Part shown: positions 1 to 64,000 of the stretch, one piece after another
How positions within the stretch are numbered: the first letter of the stretch is position 1
How the letters are laid out: every line of letters starts with the position of its first letter
Assembly (NCBI RefSeq): GCF_000312545.1
Contig: NZ_HE997542.1
Coordinates: 158,095-222,094 of the forward strand
Source of the DNA: Bartonella senegalensis OS02
GTDB taxonomy: Bacteria; Pseudomonadota; Alphaproteobacteria; Rhizobiales; Rhizobiaceae
DNA: 64,000 nucleotides
Direction of reading: 5' to 3'
The notes under the pieces: generated by a model
Told to the model about the DNA's origin: nothing
What the model saw: only the letters and a program-made list of their open reading frames with translations
The model's database searches: none
Translations under genes and position numbers: made by a program

Positions 1-672
1 TCTATTGCTGTTGTCCCAACGATTTTACGTCGCGGTGCTTCATGGTTTTCATCGATTGGGCGTGCAAATAATGTTGGAACTAAATTGTTTATGGTTTCTG
101 GACATGTGAATGCACCTTGTACATTTGAAGAAGCTCTTGGAGTTTCCTTTCGTGAATTGATTGAAAAACATACCGGTGGTATTCGTGGTGGATGGGATAA
201 TCTTTTAGCAGTTATTCCAGGGGGAGCTTCTTGTCCAGTCGTTCGTGGTGAGGATATGGTTGATGCGATCATGGATTTTGATGGGATGCGTGATGTTGGA
301 TCTTCTTTTGGCACAGGGGGTGTGATTGTTATGGATAAATCAACTGATATTATCAAGGCAATTTGGCGTATAGCGGCTTTTTTCAAGCATGAGAGCTGTG
401 GTCAGTGTACACCGTGTCGTGAAGGAACGGGTTGGATGATGCGTCTTTTAGGACGTATGGTTGAGGGAAGAGCGCAAAAACGCGAAATTGATCTTTTGTT
501 TGAAGTTTCTAAACAAGTTGAAGGGCATACTATTTGTGCACTTGGTGATGCTGCTGCGTGGCCTGTACAGGGGTTGATACGTAATTTTCGTCCAGAAATT
601 GAGCGTAGAATTGATGATTATACGCGCAATGTCGTTCAAAGAAAAAATAGTGCTTTGGAAGCAGTAGGATAG
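1..672 (+). CDS. nuoF: NADH-quinone oxidoreductase subunit F (3' part)
   Basis: This is the C-terminal 223 residues of the complex I subunit that binds NADH and FMN and passes electrons to Fe-S cluster N3; the gene starts before the window. The open frame runs from base 1, so the internal ATG at 85 is not the start. The visible part contains a conserved VVPTILRRG segment, then [12 protein letters not shown] and a later HTICALGD cysteine, which together supply the four ligands of N3. The protein sits in the peripheral arm on the cytoplasmic side of the inner membrane. It opens a gene run nuoF to nuoN that is collinear with other Rhizobiales; nuoG begins 62 bases downstream. Family assignment is secure; only truncation by the window edge limits it. 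Confidence 0.97.
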
Positions 673-734
673 AGGATTTTGCTTTAAGAGCAACAGAATG
701 CAAGTTTTAAGTGGGTTATCCGTAGGCTGGATGA

Positions 735-2807
735 ATGATGATAAATATCAAAGTTGATGGTAAAGAGATTGAAGTTCCTGATTACTATACGTTGCTTCAG
801 GCTGCCGAGGCCGCGGGTGCTGAGGTGCCGCGTTTTTGTTTTCATGAATCTTTATCAGTTGCTGGAAATTGCAGGATGTGCTTGGTTGAAGTCAAAGGTG
901 GACCTCCAAAACCCCAGGCTTCCTGTGCTATGGGGGTTCGTGATTTACGTTTAGGACCTAACGGTGAAGTTCCTGAAATTTTTACCAACACGGCAATGGT
1001 TAAAAAAGCCCGTGAAGGTGTGATGGAATTTCTTCTCATCAATCACCCTTTAGATTGTCCTGTGTGTGATCAAGGGGGAGAGTGTGATCTTCAAGATCAG
1101 GCAATGCTTTATGGACGTGATTGTTCGCGTTATACAGAAAATAAGCGTGCTGTAGAAGATAAATATATTGGGCCACTGGTAAAAACTGTTATGACACGCT
1201 GTATTCATTGCACACGTTGTGTTCGTTTTACGACAGAAGTGGCAGGTATTTCGGAGCTTGGTTTAATAGGTCGTGGTGAGGATGCTGAAATTACCACATA
1301 TCTTGAAAAAGCAATGACATCAGAATTACAGGGTAATGTTATTGATCTTTGTCCAGTGGGGGCTTTAACTTCAAAACCTTATGCCTTTCATGCACGTCCA
1401 TGGGAGTTACTTAAAACGGAATCAATTGATGTCATGGATGCGCTTGGTAGTGCTATTCGCATTGATAGCCGTGGTCGTGAGGTTATGCGCATTATGCCGC
1501 GTACTAATCAAGATATAAATGAGGAGTGGATTTCTGACAAGACGCGTTTTATTTGGGATGGGTTACGTACTCAGCGGCTTGATAGGCCCTATGTGCGTAA
1601 AGAAGGAAAGCTTCAACCTGTAAGTTGGACAGAAGCTTTTGAAAAAATTAAAATGGTTATTTCTAAAACCTTGCCAGAAAAAATAGGGGCAATTGCAGGA
1701 GATCTTGCATCCATTGAAGAAATGTATGCACTGAAAAAATTACTGATTTCATTGGGGTCAAAGATTTTTGATTGTCGTCAAAGAGGAATGGCTTTATCTT
1801 CTGAATTAGGGCGCTCGAGTTATATTTTTAATCCAACGATTGCAGGTATTGAACAGGCTGATGCATTGCTTATCGTAGGGTCTAATCCTCGCTATGAAGC
1901 AGCTGTTTTAAATGCACGTATTTTAAAGCGCCAACGAATAGGAAAGTTTCCCATCGCATTAATTGGAGAGAAGGTCGATTTACGTTATCCTTATTCTTAT
2001 CTTGGAGCTGATACGGATGCATTGGATGTACTTATTCGTGGAGAGGGTGCATTTTTCAATATATTAAAAAAAGCCAAGAAGCCACTTATTCTTATTGGAG
2101 AGGGAGCTGTTTCAGGGAGAGAAGGCTTATCTGTTTTAAAAAACCTTGCGAAATTAGCTGATAGTATTGGAGCACTTAGTGAAGAATGGAATGGGTTTGG
2201 TGTTCTTCACAATGCAGCATCGACTGTTGGCGGATTGGATATTGGTTTTACTTCTAAGCTTGGGGTTGCAAATATTCTTAAAAGCTGTGAAGTTTTATTT
2301 TTGCTTGGTGCTGATGAAATAGAATTAGCGGATACAAAAGCTTTTATAATTTATATTGGTAGCCACGGTGATAATGGTGCACATGCTGCTGACGTTATTT
2401 TACCAGCATCAGCTTATACTGAAAAATCAGGACTTTATGTGAATACAGAAGGACGTGTTCAAATGACAAATCGGGCTGGTTTTGCTCCAGGTGAAGCAAA
2501 AGAAGACTGGGCTATTTTACGGGCTTTGTCGGATATTTTAGGGCAAAAGCTTCCTTTTGATTCGCTTTCTCAATTAAGACAGAGTTTGTTCAATGATTAT
2601 CCACATCTTTGTGCCATTGATGATATCATTCCTTCTGATATAGGTGATCTTAAAGCTCTTGCTTCACAAATAGTTGTTTTGGAAAGACAAACATTTACTT
2701 CTATGTTCAAAGACTTTTATTTAACAAATCCGATAGCGCGTGCTTCTGCTGTTATGGCTGAATGTTCCTCTCTGGCAAAGAATCGTGCTCTACAAGCTGC
2801 AGAGTAA
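735..2807 (+). CDS. nuoG: NADH-quinone oxidoreductase subunit G
   Basis: Fe-S subunit of complex I, 690 residues, the usual length for alphaproteobacteria. An N-terminal 2Fe-2S ferredoxin domain (about residues 1-80) shows a [15 protein letters not shown] cluster motif. It is followed by the His-Cys segment [11 protein letters not shown] near residue 110, a CIHCTRC plus CPVGALTSK pair for a 4Fe-4S cluster (about 155-210), and then a molybdopterin-oxidoreductase-like domain that binds no cofactor in this family. It relays electrons from NuoF toward NuoI. Tandem ATG codons lie at 735 and 738; the first is used here and the choice changes one residue. A further ATG at 731 is out of frame. Confidence 0.97.
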
Positions 2808-2826
2808 GGGGAGAGGAAAAGAAATA

Positions 2827-3876
2827 ATGATATATGATTTCTTCATAACCTGGTTATTCCCGTTGCTTATTATAGTTGGAAAAACGCTTCTTCTTTTGGT
2901 TGTTCTTTTGGTCCTTGTTGCTTATCTCCTTTACGCAGATAGAAAGATTTGGGCGGCAGTACAGTTGCGACGTGGTCCAAACGTTGTTGGTCCATGGGGA
3001 TTATTACAGTCTTTTGCAGATTTAATTAAATTTGTTGTCAAGGAGCCTATTATTCCTGCTGGCGCAAATAAGGGGGTTTTTCTTTTGGCACCCTTTGTTT
3101 CTGCGACGCTTGCTTTATCAACATGGGCTGTTATCCCTGTCAATGAAGGTTGGGCAGTTGCGAATATTAATGTTGGTTTGCTTTATATCTTAGCTATTTC
3201 ATCTCTTGAAGTTTACGGCGTTATTATGGGTGGGTGGGCGTCAAATTCAAAATATCCTTTTTTAGGAGCTCTTCGTTCGGCAGCTCAGATGGTTTCTTAT
3301 GAGGTTTCCATTGGTTTTGTGCTTGTAACCGTCATTTTAGTAAGTGGTTCCTTGGATCTTACAACAATTGTTCAGAAGCAAAGTCATGGAATTGGCACGA
3401 CTCTTGGTCTTCCTTTTAACAGTTTTCTTGATTGGAATTGGCTCATTCTTTTCCCAATGTTTATTATATTTTTTATTTCTGCACTTGCAGAGACAAATCG
3501 TCCACCCTTTGATTTGGTTGAAGCAGAATCTGAACTTGTTGCTGGTCACATGGTTGAATATTCTTCAACACCTTATATGCTTTTTTTCCTTGGTGAGTAT
3601 GTTGCGATTGTTTTAATGTGTGCGTTAACGACCATTTTATTTTTAGGTGGCTGGTTATCTCCTTTGGATGTTTGGTGGCTGAATTGGATTCCTGGTGTCA
3701 TTTGGTTTGTTTTAAAAGTTTGTTTTGTATTTTTTTGGTTTGCTATGGTTAAAGCATTTGTTCCGCGTTATCGCTATGATCAACTTATGCGCCTTGGTTG
3801 GAAGGTGTTCCTTCCTCTCTCGCTAGCAATGGTTGTAATAACTGCTGCTTTTTTAAAATATAGTGGTTTCGCTTAA
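2827..3876 (+). CDS. nuoH: NADH-quinone oxidoreductase subunit H
   Basis: Membrane subunit of complex I that forms the quinone-binding chamber where the peripheral and membrane arms meet. It has 349 residues and about eight hydrophobic helices. Family signatures are visible: [20 protein letters not shown] near the N terminus and [20 protein letters not shown] in the centre, the conserved acidic loop beside the quinone. The frame is open farther upstream, into the nuoG 3' end, but the ATG at 2827 is preceded by a purine-rich GGGGAGAGGAAA stretch and gives the normal family N terminus. It lies 19 bases after nuoG and 14 bases before nuoI, within the operon. Confidence 0.97.
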
Positions 3877-3890
3877 GAGGAGGTTTCAAG

Positions 3891-4382
3891 ATGTCAGGTC
3901 TTATTCAGGCAGCAAAATCACTCCTTTTATTGGAATTTGTGAGTGCTTTTTTCTTGGCAATGCGTCAGTTTTTTGCGCCAAAGCCTACAATTAATTATCC
4001 TTATGAGAAGGGTTTTGTTTCTGAGCGTTTCCGTGGTGAACATGCGCTTCGTCGTTATCCAAATGGTGAAGAACGCTGTATTGCCTGTAAATTGTGTGAA
4101 GCGATTTGTCCTGCGCAAGCAATTACAATTGAAGCAGGACCACGGCGCAATGATGGTACACGTAGAACTGTTCGTTATGATATAGATATGGTTAAATGTA
4201 TTTATTGTGGTTTTTGTCAAGAAGCTTGTCCAGTTGAAGCTATTGTCGAGGGTCCTAATTTTGAGTTCGCAACAGAAACGCGTGAGGAACTTTATTATGA
4301 TAAAGAAAAGCTTTTAATGAATGGAGATCGTTGGGAACGAGAAATCGCTCGGAATATATTGATGGATGCACCTTATCGTTAA
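3891..4382 (+). CDS. nuoI: NADH-quinone oxidoreductase subunit I
   Basis: Peripheral-arm ferredoxin-like subunit of complex I, 163 residues, carrying clusters N6a and N6b. Two 4Fe-4S motifs are plain, [12 protein letters not shown] and [12 protein letters not shown], each with the trailing Pro typical of bacterial ferredoxin folds. It delivers electrons to the terminal cluster N2 and the quinone. The start ATG at 3891 has a good AGGAGG Shine-Dalgarno just upstream. A 96-base gap with two inverted repeats separates it from nuoJ, the longest spacer in this run of nuo genes. Confidence 0.97.
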
Positions 4383-4402
4383 GTGTATCTTTGAATGAGT
4401 AG

Positions 4403-4452
4403 TCGGATAATTTTTCCGATAGATTGTAATTTGGTATAAAGTGTTATACCAA
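4403..4452 (+). promoter_or_regulatory. Two inverted repeats between nuoI and nuoJ
   Basis: The nuoI-nuoJ spacer carries a perfect 9-base inverted repeat, TTGGTATAA (4431-4439) and TTATACCAA (4444-4452) around a 4-base loop, followed by a T-rich stretch. A weaker 5-base repeat, TCGGA/TCCGA, lies at 4403-4419. The nuoJ Shine-Dalgarno (GAGGAG) begins about 14 bases after the stem. It could be an RNA processing or mRNA-stability hairpin, a weak intra-operon attenuator or a protein-binding palindrome. The sequence alone does not decide which. Confidence 0.45.
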
Positions 4453-4478
4453 TTGTTTTGTTAATTGAGGAGAAGCCT

Positions 4479-5099
4479 ATGCTAACGGATCTAGCGGCGG
4501 CATTTTTCTATTTATTTGCTTTTATTATGCTTGCGAGTGCGGTTATTGTTATTACAGCGCGTAATCCTGTGCATTCCGTTTTATTTTTAATATTAGCATT
4601 TTTTAATGCTGCGGCTTTGTTTTTGCTTGCAGGAGCAGAGTTTTTGGGGCTTATTCTGCTGGTTGTCTATGTTGGGGCTGTCGCTGTTTTGTTTTTATTT
4701 GTGGTGATGATGCTTGATGTTGATTTCGCTGAGTTAAAAAGTGGTGCACTTCGGTATGCTCCTGTTGGGGCTTTTGTTGGAGGTATTGTTGCTGTAGAGT
4801 TAATTGTTGTTTTTTTAGGGAGCCACTTTTCTCCAGTTCTTAAAACACATATTACGCAACCACTGCCAGATTTAGTGCTGCGAACCAATACGCAAGCATT
4901 AGGTGACGTTCTCTATACGGATTATGTTTTCTACTTTCAAATTGCTGGGATTATTTTATTGGTTGCAATGATTGGTGCTATTATTTTAACACTTCGTCAT
5001 AAATCGGGTGTAAAGCGGCAATCTATAGCGGTGCAAGTTTCTAGAACAGTAGAAAATGCAATTGAAATTAAACAAGTTGAATCAGGTAAGGGTATTTAG
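4479..5099 (+). CDS. nuoJ: NADH-quinone oxidoreductase subunit J
   Basis: Complex I membrane subunit of 206 residues with five hydrophobic helices. The third contains the conserved [18 protein letters not shown] segment, whose pi-bulge helix links quinone chemistry to proton pumping. I start it at ATG 4479, seven residues inside the longest open frame, because a GAGGAG ribosome binding site sits immediately before it; the longer version would need a TTG and gives an atypical N terminus. The C-terminal tail of about 30 residues is hydrophilic. nuoK starts 8 bases after the stop. Confidence 0.96.
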
Positions 5100-5107
5100 G
5101 GGGGGCT

Positions 5108-5416
5108 ATGCATATTGATGTTACGCATTATCTGATTGTTTCGGCTCTTATGTTTACGATTGGTATCGCAGGCATTTTTCTTAACAGAAAGAATGTGATT
5201 ATTATTTTGATGTCCATTGAGCTTATCTTACTTTCGGTTAATCTCAATTTTGTTGCATTTTCAGCGTTTCTTCACGATCTCGTTGGTCAGATATTTGCTT
5301 TATTTATCTTAACAGTAGCGGCTGCTGAAGCTGCAATTGGTTTAGCAATTCTGGTGGTTTTTTTCCGCAATCGTGGTTCTATCGCGGTTGAAGATGTTAA
5401 TGTAATGAAAGGCTGA
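5108..5416 (+). CDS. nuoK: NADH-quinone oxidoreductase subunit K
   Basis: Small complex I membrane subunit (102 residues, three transmembrane helices), homologous to MrpC and part of the proton-translocation path. The conserved membrane glutamates are present in [17 protein letters not shown] and in [13 protein letters not shown]. The start has a GGGGGG/GGGGGC purine run 4-9 bases upstream, directly after the nuoJ stop. Length and spacing are standard for the family, and the next gene begins within 6 bases. Confidence 0.97.
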
Positions 5417-5422
5417 CCAGTG

Positions 5423-7387
5423 ATGTATTATACGATCGTCTTTCTTCCACTTTTGGGTTTTTTAATTGCCGCTATAGGTGGAAAAACTATAGGAGACCGG
5501 GCAAGTGAACTGGTCACATGTAGTTTTATAGTGATTGTGGCCCTATTATCCTGGATAGCTTTTTTAAATATTGCGCTTGGTCATTCTCCAGCGATTGATG
5601 TCTTAGTGTTACATTGGCTTAATGTCGATGGATTAGTTTTTGATTGGGCTTTGCATGTTGATACATTAACAGCTGTCATGCTTATTGTTGTTAACAGTGT
5701 TTCGGCGTTAGTGCATATTTATTCAATTGGTTATATGCACCATGATCCTTCAAGGTCGCGTTTTTTTGCTTATCTTTCTTTGTTTACATTTATGATGCTT
5801 ATGTTGGTGACATCCAATAATTTGCTTCAGATGTTTTTTGGGTGGGAAGGTGTGGGCCTTGCTTCTTATTTGCTCATTGGTTTTTGGTTTCAGCGAGATT
5901 CTGCAAATAGGGCTGCAATGAAAGCTTTTGTAGTTAATCGTGTTGGAGATTTTGGTTTTCTCTTGGGAATTTTTAGTATTTTTGTTTTATTCCAATCAGT
6001 TGATTTTACATCTATTTTTGCAAAAGCTGCAGACGATAATTTTGTGAAAAATATGACTTTTGGGAATTGGCATCTTAATGGACAAACAGCAATAACTCTT
6101 ACATGCCTTTTGTTATTTATTGGTGCTATGGGAAAATCTGCACAATTTCTTTTACATACATGGCTTCCTGATGCAATGGAGGGACCAACCCCCGTGTCGG
6201 CACTTATTCATGCAGCAACGATGGTAACGGCTGGCGTTTTTATGGTTGCACGGATGTCACCGATTTTCGAACTTTCTTCGACTGCGTTGACAGTGATTAT
6301 TATTGTTGGAGCCACAACTGCATTTTTTGCAGCAACTGTTGGGTTGGTGCAAAACGACATCAAGCGTGTTATCGCTTATTCTACATGTTCACAGCTTGGT
6401 TATATGTTTGTAGCATTAGGTGTTGGAGCCTATGGCGCGGCTGTTTTTCATCTCTTTACGCATGCTTTTTTTAAGGCTTTATTATTTCTTGGGGCAGGTT
6501 CTGTGATACATGCTGTATCTGATGAACAGGATATGCGAAAAATGGGGGGGTTGCGTAGACATATAAAAGCAACTTATTGGATGATGATTATCGGGACTAT
6601 CGCATTGACTGGTGTTGGAATTCCTGGGACCGCTTTCGGCACAGCAGGTTTTTTCTCAAAAGATGCAATTATAGAGGCTTCTTTTGCATCCCATAATATT
6701 GCTTCGGGATATGCTTTCGGGCTTCTTGTTTTTTCAGCTTTATTAACGAGCTTTTACTCATGGCGGCTTATATTTATGACATTTCATGGTAAACCACGAG
6801 CGACTGTTGATGTTATGCATCATGTTCATGAATCTTCTCCAGTTATGCTGATTCCACTTTTTATTTTATCTATTGGAGCAATGTTTGCTGGTGTTGTTTT
6901 CCAGCCTTACTTTTTTGGTGATCTGTATGATGGTTTTTGGAAGGGAGCATTATTTACAAATAGTCACAATCACATCCTTCATGATTCTCACAATGTCTTC
7001 ACTTGGGTAAAGTGGTCGCCGTTTATAGCAATGCTTTTGGGATTTATATTAGCCTATTTATTTTATATTTCTATTCCTTCTATCCCGAAGAAAATTGCTA
7101 AATTGATGCCTGCACTCTACCATTTTCTTTTCCATAAATGGTATTTTGATGAATTGTACAATGCTCTGTTTGTTCGTTCCGCTTTAAGAATTGGTTCTTT
7201 TCTTTGGAAAGTAGGGGATGGTAAGATTATTGATGGTTTAGGTCCAAATGGTATTGCTGCACGTGTTGTTAATATTACAAATAGAGTTGTTCGATTGCAG
7301 ACAGGCTATCTTTATCATTATGCATTTGTAATGCTTATAGGCATTGCATCGCTGATCACATGGATGATGATCGGGGGCGTAAATTGA
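5423..7387 (+). CDS. nuoL: NADH-quinone oxidoreductase subunit L
   Basis: Largest antiporter-like, proton-pumping subunit of complex I, at the distal end of the membrane arm; 654 residues with about 15-16 helices. Characteristic segments include [18 protein letters not shown] (conserved Glu), [20 protein letters not shown] (helix TM7-8 with the broken-helix Pro) and [18 protein letters not shown] (conserved Lys). The C-terminal 100 residues would form the long lateral helix and terminal anchor. The start is GTG 5420 or ATG 5423; the ATG gives the usual [10 protein letters not shown] beginning. Its TGA overlaps the nuoM ATG (TGATG at 7385-7389), suggesting translational coupling. Confidence 0.97.
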
Positions 7388-8856
7388 TGACTGATTGGCC
7401 TATTCTTTCTACGGTTACATTTTTGCCGCTTGTTGGTATCATTTTGATTCTCTTTATCAAAGATGATAGTGAGGCAGCACGACATAATATACGCAATGTA
7501 GCATTTTTTACGACTGCGTTTGTTTTTATTATTTCTTTAATTATTTGGGCTGGTTTTGATCATACAGATGCTCATTTTCAAATGGTTGAAAAGTCCAATT
7601 GGTTAGGGGGTGGCATTAGCTATCATATGGGGGTTGATGGTATTTCCATTCTTTTTATTGTTTTGTCTGCCTTTCTTTTGCCTTTTTGTATTTTAGCAAG
7701 TTGGGAGAATATTAAAGATAGATTAAAAGCTTATATGATTGCTTTTCTCCTTCTTGAAGTTGCAATTATTGGTGTTTTTTGTGCTCTTGATGCAATATTG
7801 TTCTATGTTTTTTTTGAAGGTAGTCTTATTCCGATGTTTATTATTATAGGCGTTTGGGGTGGTGCACGTCGTGTTTATGCAAGTATGAAGTTTTTTCTTT
7901 ACACTTTACTTGGGTCAGTGCTTATGCTGGTTGCTATTATGGTTATGTATTGGGAAACAGGTACTCTTGATATACCTACTTTACTCAATTATCAATTTCC
8001 AGCACATATGCAAATGTGGTTATGGCTTGCATTTTTTGCGTCTTTTGCTGTTAAAATGCCAATGTGGCCAGTCCATACATGGCTTCCTGATGCTCACGTA
8101 GAAGCGCCAACAGCTGGTTCCGTTATTTTAGCTGGTGTTTTACTCAAATTGGGAGGGTATGGTTTCCTTCGTTTTTCTTTACCAATGTTTCCTCTTGCTT
8201 CAGCTGATTTTGCGCCTTTTGTTTTTACTTTATCGCTTATCGCTATTCTTTATACATCATTGGTTGCACTTGTTCAAAATGATATAAAAAAACTTATTGC
8301 TTATTCCTCAATAGCGCATATGGGATATGTGACGATGGGCATTTTTGCTGCAAATGAACAAGCTATTCAAGGTGCTATTTATCAAATGCTATCGCATGGA
8401 ATTGTTTCAGCAGCTTTATTTCTTTGTGTTGGGGTTATCTACGATCGCTTGCATACGCGTGAAATTTCAGCTTTTGGTGGTCTAGTGAACAATATGCCTA
8501 AATATGCCGTTGTTTTCTTGATCTTCACTATGGCAAATGTCGGTTTGCCCGGAAGTTCAGGATTTTTAGGTGAGTTTTTAACCTTAATAGGCGTTTTTCA
8601 AGTGAATAAATTGGTGGTTATTTTTGCTACAACTGGTGTTATTTTATCGGCTGCTTATGCACTTTATCTTTATCGGCGTGTGGTTTTTGGTTCTTTGGAT
8701 AAAGAGAATTTAAAAGTCCTTCTTGATCTCTCTTCAAGGGAGAAATTTATTCTTTATCCGATGGTTATTCTTACAATATTTTTTGGTATTTATCCAACGC
8801 CTATTCTTAAAGCAACGGCGTTCTCCGTAGAAGCTCTCATCCATAAACTGCACTAG
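7387..8856 (+). CDS. nuoM: NADH-quinone oxidoreductase subunit M
   Basis: Antiporter-like proton-pumping subunit of complex I, 489 residues, about 14 helices. Diagnostic stretches are [20 protein letters not shown] (conserved Glu), [20 protein letters not shown] and [18 protein letters not shown] (conserved Lys). I start it at ATG 7387, which overlaps the nuoL stop by one base; the frame is open nine codons farther upstream inside nuoL, but that N terminus is not typical of the family. Intact, no anomalies. Confidence 0.97.
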
Positions 8857-8874
8857 ATTAAGAGAAAAATGCTT

Positions 8875-10329
8875 ATGAACACTGAAATAATCACTCAATT
8901 AGTGTTAATTTTTCCAGAGATTTTACTAGCTTTTGGGGCACTCGCATTACTTCTGTTTGGCGTTTATTCCAAATCAAGTTCCTTCTTAACTGTGACTGGT
9001 TTGGCCATTGCTCTTTTCGTTGCAACCATTGTCATTATCATTATTTTTCCCAAAAGTGGCTTATTTCAGACCAATGCGCTTATTATCGATTCTTTTGGCC
9101 GCTATATGAAAATTTTAACGCTTATAGGGGCACTCTTTGCTCTTATTATGTCTGTAGGTTTTACCAGTACGCATAAGTTTGATATATTTGAATTTCCGGT
9201 ACTCGTTCTTTTAGCCACTCTTGGTATGATGTTGATGATTTCAGCCGGTAATATGCTCTCACTTTATATGGGGTTAGAACTACAATCTTTGGCTTTATAT
9301 GTTCTGGCTGCTATTAATCGTAATAATGTAAAGTCTTCTGAAGCGGGTATAAAGTATTTTGTTTTAGGGGCATTATCTTCAGGGCTTTTGCTTTATGGAA
9401 TTTCTCTGCTTTATGGTTTTACCGGTCAAATTGGTTTTCGCGAAATTGCTATTGCGTTAAAGGGTGAAAACTTACCCTTAGGCGTTATCTTTGGAATTGT
9501 CTTTATCTTAGCTGGTTTGGCTTTTAAAATTTCTGCTGTTCCATTTCATATGTGGACCCCTGATGTGTACGAAGGAGCACCAACGCCAATTACAGCTTTT
9601 TTTGCTGGTGCTCCTAAAGTTGCGGCAATGGCCTTAATAGTTCGGATTATTGCTACAGCTTTTATTCCATTGGAAAGTGCTGAGAGCTCTATGCCTGCAT
9701 GGCAGCAAATTTTGGTGTTCATGGCGATTGCCTCAATGATACTTGGTGCATTTGCGGCAATTGGCCAGAGCAATATTAAGCGTTTAATGGCTTATTCGTC
9801 GATCAGTCATATGGGATATGCACTGGTTGGATTAGCTTCTGGAGATATGCTAGGGGTAAAAAGCGTTATTCTTTATATGACGATTTATCTTAGTATGACA
9901 ATTGGTTCCTTTGCTTTTATTCTTGCAATGCGCTCTCATGAGGGAAATGTTGAAAACATTTATGATCTTTCAGGATTGGTAAAGACAAATCCATTTATGG
10001 CTATTACAATGACAATACAACTTTTCTCTTTAGCAAGTATACCACCTATGGCTGGCTTTTTTGGAAAGTGGTATACATTTTCTGCCGCTGTTCATGCTGG
10101 ACTTACCCCACTTGCTCTTGTTGGTATGATAGCTTCTGTTATTGGTGCTTTTTATTATTTGCGCCTCATTAAAATTATGTGGTTTGACGAGGCAAAAACG
10201 CATTTTATTGTTTTATCGAATGAGCTTCAATTTTGTCTTAGTCTTTCTGCATTCTTCATTTTATCTTACATACTCTTTGGAGTTTGGTTTGCTGACTTGG
10301 CAGAACGAGCTGCTACTGCGTTGTTTTAA
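8875..10329 (+). CDS. nuoN: NADH-quinone oxidoreductase subunit N
   Basis: Third antiporter-like proton pump of complex I, 484 residues, about 14 helices. It shows the [14 protein letters not shown] segment with its conserved Glu, [21 protein letters not shown], and [21 protein letters not shown]. An ATG at 8869 is also in frame, but the AAGAGA ribosome binding site at 8860-8865 is only 3 bases from it and 9 bases from ATG 8875, so I prefer the latter. The stop TAA shares its last base with the birA ATG. This is the last complex I gene. Confidence 0.96.
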
Positions 10330-11138
10330 TGAAAATGAGCTATATCTTATCCGATTTTGCACAAAAACAAGGATACACTGTTGAATCGTACGAAATTGTT
10401 GATTCAACAAATTGTATTGCACAGCAAAAAGCTCAAGCTGGTCATCATGGTTATCTTTGGGTTGTTGCAAAAGAGCAATCACAGGGAAGAGCAAGAAGAG
10501 GGAGGACATGGTCTAGTCCTAAAGGGAACCTTTATTCTAGTCTTTTGTTAATTAAGGATATTTTTCATAAAACGGCTGCTCAGCTTGGTTTTGTTGCTGG
10601 GGTAAGTGTGGTAGAGACAGTAAAACAATTTATAAAAGATGAAAAGCAAATGAATGATATCGTTCGCTTAAAATGGCCAAACGATATTTTACTAAGAGGT
10701 GCTAAAAGTGCTGGAATTCTGCTCGAGATTTTTAAATTGCCATCACAACAATATGCATTGGTTATAGGAATTGGGATCAATGTAACATATCACTATAAAG
10801 ATGCGCCGTACCCTACTTCAAGTTTAAAAGATGTTGGTTTTGATGTTGAAACAGAGCAGTTATTTACAGTTTTGACAGAGTATTTTTCTAAAAATTATCT
10901 TCTTTGGAAACAACCAGGGGGATGTGATAAAATCCGTGAAAAGTGGCTTTTATATTCCGCTCATCTTGGACAGCATGTCAAAATAGTCAATGATGAAAAA
11001 ATCATCGAAGGTATTTTTGATGGTCTTGATAATGATTTTAATTGCATCATAAAACAAAAAAATGGTCAGCAAGCAATTATAACAGCTGGAGATGTTCATT
11101 TTGATTCGACTGCTTCTATAAATGCAGGTTGTTCTTAA
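10329..11138 (+). CDS. birA: Biotin--[acetyl-CoA-carboxylase] ligase
   Basis: Biotin protein ligase, 269 residues, which makes biotinyl-5'-AMP and transfers biotin to a lysine of carboxyl-carrier domains (acetyl-CoA and propionyl-CoA carboxylases). The BPL/LplA catalytic domain starts near residue 20 (VDSTNCIAQQ); the biotin/ATP loop GRARRGRTWSSPKGN and the KWPNDIL motif are intact, and a short SH3-like C-terminal domain follows. There is no N-terminal winged helix, so it is a ligase only, not an E. coli-type biotin repressor. Start and nuoN stop overlap (TAATG), so translation is probably coupled to complex I. nuoN-birA-rnj is a common Rhizobiales order. Confidence 0.95.
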   Translation: MKMSYILSDFAQKQGYTVESYEIVDSTNCIAQQKAQAGHHGYLWVVAKEQSQGRARRGRTWSSPKGNLYSSLLLIKDIFHKTAAQLGFVAGVSVVETVKQFIKDEKQMNDIVRLKWPNDILLRGAKSAGILLEIFKLPSQQYALVIGIGINVTYHYKDAPYPTSSLKDVGFDVETEQLFTVLTEYFSKNYLLWKQPGGCDKIREKWLLYSAHLGQHVKIVNDEKIIEGIFDGLDNDFNCIIKQKNGQQAIITAGDVHFDSTASINAGCS

Positions 11139-11186
11139 TTGATAAAACTTTCTTTCACTATCAGATTGTTTTAAAAGGAGATGTTT

Positions 11187-12863
11187 ATGGTTGCAGCCAA
11201 CAAAGGTGAGTTTGTTTTTTTACCTTTAGGAGGGGTAGGTGAAATAGGGATGAATCTTGCTGCTTATGGATTTGGTCCCCAAAATCTTCGTGAATGGTTG
11301 CTTGTTGATATGGGAGTTAGTTTTGCTGGTCCTGAATTACCAGGAGCAGATCTTATTCTGCCTGATATTCGTTTTCTAGAAAGTGAAAAGCATAATGTGC
11401 GTGGTCTTGTTTTGACACATGCTCATGAAGACCATTATGGTGCTGTTCTTGATTTATGGCCAAAACTTAATGTTCCACTTTACTGTACACCTTTTACAGC
11501 AGGGTTATTGGAGAGTAAAAAGCAAGCAGATTTTGGTTCTCATCAAATTTCATGCAATATTTTTCAAGTTGGTGATTGTTTTCAAGTTGGTTCTTTTGCA
11601 ATAGAAGCGATAGCCGTTAATCATTCAATTCCTGAATCTGTATCCTTGGCAATTACAACATCCTTAGGCACTGTGATTCATACTGGCGATTGGAAAATTG
11701 ATCCTACCCCCTCATTTGGGGCTGTAACGGATGAGAAACGCTTTCGTGCTTTAGGAAAAAAAGGTGTCTTAGCGCTGCTTTGTGATTCTACGAATGCTTG
11801 TCGAGATGGTATATCAGCATCAGAGCAGCAAGTTCAGAAAAACCTCTCTGAAATTATGGCAAAAGCTGAAGGGCGGGTTGCACTTGCAACTTTTGCATCT
11901 AATGTTGGTCGGATACGTTCAATTGCTCTTGCAGCTGAATCTGTTGGGCGCCAAGTTCTTGTCGTTGGGCGCTCTCTTAAGCGGAGTGTTATGGTTGCAA
12001 GGGAGCTTGGTTATATGGATGGTTTGGCGCCATTTGTTTCGGAAGATGATTATTGTTACATCCCGCGAAAAGAAATTGTTTTAATTGTAACAGGTAGCCA
12101 AGGCGAGTCTCGTGCTGCTTTGGCTAAACTTTCGCGAAATGAAATGAGAAATCTTCAACTTTCTGCTGGTGATACCGTTATTTATTCTTCACGCAATATT
12201 CCAGGAAATGAAAAATCTATTCTTGAGATACAAAATCGTTTCATTGATATGGGAATTAAAACAATTACGAATGAAGATGCTCTTGTTCATGTTTCAGGTC
12301 ATCCTCGTCGTTTAGAACTTTTACAGATGTATGATTGGGTAAAACCACAGATACTTGTTCCTGTACATGGTGAGGCAATGCACCTTGTTGCTCAAGCAGA
12401 TTTAGCATGTCAAGCAGGTATAAAGATGGTCGCCGATATTAGAAATGGTCATATGCTGCGCCTTGCGCCAAAACCTGTAGAAGTTATTGATCAAGTTCCT
12501 GTTGGTCGGATTTATAAAGATGGTTGCCTTATTGGTGATGAAGATGAGTTAGGGATTCGGGAGCGTCGCAAATTAAGTTATGCGGGTTATGTTGCTGTTT
12601 CTCTCCAAATGAATAGTAAACATGATTTACAGGGTGATATTGGTTTGACAACATCCGGTTTACCTGAAATTAATGGAAAGGGAGAAAGCTTAAAAGATAT
12701 TCTTTTAGATGTGGTCGAAAATACTATCTATAATATTCCACGTGTTAAACGAAAGGATAATGAACTCATTCGGGAAGCAACACGGCGCGCAGTAAGAGCA
12801 GCCGTTAATGAGGCTTGGCAAAAAAAGCCTCTCTGTACAGTTTTTTTACATCGGTCAAAATAA
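11187..12863 (+). CDS. rnj: Ribonuclease J family protein
   Basis: Metallo-beta-lactamase/beta-CASP ribonuclease, 558 residues, combining 5'-3' exonuclease and endonuclease activity in mRNA turnover and rRNA maturation. The metal site THAHEDHYGA is near residue 75, GDWKIDPTP supplies the next ligand, and beta-CASP motifs include CDSTNA, TFASNVGRI and VHVSGHPRR with a later VPVHGE. Start choice: AAGGAG (11175-11180) abuts an upstream ATG at 11181, leaving no spacing, but stands 6 bases from ATG 11187, which is therefore preferred. Many alphaproteobacteria encode both RNase J and RNase E; this window also carries rne. Confidence 0.94.
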   Translation: MVAANKGEFVFLPLGGVGEIGMNLAAYGFGPQNLREWLLVDMGVSFAGPELPGADLILPDIRFLESEKHNVRGLVLTHAHEDHYGAVLDLWPKLNVPLYCTPFTAGLLESKKQADFGSHQISCNIFQVGDCFQVGSFAIEAIAVNHSIPESVSLAITTSLGTVIHTGDWKIDPTPSFGAVTDEKRFRALGKKGVLALLCDSTNACRDGISASEQQVQKNLSEIMAKAEGRVALATFASNVGRIRSIALAAESVGRQVLVVGRSLKRSVMVARELGYMDGLAPFVSEDDYCYIPRKEIVLIVTGSQGESRAALAKLSRNEMRNLQLSAGDTVIYSSRNIPGNEKSILEIQNRFIDMGIKTITNEDALVHVSGHPRRLELLQMYDWVKPQILVPVHGEAMHLVAQADLACQAGIKMVADIRNGHMLRLAPKPVEVIDQVPVGRIYKDGCLIGDEDELGIRERRKLSYAGYVAVSLQMNSKHDLQGDIGLTTSGLPEINGKGESLKDILLDVVENTIYNIPRVKRKDNELIREATRRAVRAAVNEAWQKKPLCTVFLHRSK

Positions 12864-13083
12864 AATATTTTAATATTACGTATTTCTTTTTAATGAAAAA
12901 AACAAAGAAGAAAATTATCACAGCATTTTATCGCTCAAAATAAATCAGATAAAACGACAACACATAAATTTTTTAATAACAAGATCGTTATGTTTGCAAG
13001 CATTCAGAATATAGCTATAGATGAGTGTAGGGTATATTAAAGTTGTTCCAATATAATAGGCTTAATGAGGAGTTAAATTATTA
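12864..13083. other. rnj-proS spacer
   Basis: A 220-base gap without a credible gene. Many free-living Rhizobiales have a methylmalonyl-CoA epimerase gene and a small DUF1467 membrane protein at this place; neither is detectable here. A TATAAT hexamer near 13054 and a GAGGAG Shine-Dalgarno before proS suggest that proS has its own promoter. An A/T-only imperfect hairpin soon after the rnj stop could be a weak terminator. Confidence 0.4.
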
Positions 13084-14409
13084 ATGCGTCTTTCTCAATA
13101 TTTCCTTCCAGTTTTAAAAGAAAATCCTAAGGAAGCAGAGATTGTTTCTCATCGCCTCATGTTACGTGCAGGTATGATTCGTCAGCAAACATCAGGGATT
13201 TATTCTTGGCTTCCTTTGGGTAAAAAAGTGCTTGATAAAGTTTGTAAAATTATTCGTGAGGAGCAAGAACGCGCCGGTGCTATAGAAATATTAATGCCTA
13301 CAATTCAATCTGCAGATTTGTGGCGTGAAAGTGGTCGTTATGATGATTATGGTTTGGAAATGCTCCGCATTAAAGATCGTCAAAAACGCGATTTACTTTA
13401 TGGTCCAACCAACGAAGAGATGGTAACAGATATTTTCCGTTCCTATATTCATTCTTATAAAGATCTTCCGCTTAATTTGTACCAAATTCAATGGAAGTTT
13501 CGTGATGAAATCCGTCCACGTTTTGGTGTAATGCGCTCACGCGAATTTTTAATGAAAGATGCTTATTCTTTCGATCTTGATTATGAAGGCTCTAAAATAT
13601 CTTATAATCGTATGTTTGTTGCTTATTTACGCACTTTTTCTTGTCTTGGTTTAAAAGCAATACCTATGCGTGCTGATACAGGTCCAATTGGTGGTGAACT
13701 CAGTCATGAATTTATTATTTTGGCTGAAACAGGAGAGAGCACTCTATTCTGTGATAGACAATTTCTTGAACTTACGGTTCCAGACAGTTCAATCAATTTT
13801 AGTGATAAAGCTGTTTTAGCCAATATCGTTAAACAGTGGACCTCTTTCTATGCAGCAACAGAGGAAATGCACGATGAGGAAGAGTGGGTTCAGGTTTCTG
13901 CTCATAATCGTCTATCAGCCCGTGGCATTGAAGTAGGACATATTTTCCACTTTGGGACAAAATATTCTGCACCAATGGGAGCAAAAGTTATGGGACAAGA
14001 TGGAAAAGAGCATGTGGTGTCTATGGGATCTTATGGTATTGGTCCTTCGCGTCTTGTGGCCGCAATTATTGAAGCTTCTCATGATGAAAATGGTATTATT
14101 TGGCCAAAGTCGATAGCACCGTTCGATTTTGGTATTATCAATATGAAACCGGATGATGAAAAATGTACGCAAACCTGTGAGATTCTTTATAAGGGCTTTA
14201 AAAATGCTGGTTTTGATCCATTATTAGATGACAGAAATGAACGTCCTGGATCAAAATTTGCAACTATGGATTTGATTGGCTTGCCGACACAAATCATTGT
14301 TGGACCTAAAAGTCTTGCACAAAATGAGGTTGAAGTTAAAGATCGAAAAACGGATGTTAAAAAATTTCTAACGGTTGAAAATGTACTCAACCAATTTTCT
14401 GTAATTTGA
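13084..14409 (+). CDS. proS: Proline--tRNA ligase (short, alphaproteobacterial type)
   Basis: Class II aminoacyl-tRNA synthetase that charges tRNA-Pro; 441 residues, the shortened form that lacks the large YbaK-like editing insertion. Motif 2 appears as [26 protein letters not shown] (quoted in part: [14 protein letters not shown]), motif 3 as [10 protein letters not shown], and the C-terminal anticodon-binding domain begins near residue 345. ATG 13084 is preceded by GAGGAG at a 10-base spacing. The lolC frame opens across its stop, and the lolC ATG follows 11 bases later, so the three genes proS-lolC-lolD probably form one transcript. Confidence 0.96.
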
Positions 14410-14420
14410 TAGGCAGTGTT

Positions 14421-15689
14421 ATGAAGTGGTTGGGGAGTAAGTGGTTTTCGTCTTATGAATGGATGATTGCTTTTCGTTATATGATTCCTAATAAAAAACA
14501 CGTCGTTGCCTCTGTTATTTCAATTATTTCTCTGGTGGGAATTATGTTAGGGGTTTTTGCTCTTGTTGTTGTTATGGCAGTCATGAATGGTTTTCGTATA
14601 GAGCTTCTCAACCGTATTCTTGGTATGAATGGGCACCTTATTGTTCAAACAATTAATTCTGGTTTTCCCAATTATAATACTCTTATTCCTTCTATAGAAT
14701 CTGTCAATGGTGTTAAATTTGCATTGCCTGTTATTGAGGGGCAAGCGCTTGTGCAGGGTGAACTTCAGGGAGGATCTGGTGCTTTAGTGCGCGGTATGCG
14801 CAAACAAGATTTAGAAAAGCTTAAAACAGTTTCGGAAAATATTAAATTAGGATCGCTTGCTCAGTTTGATCAAGAAGAAGGTATAGCAATTGGAAGTGGT
14901 TTGGCAGAAAAATTAGGTCTTACAATTGGGAATGATCTTCGTATCATTACTCCAGATGGTGATGCGACCCCTTTTGGAGTTACACCACGTGTTAAAGCTT
15001 ATAAAGTGGTTGCTATTTTTGAAGTTGGTATGTCTGAATATGATTCAATATTCGTTTTTATGCCTCTTCATGAAGCACAAATGTTTTTTAATTTGGGAAA
15101 TAAGGTTCAGTCTTTAGAGTTATTTCTGAATGATCCTGATGGCGTTGATCGAATAAAACCAATCGTAGAGAAAGCTATTGATCAACAGGTCTATTTAATT
15201 GATTGGCGTACACGCAATCAGGCTTTTTTTTCAGCCTTACAGATTGAACGGAATGTTATGTTTTTCATTCTTTCTCTTATTGTCCTTGTTGCTGCTTTGA
15301 ATATTATTTCCGGACTGATTATGCTTGTAAAAGATAAAAGCCATGATATCGCAATTTTGCGTACGATGGGTGCACAAAAAAATGCGATTCTGCGCATATT
15401 TATCGTCACTGGTATGATGATTGGATTGATTGGAACACTCTTGGGCTTAATTTTGGGTGTTATAGCGACCGCGAATATCAATCATATTCAAGATTTTATA
15501 TCTTGGTTATTTAATGTCGATGTTTTTAATCCTCAACTTTATTTTTTAACAAAATTGCCTGCACAAATTGAGTGGGGGCAGACCTTTATGGTTGCTGTAA
15601 TGGCTTTATTGTTGTCATTCCTTGCTGCTCTTATTCCGGCGTGGCGCGCTGCCAAGCTAGATCCCGTACAAGCTTTGAGGTATGAATAA
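14421..15689 (+). CDS. lolC: Lipoprotein-releasing system permease LolC/E
   Basis: Inner-membrane component of the LolCDE ABC exporter that extracts outer-membrane lipoproteins for LolA; 422 residues. The topology is as expected: an N-terminal helix after [11 protein letters not shown], a periplasmic MacB-like domain of about 220 residues, then three C-terminal helices of the FtsX fold ending in the conserved [21 protein letters not shown]. As in most alphaproteobacteria, a single permease presumably works as a homodimer in place of LolC plus LolE. I start it at ATG 14421 rather than the in-frame TTG inside the proS stop region. It overlaps lolD by one base (TAATG). Confidence 0.95.
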
Positions 15690-16369
15690 TGACAGCTATT
15701 TTAGAGCTTGTAGAGATTGAACGCCATTTTTTGGGGGGAAATAAACCTCTTATTATTTTGGATAAAGCGAATTTTGTCCTTAATCGTGGGGAACTTGTAG
15801 CACTTGTAGCACCCTCTGGTGCTGGAAAATCAACACTTCTTCATATTGCTGGATTATTGGAAAAACCAACTGCTGGTGATGTGGTTTTACGGGGTGTTTC
15901 TTGTGCAAAACGCTCTGATAATGAGAGAACGGCTATAAGACGCAATGACATTGGTTTTGTCTATCAGTTTCATCATTTGCTTCCAGAATTTACAGCTTTA
16001 GAAAATGTTATGATACCGCAAATGATAGCAGGATTTAAAAAATCCATAGCAAGAGATCGTGCACTTAAATTATTAACATATCTGCGTGTTTCTCATCGCG
16101 CTAATCATCGTCCCTCTGAATTATCCGGTGGTGAGCAACAACGTGTTGCTATTGCGCGTGCAGTGGCAAATGGTCCTTCGGTTCTTTTAGCGGATGAGCC
16201 TACAGGGAATCTCGATCCTGTAACTTCCGCTTATGTCTTCCAAGCTTTATCTGCACTTGTTCGTCAAGCTGGTCTTTCTGCTCTTATTGCAACACATAAT
16301 TACGCTTTGGCTAAACAAATGCATCGTCGTATTACACTTAAGGAACAAAAGATTGTTGAACTTCCTTAG
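15689..16369 (+). CDS. lolD: Lipoprotein-releasing system ATP-binding protein LolD
   Basis: ATPase subunit of the LolCDE lipoprotein exporter, 226 residues. Complete ABC motifs: Walker [11 protein letters not shown]-loop [11 protein letters not shown] (the LolD/MacB-type loop), signature [14 protein letters not shown], Walker [12 protein letters not shown] and switch His in ATHNYA. The start codon overlaps the lolC stop, implying coupled translation and fixed stoichiometry. The Walker A leads with APSG where most relatives have GPSG, a minor change before the P-loop glycines. Confidence 0.96.
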
Positions 16370-16444
16370 AGGTAATGTAAAAAATATTTCTAAAAATTGC
16401 CTATTCTATTCATACTACTTTCTACTTAATTCAAGGAGACTTTT

Positions 16445-16735
16445 ATGACAATTGTTGTCGTTGACGAAAATCAATTGGATGTGCGTCGTCGCCGATTGAT
16501 TTTTCGTGCATGGCATCGAGGTATTCGTGAAATGGATCTCATTTTGGGGCGGTATGTGGATGCGCATATCGGGGGAATGAGTGATAAAAAGGTTTCCGAA
16601 CTTGAGTATATTATGTCTTTTGAAGATCGTGATTTACTGACATGGATTACAGGAGAAATTTCACCACCATCTGAAGTTGATGGTCCGCTTTTTCGTGACA
16701 TTGTAAACTACCATGTTTGCGTAAATCTACATTGA
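16445..16735 (+). CDS. sdhE: FAD assembly factor SdhE (succinate dehydrogenase assembly factor 2 family)
   Basis: Small cytoplasmic protein of 96 residues that promotes covalent attachment of FAD to the flavoprotein subunit of succinate dehydrogenase. The family signature RGIREMD (the RGxxE motif that contacts SdhA) lies at about residues 24-30, followed by the usual five-helix pattern and the FEDRDLLTWITGE segment. ATG 16445 has a clear AAGGAG six bases upstream. It sits 4 bases before mfd, an arrangement conserved in Rhizobiales, and likely shares its transcript. Confidence 0.92.
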   Translation: MTIVVVDENQLDVRRRRLIFRAWHRGIREMDLILGRYVDAHIGGMSDKKVSELEYIMSFEDRDLLTWITGEISPPSEVDGPLFRDIVNYHVCVNLH

Positions 16736-16739
16736 TCCC

Positions 16740-19700
16740 ATGCCGATATTTAAAAAAATTGTCATTCCTCAGAATATTTCTGCTCACATGGTTTTTGATG
16801 GAATTACTGATGGATTTGAAGCTTTTGCTCTTGCTCAATTGAGTTCAACAATTGCACAAGACAAACCACTCGTCTATGTTGTTCGTGATAGCACAAAACT
16901 CACGCATTTACAGCAGGTTTTAAATTTTATTGAGCCCAATTTGCCTGTCCTTCAATTTCCTGCATGGGATTGCTTACCCTATGACCGTGTATCCCCTGGA
17001 ATTGCTGTTATGGCACGCCGGCTCTCAGCTTTGGTGCATATAGCGAATTTGCGTCAAAATCCACGTGCTGCAATTATATTAACAACAGCAAATGCGATTA
17101 TGCAAAAATTGCCTCCTCATGAAATGGTTGAGACACAGGTGTTTCATGCCCGTGTTGGACAGCCTACGAGCATGGAGCATTTAATTCAATTTTTAGAAAT
17201 CAATGGTTTTGAGCGTGTTACGGTTGTCCGTGATGTTGGTGAATTTGCTGTGAGAGGAGGAATACTTGATATCTTTTCTCCTGTTGGTACAGAACCTTTA
17301 CGACTTGATTTTTTTGGGGATATCCTAGAAACTATTCGTGTATTTGATGCAGAAACACAAAGAACCACAAATAAAAAAACAGAACTTTTCTTACACTCAA
17401 TGAGTGAAGTCGTTCTTACAGCTGAGCGTATTAGCAGATTTAAAAGCAATTATATCCGTACATTTGGTGTATCACAAAAAAATAATATGCTCTATGAAGC
17501 TCTTTCTCAAGGGCGACGCTTTGCTGGTATGGAACATTGGCTTCCATTTTTTTATGAAAGGCTTGATACTTTTTTTGATCATTGTGGCACTGTACCAATA
17601 GTTTTTGAGCATCTCATAGAAGAAGTGCTCACCGAGCGCTATCGCCTTATTGAAGATTATTATGATGCGCGCAAAGAGAAAGAGCATGAAAATGAGAAAC
17701 AAAATCCTACTTCTTATCATCCAATAGAGCCTAGCCTTCTCTATTTAACACCAGAGCGTGTTTTAGAAATCGCACAACAATCGAGACAACGGATTGATTT
17801 CACACCTTTTCATGTTCCACAGACTTTGGAACAAACTGTTGTTCATGCGAATATTAAAGCTGGATATGATTTTGTAAAAGAGCGTAATGCTCAAGAGAAA
17901 AATGTTTTTTCAAGTGTTGTTCATCATATTGCTTCATTGCGTGCTGCTGGTAAAAAGGTGCTTTTAGCGGGGTGGAGTGAAGGGTCTCTTACGCGTTTGC
18001 TCCAGGTTCTTGATGAGCATGAATTGAAAAAAATAGATGTTGTAAAATCATTACAAACGGTGAGAGCAACACCACGTGATCATATAACAGCAGCTGTGAT
18101 AAGGATAGAGCACGGGTTTGAAGTCGAAGATTTTTCTATCATAACAGAGCAAGATATCCTTGGTGACCGATTCATAAGATCGCCCAAAAAGCGTACACAC
18201 AATAAGAATTTTATTTCTGAAATTGCAGCTTTAAATTCTGGTGATATCGTTGTGCATATCGATCATGGTATTGGACAATTTGTTGGTCTTAAAACCATCA
18301 CGACAACTGGAATTTTAAGAGATTGTCTTCAAATTAACTATGCTGGTGGTGACCGTCTCTTTTTACCTGTTGAAAATATTGAACTTCTTTCACGTTATGG
18401 ATCGGAGGGAACAGAGGTTACGTTAGATAAGTTAGGTGGAGTTGCTTGGCAAGCAAGAAAAACACGACTTAAAAAACATTTATTGAACATGGCTGGCCAA
18501 TTAATTCGTATAGCTGCAGAGCGTGCCATGCGTTCTGCACCTGCTTTGGTTCCGCCAATTGGACCATTTGATGAGTTTGTTGCATGTTTTCCTTACGAAG
18601 AGACAGAAGATCAAATGAATGCCATTGATGCGGTTTTAGACGATTTAGCATCGGGTAAACCGATGGATCGTTTAATATGTGGTGACGTTGGCTTTGGAAA
18701 AACAGAAGTTGCTATTCGAAGCGCTTTTGTTGCAGCATTAAATGGATATCAGGTTGCTGTTGTTGTACCAACGACTTTGCTTTCACGGCAACATTACAAA
18801 ACTTTTATTTCACGTTTTCAAGGCTTACCGGTTAAAATTGCTCATGCTTCTAGGCTTGTAAAAACTAAGGAACTCGCAAAAGTTAAAAAGGGTCTTGCAG
18901 ATGGTACGATTGATATTGTCATTGGAACACATGCACTCTTAAGCGGTACAGTGAATTTTTTACGTTTAGGGCTTCTTATCATTGATGAAGAGCAACATTT
19001 TGGTGTAAAACACAAAGAGCGGTTAAAAGAACTTAAAAGTGATATTCATGTTCTTACACTTTCAGCAACACCGATACCACGCACTTTAGGACTTGCTTTA
19101 TCAGGGGTTCGTGAACTTTCATTGATCACAACTCCTCCTATTGATAGAATGGCGGTCCGTACCTTTATTGCACCATTTGATTCACTTGTTATACGCGAGA
19201 CATTGCTTCGAGAATATTACCGTGGTGGGCAAAGTTTTTATGTATGTCCTCGTGTTTCTGATCTTGGTTTTGTAGAAGAATATCTCAAAACGCATGTTCC
19301 TGAACTCAAATTCGTTGTGGCTCATGGGCAAATGCCAGCTGGACAACTTGATGATATTATGAATGCCTTTTATGAGGGGCAATATGATGTTCTGTTGTCA
19401 ACAACCATCATTGAATCAGGTCTTGATATTCCAACAGCCAATACATTAATCGTGCATCGCGCTGAGATGTTTGGCCTTGCTGCTCTCTACCAACTGCGTG
19501 GTAGGGTAGGGCGTTCAAAACAACGTGCTTACGCACTCTTTACATTTCCTTCTGGTAAAGTTTTAACTCCTGCTGCTGATCGTCGTCTTAAAGTTTTACA
19601 ATCTCTCGATAGCTTGGGAGCTGGTTTTCAATTGGCAAGCCACGATATGGATATTCGCGGTTCGGGCAATTTTTTAGGTGAAGAGCAATCGGGGCATATC

Positions 19701-20234
19701 AAAGAAGTTGGATTTGAGCTCTATCAAAAAATGCTTGAAGATGCCGTTGCTGAATTAAAAGATGGTAAGCAGAGTGAGGATAAACAATGGTCTCCTCAAA
19801 TTTCACTTGGTATAACAATAATGATACCTGAAAGTTTTGTACCTGATTTATCCTTACGTATGGGGCTTTATCGTCGTTTGACAGAACTTGACGGTTTAGA
19901 GCAAATTGATGAATTTGCAGCGGAATTAATTGATCGTTTTGGTGCTTTGCCACTTGAAGTTCAACATCTTCTTAAAGTCTTTTATATCAAAATATTATGC
20001 CGAAAAGCACATGTAGAAAAATTGGATACAGGACCTAAAGGGGTTGTTATACAATTTCGTAATAATTATTTTGCAAATAGTGTTGCTCTTGTTCAGTGGG
20101 TTGGAAAACAAGGTGCTATGGCTAAAATTCGACCAGACCAAACTATTGCTCTTATTCGTGAGTGGGCTACAGTGGAGGAAAGACTTGTTGGGACAGCAAC
20201 CATTATGACACAGCTTGTAGAAATGGCAGAATAA
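16740..20234 (+). CDS. mfd: Transcription-repair coupling factor Mfd
   Basis: DNA translocase that removes RNA polymerase stalled at lesions and recruits UvrA; 1164 residues, full length. Order of domains: UvrB-homology module (about 1-350, with AWDCLPYDR and GGILDIFSP), RNA-polymerase interaction domain around residue 510 (GDIVVHIDHGIGQFVGL), superfamily 2 helicase core from about 620 (Walker A CGDVGFGKTEVA, DEEQHFG, LSATPIPRTL, TTIIESGLDIP, QLRGRVGRS), and a TRCF C-terminal domain. The start 4 bases after sdhE gives the normal N terminus. No lesion or truncation seen. Confidence 0.97.
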   Translation: MPIFKKIVIPQNISAHMVFDGITDGFEAFALAQLSSTIAQDKPLVYVVRDSTKLTHLQQVLNFIEPNLPVLQFPAWDCLPYDRVSPGIAVMARRLSALVHIANLRQNPRAAIILTTANAIMQKLPPHEMVETQVFHARVGQPTSMEHLIQFLEINGFERVTVVRDVGEFAVRGGILDIFSPVGTEPLRLDFFGDILETIRVFDAETQRTTNKKTELFLHSMSEVVLTAERISRFKSNYIRTFGVSQKNNMLYEALSQGRRFAGMEHWLPFFYERLDTFFDHCGTVPIVFEHLIEEVLTERYRLIEDYYDARKEKEHENEKQNPTSYHPIEPSLLYLTPERVLEIAQQSRQRIDFTPFHVPQTLEQTVVHANIKAGYDFVKERNAQEKNVFSSVVHHIASLRAAGKKVLLAGWSEGSLTRLLQVLDEHELKKIDVVKSLQTVRATPRDHITAAVIRIEHGFEVEDFSIITEQDILGDRFIRSPKKRTHNKNFISEIAALNSGDIVVHIDHGIGQFVGLKTITTTGILRDCLQINYAGGDRLFLPVENIELLSRYGSEGTEVTLDKLGGVAWQARKTRLKKHLLNMAGQLIRIAAERAMRSAPALVPPIGPFDEFVACFPYEETEDQMNAIDAVLDDLASGKPMDRLICGDVGFGKTEVAIRSAFVAALNGYQVAVVVPTTLLSRQHYKTFISRFQGLPVKIAHASRLVKTKELAKVKKGLADGTIDIVIGTHALLSGTVNFLRLGLLIIDEEQHFGVKHKERLKELKSDIHVLTLSATPIPRTLGLALSGVRELSLITTPPIDRMAVRTFIAPFDSLVIRETLLREYYRGGQSFYVCPRVSDLGFVEEYLKTHVPELKFVVAHGQMPAGQLDDIMNAFYEGQYDVLLSTTIIESGLDIPTANTLIVHRAEMFGLAALYQLRGRVGRSKQRAYALFTFPSGKVLTPAADRRLKVLQSLDSLGAGFQLASHDMDIRGSGNFLGEEQSGHIKEVGFELYQKMLEDAVAELKDGKQSEDKQWSPQISLGITIMIPESFVPDLSLRMGLYRRLTELDGLEQIDEFAAELIDRFGALPLEVQHLLKVFYIKILCRKAHVEKLDTGPKGVVIQFRNNYFANSVALVQWVGKQGAMAKIRPDQTIALIREWATVEERLVGTATIMTQLVEMAE

Positions 20235-20473
20235 CACCCTGTTTAGAAGATTTTCTATTTTTGTGATAATTATCCGCTTACTTCTTAAAATTATTATATA
20301 AAAGGTCTTTATATTATCCAAAATAATTTTAGATTAACACATGTTGATATAATAAAAATTATCTTAAACAACAATAGCCATAAAATGCTAGATGTGATAG
20401 ATTCGTATGATTTTTCTTAAAAAAGAATGAAATGGTTTCTTCATTGCAAAATTATTCTTTATAGTCTTTTTAT

Positions 20474-21057
20474 TCACCAGTAGAATATATCGCGTAAAGC
20501 ACGCTTATGCTGAAGCTTTTTTAACAGAGTCATCATCTTTCTTATTTAACATTTGATGAAAAATGCAAGCGTCTTAAAAAAAGATTGCAGGCTATTGAAG
20601 AAAGGATAAAATTTATTGAAAATAATATTTGCTGATTTAACTCCTTCGCAAATACGTATCCATAATACAGAGCATGATAAACTTATACAAGAATAGCAGG
20701 ATCTTGATACGGAGCGTTATGAACTTAATTCAAAACTAGGTGATTTAGCGAAAGAAAAAAAGAGTTTGCATATAGAGCTCATAGAGCAAAGGAATATGGA
20801 GTAGGGGAGTATGAAGAGAAAATAAATAAAGTAAGAAGATATCTGAAATCTCGAAGCGCTTATGAATTAGGATTGAGTAGTGAAGAGGCTATTAACGATC
20901 GAGATATTGATGAAATAAAGACTTTGGTTGGAAAGAAAAAAATTTTAGTTGGGCAAAAGATGCGATTAATTTAATAGATCCAGATTTAATGAAGCATTTT
21001 AAAGAAATGATGGTGATTAGTGTTTCTGATTTTGAAAAAAAATCATCAATGATATAA
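20474..21057 (+). pseudogene. Degraded coiled-coil protein gene (unknown family)
   Basis: Pieces of coherent, charged, helical protein can be read in successive plus-strand frames, broken by frameshifts and stops. Around 20530-20625: DEKCKRLKKRLQAIEERIKF; then IFADLTPSQIRIHNTEHDKL followed by an in-frame TAG; then ERYELNSKLGDLAKEKKSL; then YEEKINKVRRYLKSRSAYEL and GLSSEEAINDRDIDEIKTLV; and after a frameshift near 20935, WAKDAINLIDPDLMKHFKEM ending at 21057. I count at least four lesions. The composition is coiled-coil-like. I do not recognise the family; a phage or plasmid-derived gene is one possibility but is unproven. It lies in a poorly conserved AT-rich gap between mfd and the peptide-binding protein gene. 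Confidence 0.5.
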
Positions 21058-21064
21058 GGTATAT

Positions 21065-21214
21065 ATGATAACGCGTCATCCTTCAAATGTAAAAAGTTCT
21101 CCTTTGTTGTGTAAGTCGATGAGAGAATTACATAATATAATGCTTCCAAATAAGCGAAAGAATATTATAAATCGTAAAGTTTCTCGTATTGAAGAGTGGT
21201 TCACTCAAAATTAA
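21065..21214 (+). CDS. Small ORF, 49 residues, probably the tail of the degraded locus
   Basis: An ATG-initiated frame begins 8 bases after the end of the broken coiled-coil gene and encodes a basic 49-residue peptide (starts MITRHPSNVKSSPLL, ends SRIEEWFTQN). No clear Shine-Dalgarno precedes it. It may be a small gene or, more likely, the displaced 3' end or downstream partner of the degraded gene. Function unknown. Confidence 0.25.
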   Translation: MITRHPSNVKSSPLLCKSMRELHNIMLPNKRKNIINRKVSRIEEWFTQN

Positions 21215-21597
21215 TTGTTTCATATTTTTGAATATATTCAAGTAGAAAGAATTTTTATTTTTTATATATAATAATTATTTTATAATCGCTATATTTTAAT
21301 AGATTCTATTTATATTATTTTATTTAAATTAATATTATTGATTAAATTATAAAAATAATTTTATTATTATAAATAAATCTATATTTTTATAAATCCATTT
21401 TATATTTATTATAGTCATTTTTATATAAGTATAATATAGTAAATTTATTAAACAAATCTAAAATTTAAATAGTAATTATAATAACTTATTTATTTTATAT
21501 TTCTAAAAATAAATCTCTATTTCATGAATATTTATTATTTTAGATAACATTATTTAAAATTAAGAAAAACTTAAAATGATTTTTGTTAAATTATTTT
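21215..21597. other. Extremely AT-rich spacer
   Basis: About 380 bases made almost wholly of A and T, with long A/T-only runs (for example 21261-21500). No gene, hairpin with G/C content or recognisable repeat unit stands out. The minus-strand solute-binding protein gene ends at its right edge without a classical terminator. Confidence 0.7.
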
Positions 21598-23409
21598 TTA
21601 TTCACGCCACCAAGCTTGAAGGCGATATCCGTATAGGGGGGTATAAGCAGGGTGTTTAATATATGACCAATGCGCTATCCACTGTTCAGGTAAATGATAC
21701 AAAGGGATATAGTAACTTCCAGAAATAAGAATTCTATCCAAAGCACGAACTGCTGCAATGAAATCAACATCTGAATGTGCATCCAGTATCGCTTTTATCA
21801 TCGCATCTATAGCAGGATCAGCAGCTCCAGCAAAATTAAAACTCCCTTTCAAATTCCGAGAAGCTGAACTCCAACGATTTATTTGCTCATTTCCAGGTGA
21901 TAGAGAATTTTTTAATTTTCCTATAATCATATCATAATCAAACATTCCTAAGCGATTTTGATATTGGCTATCATCAACGGTTCTTATTTCAGCATCAATA
22001 CCAAGACGTGACAAAGTACTCTGAAATGCAAGTGCAACCTTTTCTTCTTCAAGTGATTGAGTCATAATTTCAAATTGAAAAGGTAAACCATTGGGAGCAA
22101 TAAGCCTGTTATTTCTTTTGGTAAAGCCTGCTTCTTGTAACAGTTTCCAAGCTTTTTGAGCGTTTAATCGGTCCATACCCGATCCATCTGTTTTGGAAAT
22201 ACGCCAGCTTCCATCCATGACTTCAGGGAGAACCGCATCAGGATAAGGTGCTAAAAGTGCTTTTTCTTCTTCACTTGCTGGTTTTCCAACAGAGGAAAGG
22301 ATAGATCCATCCCAATAACCTTGTGTCCTTGTATATATATTATTAAAAAGATGATGATTGACCCATTCAAAATCGAAGAGTATCGACAACGCTTGTCTTA
22401 CTCTTTTATCTTTAAAAAGTGTGCGACGCGTATTAAAAACAAAACCCATGATATCAGCGGGAGTTCCTTTCGAAAAATTTTCTTTGATAATTCGTCCGTC
22501 GCGAACAGCTGGAAAATTATAAGAATGTTGCCAACGATTTGAATTTGTTTCAATAAAAACATCAATTATGCCTTTTTTGAAGGCTTCAAAACGCGCTGTA
22601 TCATTGCGAAAATATTCAATTTGGATAGTATCAAAATTATTTAATCCTTTATTAACCGGAAGATTTTGCCCCCAATAATAAGGATTGCGTTTATAGATAA
22701 TCCGTTCACCCAGATCTACATGTTCGATAATATAGGGGCCACTACCTGGAATTTTATTTAGCCCATTTTTTTCAAAATCATCAACATTAATAGCGTGTTT
22801 TGGTAATATCGGCATGGCACTTGCTAAGAGAAGTGGAAATTCGCGATCTTTTGAATGAGGAAAGCGTATTTTAATACCGTGGTCTCCGATTTTTTCGACA
22901 GACTCTATACGTTTTATATAACGATCAAATGGGGGTCTTCCTTTATCTTTAAGAAGGTTTATTGTGAATAAAACATCTTCAATTGTTAGAGGATGTCCAT
23001 CTGAAAAACGCGCCTTTGGATTAAGAAAAAAGGTAATTTCAGTGCGCTCATTGTTTAATTCAACTTTTTCTGCTAGAAGACTATAAAGTGTAAATGCTTC
23101 ATCGCGAGAACGCACCATCATTGTTTCATAAACAAGACTAGAGAATTGTTCATCAGCGAAAAGTCCTCTTGCAGTTGTTCGGAAGCTGCGGATTACAAAT
23201 GGGTTTAATCCATCAAATGTTCCAACAACACCATAAGTTACTTTCCCATTTCGATTTGCATTGGGAGATGCATAAGGAAAATGATCAAATTGATCCGACA
23301 ATTTTGCAGCACCATGCATTGCAATACCAGTTGCAAGCGCTCCATGACTTAAAAGAACAATTACAAATGTAAAGAAAAGTCTAAGATCACCAAAATTATA
23401 GAATAACAT
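21598..23409 (-). CDS. Extracellular solute-binding protein family 5, YejA-like (peptide ABC transporter)
   Basis: Periplasmic peptide-binding component of an oligopeptide/microcin C-type ABC transporter, 603 residues. An N-terminal signal sequence of about 27 residues (hydrophobic FFTFVIVLLSHGALATGIA) precedes a mature protein with family 5 signatures: TFDGLNPFVIR, ARFSDGHPLTIEDVLFTI, GSGPYIIEHVD, KRNPYYWGQ and MGFVFNTRRTLFKDKRVRQAL. The LNPFVIR and RTTARGL pattern points to the YejA branch. The cognate permease and ATPase genes (yejBEF) are not in the window, so the gene stands alone here. It is divergent from the IalB-family gene across a 321-base spacer. Confidence 0.88.
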   Translation of the reverse strand: MLFYNFGDLRLFFTFVIVLLSHGALATGIAMHGAAKLSDQFDHFPYASPNANRNGKVTYGVVGTFDGLNPFVIRSFRTTARGLFADEQFSSLVYETMMVRSRDEAFTLYSLLAEKVELNNERTEITFFLNPKARFSDGHPLTIEDVLFTINLLKDKGRPPFDRYIKRIESVEKIGDHGIKIRFPHSKDREFPLLLASAMPILPKHAINVDDFEKNGLNKIPGSGPYIIEHVDLGERIIYKRNPYYWGQNLPVNKGLNNFDTIQIEYFRNDTARFEAFKKGIIDVFIETNSNRWQHSYNFPAVRDGRIIKENFSKGTPADIMGFVFNTRRTLFKDKRVRQALSILFDFEWVNHHLFNNIYTRTQGYWDGSILSSVGKPASEEEKALLAPYPDAVLPEVMDGSWRISKTDGSGMDRLNAQKAWKLLQEAGFTKRNNRLIAPNGLPFQFEIMTQSLEEEKVALAFQSTLSRLGIDAEIRTVDDSQYQNRLGMFDYDMIIGKLKNSLSPGNEQINRWSSASRNLKGSFNFAGAADPAIDAMIKAILDAHSDVDFIAAVRALDRILISGSYYIPLYHLPEQWIAHWSYIKHPAYTPLYGYRLQAWWRE

Positions 23410-23730
23410 AGAAGTTTACTTTAATCCTATTGCAATATTGATTCGTTTATGCAATCTTAAATCATTTTATTGCACTAAGATATTTTATGAATAAATTTCA
23501 TAAAAAACCAATGCGATAAAGGTGGGGATACTGCATGAGTGCATAAGATATTTAACTGGCTATTTGTAGTTTTATTTCTCCAAATTTGACTTTTATCTTT
23601 GTATTGAAGTAAGAGGTATTAACAAGAGGTGTTATTTTATTGATTTAATTTAATACACTTGATTGAAATTATTTTACTATTCCTAATGTTGGGGTTATTG
23701 TAAAAGCGCATTGAAAGGATTAACTTAATC
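23410..23730. promoter_or_regulatory. Divergent intergenic region (peptide-binding protein / IalB-family protein)
   Basis: A 321-base AT-rich region that must hold the promoters for the two divergent genes. An AAAGGA ribosome binding site lies at about 23715, 11 bases before the IalB-family ATG. I see no strong consensus promoter, operator palindrome or small ORF that I would defend. Confidence 0.4.
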
Positions 23731-24348
23731 ATGTCGCATAAAAATACCTATTTTGCTGTTTCAATATTAGCTGGAGCTCTTGCTCTTTTTATTACAATTC
23801 ATGCTCCTGCGAGTGCACAAACTTTATCTCAAGGTTGGTATAAAGTTTGCAGTAAACAGCATGATGTTGATATTTGTAATACCATGAACACTGTTTTATC
23901 TAATACTGGACAACCTTTGACGGCTTTTAATCTTGTTGAAATAAAAGGGAAACAAAATGAAAGACGTATAGGCATTCAAGTGCCTACAGGCCGTTTTCTC
24001 CCAGAAGGGGTGCATATTCAAATTGGAGATAAGTTTTCTAAAAAAGTCCCTTATATTATTTGCAATGGACCAAGTTGTATTGCCAATGATGCCTTAGATG
24101 ATAAACTCATTGCTGCTATGAAAAGTGGTTCTAAAATGGTTGTAACCACAATTAATTTCCGTGGTTCAGCTAATCCCATTGAATTTTCTCTTAACGGATT
24201 TACAGCTGCATACACAGGTCCTGGTATGGAAGAAAAAGATTTTCAACAAGAGCAAATAAAGTTACAACAAGCTATTCAATCAAAGCAAAAAGAGATTGAA
24301 GATCGCATGCGGGCCGAACAAGAAAAAGCCAAAGCCAAACAAAATTGA
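23731..24348 (+). CDS. Invasion-associated locus B (IalB) family protein
   Basis: Exported protein of 205 residues. A signal peptide is visible (hydrophobic core AVSILAGALALFITIHA, cleavage expected after PASAQ). The mature part matches the IalB fold: GWYKVCSKQHDVDICNT with a paired cysteine, RIGIQVPTGRFLPEGVHI, and YIICNGPSCIAND with a second cysteine pair, so two disulfides are likely. The last 40 residues form a Lys/Glu/Gln-rich helix that looks like a coiled coil. IalB of Bartonella is tied to erythrocyte invasion, but paralogues are widespread in Rhizobiales, so a virulence role for this copy is inference. A strong terminator follows. Confidence 0.85.
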   Translation: MSHKNTYFAVSILAGALALFITIHAPASAQTLSQGWYKVCSKQHDVDICNTMNTVLSNTGQPLTAFNLVEIKGKQNERRIGIQVPTGRFLPEGVHIQIGDKFSKKVPYIICNGPSCIANDALDDKLIAAMKSGSKMVVTTINFRGSANPIEFSLNGFTAAYTGPGMEEKDFQQEQIKLQQAIQSKQKEIEDRMRAEQEKAKAKQN

Positions 24349-24410
24349 TAAGAACATGAGGTAGAAGAATAAAAGAGTATTTTAAAAGTCTTTTTTGTTT
24401 CTTTCTTTTA

Positions 24411-24443
24411 AAACCGCTACAAAATATTTGTAGCGGTTTTTTT
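24411..24443 (+). terminator. Rho-independent terminator between ialB-family gene and rne
   Basis: A perfect 13-base stem (AAACCGCTACAAA at 24411-24423 and TTTGTAGCGGTTT at 24427-24439) with a 3-base loop, followed by a T run on the plus strand to 24443. It ends the IalB-family transcript. It lies just past the rne stop (24448) on the other strand, so it may also end rne transcripts, although only a short T run follows the stem in that direction. Confidence 0.93.
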
Positions 24444-24447
24444 ATAC

Positions 24448-27093
24448 TTAATTTTTGGAAATTGTTCTGCGTTTCCACCAACCAATCCGCTTAGTTTTGG
24501 GAACATCCTCAGGCATTGATGATACAACAACGGGTTGGTTGGCTATTGCTTCAGTTTTGGAGGAAGTTGGCTCGATAACTTCTTCTCTTATAGTTTCCTG
24601 TTTTGATGTTTCCTCTATTTGTATTTGCGGTGAGTCCTTAGAGGATAATTTTTTTCGTGTTTTTCGTACTGATTTTTTATTATTTGCAGGAGTTTTTTCT
24701 GTCACCTCATGAAAAGCTTCAGCTATTTTTTTTGTTTTAACCTTCTCTTGTGAACTTTCTAGAGACTTTTCTTCTAGAGTTTCTGATATTATTACATTTT
24801 GATCATTATCAGCATTTTTTTGACTTTTCTCTGTTTTTGAAGAACGTGCTTTACGTTTTTGAGGTTTAGCAACCGTATCAACTTTTACAGATTCATCTTG
24901 TTGTATCGTTAAGTGCTGTGCATCATTTTTTACTTCCTCAAATTCCACAGACTTAGCAGTTTGAGCGTGGCGTTGACGGTAATCAGCTTTAATTTCTGCC
25001 AAGGCCTGTTTGGCAAAGTCTCCAACTGGTTCTGCATAAGGAATGTACATCTGATAAAGACTATTTTCCTGATTACGGCGACCACCACGACGTCCTCTAC
25101 GACGCCCTCTACGACGGGAATCCTCACTTACTATATCATCTTTTTTATGAATGGTGGATAAAGAGCTTTGATGACTTTCATCTTGACGATTTTTACCTCG
25201 ACGTTTTTGGTTTGTTTCAACGTGTGTACTATCTTCATTAAATTTACTCTCTCTACTCTTTTTTAAGAGAGTATTTTCAGTGACTTCTTCTTTACGATCA
25301 TCTTCAAAAACCAAAGGAGGCTGAGAAATTGTCCCTGCTATTGTCCCCTTAGAAATGATGAGATGTTGTGTTCCAATGCTATCATCTGCTTCAATACTAA
25401 TATTAAGCTTAAAACGTGCTTCTAAATTAACAAGAATATTACGTTTGTAGTTTAAAACATAAAGAGCTGTTGCTACAGGGGTACGCACAATAATGTTATG
25501 TTTTGAATTGTGAAGAAGATATTCCTCAATTGAGCGCATAACATGTAAAGCAATTGATGATTCGGAACGTACATTTCCTGTTCCAGAGCAATGCGGGCAG
25601 GGTTGTGTTGTACTTTCTAAAACCGATATGCGAATACGTTGACGACTCATTTCCAGAAGACCAAAATGTGAAATATGGCCAACTTGAATACGGGCACGGT
25701 CGTTTTTTAAGCAATCTTTCAACTTTTTTTCGACCATTCTAATATTACGATCTTCAAGCATATCGATAAAATCAATAACAATCAAACCAGCAAGATCACG
25801 CAAACGTAATTGACGTGCTATTTCTTCGGCAGCCTCAAGATTGGTTTGTAAAGCTGTTTTTTCGACAGAGAGTTCTTTGGTTGAGCGTCCAGAATTTACA
25901 TCAATAGCAACAAGTGCTTCTGTTTGATTAATAACAAGATAACCACCAGATTTTAAAGAAACTTGCGGATGCAACATTTTATCGAGTTGAATTTCGATAT
26001 TATTGCGTGCAAAAATAGGGATAGGATCGCGATAAGGTTGCACAACTTTTGCATGACTTGGCATGAGCATACGCATGAAATCTTTTGCTTCACGATATCC
26101 TTGATCACCGGAAACAAGAATTTCATTGATATTCTTATTGTAAAGATCGCGTATAGAACGCTTTATAAGATTACTTTCCTCATGGACAAGGCATGGGGCG
26201 GTGGATTTGAGTGTTAAAGTACGAATAGTATCCCATAACCTTGTAAGATATTCATAATCGCGTTTAATCTCAGCTTTTGTTCTATTGGCTCCAGCCGTTC
26301 GTAAGATAACTCCCATACCTTTTGGAACTGCTAATCCTTTTACAATTTCTTTAAGACGCTTGCGATCCTGTACATTGGTGATTTTCCGTGAAATACCACC
26401 ACCGCGTGCTGTGTTGGGCATTAAAACAGAATAACGACCTGCTAGAGATAAATATGTTGTGAGGGCTGCACCCTTATTCCCACGCTCTTCTTTGATAACT
26501 TGTACCAACAAAATTTGACGCCGTTTAATTACTTCTTGAATTTTATACTGACGTCCCTGTTTACGCTGATAGGTAGGGAGTTCTTCGCGAACATCTTCTT
26601 CCCCAACCATTTCAATATCATTATGAGAAATATCTGTATCAAATGCTTCTTCTGCATCATCAATTGTGATTGTATCAAACGTGATGTCATTTTCAACATC
26701 CGCTGCTATAATACTACTTTTTTTATCTTTTTTTGTCTTTCTAGAGCGTTTTTTATTTTTGTTTGTTTCTTCAATGAAAGCCTCTGCATGACTTTCTCCC
26801 ACCGCAGCTTTTTCCTCTTCTTCAAGAAGAGCGAGGCGATCAGCAAGAGGAATCTGGTAATAATCAGGATGAATTTCAGAAAATGTCAAAAAACCATGGC
26901 GGTTGCCACCATATTCGACAAAAGCAGCTTGAAGAGACGGTTCTACACGCGTAATGCGTGCGAGATAAATATTCCCCTTGAGCTGCTTTTTATGTTCCGA
27001 TTCAAAATCAAGTTCTTCAATTTTGTTGCCATGAACAACGACAACACGTGTTTCCTCCGGGTGAGAGGCATCTATAAGCATTTTGTTTGACAT
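24448..27093 (-). CDS. rne: Ribonuclease E/G family endoribonuclease
   Basis: Main endoribonuclease of mRNA decay and rRNA/tRNA processing, 881 residues. The N-terminal half holds an S1 domain (KGNIYLARITRVEPSLQAAF) interrupted after residue 100 by an acidic/Lys-rich insertion, a feature of alphaproteobacterial RNase E. The DNase I-like catalytic region shows LVAIDVNSGRST and LAGLIVIDFIDM (the two metal Asp residues), and the zinc link CPHCSGTGNVR follows. The C-terminal 300 residues are disordered and charged, with an Arg-rich RRRGRRRGRRGGRR RNA-binding patch and many Lys/Glu/Ser repeats, probably the degradosome scaffold. A TTCAGGA ribosome binding site precedes the ATG at 27093. Confidence 0.95.
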   Translation of the reverse strand: MSNKMLIDASHPEETRVVVVHGNKIEELDFESEHKKQLKGNIYLARITRVEPSLQAAFVEYGGNRHGFLTFSEIHPDYYQIPLADRLALLEEEEKAAVGESHAEAFIEETNKNKKRSRKTKKDKKSSIIAADVENDITFDTITIDDAEEAFDTDISHNDIEMVGEEDVREELPTYQRKQGRQYKIQEVIKRRQILLVQVIKEERGNKGAALTTYLSLAGRYSVLMPNTARGGGISRKITNVQDRKRLKEIVKGLAVPKGMGVILRTAGANRTKAEIKRDYEYLTRLWDTIRTLTLKSTAPCLVHEESNLIKRSIRDLYNKNINEILVSGDQGYREAKDFMRMLMPSHAKVVQPYRDPIPIFARNNIEIQLDKMLHPQVSLKSGGYLVINQTEALVAIDVNSGRSTKELSVEKTALQTNLEAAEEIARQLRLRDLAGLIVIDFIDMLEDRNIRMVEKKLKDCLKNDRARIQVGHISHFGLLEMSRQRIRISVLESTTQPCPHCSGTGNVRSESSIALHVMRSIEEYLLHNSKHNIIVRTPVATALYVLNYKRNILVNLEARFKLNISIEADDSIGTQHLIISKGTIAGTISQPPLVFEDDRKEEVTENTLLKKSRESKFNEDSTHVETNQKRRGKNRQDESHQSSLSTIHKKDDIVSEDSRRRGRRRGRRGGRRNQENSLYQMYIPYAEPVGDFAKQALAEIKADYRQRHAQTAKSVEFEEVKNDAQHLTIQQDESVKVDTVAKPQKRKARSSKTEKSQKNADNDQNVIISETLEEKSLESSQEKVKTKKIAEAFHEVTEKTPANNKKSVRKTRKKLSSKDSPQIQIEETSKQETIREEVIEPTSSKTEAIANQPVVVSSMPEDVPKTKRIGWWKRRTISKN

Positions 27094-27671
27094 AATTTAA
27101 AATCCTGAAGGCGACATGCACAATTTGATTAAAGTGAAAAGTCACACTCTTCGCAAACATAAAGGGCTGTCTGCCATGAAAGGGAGGTGCTAGCAAAACA
27201 GGACGGGGAATGGGGTGCAAATACATGATTGCACTGAAAGTATTCTTCATCATCATTTCCATCTGTTTTGTATGACTCATAACTTTCGTAAGTCTCCAGC
27301 AAAACAATCTTTAAAAAAGTTCGGATCTCCGAACCAGCGAATCTTATAACGCAATTCTAGCGAACATAAAGATTTTTCATCCATAAAAAGCCTAAATTTG
27401 TAATACGCAACAGATTCTCTCAAAGACAACTTAATATGGACTACAGATAATTTAGATGGCTCTTATTGGCTAGAAAGCGTAAATGTTCTTTTATGTTGAT
27501 ATCATACTTTTGGCAAGTAACAATAATCAATATATGGCATTATAATGTTCTTATTGCCTTAATTTAGTTTTTGGGTTCTTGATTTTAAGTTCGTAGTTTA
27601 AGTCCGTTGGTATTACTGTTGATATGACTAAAACGAGTTGTTTGTTTAATGTAGAGTAGAGTATTTTGCTT
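27094..27671. other. rne leader / divergent spacer
   Basis: 578 bases between rne (-) and the amidase gene (+), so it includes the rne 5' leader and both promoters. A hairpin plus T run on the minus strand (27314-27334, listed separately) falls inside the presumed rne leader. Weak ORFs overlap the region, including one of 96 codons on the minus strand, but it runs into the rne coding region and has no protein-like composition. A long leader would fit the RNase E autoregulation known in enterobacteria; that is inference here. Confidence 0.4.
27313..27334 (-). terminator. Terminator-like hairpin in the rne leader
   Basis: On the minus strand a GC-containing 6-base stem, GTTCGG/CCGAAC with an AGAT loop, is followed immediately by six T residues, the form of a short intrinsic terminator. 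It lies about 220 bases before the rne start codon in the direction of rne transcription. It could attenuate rne or end a short upstream transcript. Confidence 0.5.
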
Positions 27672-28895
27672 ATGATAAGAGGGTTTTCTACCAAAAAGAC
27701 AGCCTATTGGCGTCTTATTTTACACCTCATATACTGTGTATTATGTTTTTTAATATTCCAAACAAATATCCACGCTGCAGATTCCTTGAAACTTGCCAAT
27801 TTTCGAACCATTGGTGATAATAAGCGCACGCGTATTATTGCAGTTTTTAATGCTGAACCAAATGTTTTTTTGCAGGTTTTGGATAATCCTGCGCGCTTGG
27901 TTATCAATTTACCTACTGTTGATTTTTCAGTGCAAAACGCATCTTTAAAGGACCAAAATAGATTATCAAATATGCTCTCAGACGTGCGTTATAGTTTTTC
28001 TGATAGAGAAACTTCACGCATTATTTTGACAAGTAAAACAGCGTTTGTTGTTGAAAAAAGTACAGTACAGAAATTAGAGAATGGCTCATGGCAACTTTTG
28101 ATTGATATTACGCAAAGCACACAAAAAAAATTTGATGCGTTATTGCAAAAACAACAACAAACTGCTCCCAATATAAAAATACAGAGAGATTTTCCTCATA
28201 ATTTTCGTGTTGTTCTTGATCCTGGACATGGGGGTATTGACGGTGGTGCACGGGGAGTTAGTGGAATTTTAGAAAAAGATGTAACACTAGCCTTTGCCCG
28301 TGCATTGCGAGATGAATTACAAAAAAGCCCACACACCATTGTTGCATTAACAAGGGATTCTGATGTCTTTTTAAGATTAAGTGAAAGAGTTAAAAAGGCA
28401 CAGGAATTTGATGCTGATCTTTTCATATCCATTCATGCAGATACCATTGATGTACATTCTCTTCGTGGTGCTACAGTCTATACCATATCGGACAAAGCAT
28501 CTGATGCAATTGCAAAATCCTTAGCTGAAAATGAAAATAAAGCGGATCTTCTTGATGGTTTACCTGCAGAGGAATTGCTTGAAGTAACAGATATTTTGCT
28601 CGATTTGACTCGCCGTGAAACGCATGCATTTTCGATTAATTTTGCTAATAATGTTGTCTCAAATTTATCAAAGAGTCATATCAATTTGATCAATAATCCT
28701 CATCGATATGCTGATTTTCAAGTCTTAAGAGCTCCAGATATTCCTTCTGTCTTGATAGAGATAGGTTATTTATCAAATAAAGAGGATGAAAAATTATTAA
28801 ACAATCCCCAATGGAGAGAAAAAATGGCTACCTCTATCGCTTATTCTATTCGTCAATTCGCTGAGTATAGACAGAAAATTATGCAGCCTCTTTAA
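27672..28895 (+). CDS. amiC: N-acetylmuramoyl-L-alanine amidase (AMIN + Amidase_3)
   Basis: Periplasmic zinc amidase, 407 residues, which cuts the peptide from N-acetylmuramic acid to split the septum at division. An N-terminal signal sequence or anchor (about residues 10-35) is followed by an AMIN domain (about 40-145, with PARLVINLPTVDFS). The catalytic domain from about residue 175 has zinc and active-site motifs VVLDPGHGGIDGGARG, FISIHADT and VLIEIGYLSNKEDE. I use ATG 27672; the frame is open to a TTG two codons earlier. It is followed by PBP1a in the same direction, a pairing common in Rhizobiales that couples cell-wall cutting and synthesis. Confidence 0.92.
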   Translation: MIRGFSTKKTAYWRLILHLIYCVLCFLIFQTNIHAADSLKLANFRTIGDNKRTRIIAVFNAEPNVFLQVLDNPARLVINLPTVDFSVQNASLKDQNRLSNMLSDVRYSFSDRETSRIILTSKTAFVVEKSTVQKLENGSWQLLIDITQSTQKKFDALLQKQQQTAPNIKIQRDFPHNFRVVLDPGHGGIDGGARGVSGILEKDVTLAFARALRDELQKSPHTIVALTRDSDVFLRLSERVKKAQEFDADLFISIHADTIDVHSLRGATVYTISDKASDAIAKSLAENENKADLLDGLPAEELLEVTDILLDLTRRETHAFSINFANNVVSNLSKSHINLINNPHRYADFQVLRAPDIPSVLIEIGYLSNKEDEKLLNNPQWREKMATSIAYSIRQFAEYRQKIMQPL

Positions 28896-29006
28896 ATAGG
28901 TTAGGAAATAGAGTATTAATAGGAATTTCTAATATAAATATTTAAGAGATGGAGAACAGTTCTTTCTCTCAATGGAGTGGCATGTCATCTTGTTCTTGAT
29001 AAGATA

Positions 29007-31517
29007 ATGTGTTTTTTTAAGCTTATTCTAAAGAAAGCGATAGCCGTTTTGATGATGATTTTTTTTAGATATCTTCTAAGTTTTGTTGGTGCAATTGGTT
29101 TGTTGGGAGGGGGGGCGCAAAGAGTAATAGCAAAAAGTCAGGACAATGCGCTTCCTGATTACGAGGTTCTTTCGCTCTATGAGCCACCTGTAATGACGCG
29201 TGTCCATGCGTCTGATGGGAGCCTTATGGCAGAATTTGCTACAAAACGTCGCCTCTATTTACCAATTCAATCAATACCCAAACAGCTTAAAGATGCTTTT
29301 ATTTCGGCCGAAGATAAAAATTTTTATCATCATTTTGGTTTAGATCCCGAAGGGCTTTCTAGAGCCTTAATCAATAATATCCGTAATATTGGTTCTGGAA
29401 AACGTCCGGAAGGGGCTTCAACGATTACACAACAAGTTGCTAAAAACTTTCTTTTAAGTTCAGACGCAACGTTGGAGCGTAAATTAAAAGAAGCTATCCT
29501 AGCGATGCGTATTGAGAAAACCTACTCGAAAGATCATATTCTTGAACTTTATCTCAATGAAATTTATCTTGGTCGGAGTACTTATGGTATTGCAGCAGCC
29601 TCTTTGACCTATTTCAATAAATCCGTCAATGATTTGACCTTAGAGCAGTGTGCTTATTTGGCTGCTCTTCCGAAAGGTCCAGCAAATTATGATCCATTCA
29701 AAAATACACAACGGGCTATTAATCGGCGCAATTGGGTTATCGATCGGATGGTTGCAAATGGATATGTCACACGTGAACAAGGTGAAGAAGCTAAAGCAAA
29801 ACCACTAGGAGTCACGATACGGGGGAGCGATAACTACGTTTTTGCTGCTGACTATTTTACTGAAGAAGTGCGGCGCCGTCTAATGCATCGCTATGGAGCA
29901 AAAACACTTTATGAAGGTGGACTTTCAATTCGTACAACGCTTGATCCTCATTTGCAACTTATTGCTAGGCGTGCTTTGCACAATGGACTCATTAAATTTG
30001 ATCATTCACAAGGATGGCGCGGAGCTTACGGACGTATTGATAAGAAAGATGATTGGGGTGTAGAACTTGCAAATATCGCAGGGTTAAGTGATGTTCCTGA
30101 ATGGCGGTTAGCTGTTGTTCTTTCTTCTAATGCTCATAAAGTAGAGATTGGTTTACAGCCACAGCGCGAGGATTCAGGTTTATTATCAACAAAACGGGAA
30201 ATTGCTGTTTTATCTGAAGCTGATTCACAATGGGCATTACATATTGTGAAAGAAAATGGCTATCGAAGAACTGTTCAGAATTTGTCGCATGTTCTACAAG
30301 TTGGAGATGTTGTTTTTGTTGAGAAAGTATCAAATACGGATAATAGGTATCGTTTACAACAAATTCCAAAGGTTGAAGGTGCAATTGTTGCTATGGAACC
30401 TCATACAGGGCGTGTTCTTGCAATGGTGGGAGGATTTTCTTTTGCAGCTTCTGAATTCAATCGTGCAACACAAGCTTATCGTCAGCCTGGTTCTGCTTTC
30501 AAGCCTTTTGTGTATGCAGCTGCACTTGACAATGGATATACACCAGCATCCGTTGTTTTAGATGGTCCTATAGAAATTCGCCAATATAATGGTGAGATTT
30601 GGCAACCCAAAAATTATGGTGGCACCTTTGCGGGACCTTCGACGTTGCGTTATGGCATTGAACATTCTCGTAATCTTATGACAATACGCCTTGCTAACGA
30701 TATGGGAATGCCTCTTGTTGCTGAATATGCAGAGCGTTTTGGTGTTGTCGATAAATTGCAACCTTATCTTCCCATGGCCTTAGGAGCCGCTGAAACAACA
30801 GTTCTGAGGATGGTTACAGCTTATTCAGTGATAGCCAATGGGGGGCGCTCTATTCATCCTTCTCTGATAGATCGAATTCAAGATCGTTATGGGAAAACGA
30901 TTTACCGTCATGATGATCGTCTTTGTGAGAATTGTAATGCTCAATCATGGGATAATCAAGGTGAACCCACACTGATTGATGAGCGAGATCAAGTTCTTGA
31001 TCCTATGACAGCTTATCAGATTACTTCAATGATGGAAGGGGTTGTTCAACGCGGTACAGCTGCGCGTTTACGTTATCTCAATCGACATATTGCCGCTAAA
31101 ACAGGAACAACCAATGATTCTAAAGATGTATGGTTTATGGGATTTACCCCTGATCTTGTCGTTGGTATTTTTGTTGGTTACGATCAACCCGCACCTTTAG
31201 GATATAATGGAACGGGAAGTTCATTGGCAGCGCCTATTTTTGGTGAGTTTATGGCAGCGGCTTTGAAAGGAAAGCCAGATGTACCATTTAAAATGCCAGA
31301 AGGTATGATTTTAATGCCTATTAATCGTAAGACAGGTATGCTTGCGGAAAGAGGAGAGCAAGATGTTATTATAGAAGCCTTTAAACCAGGAACCGGACCC
31401 GCTGATATATATCAAGTCATTGGAAGTACAAACTCTTTTCAAGAAGGCGTTCCTGTAATAACGACTTCTCCGCAAGTCAACAAGGCTCTTGAAAGTGGTA
31501 CGGGTGGGTTGTATTAA
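29007..31517 (+). CDS. mrcA: Penicillin-binding protein 1A (bifunctional transglycosylase/transpeptidase)
   Basis: Class A penicillin-binding protein, 836 residues, building and cross-linking peptidoglycan. After one N-terminal membrane helix comes the GT51 glycosyltransferase domain with SAEDKNFYHHFGLDPEG, GASTITQQVAKNFLL and LYLNEIYLGRSTYGIAAAS. An inserted OB-like domain follows, then the transpeptidase domain with SxxK in PGSAFKPFVYAA, SxN as EHSRNLMTIR and KTG in AAKTGTTNDSKDVWF. All catalytic residues are present. The start is uncertain: GTG 28977, ATG 29007 and ATG 29052/29055 are all in frame and none has a convincing ribosome binding site. The last would give the most family-like short cytoplasmic tail. 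Confidence 0.93.
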   Translation: MCFFKLILKKAIAVLMMIFFRYLLSFVGAIGLLGGGAQRVIAKSQDNALPDYEVLSLYEPPVMTRVHASDGSLMAEFATKRRLYLPIQSIPKQLKDAFISAEDKNFYHHFGLDPEGLSRALINNIRNIGSGKRPEGASTITQQVAKNFLLSSDATLERKLKEAILAMRIEKTYSKDHILELYLNEIYLGRSTYGIAAASLTYFNKSVNDLTLEQCAYLAALPKGPANYDPFKNTQRAINRRNWVIDRMVANGYVTREQGEEAKAKPLGVTIRGSDNYVFAADYFTEEVRRRLMHRYGAKTLYEGGLSIRTTLDPHLQLIARRALHNGLIKFDHSQGWRGAYGRIDKKDDWGVELANIAGLSDVPEWRLAVVLSSNAHKVEIGLQPQREDSGLLSTKREIAVLSEADSQWALHIVKENGYRRTVQNLSHVLQVGDVVFVEKVSNTDNRYRLQQIPKVEGAIVAMEPHTGRVLAMVGGFSFAASEFNRATQAYRQPGSAFKPFVYAAALDNGYTPASVVLDGPIEIRQYNGEIWQPKNYGGTFAGPSTLRYGIEHSRNLMTIRLANDMGMPLVAEYAERFGVVDKLQPYLPMALGAAETTVLRMVTAYSVIANGGRSIHPSLIDRIQDRYGKTIYRHDDRLCENCNAQSWDNQGEPTLIDERDQVLDPMTAYQITSMMEGVVQRGTAARLRYLNRHIAAKTGTTNDSKDVWFMGFTPDLVVGIFVGYDQPAPLGYNGTGSSLAAPIFGEFMAAALKGKPDVPFKMPEGMILMPINRKTGMLAERGEQDVIIEAFKPGTGPADIYQVIGSTNSFQEGVPVITTSPQVNKALESGTGGLY

Positions 31518-31546
31518 TCGATAAGAATCTTTTTTGAGATAACTGG

Positions 31547-31576
31547 CAGAGAGAAAGGATTTTTCTCTGTTTTTTT
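31547..31576 (+). terminator. Rho-independent terminator after mrcA
   Basis: A 10-base stem, CAGAGAGAAA (31547-31556) with TTTTTCTCTG (31560-31569) containing one G-T pair and a 3-base loop, is followed by seven T residues. It lies 30 bases past the PBP1a stop and separates it from prfB. Confidence 0.88.
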
Positions 31577-31711
31577 GTAGTATAGCTACAGTCAAAGAGC
31601 TTAAGGAATCGAAGTTATGCTGGATTCTAATATGACCCTTGAATTTATAAAAATGCTAAAATGCATAACTCTAAAAGAATTTTAAAAAATAAAAAGGATT
31701 GGTGTTAAATT

Positions 31712-32840
31712 ATGCGAGCGGAAATAGAAACATTAGTTGATGAAATCCAACAAGCAATTCAGTTGCTAAGGGGGCATCTTTGACTGGGACCAATCTCTCA
31801 AGCGTCTCGAATATCTCAATCAAAAAGCAGAAGATCCAACACTTTGGAATAATGCGCAACAAGCGCAGGATATGATGCGTGAGCGCCAACGTCTTGATGA
31901 TTCCATTAATGGTATTCGATCCTTTACAAAAACACTTGAAGAGTGCATTGAATTAATCGCAATGGGTGAGGAAGAAAGTGATATTGAAATTATCACTGAT
32001 GCAGAAAATTTAATACGTAATCTTAAGAGTGAAATAGATAGAAGACAAATTGATGTGCTTCTTTCAGGAGAAGCTGATCAGAATGATACGTATCTAGAAG
32101 TGCATGCTGGTGCTGGAGGTACGGAAAGTCAAGATTGGGCTTCTATGCTGTTACGCATGTATATGCGTTGGGCTGAACAGCATAAAATGAAGGTTGAAAT
32201 CTTAGAAATTCACGATGGGGAAGAAGCCGGAATAAAATCAGCGACTCTTCTCGTAAAAGGGCATAATGCGTATGGTCTGTTGAAGACGGAGTCAGGTGTA
32301 CATCGTTTGGTACGCATTTCACCGTTTGATTCAAATGCAAAACGTCATACCTCTTTCGCAAGTATTTGGGTCTACCCAGTTATTGAGGAGAATATTGAAG
32401 TTGATGTTTCAGAGGCAGATGTTCGTATTGATACATATCGTGCATCAGGCGCTGGAGGACAACATGTTAATACGACAGATTCTGCAGTTCGTATTACACA
32501 TATAAAAACAGGTATCGTTGTTCAATGTCAGACAGAGCGTTCTCAGCATAAAAATCGAGCAACAGCCTGGTCTATGTTGCGTGCAAGACTTTATGAAGAG
32601 GAACTCAAAAAGAGAGAAGAAGAAACAAATTCTGTTGAAGCTTCTAAAACGGAAATAGGGTGGGGGCATCAAATTAGATCCTATGTTCTTCAGCCCTATC
32701 AACTTGTTAAAGATTTGCGCACAGGTGTTGAAAATACTGATCCACAGTCCGTACTTAATGGCGATTTAGATTCCTTCATAGAAGCCGCACTCGCTAGGCG
32801 TGTTTACGGAAAAAACCAAGAAGTTGAGGATATTGATTAA
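31712..32840 (+). CDS. prfB: Peptide chain release factor 2 (programmed +1 frameshift)
   Basis: RF2 ends translation at UGA and UAA. The gene is in two frames: 23 codons from ATG 31712 to an in-frame TGA at 31781, then the +1 frame from GAC 31782 to 32840, giving 375 residues, normal for alphaproteobacteria. The shift site is canonical: an internal Shine-Dalgarno-like AGGGGG (31769-31774), CTT, then TGA C. The downstream frame has the stop-codon-reading SPF tripeptide (RISPFDSNAKRH), the catalytic GGQ (SGAGGQHVNTT) and the usual N-terminal helical domain. Low RF2 leaves the ribosome paused at the UGA and promotes the shift, so the protein controls its own synthesis. Confidence 0.97.
31769..31783 (+). 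promoter_or_regulatory. prfB programmed +1 frameshift site
   Basis: AGGGGG, a 3-base spacer codon (CAT), slippery CTT and stop TGA followed by C. The spacing between the internal anti-anti-SD element and the shift codon matches known bacterial prfB sites. Translation continues one base later at 31782. Confidence 0.95.
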
Positions 32841-33201
32841 TTAAAGTATAATCTTTTTCAACTTTTTAGGATGCTTGCTTAACTTGTTTTTCACTCCACT
32901 AGACCAGATTTACCAAGTTAGTGAATTGATTTTCTTCTTGCTTTAAGGGACAAAAATCCTTACTAGCAGATGGTTTTTAAAAACTCCGGCTTCTCTGGGT
33001 AGGTTTCCACTGCTGATATTTGTATGATTTTCTTGAGAGAATCCACGAGAAAGCTCTGCAATAAATACTCATCATACTCTCTAAATACTGAGTATACGAA
33101 GCATGTCCATATCACTGCCATAAATGACAGGATTTTACAGCATTATAAGATAAAAGCCAATTGAGGAGGGTGGCTTTCATTTTTATAGAGGCGTTGCATG
33201 A
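32841..33201. other. prfB-bcp spacer with possible small ORF
   Basis: 361 bases between convergent prfB and bcp. A bidirectional hairpin (33153-33177) lies next to bcp. On the minus strand, 32963-33121 encodes 52 protein-like residues (begins MAVIWTCFVYSVFREYDEYL) without a ribosome binding site; it may be a remnant of a lost gene. No plus-strand gene is visible. Confidence 0.35.
33153..33177 (-). terminator. Hairpin downstream of bcp
   Basis: AAAGCCA (33153-33159) and TGGCTTT (33171-33177) form a 7-base stem with an 11-base loop about 25 bases past the bcp stop. T-rich bases follow on both strands, so it could end transcription from either side. It is weaker than the terminators at 24411 and 31547. 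Confidence 0.5.
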
Positions 33202-33690
33202 CTAAATTGACGAACCATTATGATGTAAAACTGTAGCAGCAGTTAAAACATTTTCGGCATGTCCCGATACGCTGACTTTGCGCCATTCTTTTGCTATTAT
33301 TCCAGTTGAATCGATTAAAAAAGTGCTTCGTTCAACGCCCATATATTTGCGTCCATACATGCTTTTTTCAACCCAAACACCATAAGCTTCAAGCGTTGTT
33401 TTTTCTTCATCGGAAACAAGGATGATATCAAGCGCGTGTTTTGTCTTAAATTTATCATGTTTTTTAACATTGTCCGGAGACATCCCAATAATAACAACCC
33501 CGATTTCATCAAATTTTGCCTTTAGTCTTGTAAAATCAAGGGCTTCACTTGTGCAGCCACTGGTGTCATCCTTCGGGTAAAAATATAAAACAATCATTTT
33601 TCCTTGAAGATCAGAGAGAGATAATTGACCTCCACCATCGCGTGGCAAATTGAAATCAGGAGCGTGAGTACCTTTCATTTGTTTTGTCAT
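33202..33690 (-). CDS. bcp: Thioredoxin-dependent peroxiredoxin (Bcp/PrxQ)
   Basis: Thiol peroxidase of 162 residues that reduces hydrogen and organic peroxides. The AhpC/TSA thioredoxin fold is complete: APDFNLPRDGGG, then YFYPKDDTSGCTSEALDF with the peroxidatic Cys in the TxxCT context, followed by GMSPDN. In the PrxQ class the resolving Cys is often five residues on; here that position is not a cysteine (TSGCTSEALDF), so it resembles the 1-Cys type variant. The frame is open 18 codons upstream, but ATG 33690 has an AAAGG ribosome binding site and gives the normal N terminus. Confidence 0.93.
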   Translation of the reverse strand: MTKQMKGTHAPDFNLPRDGGGQLSLSDLQGKMIVLYFYPKDDTSGCTSEALDFTRLKAKFDEIGVVIIGMSPDNVKKHDKFKTKHALDIILVSDEEKTTLEAYGVWVEKSMYGRKYMGVERSTFLIDSTGIIAKEWRKVSVSGHAENVLTAATVLHHNGSSI

Positions 33691-33952
33691 TGTTGTGCCT
33701 TTCTTTTTTGCGTAAAGAGCGCATATGAGAATATATATGACCATGAAGAGAATAAATCATAGAAATCATTCTTCAACTCTCTAAAATACAATTATTTTGA
33801 AGAATTGTTCTCTCTTTTTATCAAAGAACAAATTATAGGATAACGATTAATTGAGAAAATAAGATGAGCATGAGAAGCGCAAATCTTGCACATCACTCCA
33901 CTATAAAAAACTATAAAAAGTTGTAAAATAAGAATAAAAAATTATAAATGGA

Positions 33953-35206
33953 TTAAAGCGGTTTTATTAAAACATGTTTTTTCTTACCGAACGAAAGTTT
34001 AATGATTCCTTGTGCATTGATATCGTCTTCGCGAATAAGGTATGCTTCGTCCTCAATAATGTAATCATTGACACGAACACCTCCGCCTTGAATATGGCGG
34101 CGCGCTTCACTATTCGATTTAGCGAGTCCTGCTTGTACTAAAAGAATCAGCAATCCAGTACCCGTTTTTAAATCTGAGGCACTCATTTCAATAGTTGGAA
34201 GATTTTCTCCGAGAGTTTTTTCTTCAAAAGTTTTACGAGCAGTTTCTGCTGCGGCATCTGCAAAATCGCGTCCGTGTAACATTGCTGTAATTTCTGTTGC
34301 AAGAATTTTCTTTGCTTCATTAATTTCAGTGCCTTGTAACGCAGAAAGCTTAAGAATCTCATCCATTGGCAATGGAGTATAAAGTTTTAAAAACCGTATG
34401 ACATCAGCATCTTCTGTGTTCCGCCAATATTGCCAAAATTGATAAGGTGATAGCATATCAGCATTAAGCCAGACAGCTCCGTTTAATGATTTACCCATTT
34501 TTGCGCCGGAAGATGTTGTCAATAATGGTGAAGTGAGAGCATATAACTGTGGTGTTCCTAAGCGATGTCCTAACTCAATTCCATTGACAATATTACCCCA
34601 TTGATCAGAGCCACCCATTTGCATGCGGAGCCCATAACGCTTATAAAGTTCAACAAAATCATAAGCTTGTAGGATCATATAATTAAATTCTAAGAAGGAT
34701 AAAGAATGTTCGCGTTCAAGTCTCAGTCTGACAGAATCAAATGACAACATACGGTTAACGGAAAAATGTTTTCCTACATCACGCAAAAATTCTAAGTAGT
34801 TTAAAGTGCACAGCCATTCAGCATTATTGACAATGCATGCATCGGTTTCTCTCTCACCGAATGTTAAATAGTGAGAAAATACCTTTTTAATACCAGCGAT
34901 ATTTGCAGCAATATCATCTTGTGTGAGAAGACGTCGCGCTTTATCCTTGAAAGAAGGATCACCGATTAATCCAGTTCCTCCACCCATCAATGTAATGGGG
35001 CGATGACCAGTTTTTTGTAACCAATAAAGCATCATAATTTGAAGAAGATTGCCAGCATGAAGGCTTGATGCTGTAGGGTCGAATCCAATATAGGCACTAA
35101 CAACTTCTTTTGAAAAAAGAGCATCTAAGCCCGTTTCATCGGAAATTTGGTGGATAAAACCACGTTCGCTCATAATGTTTAAAAAATCAGATTTAAAGGC
35201 AGACAC
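33953..35206 (-). CDS. tyrS: Tyrosine--tRNA ligase
   Basis: Class I synthetase charging tRNA-Tyr, 417 residues. HIGH-like motif [10 protein letters not shown] near residue 48 after GFDPTA, tyrosine-binding QAYDFVELY and [10 protein letters not shown], and the KMSKS loop as AKMGKSLNG. The C-terminal S4 RNA-binding domain (about 350-410, [15 protein letters not shown]) is present. The start is a GTG at 35206, supported by AGGAAAT eight bases upstream; an alternative ATG eleven codons later (MSERGFIHQ) lacks this. Confidence 0.96.
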
Positions 35207-35473
35207 AGATTTTATTTCCTGATAAATATTGCATTTGTTTATAGAATAGATTGCTTATACAGTTTCTCTAACATAGATAACGCATATCTCACAAGAGAAT
35301 GAAAAACATTGCCTTTGATACAGAAGTTACTCTGCTTTTATGCTTTAGGGAGAAACGTTTTTTACTGAGAGCAAGACACGTTCTTTGAAAGGAAATCTGT
35401 TAAAAAAACATAAAAAATAAGGAACATACCCGCTATCAGAGTGTTTTTTATTTTTTATAGATTTCGAGACTTC

Positions 35474-36154
35474 CTAAGTAAGTGAAAGTATTTCAGGTGG
35501 AGAAGTGAGGAACTCACTTGCAAGATGATTATCCAAATATTGTGCACAGCGTTCAATAAGTTCCTGATTGCATCCGCTAAAAAAATGGTTAGCACCTTCC
35601 AGTATTTCTTGTGTAATCGTGATGCCTTTTTGGGTTTTTAATTTATCGACAAGCGTTTGAACATCTTTTGGAGGGGCGACCTTATCAATGTCACCATGAA
35701 TAATAAGCCCAGAGGAGGGACAAGGAGCAAGAAATGAAAAGTCATAAATATTAGGTTGAGGAGCAACAGATATAAAGCTTTCAATTTCTGGTCTGCGCAT
35801 TAAAAGTTGCATACCGATCCAAGCACCAAATGAATATCCAGCAACCCAGCAGTTTTTAGAATCAGGATGTTGTGTTTGCACCCAATCGAGTGCAGCAGCA
35901 GCATCTGAAAGTTCTCCTATTCCATAATCAAATTCGCCCTGACTACGACCAATACCACGAAAGTTAAAACGCAATGTTGTAAAACCACGTTGTTGAAACA
36001 TGTAGAAGAGATCATAAACAATTTTATTATTCATCGTCCCACCAAATTGAGGATGAGGGTGCAAAATAATGGCAATTGGTGCATTTTTTTGTTGTGAAGG
36101 TTGATAACGTCCTTCAAGCCGACCTGCGGGACCATTAAAAATAATTTCTGGCAT
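35474..36154 (-). CDS. Alpha/beta hydrolase family protein
   Basis: Predicted cytoplasmic serine hydrolase of 226 residues with the alpha/beta fold. The start region LHPHPQFGGTMNNK supplies the oxyanion segment, RGIGRSQGEFD follows, the nucleophile elbow is GYSFGAW (Ser in GxSxG), and the Asp and His of the triad are likely in HGDIDKVAPP and EGANHFFSG. Similar proteins of unknown substrate are common in alphaproteobacteria and usually sit beside the suf cluster, as here, where it is divergent from the desulfurase gene. ATG 36154 is chosen over an upstream in-frame start that adds 11 atypical residues. Confidence 0.85.
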   Translation of the reverse strand: MPEIIFNGPAGRLEGRYQPSQQKNAPIAIILHPHPQFGGTMNNKIVYDLFYMFQQRGFTTLRFNFRGIGRSQGEFDYGIGELSDAAAALDWVQTQHPDSKNCWVAGYSFGAWIGMQLLMRRPEIESFISVAPQPNIYDFSFLAPCPSSGLIIHGDIDKVAPPKDVQTLVDKLKTQKGITITQEILEGANHFFSGCNQELIERCAQYLDNHLASEFLTSPPEILSLT

Positions 36155-36337
36155 CAAATGCTCCTTAAATGCTATAAAAGCTTTCATTAACCTTGGCTTA
36201 TTATTACTTTTTATCTACTTTATATAATCATTTCATTTTCATGAACCGTTTAGATATTCTGTTTTGGGTGCATTTTTCAAGAAAATTGCACTACTTTTTA
36301 AAAATCAATTCTTAAAGATTAATGATTGCGATGTAAA

Positions 36338-37498
36338 ATGATTGTAAAACGTCGATATTTTGATCATAACGCGACAACACCGCTTAAGAAGACGGCGCAG
36401 TTGGCATTACTGGAATCTTTAGAGATCTTTGGTAATCCCTCATCCGTTCATACCGAAGGACGTGCTGCTAAAGCTTTATTACAAAAAGCACGTCGACAAA
36501 TCGCTAAAAGTCTCAATACAAATCCAGATCATGTTGTATTTACGTCTGGTGCGAGTGAAGCAGCCATGACTTTATTAACGCCCTTTTATAATATGGGAAG
36601 CTCTAAAATTCAATTTTCTCATCTTTACATTGGAGCTACTGAACATCCATCTGTTGCTGAAGGCGGACGTTTTCCAAAAGAATACATGAGCACAATTGCT
36701 GTTGATCAAGATGGACTTATTCAACAAGATAAATTAGTCTCTCTTTTAAGCCTTCACAATAAAACAAAGGGACTTCCTCTTGTTGCTATTCAAGCCGCAA
36801 ATGGTGAAACAGGTGTTATGCAACACATAAAAGAAATAGCTGCTATTGTGAGGGATTCTGGAGGTATCCTTATTGTTGATTTGACACAATATATAGACAA
36901 AAATTTTGTTGATATTCATCAGATGGGAGGAGATTTTTTTATACTGTCTGCACATAAAATTGGCGGACCTAAAGGAATTGGTGCTTTTGTTGCATCCGGG
37001 AACCTTTTGATGCCACATCCTCTTATTGTTGGAGGAGGGCAAGAAAAAGGTTTGCGTGGAGGAACAGAAGCATTGCCGCTTATTGCTGCTTTTGGGGCTG
37101 CAATAGCTGATTGCTACAACCAAGAAGAGATAAAGCAATTGCTCTCTTTACGCCATAAATTAGAGGATGGAATACGGAAAATATGTCATGATATTGAAAT
37201 TTTCGGCAAAAGAGTTCAGCGTTTACCAAACACAACTTATTTCACTGTGCCCGATATAAAAGCTGAAACTTTGCAAATCAGTTTCGATTTGGCAGGATTT
37301 TCCGTATCAGCAGGCTCTGCTTGCTCTTCAGGAAAAGTAAAACAAAGTCGCGTCTTAGAGGCAATGGGATATCATGTTCCACATGGTGCAATCCGCATTT
37401 CAATAGGACGATGCACAACTTCCAAAGATATTGATGATTTTTTATTGTTTTTTTCTCAAATTATAAATAAGAAAAAAGGTGAAGTTTATAAAAATTAG
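36338..37498 (+). CDS. Cysteine desulfurase (class V aminotransferase, NifS/IscS type)
   Basis: PLP enzyme of 386 residues that takes sulfur from cysteine for Fe-S assembly. The N terminus YFDHNATTPL, substrate-binding TSGASEA, PLP-binding Lys in SAHKIGGPKGIGA and the catalytic Cys loop SAGSACSSGK (class I, short loop with SSGK) are all present. It heads the suf cluster, and a second desulfurase (SufS type, class II) ends it; having one of each is usual in Rhizobiales. ATG 36338 is preferred to the in-frame TTG at 36326. Confidence 0.92.
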   Translation: MIVKRRYFDHNATTPLKKTAQLALLESLEIFGNPSSVHTEGRAAKALLQKARRQIAKSLNTNPDHVVFTSGASEAAMTLLTPFYNMGSSKIQFSHLYIGATEHPSVAEGGRFPKEYMSTIAVDQDGLIQQDKLVSLLSLHNKTKGLPLVAIQAANGETGVMQHIKEIAAIVRDSGGILIVDLTQYIDKNFVDIHQMGGDFFILSAHKIGGPKGIGAFVASGNLLMPHPLIVGGGQEKGLRGGTEALPLIAAFGAAIADCYNQEEIKQLLSLRHKLEDGIRKICHDIEIFGKRVQRLPNTTYFTVPDIKAETLQISFDLAGFSVSAGSACSSGKVKQSRVLEAMGYHVPHGAIRISIGRCTTSKDIDDFLLFFSQIINKKKGEVYKN

Positions 37499-37640
37499 AA
37501 TTATTTTAAAAAATGAAGTAAGCTTGATTGAAATTTTTCCACTTTGCATATAGCCTATAAAATGAAGTGCTTGCTTCACTCTTGTAAAAAAACAAGACAT
37601 TTAATCACCAATTCTTGACGCCTTCAAATGGAGAAAATTG

Positions 37641-39152
37641 ATGCCGGCTGTACAAGAAACAATACGTCAGGTCCGTGAAATAGATGTTGATCAATATAAA
37701 TACGGCTTTGAAACGAAAATTAAAACAGACAAAGCTCCAAAAGGTTTAAGTGAAGATATTATCAGATTTATTTCTGCTAAAAAGCGTGAACCTGAATGGA
37801 TGCTAAAATGGCGTTTACAAGCTTTTCGCCGTTGGTTGACAATGCAAGAGCCTGATTGGGCACGTATTGAATATCCTAAAATCAATTTTCAGGAACTTCA
37901 TTATTATGCCGCTCCTAAAAATCATACAGGACCAAAATCCTTGGAGGAAGTGGATCCTGAGTTGTTGGCAACTTATGAAAAACTTGGCATTCCACTTAAA
38001 GAGCAAGAAATTTTAGCAGGAGTAAGAAAACAATCTGATCCTTCTACTTTTGATGAGAGTGTCTATGCGTCAGGACAGGTAGCTGTTGATGCAGTCTTCG
38101 ATTCCGTTTCTGTTGTGACGACATTTAAAAAAGAATTAGCGCGTGCTGGTGTTATTTTTTGCTCCATTTCAGAAGCAATTATAAAACATTCTGCTCTTAT
38201 TAAACAATATTTAGGAACAGTTGTACCTGTAGGAGATAATTATTACGCAGCTTTAAATGCAGCTGTTTTTACAGATGGTTCATTTGTTTATATTCCCAAA
38301 GGGGTTCGTTGTCCTATGGAACTTTCAACCTATTTTAGGATTAATGAACGCAATACAGGACAATTTGAGAGAACATTAATTATTGCCGATGACGATTCTT
38401 ACGTTTCCTATCTTGAAGGGTGTACGGCACCCCAACGTGATGAAAATCAACTACATGCTGCCGTTGTTGAGCTCGTTGCGCTGAAAAATGCAGAAATCAA
38501 ATATTCTACAGTACAAAATTGGTATCCTGGCGATAAAGAGGGCAATGGTGGTATTTATAATTTTGTGACAAAGCGTGGAGATTGTCGGGGTGATAATTCG
38601 AAAATCTCATGGACACAGATCGAGACTGGTTCTGCAATTACTTGGAAATATCCCTCTTGCCTCCTTCGTGGTGACAACTCACGGGGGGAATTTTATTCTA
38701 TTGCTGTAGCAAATGGTTATCAACAAATCGATTCCGGTACAAAAATGATTCACTTAGGAAAAAATACATCCAGCCGTATTGTTTCCAAAGGTATTTCTGC
38801 TGGTTTTTCAAATAATACTTATCGAGGACAAGTCACCGCGCATCGAAAAGCACACAATGCGCGTAATTTTACGCAATGTGATAGTTTGTTAATTGGCAAT
38901 GATTGTGGTGCTCATACGGTACCTTATATTGAAGCAAAAAATGCGACAGCACAATTTGAACATGAAGCAACAACATCAAAAATTTCTGATGATCAGCTTT
39001 TTTATGTTATGCAGCGGGGAATTCCAGAAGAAGAAGCAATCGCATTAATTGTGAATGGTTTTGTAAAAGAAGTTATTCAGAAACTTCCTATGGAATTTGC
39101 TGTCGAAGCACAAAAGCTTATTGGGATCAGTCTTGAGGGTAGTGTGGGATAA
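37641..39152 (+). CDS. sufB: Fe-S cluster assembly scaffold SufB
   Basis: Scaffold subunit of the SufBC2D complex on which Fe-S clusters are built; 503 residues, the usual length for alphaproteobacteria. Beta-helix core signatures include [55 protein letters not shown] and the C-terminal [20 protein letters not shown] followed by HEATTSKI with its conserved Glu. The cysteine in the EGCTAP region is retained. The start at ATG 37641 follows a TGGAG ribosome binding site. A 142-base upstream spacer with small hairpins separates it from the desulfurase gene. Confidence 0.97.
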
Positions 39153-39208
39153 TTGTTTTAAGTAAAGAAACACACTTGACATGAAACAGCCAGAACAGGA
39201 ATGAAATG

Positions 39209-39964
39209 ATGTTAGAGATAAAGGATTTACGTGCCCGTATTGTTGGGACCGATACAGAGGTTATTCGTGGTTTAAACTTGACTGTTGCAGATGGTGAGGT
39301 TGCTGCTATCATGGGGCAAAATGGGGCTGGAAAGTCTACCTTGTCTTATTTGCTCGCTGGTCGTGATGATTATGAAGTAATAGATGGCGATATCCTTTAT
39401 AATGGACAATCACTTTTAGAAATGGATCCAGCAGAACGTGCCGCATATGGTGTTTTTCTTGCATTTCAATATCCAATGGAAATACCTGGGGTAGCAATGA
39501 TGGAATTTTTAAAAGTTGCAATGAATTCTCAACGCAAAGCGCGTGGTGACCAAGAGCTTAAAATTCCTGAATTTATAAAATGTGTTAAGGAAATTTCTTC
39601 CAAACTTGAAATAGATATGGATATGCTCAAACGTCCGTTAAATGTAGGCTTTTCAGGTGGAGAAAAAAAACGAGCTGAAATTTTACAAATGGCACTTCTT
39701 GAACCTAAACTTTGTATTTTAGATGAAACGGACTCTGGTTTAGATATTGATGCACTAAAAATTGTTGCAGATGGTGTCAATAAGCTGCGTGATCCAAAGC
39801 GTTCATTTTTAGTTATTACGCATTATCAACGGCTGCTTAATTATATTATTCCTGATACAGTGCATGTTCTTTATAAAGGACGCATTATTAAAAGCGGAGA
39901 TAAATCATTAGCGCTTTATTTAGAACAGAACGGATATGCTGATCTTATCAGACAAGCGGCTTGA
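39209..39964 (+). CDS. sufC: Fe-S cluster assembly ATPase SufC
   Basis: ABC-type ATPase of the SufBC2D complex, 251 residues. Walker A MGQNGAGKSTLS, SufC-type signature GFSGGEKKRAEILQM, Walker B CILDETDSGLDIDALKI and switch His in VITHYQRLL. ATP binding by the SufC pair opens the SufB-SufD interface for cluster building. Tandem ATGs at 39206 and 39209; the AGGA at 39197-39200 is better spaced for the second. The gene ends 11 bases before the sufD-sufS start. Confidence 0.97.
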   Translation: MLEIKDLRARIVGTDTEVIRGLNLTVADGEVAAIMGQNGAGKSTLSYLLAGRDDYEVIDGDILYNGQSLLEMDPAERAAYGVFLAFQYPMEIPGVAMMEFLKVAMNSQRKARGDQELKIPEFIKCVKEISSKLEIDMDMLKRPLNVGFSGGEKKRAEILQMALLEPKLCILDETDSGLDIDALKIVADGVNKLRDPKRSFLVITHYQRLLNYIIPDTVHVLYKGRIIKSGDKSLALYLEQNGYADLIRQAA

Positions 39965-39975
39965 GGTCATCAAAT

Positions 39976-42498
39976 ATGAATGTAAATTCGCAACAAGAAT
40001 TGTTAACGGTTGAAGAAGAGATACTTGGTAATTTCAATCGGTGTGTGAACAATTTACCTGGCGATAAGACGGTGCAAGAAGTCCGTAAAAAAGCTATTGA
40101 ATTGTTTCAGACCTCAAGACTTCCTTCACGTAAAATAGAAAATTGGCACTATACTAATTTGCGCACATTATTAAAATCTGTGAGTCATTTTTCACCAGAA
40201 AATAATGGGCAATTAGTTGACAGATTACTTTCAGAAAGTCACGTATTTTCCATTGAAAACGGTAAAACACTTACATACTCAGACATATCAGGTGTTACAG
40301 TAAAACGTCTTGCAGAGGAGCTGGAAAGAAATTGTGCAAAAATAGATGATGTCACTGCTGATGAAGACTTTATTGGACAATTAAATACAGCTTTTGTTAC
40401 GGATGGCTGGCTTTTTCATATTCCTGAAAATACAAAATTAAATATTCCTATTGAATTACAAAATATTCAAATGGGTGGGCAATCTCACACCTTTTCCGAT
40501 ATAAAAGTCGATAAAAACAGTCAAGCTGTGTTTGTTGAACATCAGATTGGCAATGATAAAGAGACCTTTATCAGTTCGATATTTTCATTAGATGTTGCAG
40601 CTTATAGTGATGTTACATGGATTCTCATTCGCAATCGTGGCTTTGATTCTACACAGTTTGGTAAATTTCGTGCTGTCCTTAGTCAAGGTGCTAAATTATC
40701 GCTTTATGTGATTAATATAGGTAGTCAACTTAATCGTCAGGAAATTGATGTTGAATTACAGGGAGAAGAGTCTGACTTTCAATTACGGGTCATCAATTTG
40801 CTCTCAGGACAAACACACAGCGATCTTACGATGACTGTTCGTCATGTTGAAGAAAAATCAACTTCAACCGAAATTGTACGGAATGTGGTTACGGATAAAG
40901 CCGTTGGTGTGTTTCAAGGGATAATACGTGTTGCTCAAAAAGCTCAAAAAACAGATGCTCGCATGGCTTGTAATAGTCTCATTCTTTCGGATGATGCAGA
41001 ATTTAATGCAAAGCCTGAACTAGAAATTTTCGCTGATGATGTTGCATGTGGTCATGGCGCGACGGTTGCTAATATTAATTATGATCATCTTTTTTATCTC
41101 ATGGCACGTGGTATCCCTTTTACAACTGCTCGTGGTCTTTTAATTAGAGGATTTGTTTCTGAGCTCATTGATGACATAAAGCAGGAGAATATCCAGACTG
41201 TTTTGGGAAAGATCATTGGCAAATGGTTAGAAAAAATGTTTAAGGTAGAGGAAATGGAAAATAACGTACAGACATTAAGTTATAATGTAGAAGAAATTCG
41301 ACGTGATTTTCCCCTTTTGCATCGTGATGTTTATGGAAAACGATTGGCTTATCTTGACAGTGGCGCTTCTGCACAAAAACCGCAATTAGTGCTTGATGCA
41401 ATGAATGATTGCTATCGACACAGTTACACCAATGTGCATAGAGGGATGTATTTTTTAGCAAATGCAGCAACACAATCTTATGAAAATGCCCGTGAAACAG
41501 TTCGTACTTTTTTAAATGCTCAAACAGCTAGGGAAATTGTTTTTACAAAAAATGCAACAGAAGCTATTAATACTGTTGCCTATGGTTGGGCTATGCCGAA
41601 ATTAAAGGAAGGTGATGAAATTGTTCTAACTATCATGGAACATCATTCAAATATTATTCCTTGGCATTTTCTTCGTGAACAAAAAGGTGTTAAGCTGGTT
41701 TTTGTCCCTGTTGATGAAAATGGTGTTCTTCATATTGAAGATTTCGAAAAGGCTTTAAACGAAAGAACACGGCTTGTTACTCTTACTCATATGTCCAATA
41801 TATTGGGAACTATACCTCCTATTAAAGAAATTATTAAACGAGCGCATCAAAATGCTATTCCTGTTCTTGTTGATGGTTCCCAAGGAGCTATACATTTAAC
41901 AGTTGATGTGCAAGCTCTTGATTGTGATTGGTATGTTTTTACCGGTCATAAGCTTTATGGTCCTACGGGTATTGGTGTTCTTTATGGTAAGGAACATAGG
42001 CTAGAGGAAATGCATCCTTTTCAAGGGGGCGGGGAAATGATCGAGGATGTGACAATTGATAAAGTTTCTTATAATGCTCCTCCTTACCGCTTTGAAGCGG
42101 GAACTCCCCCTATAGTTGAAGCTATTGGATTGGCTGCTGCTATTGATTATATGCAAAAGAAAGATCGAAAAACAGTTCATGCACATGAAATGGAACTTTT
42201 GACTTATGCACATGAAAAACTGAAAACCATTGACTCATTACGTATTTATGGTCACTCTCCTGATAAAGGGGCTATTATATCATTTGCAATTGAAGGTATT
42301 CATCCACATGATATTGCAATGTTTGTAGATAGAAAAGGGGTCGCTATCCGGGCAGGAACGCATTGTGCACAGCCTTTATTACAACGCTTTGGTTTAACAT
42401 CTGTTTGTCGTGCATCATTAGCTATGTATAATACCTATGAAGATATTGATCAGTTAGTAGAGGCATTAAAGGAAACAAGGACATTTTTTAATGGCTGA
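39976..42498 (+). CDS. sufD-sufS: SufD-SufS fusion (Fe-S scaffold subunit plus cysteine desulfurase)
   Basis: A single open frame of 840 residues joins two proteins normally encoded separately. Residues 1 to about 425 are SufD: KIENWHYTNLRTLL near residue 50, then the SufB/D beta-helix core with the C-terminal CGHGATVANINYDHLFYLMARG. Residues from about 427 are SufS: RRDFPLLHRDVYGKRLAYLD, PLP Lys in VFTGHKLYGPTGIG, and catalytic Cys in RAGTHCAQP with a class II loop. No stop separates them; the junction reads LEKMFKVEEMENNV. An ATG at 41254 with AGAGGA upstream could still start free SufS inside the frame. Loss of one base next to a former stop (TTTAAGG for TTTTAAGG) would explain the fusion. 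The start is ATG 39976, with GAGG about 9 bases upstream. Confidence 0.88.
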   Translation: MNVNSQQELLTVEEEILGNFNRCVNNLPGDKTVQEVRKKAIELFQTSRLPSRKIENWHYTNLRTLLKSVSHFSPENNGQLVDRLLSESHVFSIENGKTLTYSDISGVTVKRLAEELERNCAKIDDVTADEDFIGQLNTAFVTDGWLFHIPENTKLNIPIELQNIQMGGQSHTFSDIKVDKNSQAVFVEHQIGNDKETFISSIFSLDVAAYSDVTWILIRNRGFDSTQFGKFRAVLSQGAKLSLYVINIGSQLNRQEIDVELQGEESDFQLRVINLLSGQTHSDLTMTVRHVEEKSTSTEIVRNVVTDKAVGVFQGIIRVAQKAQKTDARMACNSLILSDDAEFNAKPELEIFADDVACGHGATVANINYDHLFYLMARGIPFTTARGLLIRGFVSELIDDIKQENIQTVLGKIIGKWLEKMFKVEEMENNVQTLSYNVEEIRRDFPLLHRDVYGKRLAYLDSGASAQKPQLVLDAMNDCYRHSYTNVHRGMYFLANAATQSYENARETVRTFLNAQTAREIVFTKNATEAINTVAYGWAMPKLKEGDEIVLTIMEHHSNIIPWHFLREQKGVKLVFVPVDENGVLHIEDFEKALNERTRLVTLTHMSNILGTIPPIKEIIKRAHQNAIPVLVDGSQGAIHLTVDVQALDCDWYVFTGHKLYGPTGIGVLYGKEHRLEEMHPFQGGGEMIEDVTIDKVSYNAPPYRFEAGTPPIVEAIGLAAAIDYMQKKDRKTVHAHEMELLTYAHEKLKTIDSLRIYGHSPDKGAIISFAIEGIHPHDIAMFVDRKGVAIRAGTHCAQPLLQRFGLTSVCRASLAMYNTYEDIDQLVEALKETRTFFNG

Positions 42499-42892
42499 AT
42501 CAATTGAACAGAGTCATTCTACAGAACTTGTGGAAACTGTAAGAGAAAATAAAAAATCTTACATATCAGCAATTCCAGCAGACGAAATTGATCGTATGAC
42601 GAATGACATTATCGCAGCTCTCAAAACAGTTTATGATCCGGAGATTCCTGCTGATATTTATGAGTTAGGATTGATTTATCGTATTGATATTGAAGATGAT
42701 CGTTCGGTAAAAATTGAAATGACGCTTACGGCACCTGGATGTCCTGTTGCCGGTGAAATGCCGGGTTGGGTAGAAAATGCTGTAAGTGCCGTTGAAGGTG
42801 TCTTGCATGTTGAAGTGATCATGACATTTGATCCACCATGGACACCTGATTGTATGTCAGAAGAAGCGCAAATTGCTGTCGGCTGGTATTAA
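42491..42892 (+). CDS. sufT: SUF system assembly protein SufT (DUF59/MIP18 family)
   Basis: Small Fe-S maturation factor of 133 residues. The MIP18/DUF59 domain is clear from residue 35: VYDPEIPADIYELGLIY, then MTLTAPGCPVAGEMP with the conserved Cys, and a C-terminal TFDPPWTPDCMSEEA. The ATG overlaps the sufS stop by 8 bases (ATGGCTGA), so translation is coupled. In many Rhizobiales sufA, an A-type carrier, comes next; here it is absent and methyltransferase debris follows. Confidence 0.93.
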   Translation: MAESIEQSHSTELVETVRENKKSYISAIPADEIDRMTNDIIAALKTVYDPEIPADIYELGLIYRIDIEDDRSVKIEMTLTAPGCPVAGEMPGWVENAVSAVEGVLHVEVIMTFDPPWTPDCMSEEAQIAVGWY

Positions 42893-42976
42893 ATAATTTA
42901 TTAAAGTCGTTTAACTGAGCAAATCTATGAATGCGCTTATGGGCTTTCTGTAAACATTTAAATTTAAGGACATTGA

Positions 42977-44613
42977 ATGGGTTATAATAAACAAAAATTA
43001 GAACTCACTTGGATTGGAAAAGAAAGACGTCCAAAACTTGAGCCCCATATTTTATTGGAAGATTTTGAAAAATCTTATCACGCTCCGCATCAAATATCTG
43101 TTGATGATATTTTTGATAATAAACTCATTTTTGGTGATAATTTACTCGCTCTCAAATCTCTTGAACAAGAATATACAGGGAAGATAAAATGTATCTACAT
43201 CGATCCACCTTATAATACAGGCAATGCATTTGAACATTATGAAGATGGTCTAGAACATTCCTTATGGCTAAGCCTTATTTATGAGAGACAGGTTGGAACT
43301 ACTCCATCGTTTACTTGCAGATGATGGGAGTATTTGGCTTAATCTTGACGATAGTGAATCACATTATGCTAAGGTTATATGCGATGAAATTTTTGGGCGT
43401 AAAAATTTTATCGCAAATGTTATATGGCAAAAAAAGCATACACGTTCTAATGATAGTCGATGGTTGAGTGATAACCATGATCATATATTAATTTTTGCTA
43501 AAAATAGAGATTTTTGGAAAAGAAATCTTCTTCCACGTAATGATAATAACAGCAAAAATTATTCTAATCCTGATAATGATCCTCGTGGCATTTGGGCATC
43601 AGGCCCCTGTCATGTTAAAACTCCAAATCTAAAGGATATATATGAGATCATTACTCCATCTGGTCGTAGAGTAATGCCTCCAGTTGGAACTAGCTGGCGC
43701 TTTAGCAAGAAAAAAATGAAGGAATTAATTACTGATAACAGAATTTATTTTGGACAGAATGGCGATAACATCCCACGCTATAAACGTTTTAAAACAGAAG
43801 TGCAAGATGGCTTAGTACCAATCACGGTTTGGTTAAAAGAAAAAGTCGGACATAATCAAGAAGCAAAACAAGAAGTCAAAAAATTTAACTCTGAAGATGT
43901 TTTTTCAACACCTAAGCCGGAGCGGTTAGTAGAGAGAATTTTAACTATTTCTACCAATCCTGGTGATCTTGTATTGGATTCTTTCGCGGGTTCTGGGACT
44001 ACCGGTGCCGTTGCTCATAAAATGGGGCGCAATTGAACTTGGTGAGCATTGCCATACCCATATTATTCCTCGTTTGAAACAGGTGATCGATGGCACTGAT
44101 CAAGGAGGTATTTCTAAAAATGTCAATTGGCAAGGTGGTGGGGGATTTCGCTATTATCGCCTTGCGCCCTCTCTATTACAAAAAGATCCATGGGAGTAAT
44201 GGATTATTAGTCGCCAGTATAATGCTGCTATGCTTTCAGAAGCTATGTGCAAACATATGGGCTTTACCTATGCACCTGATGATAATCATTATTGGATGCA
44301 AGGATATTCAAGCGAAGCAGATTATATTTATGTGACAACAAACGCTATGACACATGGACAACTACGTGTTATCAGTGAAGAGAGGTTGGACCTCATCGTA
44401 CTTTGCTTATTTGTTGTGCAGCCTTTGATACAAAAGCAGAATCTTTTGAAAATCTAACACTTACCAAAATCCCTCGTGCTGTATTAGAAAAGTGCGAATG
44501 GGGGAGGGATGATTACAGTTTAAATGTAGCGAATCTTGAATCCAATGGCTGTAGTAAAAGAATCTTCAAGAGATAAAGATATTGTACAAGCAGAGTTAGA
44601 TTTATTTCGGTGA
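42977..44613 (+). pseudogene. Broken type III-like DNA methyltransferase (Mod)
   Basis: The sum of the frames matches a beta-class N6-adenine/N4-cytosine methyltransferase of about 540 residues: catalytic DPPYNTGNAF comes first, near 43200, and the AdoMet-binding DSFAGSGTTGAVAHKMG near 43990. It is not translatable as one protein. I see a 4-base insertion before MRDRLELLHRLLADDGS (43277-43281), a frameshift near 44030, an in-frame TAA at 44197-44199 (DPWE*WIISRQYN), a frameshift near 44383 and another near 44550 before the last stretch VVKESSRDKDIVQAELDLFR. Five lesions mean the gene is dead. No restriction (Res) subunit is visible, so this is a decayed restriction-modification locus. Confidence 0.9.
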
Positions 44614-44635
44614 ATAGTAAAAAGTGGAGTTTCTC

Positions 44636-45127
44636 ATGAACGCTGTTGAAAAAAGGATTTCTGCGCGCTTATCGTTCCGTTATCCTCAACATGAAGCCTT
44701 AAGTATTTTGGTGCGAATTTTAGAAAATATCAAGCTTTATTTTGACAAAAAAACAAAACTTTGGTCTTTTGAAGTAAAAATCCTCATCAATCGTTCAAAT
44801 GTACGACAAGTATTTTTCCAAACGGTTAGCAATTCTTCATGGGCTAATTTTAGTTATCTAGTTGCTAGCGAAATTTCAGGTGTTGATACATTAAAAGAGC
44901 TTCGAATGCTGTCAAGCCTACATGGAATTGGATTCATAAGACTTGATAGGGAGAATTTTTCTGAGAGTCAAATTATGATTCCAGCAAAAGAACGTAATGA
45001 AATTGATTGGGATACCGTTAATAGATTATTAGAGGCAAACAAGGATTTTTTTCATTATATTAAACTCATTCGCCAATTTTATCAAACTGGTGAGATTCGC
45101 CAGTCTGATTGGAATAATTTCTCATAA
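44636..45127 (+). CDS. HrgA-like protein associated with restriction-modification locus
   Basis: An intact 163-residue protein downstream of the dead methyltransferase, started at ATG 44636 with GGAG six bases upstream (a GTG four codons earlier is less likely). Segments FEVKILINRSNVRQVFFQTV, SNSSWANFSYLVASEI, LSSLHGIGFIRLD and NEIDWDTVNRLLEANKDFF resemble the C-terminal domain of HrgA-type proteins (COG2958), which are found near type II/III methyltransferases. The usual N-terminal winged-helix (HARE-HTH) part is missing, so this may be a shortened form. Function is not established; assignment from memory of the family pattern, moderate confidence. Confidence 0.55.
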   Translation: MNAVEKRISARLSFRYPQHEALSILVRILENIKLYFDKKTKLWSFEVKILINRSNVRQVFFQTVSNSSWANFSYLVASEISGVDTLKELRMLSSLHGIGFIRLDRENFSESQIMIPAKERNEIDWDTVNRLLEANKDFFHYIKLIRQFYQTGEIRQSDWNNFS

Positions 45128-45459
45128 GAACTACTCTTACAGATTTCTATCATTTTCAAACTTTTTAATTTATTTCTCATCGCTCTTAAGCAATACATTA
45201 TTAGCGTTAAAGCTACTAATTACATTTTGAGAAGTTTTTATTTACCTCCCTTGAAAGAAAAAATTTTACTAAATTTTATTGTTTTTTTAGCGCAATAAAA
45301 AATTAACATCAGAAGGGGAGAGCTTTTGAATTTACTACCGAAAATGTTTTGTTTACAGCAGAGGATTATTAAAAACCTTCATTTCTTACATATCAGAAAT
45401 AGAAACAAGCTCTTTCATCCTTTAAAAATATCAACGACTTTAAATAGTTTTGGGTAGGC
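45128..45459. other. Spacer between HrgA-like gene and sodC
   Basis: 332 bases. A loose A/T hairpin (TTTTATTG 45274-45281, CAATAAAA 45293-45300) may end plus-strand transcription. After it, an AAGGGGAG ribosome-binding-like sequence precedes a TTG-started 43-codon frame (45326-45457, begins MNLLPKMFCLQQRIIKNL); it is basic, unlike any protein I know, and may be chance. Nothing else seen. Confidence 0.35.
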
Positions 45460-45987
45460 TTATTCTTCAATAATACCACATGCTAAACGTCCACCACCAC
45501 CGCCAAGGGGGGATGGCTTATCTGATTGATTATCTCCTCCTATATGAATTATTATTGAATGGCCTTTAACTTCAGAAAGCTTTTTGAGACGTGGAGCAAT
45601 AACACTCATCGTCGCTCTTCCTTGCTTATCAACATATAGTGCTGGTAAGTCGCCAAGATGACCGTTGATATTGTAAGGTCCAAGATGTTTGTTAGTATGG
45701 TAAGGATCATAATGTCCACCTGCAGCTCCACCAATTACACCATCTTTCGTATCACATGAAGGATTTACATGTATATGAAAACCGTGAAAACCTTCTGGCA
45801 AATGAGACAAATTTGGCGCAAAAATCAAACCATATATATTTTCTTTAATTTTAATTGTGCCAATAGGACTCTTTATGTTTTTTTCTTTTAGTTCATAAAT
45901 CTTTACTTGCATAGATTCTGCTAATACATTATGTATAGAGTTTAAAAATGCAATTTGAGTTAAAAATAAAAATATAAGTTTATTCAT
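45460..45987 (-). CDS. sodC: Superoxide dismutase [Cu-Zn], periplasmic
   Basis: Exported Cu/Zn superoxide dismutase of 175 residues that protects against host-derived superoxide. A signal peptide (about 1-25, FLFLTQIAFLNSIHNVLA) precedes the mature enzyme. Metal ligands are in HIHVNPSCD, GGHYDPYHTNKHLGP and NGHLGDLPALYVD, with the final His in HSIIIHIGGDNQS. The paired disulfide cysteines (PSCD and LACGII) and the bacterial-type GGGGGRLACGII end are present. ATG 45987 is chosen over 45996 because AAGAGAA is well spaced only for it. It stands alone, flanked by AT-rich spacers. Confidence 0.95.
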   Translation of the reverse strand: MNKLIFLFLTQIAFLNSIHNVLAESMQVKIYELKEKNIKSPIGTIKIKENIYGLIFAPNLSHLPEGFHGFHIHVNPSCDTKDGVIGGAAGGHYDPYHTNKHLGPYNINGHLGDLPALYVDKQGRATMSVIAPRLKKLSEVKGHSIIIHIGGDNQSDKPSPLGGGGGRLACGIIEE

Positions 45988-46426
45988 AATGCACATTTCT
46001 CTTATTATTTTAAAAATTTATATTTATATAATGAAAAATATTATTTAAATAATATTATTTTTATAAATAAAAATTATAAATTAATATTTTAATAAAATTA
46101 AAAATATTTTTATATTTTAAGTAATAACTTTTCTATTAATTTAAGCTAAAATGCTTTCTCTTCTCTATCAGACAATACAGATTTTATAGATTGATAATTA
46201 TATTTTACTCATATTTCCTCAAGATATTCTCTTAGAAAATTAGTTTTTTAAGATATAATGAAAAATCAGGTAAAAAATTTTTACAATTTAGTCTTAATCA
46301 GCGTTTTAAACATCTTGAGATAGCTGATTTAATAAAAATTAAAATACATAAATATAACTTGTTGATTATCTTTGTTTTTACAAAATACTTCCGTCTCTTG
46401 GCAAGCTAATAAGTGACAAAAATTTT
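45988..46426. other. AT-rich spacer upstream of sodC
   Basis: 439 bases; the first 150 are almost entirely A/T. It must contain the sodC promoter (minus strand). I see no small ORF, GC-containing hairpin or repeat that I can support. Confidence 0.5.
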
Positions 46427-46786
46427 TTACTCATTACGAAATTTGTAAGAGAAATAATTATTGTGATATATATAAGTTTCCCATAAGATACAAAATGTAC
46501 CAACAAAAACACCCGTTATTGATCCTATTATTGCACCAATTATCGTTCCGGTAGAAAGTGTTGTACTTATACTCATGGCGATAATTGGACCAAATCCTGG
46601 AAGAGCGATGTAACCATAGGCTGCTAGAATTGCTGCAATTGCTCCCGATAGGCTACCATTTAAACCTCCAATGAAAGCAGGCTCTTTAATAGAATGGTAA
46701 ATTTTTTTTAAAAAAAATCTTTTCTCACGGCTATGAGAAGCAACGTCACTATAAGTTTTTAAATCAGTCACATTTTTGTCTTTCAT
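46427..46786 (-). CDS. Hypothetical glycine-zipper membrane protein
   Basis: A 119-residue protein that I do not recognise. A charged N terminus of about 35 residues is followed by a long small-residue-rich hydrophobic region with repeated GxxxG/GxxxS spacing (GGLNGSLSGAIAAILAAYG, then GTIIGAIIGSITGVFVG), suggesting two or three packed helices, and an aromatic, basic C terminus. The central PGFGPIIAMS resembles the glycine-zipper segment of general-stress-type membrane proteins; that is only a composition-level similarity. Its ATG lies 23 bases inside the 3' end of the upstream exported-protein gene on the same strand, so the two are probably cotranscribed and coupled. Confidence 0.6.
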   Translation of the reverse strand: MKDKNVTDLKTYSDVASHSREKRFFLKKIYHSIKEPAFIGGLNGSLSGAIAAILAAYGYIALPGFGPIIAMSISTTLSTGTIIGAIIGSITGVFVGTFCILWETYIYHNNYFSYKFRNE

Positions 46787-47111
46787 TTTGAATGCTAACC
46801 GTTCCAGAATAATCGACAGATACGAAAAAGTGGCACTTTTTAAATTCTACTAAAGCACGCCAAATACCTTTGTCATCTAAACGCAATCGTTTAATATCCT
46901 TAAAGCCATTTTGCATGAGGCAGTTTTTAATTTGCGAAGCAGTAAATGAATTTTGTCCTGGTTTACTGATGTCTGTTTTGGAATCATAGGCAAAGATTTG
47001 ACAATAGGGAGTATTGAAAACTTCACTTATTGAAACTGTAACTATAGACGAGATACATAAAACCAGCATAAAAATAATACTTAATTTAAATTTTTTACTT
47101 AATCTCATCAT
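46764..47111 (-). CDS. Hypothetical exported protein
   Basis: 115 residues, unknown family. An N-terminal signal sequence or anchor (LSIIFMLVLCISSIVTVSIS) precedes a mature part of about 85 residues with four cysteines (in YCQIFAYD, NCLMQNGF, KCHFFVS and RQKCD), so two disulfides are possible. The FTASQIKNCLMQNGFKDIK and WRALVEFKKCHFFVSVDYSG segments look like a small alpha/beta PepSY-type fold, common in Rhizobiales periplasmic proteins; this is inference. Tandem ATGs at 47111 and 47108 with no good ribosome binding site. It overlaps the glycine-zipper gene by 23 bases. Confidence 0.6.
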   Translation of the reverse strand: MMRLSKKFKLSIIFMLVLCISSIVTVSISEVFNTPYCQIFAYDSKTDISKPGQNSFTASQIKNCLMQNGFKDIKRLRLDDKGIWRALVEFKKCHFFVSVDYSGTVSIQNERQKCD

Positions 47112-47497
47112 GTTACCATTTTTTAAAACAATACTTTAATAACATTTTTATTGATAACAGGTTCCAGAAAGAGATTATTTTCTAGTTTATACTTAATGGC
47201 ATAAATTTTTGAAAATTTATGGTGATTAGTTAAAAACGTTTTTCTTTTTTATTTTTGTAAAAAAGGAAGACGCAAAAAGTATCTGTCTTATTTTATACGA
47301 TCGTGTCTTTTTCTTTGCTAAATTTTTCGCAAGATTCTTATAAATGCAACTTTGGAAAAAGATTTTTTAAAATGAGCTACTCTTTTGTATGACTCCACTG
47401 TCCAAATCTTTGTCATGGAATGAAAGCAGAACTTTCCTGTTTTATCTGTTTATGTGATAAATCAATGTAGTAACGTGCAACAACGCACTCTACAATA
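47112..47497. other. Spacer downstream of the UbiH-type gene
   Basis: 386 bases between two minus-strand transcription units. A protein-like stretch continues past the hydroxylase stop in another frame (on the minus strand, IDIVECVVARYYIDLSHKQ) but has no start codon. It could be a trace of a longer ancestral reading frame. No terminator or RNA gene is seen. Confidence 0.35.
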
Positions 47498-48724
47498 TCA
47501 ATGAAAATGCTTAGGTGATTTGGTTGGGAATGTTTGCATTATTTCTTTTAATCCGTATCCGGGATACATTCCTTCTCTCGTAAATAAATTGCGTAAGGGT
47601 GAGCAATTACGTAATAATCCAAGCCCAATGCTTCGCATGATATGAACAGGTAACATATTAGAAAGTAAAGCAGAATTGAGCATATGAACAGATCCACTTC
47701 GGATCAATATATCGGGTTTTCGGCATTTGTTATAATGTGCAACGATTATTTTAGAGTTAGAATCGGATATTTTATTGGGTAAAATATCAATCAAAGTTTG
47801 AATATCGCGAAGCCCTAAATTTAATCCTTGTGCTCCAATAGGAGGAAAGACATGGGCTGCTTCCCCCACTAAAATTGTCCGATTGGCAGCAAAACGATGA
47901 GAAATAAGTCCTGAAAGTGGCCATGCTTGAATTGGTGTTTCCAGTGTCAGCTTTCCAAGCATTGAGTGCATCTGGTCTTCTATCACTTTGGCGATTTCTG
48001 TTGATTTTAAATGTAATAATTCTTCAGCACGAGAAGGATTAACAACCCATACAAGACTAGATTTGTGTCCTGGGAGTGGAACCTGTGTAAAGGGACCATT
48101 TTCTGTATGAAACTCAGTCGATGTATTTTGGTGAGATAAATCATGAGAAAAATTGAGAACAAGCGCTGTTTGCGGATAATTCCACTTTCTGACACTTATA
48201 CCTGCTGCTTCTCGTGTTTGAGAGTCGCGTCCATCAGCTGCAACAACAAGTGATGCTTTAATAACTCCACCATCTGCAAGGGTAACGTGTAGATGATTTG
48301 GTTGATGATGAAAAGAGTGTGCTGAAGAAAAAAATCTTTTGATATTAGGGGTATGCGCGACAGAAGCGACTAAAGCATTGTTTAATTCTACATTAGGGAT
48401 ATTATAACCAAAAGCCTCTTCACCAATTTCAGCGGAAGAAAAATTTACAGTAGGAGCACGCACAATCCTAGAAGTTATATCTATGATTCTAATGAAAGAT
48501 AAAGCTGCTGCATGAGGTTTGACACTATGCCAAATATTGAGTTTTTGAAGCATACGAATTGCTGGCATCATAAGGGCCGTCGTGCGCAACTCGTCTTTAT
48601 CAACATGCGGACCAATAAGACAAACTGAATAGCCCTTATGTGCAAGGTTTAATGCTGTTAGCATACCAACTGGGCCTGCTCCAATAACAGCGATGTTTTT
48701 ATGCTCGTTTTTTTCAAATATCAC
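47498..48724 (-). CDS. UbiH/UbiF-type FAD-dependent hydroxylase (ubiquinone biosynthesis)
   Basis: Flavin monooxygenase of 408 residues, expected to hydroxylate the ubiquinone ring. The N-terminal dinucleotide fold is IAVIGAGPVGMLTALNLAHKG (GxGxxG), followed by the middle VAADGRDSQTREAAG (DG motif) and the FAD-binding LVGEAAHVFPPIGAQGLNLG. These place it in the UbiH/COQ6 group, but which ring position it acts on cannot be read from sequence. The start is GTG 48724 with an AAGGC element 9-10 bases upstream. It would supply quinone to the complex I encoded at the left end. Confidence 0.87.
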   Translation of the reverse strand: MIFEKNEHKNIAVIGAGPVGMLTALNLAHKGYSVCLIGPHVDKDELRTTALMMPAIRMLQKLNIWHSVKPHAAALSFIRIIDITSRIVRAPTVNFSSAEIGEEAFGYNIPNVELNNALVASVAHTPNIKRFFSSAHSFHHQPNHLHVTLADGGVIKASLVVAADGRDSQTREAAGISVRKWNYPQTALVLNFSHDLSHQNTSTEFHTENGPFTQVPLPGHKSSLVWVVNPSRAEELLHLKSTEIAKVIEDQMHSMLGKLTLETPIQAWPLSGLISHRFAANRTILVGEAAHVFPPIGAQGLNLGLRDIQTLIDILPNKISDSNSKIIVAHYNKCRKPDILIRSGSVHMLNSALLSNMLPVHIMRSIGLGLLRNCSPLRNLFTREGMYPGYGLKEIMQTFPTKSPKHFH

Positions 48725-48937
48725 AATTAATTAAGCCTTTTTTCATCTACTAAATATTTTAACGTTTCTAAATGAACAATCCTTTTTATTATATAAAATT
48801 TCCCTATTATATTATGTAATAAAAAATGCAGTATAAAAAAGTAACCTTTTTATGCTTTTTTTTACGATGAATCGTACCATGGAAAAATCTCGTGTTGGTA
48901 GATAAATGAAGATTTTAGAAACGAGGATAAGAAAACC

Positions 48938-49705
48938 TTGAAACGGAAGCTAACAAAAAAAATCAAAACGAATGCAAATCTCTTGCGTAAAAAAAAAGTA
49001 ACAATGCCACAAGCAAAAGCTTTTTCTGTTCATTTACTAACAGCTTCGGGTTCGTTTTTAGCATTTCTTTCTCTTATATCGGCCTCTCAAAAAGAATGGA
49101 CCGCCATGTTCTGTTGGCTCGGACTTGCACTTCTTGTTGATGGTATCGATGGGCCAATTGCGCGCAAATTGGATGTTAAATATGTACTTCCAACATGGTC
49201 TGGAGAACTCCTAGATAATATCATTGATTATGTGACTTATGTCTTAATTCCAGCTTTTGCACTTTACCAAAGTGGTTTTATGGGATCAGGATTATCATTT
49301 TTATTAAGTGCTATCATTGTCATTTCATCAGCAATTTATTACGCAGATACTGGAATGAAAACCAAAGAAAACTTTTTTAAAGGATTTCCTGTCGTTTGGA
49401 ATATGATGGTTTTCACACTTTTTGTCGTAAGACCAGGGGAGTGGGTCACTTTTACCATTATTGTCTTATCGGCAATCATCTCTTTTTTACCTATCTATTT
49501 CATCCATCCAGTAAGAGTCGTCCGTTTGCGTCGACTTAATTTTCCAATTTTTCTCTTATGGTGTTCCTTTGGTGTTGCCGCATTTTTTTACCAACTGAAT
49601 GCCCCATCTTGGGTTAAAATAGGAATTTCAATAACAGGTATTTATATGTATTCTATTGGTGCTATCATGCAAATATTTCCTCAATTGGGAATAAAAAAAC
49701 AATGA
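48938..49705 (+). CDS. pcs: Phosphatidylcholine synthase
   Basis: Inner-membrane enzyme of 255 residues that condenses choline with CDP-diacylglycerol to give phosphatidylcholine and CMP, a route typical of bacteria living with eukaryotes. The CDP-alcohol phosphotransferase motif is present as DGIDGPIAR, then SGELLDNIIDY with both catalytic Asp residues. About seven to eight hydrophobic helices follow, with the Pcs-type KGFPVVWNM and HPVRVVRLR segments. I use the TTG at 48938 (AGGA 11 bases upstream), which gives a basic N terminus; ATG 49004 (MPQAKAFSVHLL) is an alternative. Confidence 0.93.
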   Translation: MKRKLTKKIKTNANLLRKKKVTMPQAKAFSVHLLTASGSFLAFLSLISASQKEWTAMFCWLGLALLVDGIDGPIARKLDVKYVLPTWSGELLDNIIDYVTYVLIPAFALYQSGFMGSGLSFLLSAIIVISSAIYYADTGMKTKENFFKGFPVVWNMMVFTLFVVRPGEWVTFTIIVLSAIISFLPIYFIHPVRVVRLRRLNFPIFLLWCSFGVAAFFYQLNAPSWVKIGISITGIYMYSIGAIMQIFPQLGIKKQ

Positions 49706-49732
49706 GATAGATAGTTTTAGGAAGAGTATGAA

Positions 49733-50779
49733 ATGCAAGTTGATTTTGGGGCAGGGGATGACATTTCTTTTATAAAAAAAGGTCATGCTGGTATTATAAA
49801 GCTCACACGCTCTTCAGCGTTAAATGCTCTTAATGGGCGAATGGTTTCTGCTTTTAAAAAGGCTTTGCGTGCATGGGAAACAGACGATGATGTTTCTTGT
49901 GTTTTAATTGAAGGGGAGGGACGTGCTTTTTGTGCTGGTGGGGACGTTGTGGAAGTCTACCATATGGAAAAAACATCCTCCTCTTATCAATATTTTAGTG
50001 ATGAATATCACTTAAATGCTTATATCAGCCGTTTTCCAAAACCTTACATTTCTTTTTTGAACGGTATTTGGATGGGAGGAGGTGTAGGTATTTCCATATA
50101 TGGTTCACACAGAATTGTAACAGAAAATAGTCTCTTTGCTATGCCAGAAGCTGCCATTGGATTTTTTCCAGATGTTGGCGCAAGCTTTTTCTTACCATCT
50201 CTTTCCAATCACTTTGGCATTTATCTTGCATTGACCGGAGCGCACATAAAATGGGGAGATTGTTTAAATTTAGGGTTAGCAACTCATGCTGTTCAGGAAA
50301 CTGAATTAGAGTACATTAGAGAAGCTATTATTGAGCACGGAAATCCTCAATTAGCTTTAGAAGAACGAGCAATTACAAAAGATTATGAAACAAGTTATCA
50401 AATACGCGAGGTTATAAATGCTTGTTTTGGTGCTCATACGTTAGAAGAATGTATAGAACTCCTTTATAAAAAAAGCAGTGAAGGACTTTTGTTTGCTAAA
50501 GAATGTTATGATATTTTGCAATCACGTTCTCCGACAAGTTTAAAAATTATTTGGAAACAAATGAAACAAAATCCATCTCAAACTTTAGAAGAGTGTATGA
50601 AAATTGAAAATCGCATCGCACATCATATGATTAATTCACATGATTTTCGTGAAGGTGTACGTGCAATGTTAATTGATAAAGACAAAACACCGAAATGGCA
50701 GCCAGATAAACTGTCGAATATAACAGATGAAATGATAGAATCTTACTTCCAACCTGTTGAAAAAGAATTATTATTTTGA
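49733..50779 (+). CDS. Enoyl-CoA hydratase/isomerase family, 3-hydroxyisobutyryl-CoA hydrolase type
   Basis: Crotonase-fold protein of 348 residues, the length of 3-hydroxyisobutyryl-CoA hydrolases of valine breakdown rather than the 260 of ordinary hydratases. It contains the oxyanion segment GEGRAFCAGGDVVEVY and the second one in GIWMGGGVGISIYGSHRIV, the catalytic Glu in MPEAAIGFFPDVGAS, and a C-terminal helical extension (DFREGVRAMLIDKDKTPKW). Substrate is inferred from the family; Bartonella has limited amino acid catabolism, so the role may be thioester clean-up. It follows pcs by 27 bases and overlaps the next gene by 4. Confidence 0.87.
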   Translation: MQVDFGAGDDISFIKKGHAGIIKLTRSSALNALNGRMVSAFKKALRAWETDDDVSCVLIEGEGRAFCAGGDVVEVYHMEKTSSSYQYFSDEYHLNAYISRFPKPYISFLNGIWMGGGVGISIYGSHRIVTENSLFAMPEAAIGFFPDVGASFFLPSLSNHFGIYLALTGAHIKWGDCLNLGLATHAVQETELEYIREAIIEHGNPQLALEERAITKDYETSYQIREVINACFGAHTLEECIELLYKKSSEGLLFAKECYDILQSRSPTSLKIIWKQMKQNPSQTLEECMKIENRIAHHMINSHDFREGVRAMLIDKDKTPKWQPDKLSNITDEMIESYFQPVEKELLF

Positions 50780-51177
50780 TCAATAACTCGCAAAAAAAGA
50801 TTTCAAAAATTCATTTAATTTATAATTGTTATTTACGGCTTTTAGCACTTGTTTGCTTAGGTTTAGGTGTTTTTTACTGGATACGTCTTGTTGGTGTATT
50901 TCCAGGAGCTTTATGGCGTTTTGATCTCATGCCATGGCAATGGCAATGTTTATCAGCCACGCTGGCTATTGTTTATCCTATAGCATTAATTGGGCTTTGG
51001 ATGTATTCACTTTGGGGGGTTATTTTATGGTGCATTGCAGCCTTTGGTGAAACGTTCGCAATGATAATTTATTACTCTGACTATCCGTTATTTTTACCAG
51101 TGTTTCATGGAATATTATTGTTAATTTTCATTACACTACAAATTATAAGGCAGATAAATAAATTTTTAACGCAATAA
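50776..51177 (+). CDS. Small membrane protein (DUF6163-like)
   Basis: 133 residues with four predicted transmembrane helices (LLALVCLGLGVFYWIRLVG; WQCLSATLAIVYPIALIGLW; GVILWCIAAFGETFAMIIYY; LPVFHGILLLIFITLQII). The pattern with LRLLALVCLGLGVFYWIRL and GLWMYSLWG matches small Rhizobiales membrane proteins grouped as DUF6163; no function is known. The start is a TTG overlapping the upstream stop by four bases (TTGA), with no in-frame ATG nearby, so expression probably depends on translational coupling. A long hairpin follows the stop. Confidence 0.72.
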   Translation: MINNSQKKISKIHLIYNCYLRLLALVCLGLGVFYWIRLVGVFPGALWRFDLMPWQWQCLSATLAIVYPIALIGLWMYSLWGVILWCIAAFGETFAMIIYYSDYPLFLPVFHGILLLIFITLQIIRQINKFLTQ

Positions 51178-51202
51178 AAAACAACGAAGTGCTGAAGAAG
51201 TG

Positions 51203-51251
51203 CTTTTACTTGGGTAAAGCGATTTGGGCATTAACCCAAGTAAAAGGTATT
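51203..51251 (+). terminator. Terminator-like hairpin after the DUF6163-like gene
   Basis: A perfect 13-base inverted repeat, CTTTTACTTGGGT (51203-51215) and ACCCAAGTAAAAG (51234-51246), with an 18-base loop and then GTATTTTT on the plus strand. It lies 26 bases past the stop. It may also stop minus-strand reading from the micro-ORF at 51261, though no T run follows in that direction. Confidence 0.7.
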
Positions 51252-51260
51252 TTTACAAAT

Positions 51261-51359
51261 TTATAAAAATGGTACCCACCAGAGCTCCCAATTACTTTTT
51301 ATAGGCATTGAAAATATCCATATTAACGTTGATATCATGCCCCATAATGCCATTTCCAT
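51261..51359 (-). CDS. Trp-rich 32-residue membrane micro-protein (unlisted small ORF)
   Basis: A minus-strand ATG frame of 32 codons, encoding a hydrophobic peptide with five tryptophans (starts MEMALWGMISTLIWIF, ends WELWWVPFL). Evidence that it is expressed: a near-perfect AAGGAGGA Shine-Dalgarno (51364-51371) five bases from the ATG, and a promoter-like pair 22 bases farther up. It has one likely transmembrane segment (about residues 4-18), then a short basic turn (PIKSNW) and an amphipathic aromatic end. I know of no match; the size and layout recall single-helix micro-proteins that bind larger membrane complexes (CydX and AcrZ are examples of the class, not homologues). It lies head to tail behind the MBL hydrolase cluster. 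Confidence 0.5.
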   Translation of the reverse strand: MEMALWGMISTLIWIFSMPIKSNWELWWVPFL

Positions 51360-51387
51360 GATGTCCTCCTTAAGTTCCATAATATAT

Positions 51388-51417
51388 ATTATGCGATAAC
51401 ATGATATAAAAAGTCAC
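51388..51417 (-). promoter_or_regulatory. Predicted promoter of the Trp-rich micro-ORF
   Basis: On the minus strand a TGACTT/GTGACT -35-like element (51411-51417) and a CATAAT -10 element (51388-51393) are separated by 17-18 bases. Transcription would start near 51381, leaving a leader of about 22 bases that contains the AAGGAGGA site. Prediction only. Confidence 0.4.
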
Positions 51418-51548
51418 GCATCATTCTTTATTAAAGAATAATTATGTCTATAATTAGGCAAATTATAATATTTATATAGTTTAAAAATTTGATTTTAAGT
51501 AAAAATAAAAGTTACTTAATAAATAATATTTATAATAAATAAGAAAAA

Positions 51549-51713
51549 TTACTGTGATAATTTACAACTTTTCATGTATGCAAGAGCACTCAAAACAGCA
51601 TTACGGTTATTTAAAGCTGAAATTTCATTGCTTTCACTAAAAAATAACGCAGGCATAAATATAACACCCGTTGCCGCTAAGGTTTTAGTTAACAGGAAAT
51701 ATTGATTTCTCAA
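51549..51713 (-). CDS. Possible small exported protein (54 residues)
   Basis: A minus-strand frame started by TTG five bases after the stop of the MBL hydrolase gene. The peptide begins MRNQYFLLTKTLAATGVIFM with a signal-like hydrophobic core and continues with a Ser/Asn-rich part, ISALNNRNAVLSALAYMKSC, to the stop. There is only a weak AAGAAAT upstream; coupling to the preceding gene is possible. It may be a genuine small secreted protein or the front end of a truncated gene. No family recognised. Confidence 0.35.
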   Translation of the reverse strand: MRNQYFLLTKTLAATGVIFMPALFFSESNEISALNNRNAVLSALAYMKSCKLSQ

Positions 51714-51718
51714 ATTTC

Positions 51719-52528
51719 TTATGCATCTGCTTCAAAAGTAAGCCCTTGATATCCAGGTTTGACGTGCGCGGGGAGGTAATTTACCACTTCATTGTAGTCA
51801 AGTGATCTATCCATATGTGTGAGTATAGCTTTTTGAGGCTTTAAATATTTTATCCATTGTAATGCTTGATCAACAGAAAAATGACTTGGATGAGATTTAA
51901 ACTGGAGAGCTTCAATAATTAAAACATCCAAATTCATTAATTTTGGTAATGTTTTTTCAGGAAATTGACTAACATCTGTACAATAAGCAACATTACCAAC
52001 ACGAAAACCTAAAGAATGGATACTGCCATGCAATTGTAAATGTGTCTTGACAGCTATTGGTCCACCCTGCCCTTGGATTATAAATTGGCTCTCTTCATTG
52101 ATAAGATGTGCTTTTAAAATGGGTGAATAAGGTGAGCCTTTTGGTGTTTGAAAGCAATATCCGAAAGCATTTTTCAAGTGTCTTAATGTAAAAGCATCGG
52201 CATAAATATCTATCAGACATTTTTGTGCAAGTGCATAACTGCGTAAATCATCAATACCATGAATGTGATCTGCGTGAGAATGCGTATAAAGTGCAGCATC
52301 AAGATGATTTACGCATGCATCGATCATCTGTGATCGAAAATCTGGACCAGTATCAATAACGATTGTTGTTTTTTTACCTGATTTATGAATGCGTTCAACT
52401 AATAAAGAACTTCTATAGCGTTTGTTTTTAGGATTATTGGGATCGCACGCTCCCCAATCACCATTAGGACGCGGAACACCCGGAGAGGAACCACAGCCTA
52501 ATATTGTAAAGCGGTAGCGATCAGACAT
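51719..52528 (-). CDS. MBL-fold metallohydrolase (PhnP-like)
   Basis: Metallo-beta-lactamase-fold phosphodiesterase-like protein, 269 residues. The N terminus FTILGCGSSPGVPRPNGDWG is typical of the PhnP/RNase Z-related group, the metal site is THSHADHIHGIDDL, further ligands lie in YCTDVSQFPEKT and ILTHMD. In Rhizobiales this gene regularly follows metG and tatD, as here, and no phosphonate genes are near, so a phn role is unlikely; cyclic phosphodiester or nucleotide repair is a possibility. It starts 10 bases after tatD ends. Confidence 0.87.
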   Translation of the reverse strand: MSDRYRFTILGCGSSPGVPRPNGDWGACDPNNPKNKRYRSSLLVERIHKSGKKTTIVIDTGPDFRSQMIDACVNHLDAALYTHSHADHIHGIDDLRSYALAQKCLIDIYADAFTLRHLKNAFGYCFQTPKGSPYSPILKAHLINEESQFIIQGQGGPIAVKTHLQLHGSIHSLGFRVGNVAYCTDVSQFPEKTLPKLMNLDVLIIEALQFKSHPSHFSVDQALQWIKYLKPQKAILTHMDRSLDYNEVVNYLPAHVKPGYQGLTFEADA

Positions 52529-52538
52529 ATCTTTTCCC

Positions 52539-53312
52539 TTATTTCATTTTGCTAAACAAACGAAAAGCATTTTGCGTTGTTATCCGTGCTATTTCCTCAA
52601 GAGTTAAGCCAAGTGTGTCAGCTAAGATAGCCGCCGTATAGCGCACAAAAGATGGCTCATTTGTTTTTCCCCGATAAGGAACAGGTGCTAAAAATGGTGC
52701 ATCTGTTTCTATCAATAAATACTTATGAGGCACAATTTTTGCTATCTCACGGATTTCAAGCGCATTTTTAAAAGTGAGAATACCTGAAAAAGACAGATAT
52801 CCACCAAGTTCAATGCCCGCATGAGCAAGTTGCATCCCAGATGAATAACAATGCAGTACAAATGGAAAAAAACCTTCTTTTATCTGTTCGCGTAGTATTT
52901 TCTCCATATCCACATCAGCATTGCGTGAATGTATAACAAGAGGAAGCTGTGTTTCTCGAGAAGCGATAATATGTTCTTGAAAAACTTTCTTTTGCTCTTC
53001 TGGTGAGGAATAATCATAATGATAATCAAGACCAACTTCCCCAAATGCAACGATTTTAGGGTGTTTCGAGAGATCAATCAGCTCTTTAGCTGTAATATTT
53101 TGCTCTTCATGGGCATGATTGGGATGCGTGCCGACAGAACAAAATACTTGAGGATAGGCTTGTGTAATTGCTAAAAGCTTATCTAACTTACGAACACGCG
53201 TTGAAATCGTTATCATACGTTTAACGTTAGCATCTAGTGCTCTCTGGATAACATCATCTAAATCTTGAGCAAAATCCTCAAAATCAAGATGGCAATGGGT
53301 ATCAATCAACAT
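52539..53312 (-). CDS. tatD: TatD family deoxyribonuclease / metal-dependent hydrolase
   Basis: TIM-barrel nuclease of 257 residues with 3'-5' exonuclease activity in the family. Metal and catalytic residues are visible in [46 protein letters not shown] and [19 protein letters not shown] 53312 gives the canonical MLIDTHCHL start and overlaps the metG 3' end by 11 bases; an earlier in-frame start adds four residues. Member of the dac-tmk-holB-metG-tatD-MBL run. Confidence 0.94.
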
Positions 53313-54861
53313 GATGAATATCATCTTTCTTCAAAAGATAACGGGGAAAGATTGGTTCTGGTGGCGGAAGGTCAAGACCTTCTTGAATCTTTGAATTGCT
53401 TATATGATGCAATAAACGATCGTTTTGGGAAATTGTAAGACTATCAAGAAGTTTTGTTGCTGCTTGTGGCATAAAAGGCAACAGCATAATCCCTATTCGC
53501 CGTAAAATTTCTAAAGTGATATAAAGAACTGTAGAAAATCTTTCTGGGTTATTTTTCCTTAAAGTCCAAGGTTGTTCATTTGCAAAATAGCGATTAGCAT
53601 CTGCAACAACTGAAAAAATAGCTGAAAGTGCTAAATGTATTGCCTGAGAAGACATGGCTTGGCGCATAGTTTCAAGGGCTTGAAGAGATTTTTCCAGAAG
53701 CTGTTCATCTTGAACTAAAAATGCAGCTGGTGGAGGGACTTTTGCATCACAGTTTTTAGCAATCATAGACAAAGAGCGTTGCGCTAAATTACCAAGATCA
53801 TTGGCAAGATCTGCATTAATGCGATTCACAAAACTCTCATGGCTATAACTGCCGTCTTGTCCGAATGGTACTTCACGCAGAAGAAAATAACGTACCTGAT
53901 CAAGACCATAGTGATCCACCATTTCAAAAGGATCAACGACATTTCCAATGGACTTTGACATTTTTGCACCATGATTAAGTAAAAAACCATGTGCAAAAAT
54001 ACGCTGAGGCAATGGAATTCTAGCAGACATTAAGAATGCTGGCCAATAAACCGCATGAAAACGAATGATATCTTTACCAATAATATGAACATTTGCAGGC
54101 CAAAAATCACGTTTTTTTGAACTTTCATCGAAAAAGCTAAGGGCGGAAAGATAGTTTGTGAGTGCATCAACCCAAACATACATGACATGTTTTGGATTAC
54201 TGGGAACACAAATTCCCCAATTAAAACTCGCACGTGAAATGGAAATATCTTTTAAACCCGATTTGACAAAACTTATAACTTCATTGCGCCGTTCAAGTGG
54301 AGCAATAAAATCAGGATGTTTTTCATAATGCTCAAGAAGAGCGTTTTCATAACGAGACAGCTTAAAAAAATAACTTTCTTCTTCGTTCCATTCAACTGGA
54401 GAACCTAATTCCTTTTCGCGACGGATATTATCTTCCCCAACTTCCGTATCCTTCTCTTCATAATAAGCTTCTTGACGAACTGAATACCACCCCTTATATT
54501 GGCTGAGATAAATATCCCCATTCGCTTCCATTTTTTTCCAAATTTCTTGACAAGCTTGATAATGGCGCTCTTCTGTTGTGCGAATGAAATCATTGTTAGA
54601 ACAATTTAATGCTGTAAGCATTTTTTGAAATACAGCGCTGTTGCGGTCTGCAAGTTGCTTAGGCGTCATACTCAACCCGGCTGCTGTTTGTTGCATCTTT
54701 AAACCATGCTCATCCGTACCAGATAGAAAAAATACATCTTTACCATCTAATCGTTGAAAACGGGCTAAAACATCGCTTGCAATCGCACTATAGGCATGTC
54801 CAATATGTGGAGCACCATTAGGATAAAAAATTGGAGTTGTTATATAATATGTGTCAGGCAT
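53302..54861 (-). CDS. metG: Methionine--tRNA ligase
   Basis: Class I synthetase charging initiator and elongator tRNA-Met, 519 residues. HIGH motif [13 protein letters not shown] near residue 20, [11 protein letters not shown], and KMSKS in [15 protein letters not shown]. The connecting domain lacks the four zinc cysteines ([15 protein letters not shown]), so it is the zinc-free short type, and there is no C-terminal EMAP-like domain. The frame is open 46 codons farther upstream into holB, but [16 protein letters not shown] at ATG 54861 is the family start. holB ends 61 bases upstream. Confidence 0.96.
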
Positions 54862-54922
54862 GTCATACTCGTTATAAAACGCAATAAAAGATACAATGAC
54901 ATAACGCCTGTTCATCAGATTG

Positions 54923-55975
54923 TCACGGAAAAACCTCTCCTTCACGAATGACCCTATGAACTCTAAAAAGCAAATTGATAATGAATTGCTTTTTATCAAG
55001 ATTAAATGCTTGCATCTCCCCTATTTCTTGATGAATCTCCTGCCAGGCTTGTGCACATTTTTTTGAAAGAGCCAAATTCCCCCTTTCAGCGAGCATGATA
55101 ACTTTTTTTTCAATTTTATCAAGAATTTCATCACAAAACTGTTGAAATTGAATCACGGAAGAAAGAGAGGAAAGCATCTGAGCAAGAGAGTGTACAATAG
55201 CTGGATTACAAACAGACTGTTCCAAGAGAGTATTAACAGTTTTAACAATTTCAAGCCCTCCATGAATCAGCAAAGCCGCTTTTCGAGGACTTCCATTGGA
55301 TTTTTCAACAATCCTCTCAACAGTTTCTTCATCAGTTATATTTTGATTGGAAAACACATGGGTAATGACTTTTTTCATTTCATCATCGTGCAATGGTCGC
55401 AAAGAGATCTGTTGGCACCTTGAGCGAATTGTTGGGAGTAATTTTCCTAAAGAGTGAGTGATAATAATAAATAAAGTCTTTGCAGGAGGTTCTTCAAGTG
55501 TTTTGAGAATTGCATTTGCGGCGCTTCTATTCATATCATCGGCAGAATCAATGATAACAATACGCCACCTACTCTCTTGCGATGTTTGGTTTAAAAAATG
55601 TATAACATCGCGAATATCGTCAATGAGTATACCTGTTTTAAACTTTTGCGTTTTTATATCAAAGCGACGTGAAATGTGCAAAAAACCAGGATGACTTCCT
55701 TGTGTGATTTGACGCCATGTAATAGAATTATGCTCTGGTTGTAAAAAATTGCCCTTTTGAGAACTTAAAATATTCCATGCAAAGTGAAACGCCAATGTTG
55801 TCTTTCCAATCCCATACTCTCCTTCAAATAATAAGGCATGAGGTAAACGCTCTTCCTTAAGTATTTGTGCTAAAAAATGACGAGCAGCTTTATGGCCGAA
55901 GATCATATTATTCTGTGAAGATGATAAAACTGTATCAATATCATCATACTGGCGCAAAAAATTTATATTATTCAT
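54923..55975 (-). CDS. holB: DNA polymerase III subunit delta'
   Basis: Clamp-loader subunit, 350 residues. AAA+ domain with Walker [56 protein letters not shown] (sensor 1) and the SRC arginine-finger region [14 protein letters not shown]. An intact P-loop is common for delta' in alphaproteobacteria, unlike E. coli HolB. The ATG overlaps the tmk stop by 4 bases, so tmk and holB are translationally coupled. Confidence 0.93.
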
Positions 55976-56616
55976 GGAAGCTGATCCAACATTATCTGAT
56001 CACAAATATCTCTTATTTGCTGTGCAATAACTTCTATTGTATTTGTTCCATCAATCACACGAAATCTATGAGGCTCCTGTTTTGCCAATTGAAGAAAAGC
56101 TTGGCGCCTTTGCTCTTGAATTTTGAGTTCATCTTTTTCAAAATAATCGATTGTTTCTGCTTTTTTCCTTCGCAAATTTGCACGCTTCATACCACACGTT
56201 GCGGGCATATCTAACAAAAATGTTAGCTGAGGCTTTATTTTATTAAGTGCAAGACATTCTAAAACAGCAAGAGTAGAAGAATTCACTTTATCACTAAGTC
56301 CTTGGTAAACACGTGTAGAATCAATAAAACGGTCACATAAAACAACTTTACCTTTTTGCAAAGAAGGCATAATGACTTCACTAACATGATCAATGCGTGC
56401 TGCTGTAAGCAAAATCGCTTCAATTAAAGGCCCATACTGTTGTATTTGGCCTGACAATAAAATATTGCGTATTATTTCTGCACCTAGCGTTCCTCCTGGT
56501 TCTCGTGTTGTAAGAACATCATAGCCTTTGCTACACAGATGCTGAGCAAGCAAAGAAATTTGCGTTGTTTTTCCTACCCCCTCCCCTCCTTCAAATGTGA
56601 TAAAATAACCAGACAC
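55972..56616 (-). CDS. tmk: Thymidylate kinase
   Basis: Makes dTDP from dTMP; 214 residues. P-loop FEGGEGVGKTTQ at the N terminus, the DR(Y/F) motif as LCDRFIDSTRVYQG and a lid region with RRKKAETIDYFEKD. In the P-loop region EGGEGVGKTT has no Arg, and the lid begins ANLRRKK, as in type II (E. coli-like) enzymes with lid arginines. It starts 31 bases after the carboxypeptidase-like gene ends and is coupled to holB. Confidence 0.96.
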   Translation of the reverse strand: MSGYFITFEGGEGVGKTTQISLLAQHLCSKGYDVLTTREPGGTLGAEIIRNILLSGQIQQYGPLIEAILLTAARIDHVSEVIMPSLQKGKVVLCDRFIDSTRVYQGLSDKVNSSTLAVLECLALNKIKPQLTFLLDMPATCGMKRANLRRKKAETIDYFEKDELKIQEQRRQAFLQLAKQEPHRFRVIDGTNTIEVIAQQIRDICDQIMLDQLP

Positions 56617-56647
56617 GTATCAACCTTAACCTTTAATTTAGCATGTA

Positions 56648-57811
56648 TTATAGGTATTTCCGTAACCACCCGATTGTTATTTCATAGAATGCATTTTTTG
56701 CTTTTGCAAAAAATCCTCCTTCCTGGACAGTTTTTCCAGCAAAAACCGGTTTTTCGAGAAGAACCTTTTTATCCTGTAAAATTTGAAGAACACCAACCGG
56801 TTGTCCTGCAATGATAGGAGCCTTTAATGGACCATGATATTTAATTTTTGCTTTAACAGTTGTCTTTTTTTCATTCGAAAATAGAAAGTTTATCGGCTCT
56901 TTAATAATAAGAGAAACAGAATTTTGCACCCCACCATAAACAGAAGCATGGCCAACCGTTTCTCCTTTTGTAAAAATTGTTTTAAGATCAAAAGCTGTCA
57001 TTCCCCATTGAAGAATGCGTTCTACTTCTTTTGTGTGTCCTTTACCATCTTGCAAACCATTTATTGCTAAAAAAAGGCGCCGATGATTGTTATAAGCAGC
57101 AACAACCATTGAAAAACCTTCTTCTTCACTGTAGCCAAAACCAAATCCTTCTACACCAATTGCTTTAGAGATAAGAGGATTTTTATTCCGTTGAAAAATC
57201 TTATTCCAAGTAAAGTGAGGTTCACGGTAAAGTGTATAATAATCGGGATATTCGCGAGCAATATGACGTGTTAGTGTCATCATATCGCGTAATGTCACAA
57301 ACTGCCCCTCTTCAGGAAGCCCTGTTGGATTAATAAAATAGCTATGGATTAATCCCAGTGCTTTGGCTCGCTGATTCATTAATTTTGCGAAATCGGCTTC
57401 GCTTCCCGATACTCCTTCAGCAAGGGTAATAGCAGCATCATTCGCATTAACAATAATTAAACCACGCAAAAGATCAGAAACACTAATTTCTGTCTTCACT
57501 TTTGCAAACATAGTGGTTGTACCAGAAGGCGCTCCACCCTTGCGCCAAGCATTCTCACTCACCTTGAATGTTTGTGTGCTGTTTAACAATCCTTCTTTTA
57601 ATTGATGAAATATGACTTCTGCTGTCATCAATTTTACTAATGACGCAGGAAAAAAAGGAATATTACTCTGTTTTTCAAAAAGTATGGTATCTGTATCATC
57701 ATCTAGTAACAGCAATTGCGGTGCAGAAGTTTGAAAATCTTGTGCTCTCCCCCATCCATTCAATGTCAACATCCAAAATAAGGTACAAAAAACCCTTAAT
57801 GTCGTATACAT
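56648..57811 (-). CDS. D-alanyl-D-alanine carboxypeptidase-like protein with degenerate active site
   Basis: Peptidase S11 (DacF/PBP5-like) protein, 387 residues, with a signal peptide (about 1-23) and C-terminal PBP5-associated beta domain plus amphipathic anchor (ITIGWLRKYL). The first catalytic motif SxxK is intact in FFPASLVKLMTAEV. The second, SxN, reads VNANDAA, so the catalytic Ser is Asn. The third, KTG, aligns with GVEGFGFGYSEEEG, so Lys-Thr-Gly became Gly-Phe-Gly. Loss of both makes ordinary DD-carboxypeptidase activity doubtful, although the frame, secretion signal and fold are well kept. It may be a structural or regulatory pseudo-enzyme. Gene order dac-tmk-holB is the usual one. 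Confidence 0.87.
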   Translation of the reverse strand: MYTTLRVFCTLFWMLTLNGWGRAQDFQTSAPQLLLLDDDTDTILFEKQSNIPFFPASLVKLMTAEVIFHQLKEGLLNSTQTFKVSENAWRKGGAPSGTTTMFAKVKTEISVSDLLRGLIIVNANDAAITLAEGVSGSEADFAKLMNQRAKALGLIHSYFINPTGLPEEGQFVTLRDMMTLTRHIAREYPDYYTLYREPHFTWNKIFQRNKNPLISKAIGVEGFGFGYSEEEGFSMVVAAYNNHRRLFLAINGLQDGKGHTKEVERILQWGMTAFDLKTIFTKGETVGHASVYGGVQNSVSLIIKEPINFLFSNEKKTTVKAKIKYHGPLKAPIIAGQPVGVLQILQDKKVLLEKPVFAGKTVQEGGFFAKAKNAFYEITIGWLRKYL

Positions 57812-58334
57812 GACTGACCCTCCCGTATCTGAAGAATCAGTATAAAGAATAGTTTTTTACAAGAAAAGATTTGTTCTTTTTTTTAAATCAAGAATCACTT
57901 GCAAAAGAAAAGCGATTTTATTGTTGGTTCAGCTTTCTCAAAATAAAAGCAAAATAATACATTCGTTATTCGTACAGGATTTAAACTTTAATGTTTCAAA
58001 AACATGTAAAATATAAGAAAAATTTTTACTTCTTTGCACAGAGTAACAGCATCTTTGTTCGTGAGAAGCCTTCATGACTTCGAAGCCAAAATGGGTAGGC
58101 AAAGATTTTAAATTACTTAAAAAAGAGTGTAGGATTATAACAACTAGATTAGTGTTGCCTTTTATGAACAACATACACTCTCATTTGTCATTGACAATCC
58201 TACTCAAATTAATTTTTTGATCACTTCCCATTTAGAAGTTTTGCACGATGAAAAACCAACATCCCTATTAAAACAGGTGTAACTAATTTATCATTTCTTT
58301 TTTACTCAATTTATTTTCAGCTTATTGAAAGAGA
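57812..58334. other. Spacer between the carboxypeptidase-like gene and rlpA
   Basis: 523 bases. The minus-strand frame 57938-58174 (78 codons) contains a protein-like middle (FGFEVMKASHEQRCCY) but lacks a ribosome binding site and ends in a low-complexity stretch; it could be a gene relic. The promoter of the carboxypeptidase-like gene should be at the left end. No RNA gene or strong terminator seen. Confidence 0.35.
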
Positions 58335-59174
58335 TTATTTTATAGAGGCTATCTGATCAAACAACAGTGGCTTATCAACAAGTACAGGACCGATCTCTGG
58401 TAATTTTATTGAAACAGTTTTACTAAGCTGCTTCTGTTCAACAACAGCTTTAACTGATTGTTTTTTACTATTGCTCTTCTCTAAGCTCTCTCTTTTTTGA
58501 AGAGTATCCGCTAACGCTAACGAATATGAACCAATATTTCCAGGCGTGTAAGAAGCCATTAAATAAGCAGCATCCTAGTATCCAACAGGTGCTTCAGCAA
58601 TATACTCTACTTCAACGTCTGTTACGCCGGCATTTTCATAACCAAGTATTGCTGCGGCTTGCTTTGACAAATCAATGATTCTATCCTTCATAAAAGGACC
58701 ACGATCATTTACTCTAACAATAAGTGAAGAACCATTTTTCAGATTGGTAACACGAGCATAGCTTGGTAAAGGCATTGTGGGGTGAGCAGCAGTCAAGAGA
58801 TTCATATCATAAATCTCACCATTTGCTGTCAAACGCCCATGAAAGTCTGAACCATACCACGATGCTTGCCCAACACGTTTATAGGCTGGATCATGTTGAG
58901 GATAGTACCACTTGCCTTTTATTTGATAAGGCTTACCAACAACTGCACGCCCACTTTTCTTTTCTTTCGATGGGTTTTGTCTGCTTAGAACTTTCTTTGG
59001 TGGAATAACAGTTTTTGCACCAACTGCCTTATTATTACAGAAACTTTTTAATGTAAAATGCGCTATTTCACTTGAACAGCAAGACACCAATAACTGAGAA
59101 AAAGCTAACACAGAAACAAATTGAAACGTTGATTTAACAACGGAAGGAAATTCTTTTTTGCTGTTTAAAAGCAT
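58335..59174 (-). pseudogene. rlpA: RlpA-family septal lipoprotein interrupted by an amber codon
   Basis: The frame from 59174 encodes 199 residues of an RlpA-type lipoprotein (lytic transglycosylase-like double-psi beta-barrel): signal with lipobox LLVSC, then GQASWYGSDFHGRLTANGE, the catalytic-type HPTMPLPSYARVTNL and VNDRGPFMKDRIIDLS. It stops at TAG 58575-58577, and the same frame continues without shift for a further 79 codons (DAAYLMASYTPGNIG to LLFDQIASIK), which matches the known continuation APV-G-x-D-x-x-YLMASY of rhizobial RlpA. So a single nonsense change splits the gene. The beta-barrel is complete before the stop, so a shortened product may still work. No SPOR domain is visible. 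Confidence 0.8.
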
Positions 59175-59781
59175 ATTAAAACCCGCTTATTTTTGATTGC
59201 TCACCGCAAAAAATACGTCACACCTTCTGTATGCGATGGGAAGACTCATGATTTGGGATGATTCCCCTCGCGCCGCTATAATAGGCTTGAAATTTAATTT
59301 GAATCAAGAAATTAATTTATTGTTAATTATTTTTTGTTATCTGCCGTAAAAAATAAAGGCACTTTTAAAGATATTGTAATGAATAAAAAAATCATAAAAT
59401 CAATATGTTAGTCAAAATAAATTCTTCTCATAATATAAGTTGTGAATAAGTAATATTTCTCTATATAAAAAGTACTAAACCACGAGCAACTAACCATAAA
59501 TAAAGAAAAAATTGTAAATTAATAAATTCAGTAATAACTTGAGAAAGCTGACAGTAACAGCCGCAATCAGTATAAAAATTATAATATCACAACCCAAAGT
59601 GCTTTTAAACTGGATAGAAGACAGCATGGCATCGCTCTGAAACAGCAGAGAGAAAAAACTTAACAATAGAATCAATAAAAAACTGCAAAAGAATGCGATG
59701 TGTACAGAAAAATAAATTAAGAGAAAAGAGGGAAACAAAATTTCCGGACTTCATATATAATCTATTGATATCATTTAAAGT
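59175..59781. other. Spacer between rlpA and tRNA-Lys
   Basis: 607 bases. A minus-strand TTG frame of 82 codons (59490-59738) would encode a very hydrophobic peptide with two or three helices (FFCSFLLILLLSFFSLLF; IIIFILIAAVTVSFLKLLL). It lacks a convincing ribosome binding site and lies directly downstream of the tRNA gene; I leave it as a possible small membrane protein or chance. The rest holds the rlpA promoter region and shows no other feature. Confidence 0.35.
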
Positions 59782-59857
59782 TGGTGAGCGCGCAGGGATT
59801 CGAACCCTGGACCTACTGATTAAAAGTCAGTTGCTCTACCAGCTGAGCTACGCGCTC
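59782..59857 (-). tRNA. tRNA-Lys (anticodon TTT)
   Basis: A complete tRNA reads on the minus strand from 59857. The seven-base acceptor stem GAGCGCG pairs with CGCGCTC, the D arm contains AGCTCAGCTGGTAGAGC, the anticodon arm CTGACTTTTAATCAG carries TTT, the T arm is CCAGGGTTCGAATCCCTG, and the discriminator is A. CCA is encoded at 59784-59782. Length 76 with CCA. Confidence 0.97.
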
Positions 59858-60743
59858 TCATAAAAGCCATCTTGCTTATCGAAAGTGAGTGGAACATACG
59901 GTTGACTTTTGATTTGGTCAACACCTTTTGAAAAAAAAATATTTTTTGTTTTCGTTATCAATATTTTTTTGCTTTTCTTCTCTCCTTATAGTTGTATAAA
60001 AATTATTTTCTCTTTTAGAAAAAGGATAAAAGTAATAATTTGAAACATAAAATTCTTCATAGCTTCTAAAATGTGAAACAATGAACATTTTGAAATTATA
60101 AGGGAATTGGAAGAGATAGAAGTACGGTAAATCAGGCTAAATAAAGTAAATAAAAAACAACGATTTCCATTGTTATTTAGTGTATCTGTTAGAGAAGAAA
60201 AAGAAACATCTTATCAGAAATTAGAGATGTTGTTTTCTTCTCATGAGGTGTCTTTATCTTATAGTTTTCACATCTTTAGAGCTGCAATGAGCCGCTTGTA
60301 TAACACTTTCATAGGCTTGTGGTATATTTTCTCTCATTTCTTAAAGTGGTTAGAACTTCGGTAATGTACGATCTTTGTACACCAAAAAAAGTCTATATTA
60401 TGCGATCTGAATCAGAGACATAATAATGAGTTGAAGCAATCTTTAGAAATATTTCTCATGAACATAAAACAGGCTATCTTCAATCAATAAATCAAATATA
60501 GATATTTTTATTTAAAAATAAAATAGAAAAAAATAATATATAAACTGATTATAAAAATAAATTTAATTATTATTCATAATAAAATATATTATAAATAACT
60601 TATGATATTAATTATAATAAAAAATTAAATATAATAATATTAATTTAAATTATAAAATCAAAAAAATATATTTTTACTTTATATTGATTTAAATTAATAT
60701 TTTTTATTCTCTAATTTTTTGATTCTTTTGAATGGAATAGTTA
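59858..60743. other. AT-rich gene-poor region between tRNA-Lys and lexA
   Basis: 886 bases. Apart from the tRNA promoter, I see only a weak 64-codon TTG frame (60170-60364) without a ribosome binding site. 60480-60720 is almost pure A/T. I searched by eye for the alphaproteobacterial SOS box GTTC-N7-GTTC ahead of lexA and did not find it; the nearest form is GTAC-N7-GTAC at 60366-60380, far upstream. Confidence 0.45.
59893..59921 (-). promoter_or_regulatory. Predicted tRNA-Lys promoter
   Basis: On the minus strand TTGACC (59916-59921) and TATGTT (59893-59898) are 17 bases apart, placing the transcription start about 28 bases before the mature tRNA end. The -35 element is part of a small GTTGAC/GTCAAC inverted repeat (59901-59922). 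Confidence 0.55.
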
Positions 60744-61456
60744 ATGCTGACTCGTCAACAATATGAGCTCCTTTTGTTCATTAACAATCATATGAAAGAA
60801 ACAGGCGTTCCCCCCTCCTTTGATGAAATGAAAATTGCATTAGAACTTACTTCAAAATCTGGCATTCATAGATTGATTACAGCCTTAGAAGAAAGGGGCT
60901 TTATACGCCGTTTGCGAAACCGTGCTCGTGCCGTGGAAGTTGTGCGACTTCCCGAAAAAATAACATTTAACCTTTCTTCAGCACGTAAAATTTCCCCTAG
61001 TGTAATAGAGAATCATAAAAAAAAATATCAAATGATTCCGATAATCTTGATAATTTGAATTTAAAAGATAAAAAAAACAGCATTATTCCCGTTATGGGCC
61101 GCATTGCTGCTGCTGTACCGATTTCCGCTATACAGCAACAGATAAAGACCCTTTCTTTGCCACAAGATATGATGAGCTTTGGTGAACATTATGCCCTAGA
61201 GGTCAAAGATGATTCTATGATTGAGGCTGGGATTCTAGATAAAGATATGATCATTGTTAGACGTCAAAATACAGCAACACCAGGCGAAATTATTGTTGCA
61301 CTCATCGATAATGAAGAAGCAACCATCAAACGTTATTGGCGTAAAGGGATCTCTATTACATTGGAAGCTGCAAATCCACACTATGAAACACGCATCTACA
61401 GACCTGAGCGTGTACAGATACAAGGTAAGCTTATTGGACTTATTCGCAAATATTAA
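60744..61456 (+). pseudogene. lexA: LexA SOS repressor, frameshifted
   Basis: Two frames together give a full LexA. The first (60744-61058) has the winged-helix domain ([58 protein letters not shown]). The second carries the S24 peptidase domain (from [16 protein letters not shown] to [11 protein letters not shown]). They are out of register at a run of nine A residues (61017-61025); ten would restore the frame ([12 protein letters not shown]). The catalytic Ser (DDSMIEAG) and Lys (ATIKRYW) are present. However, the autocleavage dipeptide Ala-Gly reads Ala-Ala (RIAAAVP), and the conserved GDSM is DDSM. Probably a decaying repressor, unless polymerase slippage at the A run rescues it. Confidence 0.85.
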
Positions 61457-61952
61457 AAACAAAAAAATTGCTAAACCGCCTTGTTCTGTTCAATGAATAG
61501 TCTTTAAGTGCTTTTTATTGTGTTCTTTGCAAAGACACATTATATTGATTTAATTTATAAGAATAATTCATTGTTTTGCATATTGAATTAAGAAACCTGA
61601 ATATTTCCATCCCCCAATATTGCTAACAGCCCTTGGTCCTTGAGATAGTTCATAAGAGGCCTTTTTAGTCCTTTCTTAATAGTTTTCTACCCACAGACTA
61701 ATCCTGCTTTTGACATGCAAGCAAATAGTTTTGGTTGATTTAACATAAAACAGGTTCGGAATGAGAGAATTTTAGAATAATATGATGGTGCTGGCTTGTA
61801 GATTGATAAATTTCTATAGAAAAAGCAAATAACTTACAATAATAAGCTGTATTGTGTATGTATAAAAACCAAGAGAATTTTTATTCTTAATCAATTAAAA
61901 GTAACAAATAAAATTCAATCGTTATACAATATCATAATTTGCAGGGATTATC
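61457..61952. other. lexA-rimO spacer with a possible gene relic
   Basis: 496 bases. On the minus strand 61588-61746 reads as a protein-like frame with one in-frame TAG (MLNQPKLFACMSKAGLVCG, stop, then KTIKKGLKRPLMNYLKDQGL and LAILGDGNIQVS). It is probably the remains of a small gene; the family is unknown. The rimO promoter should lie in the last 100 bases. No RNA gene or terminator is evident. Confidence 0.35.
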
Positions 61953-63266
61953 ATGGCAGCACCTCGTATTAGTTTTGTTTCTCTTGGATGCCCCAAAGCA
62001 CTTGTAGATTCGGAGCGAATTATTACGAGTCTTCGATCTGAAGGTTATGAAATTTCACGCAAACATCAAGGTGCTGATCTTGTTATTGTGAATACTTGTG
62101 GTTTTCTTGATTCTGCTCGAAATGAATCCCTCGCCAATATTGATGAAGCCCTTAAAAAAAATGGAAAAGTCATTGTAACTGGTTGTCTTGGTGCTGATCC
62201 CGATGTTATTCGCCAAGCATATCCTAATGTCTTGGCCATTACAGGACCACAAGCCTATGAAAGTGTTATACAAGCAGTTCATACAGCAATTCCTCCTGTT
62301 CATGATCCTTTTGTAGATTTAGTTCCCCCTCAAGGGATTCGCTTGACACCTCGCCATTATGCTTATTTAAAAATTTCTGAAGGGTGCTCTAATCGATGTA
62401 GCTTTTGTATTATCCCTACCCTGCGCGGTAATCTTATGTCACGCCCTATCAATGATGTTCTTCGTGAGGCTGAAAAACTTGTACAAGCAGGTGTAAAAGA
62501 GCTTTTAGTTATTTCACAAGATACAAGTGCTTACGGTATTGATCTGAAATATTTGGAAACTCCTTGGAAAGACCGCACAGTAAAAACAAAGTTTTTCGAT
62601 CTTTGTCGCGAATTAGGCAATATGGGCATTTGGATACGCATGCATTATGTCTATCCGTATCCTCATGTTGATGATGTCATTGAATTTATGGCAGAAAGGA
62701 AAATTCTTCCTTATCTAGATATTCCTTTTCAGCACGCATCACCAACTGTTCTACGCAACATGAAACGTCCTGCTCTTGTAAAAAAAATAAATCGTAGAAT
62801 TGAGAAATGGCGAATAATTTGTCCAGATCTCACTTTGCGATCTACATTTATTGTTGGTTTTCCTGGCGAAACTGATGAAGATTTTAATATGCTTCTTGAA
62901 TGGTTAGACGAAATCAAAATTGAACGTGCCGGCTGCTTTAAATATGAACAAGTAAAAGGTGCTGTTGCAAATGATTTGAGATTAGAAAGCATTCCTGAAG
63001 AAGTAAAGGAAAATCGCTGGCATCGCTTTATGGCAAAACAACAAAAAATTTCTACTCATCTTTTAAAGAAAAAAGTTGGCAAAAGACTTCGAGTTCTTAT
63101 CGATGAAAGTCAAGGAAAAATAGCGAAAGGCCGTAGTCAATATGATGCTCCAGAAATAGATGGCATTGTACATATATCGTCACGACGCCCCTTACGTGTT
63201 GGTGAATTTGTCACTGTAAAAATTGAACGATCAGATGCCTATGATCTCTATGGCATCGCAGTCTGA
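61953..63266 (+). CDS. rimO: Ribosomal protein S12 methylthiotransferase RimO
   Basis: Radical-SAM enzyme of 437 residues that methylthiolates an Asp of ribosomal protein S12. Order of domains: MTTase N-terminal domain with three cluster cysteines ([31 protein letters not shown]), the radical-SAM core with [11 protein letters not shown] (CxxxCxxC), then [13 protein letters not shown] and [18 protein letters not shown], and a C-terminal TRAM domain (about 375-437). The RimO rather than MiaB identity follows from [10 protein letters not shown] and DIPFQH. ATG 61953 has CAGGGA upstream (GCAGGGATTATC). Intact. Confidence 0.95.
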
Positions 63267-63364
63267 AATTATAAAGCCCTTGCTTAGATTTATTTTTATG
63301 AAGATCAAAGCCGATATGATTTTACCGTGTGTATATCGTTATAACTGCCATTTACGTGAAATCT

Positions 63365-64000
63365 TTAGAATAAATTTTTAAAATCAAAAAATTTTTTATC
63401 AAGCAAATGGCTCGGACGCACATTTGTTAAAGCGCGAATCATAGTATCTTTACGTCCTGGCATTTTTTTTTCAATATCTTTTAACATTTCCTTCATTGCA
63501 TTACGTTGCAAACCATCTTGGCTCCCGCAAAGATTACAAGGAATGATAGGAAATTTCATCGCTTGAGAAAATTTTTCCATATCCTCTTCAGCAGCATAAA
63601 CAAGAGGGCGCAAAACAAAAAGATCTCCTTCATCGTTTCTAAGCTTTCCTGGCATAGCTGCTAATCGCCCCCCATGAAACAAATTCATAAAAAATGTTTC
63701 CAAAACATCATCACGGTGATGCCCCAGCACTAATGCTGAACATCCCTCTTCACGTGCAATACGGTATAAATTGCCTCGTCGCAATCGAGAACAAAGAGAA
63801 CAATATGTTTGCGTGTGTGCCAATTTATCTGTCACAACTGAATAGGTATCTTGATATTCAATACGATGCGGAATTTGATAAGAATTTAAAAAGTTCGGAA
63901 GAATATGTTTTGGGAACCCTGGCTGTCCCTGATCAAGATTACAGGCTAAAATTTCAACAGGCAAAAGACCACGCCACTTCAAATCTAGAAGCAGTGCTAG
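63365..64000 (-). CDS. ttcA: tRNA 2-thiocytidine biosynthesis protein TtcA (3' part)
   Basis: C-terminal 211 residues of the Fe-S enzyme that adds sulfur to cytidine 32 of tRNA; the start and the SGGKDS P-loop lie beyond the window. The frame runs to base 64000, so the internal TTG at 63982 is not the start. Visible features are [15 protein letters not shown] with the CxxC cluster ligands, [20 protein letters not shown], the third Cys in [15 protein letters not shown] and [13 protein letters not shown]. Its Fe-S cluster would depend on the suf operon. It converges on rimO across about 100 bases. Confidence 0.94.

Follow-up and report, generated by a model that had tools for sequence, protein, structure and literature searches.

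Does this organism make SufD and the cysteine desulfurase SufS as one polypeptide, or do the two genes only appear to be joined? In the window (the whole 64,000-nucleotide stretch of Bartonella senegalensis OS02 DNA that was analysed, which contains no N and is identical to bases 158095–222094 of contig C3 in the assembly), an open frame of 840 residues runs on the forward strand from 39976 to 42498 through both sufD and sufS; an upstream TTG at 39961 is also a possible start, which would give 845 aa. Pfam matches were found to SUFBD_core at residues 175–393 and to Aminotran_5 at residues 459–827. Both halves belong to their NCBIfam families: residues 139–408 scored 253.5 bits against sufD TIGR01981 (cut-off 222), and residues 440–838 scored 588.5 bits against the SufS family TIGR01979 (cut-off 475.1). 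In agreement with the latter assignment, the SufS half carries TGHK at residues 656–659 and RAGTHC at 792–797, which we take to be the sites of the PLP lysine and of the catalytic cysteine, respectively. A sequence-only reading of this DNA had described a single frame holding a full SufD and a full SufS with their catalytic residues, and on this point it was right. The features on which the question turns are the following:

39976–41235, forward strand: SufD part (residues 1–420, the stretch used as SufD query; most relatives align over 1–420)
41231–41236, forward strand: run of six A's, seven in the two closest relatives, G023 and G024 (junction comparison)
41241–41243, forward strand: old sufD stop TAA, now out of frame (sequence and junction comparison)
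41247–41252, forward strand: AGAGGA, likely ribosome-binding site of sufS (sequence; role presumed)
41254–42498, forward strand: SufS, beginning at an ATG of its own, as it does in relatives (NCBIfam TIGR01979, Aminotran_5 and junction comparison)

The two genes fall into one frame because the A run is one base shorter here than in G023 and G024; the junction reads GTTTAAGG, not TTTTAAGG. No linker separates the two parts, the join being made of bases from the former stop region, and the separate start region of sufS has not been lost: AGAGGA and the sufS ATG, which now lies inside the joined frame, are both retained, and the TAA is still readable out of frame. The earlier suggestion of a one-base loss at the old stop was thus correct in part, since such a loss does explain the join, but the difference lies in the A run and the stop codon itself is intact. 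The same reading had pointed to an internal ATG at 41254 with an AGAGGA site, and both elements are indeed present. Production of free SufS from this internal start is plausible, in which case the start would simply be the ordinary sufS start of the relatives.

To place the junction in its genus, we searched 71 Bartonella genomes, the window's own included, with the protein, and read the sufD–sufS junction in each of them. The fused form was found in 1 of the 71, the window's own, and none of the 70 other Bartonella genomes shared it. In these 70, the sufD frame stops near the end of SufD or, in a single genome (G008), 48 bases later within sufS. This comparison, one of the checks that had been proposed for the locus, returned separate or other-frame genes in 70 of 70. 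It also supports the accompanying caution that an error or a strain-specific event had to be excluded, as the join is explained by a one-base loss and recurs in 0 of 70 other Bartonella genomes. Compared with the suf operon of Bartonella and other Alphaproteobacteria, in which sufD and sufS are separate genes (PMC2946596 gives the operon order), the locus has the same gene order, complete domains and a retained old stop and sufS start; it differs in that the one-base-shorter A run of this assembly puts both genes in one frame.

Two junction loci of the genus showed peculiarities of their own. In G008 (L064), sufD lacks its usual stop, continues for the 48 bases mentioned above and overlaps sufS in another frame. 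In another Bartonella genome, G042 (L074), it is sufS itself whose frame is broken, beyond approximately residue 257 of the aligned portion.

Most likely (probability roughly 0.78), the 840-residue chain is an artefact produced by the undercall of one base in the A homopolymer at the 3′ terminus of sufD; the base would have been lost in sequencing or assembly, not in the cell. Three direct observations underlie this reading, namely the sequence difference itself, the absence of the fusion from the 70 other Bartonella genomes and an excess of one-base losses in contig C3. On this reading, the living cell would carry sufD and sufS side by side as two genes, sufD closed by a stop and sufS preceded by its own ribosome-binding site and starting at its own ATG, in line with the other Bartonella genomes compared here, and it would make the scaffold subunit SufD and the desulfurase SufS as the usual separate proteins. 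The join is in any case most likely something ordinary: a sequencing error in the first place, otherwise a recent one-base deletion. The locus matters mainly as a warning, as a single homopolymer base is enough to produce a clean fusion of 840 residues in which both catalytic halves are intact.

The excess of one-base losses comes from a comparison of contig C3 (272,738 bases) of the window's genome (G000) with 400 kb of sequence from each of G023 and G024, in which the ORFs of one relative that were whole in a second genome were looked up in the third. With G000 as target, 199 of 215 ORFs were whole, 8 were frame-broken and 8 fell into other categories. The corresponding figures were 220 whole, 0 frame-broken and 7 other among 227 ORFs for G023, and 220, 2 and 3 among 225 for G024. 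Both frame-broken cases in G024 derived from the G000 ORF list, one being the SufD–SufS frame itself and the other a doubtful ORF of 112 residues. The contrast between 8/215 and 0/227 gives a Fisher p of 0.003, which serves as a guide, the sets being non-independent. All eight frame-broken G000 ORFs showed a one-base loss relative to both relatives, and five of these losses lie in or beside A/T runs. LexA and RNase R were recognised among them above the NCBIfam cut-offs, and a probable CckA reached 891.6 bits, under its cut-off of 1000; at least two of the eight, of 121 and 167 residues, are questionable genes. An 'FtsK-like' label for one of the frame-broken genes proved to be wrong, as NCBIfam points to CckA, albeit below the cut-off. 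The lexA break lies within the window, at about 61009–61032 in an A run, and the gene is a single frame in G023 and G024.

A second count considered those G023 ORFs of at least 150 residues that could be aligned in all three genomes (165 of 250, the other 85 being dropped for low cover or N). Unpaired frame breaks were found in 9 genes of G000, in none of G023 and in 4 of G024. The nine breaks of G000 comprised seven losses and two insertions. Four of them are situated deep within their genes (CckA, RNase R, LexA and a 429-residue protein), whereas the other five fall within roughly the first 50 codons of ORFs that were called mechanically, possibly upstream of where translation really begins. 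Of the four broken genes of G024, two are affected near the called start and two contain several indels. Overall, conserved genes of contig C3 show the excess of one-base losses that was taken as the mark of homopolymer error in an assembly.

Besides the doubtful ORFs, the near-start breaks, the two insertions and the breaks in G024 already described, further results do not speak for an error. When homopolymers of six bases or more were compared under a strict requirement for identical flanks, we found no bias towards loss among the 69 runs of G000 (one shorter and one longer), and each relative showed 0 changes among 67 runs. Moreover, the completeness of the window's genome is put at 100% and its contamination at 0.31%. 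A/T runs of eight or nine bases occurred at 28.1 per 100 kb in G000 and at 34.0 and 41.0 per 100 kb in the relatives for the same lengths, as descriptive figures; neither of these homopolymer comparisons tips the balance.

An unlikely reading, though one with evidence in its favour, is that the deletion is real and recent in this strain or species, and that a fused SufD–SufS is made and tolerated, probably alongside free SufS initiated at the internal ATG. A/T-rich runs are likely places for a one-base mutation, each half still matches its family, and the start site of sufS is retained. Real changes in homopolymer length have also been described in Bartonella: the accessible portion of PMC11466379 reports one-base changes in A9 and G9 runs, in an adhesin gene of passaged B. 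krasnovii, and an A8–9 run in gmk that varies in length among isolates. Because such changes do occur in the genus, a true one-base deletion keeps some probability here. Against it stand the absence of the deletion from all 70 other Bartonella genomes, the one-base losses in other housekeeping genes of contig C3, and the length of the run, which at six or seven bases is shorter than the nine-base runs found to change in that study. The mononucleotide-repeat contingency loci of Bartonella, as presented in the same portion of PMC11466379, resemble the present case in that the reading frame is altered when an A run gains or loses one base; however, their runs are of about nine bases and lie mainly in surface, secretion or unknown genes, whereas here six bases stand against seven in a housekeeping operon. 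Should the deletion be real in the lineage, a tethered 95-kDa chain accompanied by free SufS would be, as far as the literature searched shows, the first bacterial SufD–SufS fusion described, possibly reversible through one-base changes of the A run, an outcome that we consider improbable. A real join would offer a natural test of whether a tethered desulfurase feeds the SufBCD scaffold with SufE still present.

We regard as very improbable an evolved SufD–SufS fusion in which sulfur is channelled from desulfurase to SufBCD scaffold and SufE is bypassed. The continuous frame with two complete domains would fit such a fusion, and SufD joined to SufS has already been reported, in the SufDSU protein of an oxymonad protist. 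Fused SufDSU is named for Monocercomonoides in the available text of PMC7980591 and for Preaxostyla in that of PMC10703272, and the part of PMC6006210 at hand describes a SufS-U fusion in Monocercomonoides. To judge by its name, SufDSU likewise has SufD and SufS in one chain, but it is eukaryotic and also carries SufU. Similarly, the SufCB fused gene of Blastocystis, Pygsuia and Stygiella (PMC6857552, in the section available) places two SUF components in one chain, but the components are others and the fusion is common to several lineages, whereas SufD–SufS is an event of one genome. No bacterial SufD–SufS fusion was found in the literature searched.

Nor did a wider search bring one to light. 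We ran the SufD–SufS protein against 385 genomes from the class and 398 from the phylum, two sets that overlap and both include the window's own genome. Among the matches listed, and besides the window's own, both domains were spanned in 18 rows for the class and 16 for the phylum. All 34 of these carry at least one stop, which may lie anywhere within the match, and none of the matches listed for class or phylum, other than the window's own, spans both domains free of stops. We also inspected 20 loci with long frames around SufS as suspects and found no intact fusion: in 13 of them the two domains share a frame yet belong to separate ORFs, in 6 they are in different frames, and for the remaining one (L170) no SufD match was found. 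The fusion was seen in a single assembly, and between its two parts there are only bases of the former stop region, without a linker. In addition, the genome has a separate SufE gene (contig C1 of G000, 242134–242505), which argues against a bypass; a NifU_N-domain gene is found on contig C5. Neither the proposal that tethering channels sulfur nor the idea of one gene evolved for two products finds support, given the single assembly, the similar one-base losses in other conserved C3 genes and the separate SufE.

Equally slight is the probability that a programmed frameshift, or slippage of the transcript, takes place at the A run throughout the genus and yields the fusion in all species. In its favour, seven A's are the longest run at the sufD end in 36 of the 71 genomes (six in 7, including the window's own, and other lengths in 28), and the stop follows the run. 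Against it, sufS does not keep one frame relative to sufD: it is +1 in 34 genomes, the same with an intervening stop in 28, the other frame in 8 and fused in 1, and a single shift would join only part of them. Because this frame relation varies across the genus, a conserved recoding signal is absent, and conserved recoding at the A run was rejected.

Two neighbours of the suf genes in the window deserve mention. Just downstream, a DNA-methyltransferase-like gene at 42977–44036 consists of two overlapping frames, 42977–43324 and 43281–44036, and the matching regions of G023 and G024 are fragmented as well; the putative function is read from the sequence. Upstream of sufB, a second cysteine-desulfurase-like gene at 36326–37498 gave a tblastn-type match to the SufS half, and would by its sequence be of the NifS/IscS type.
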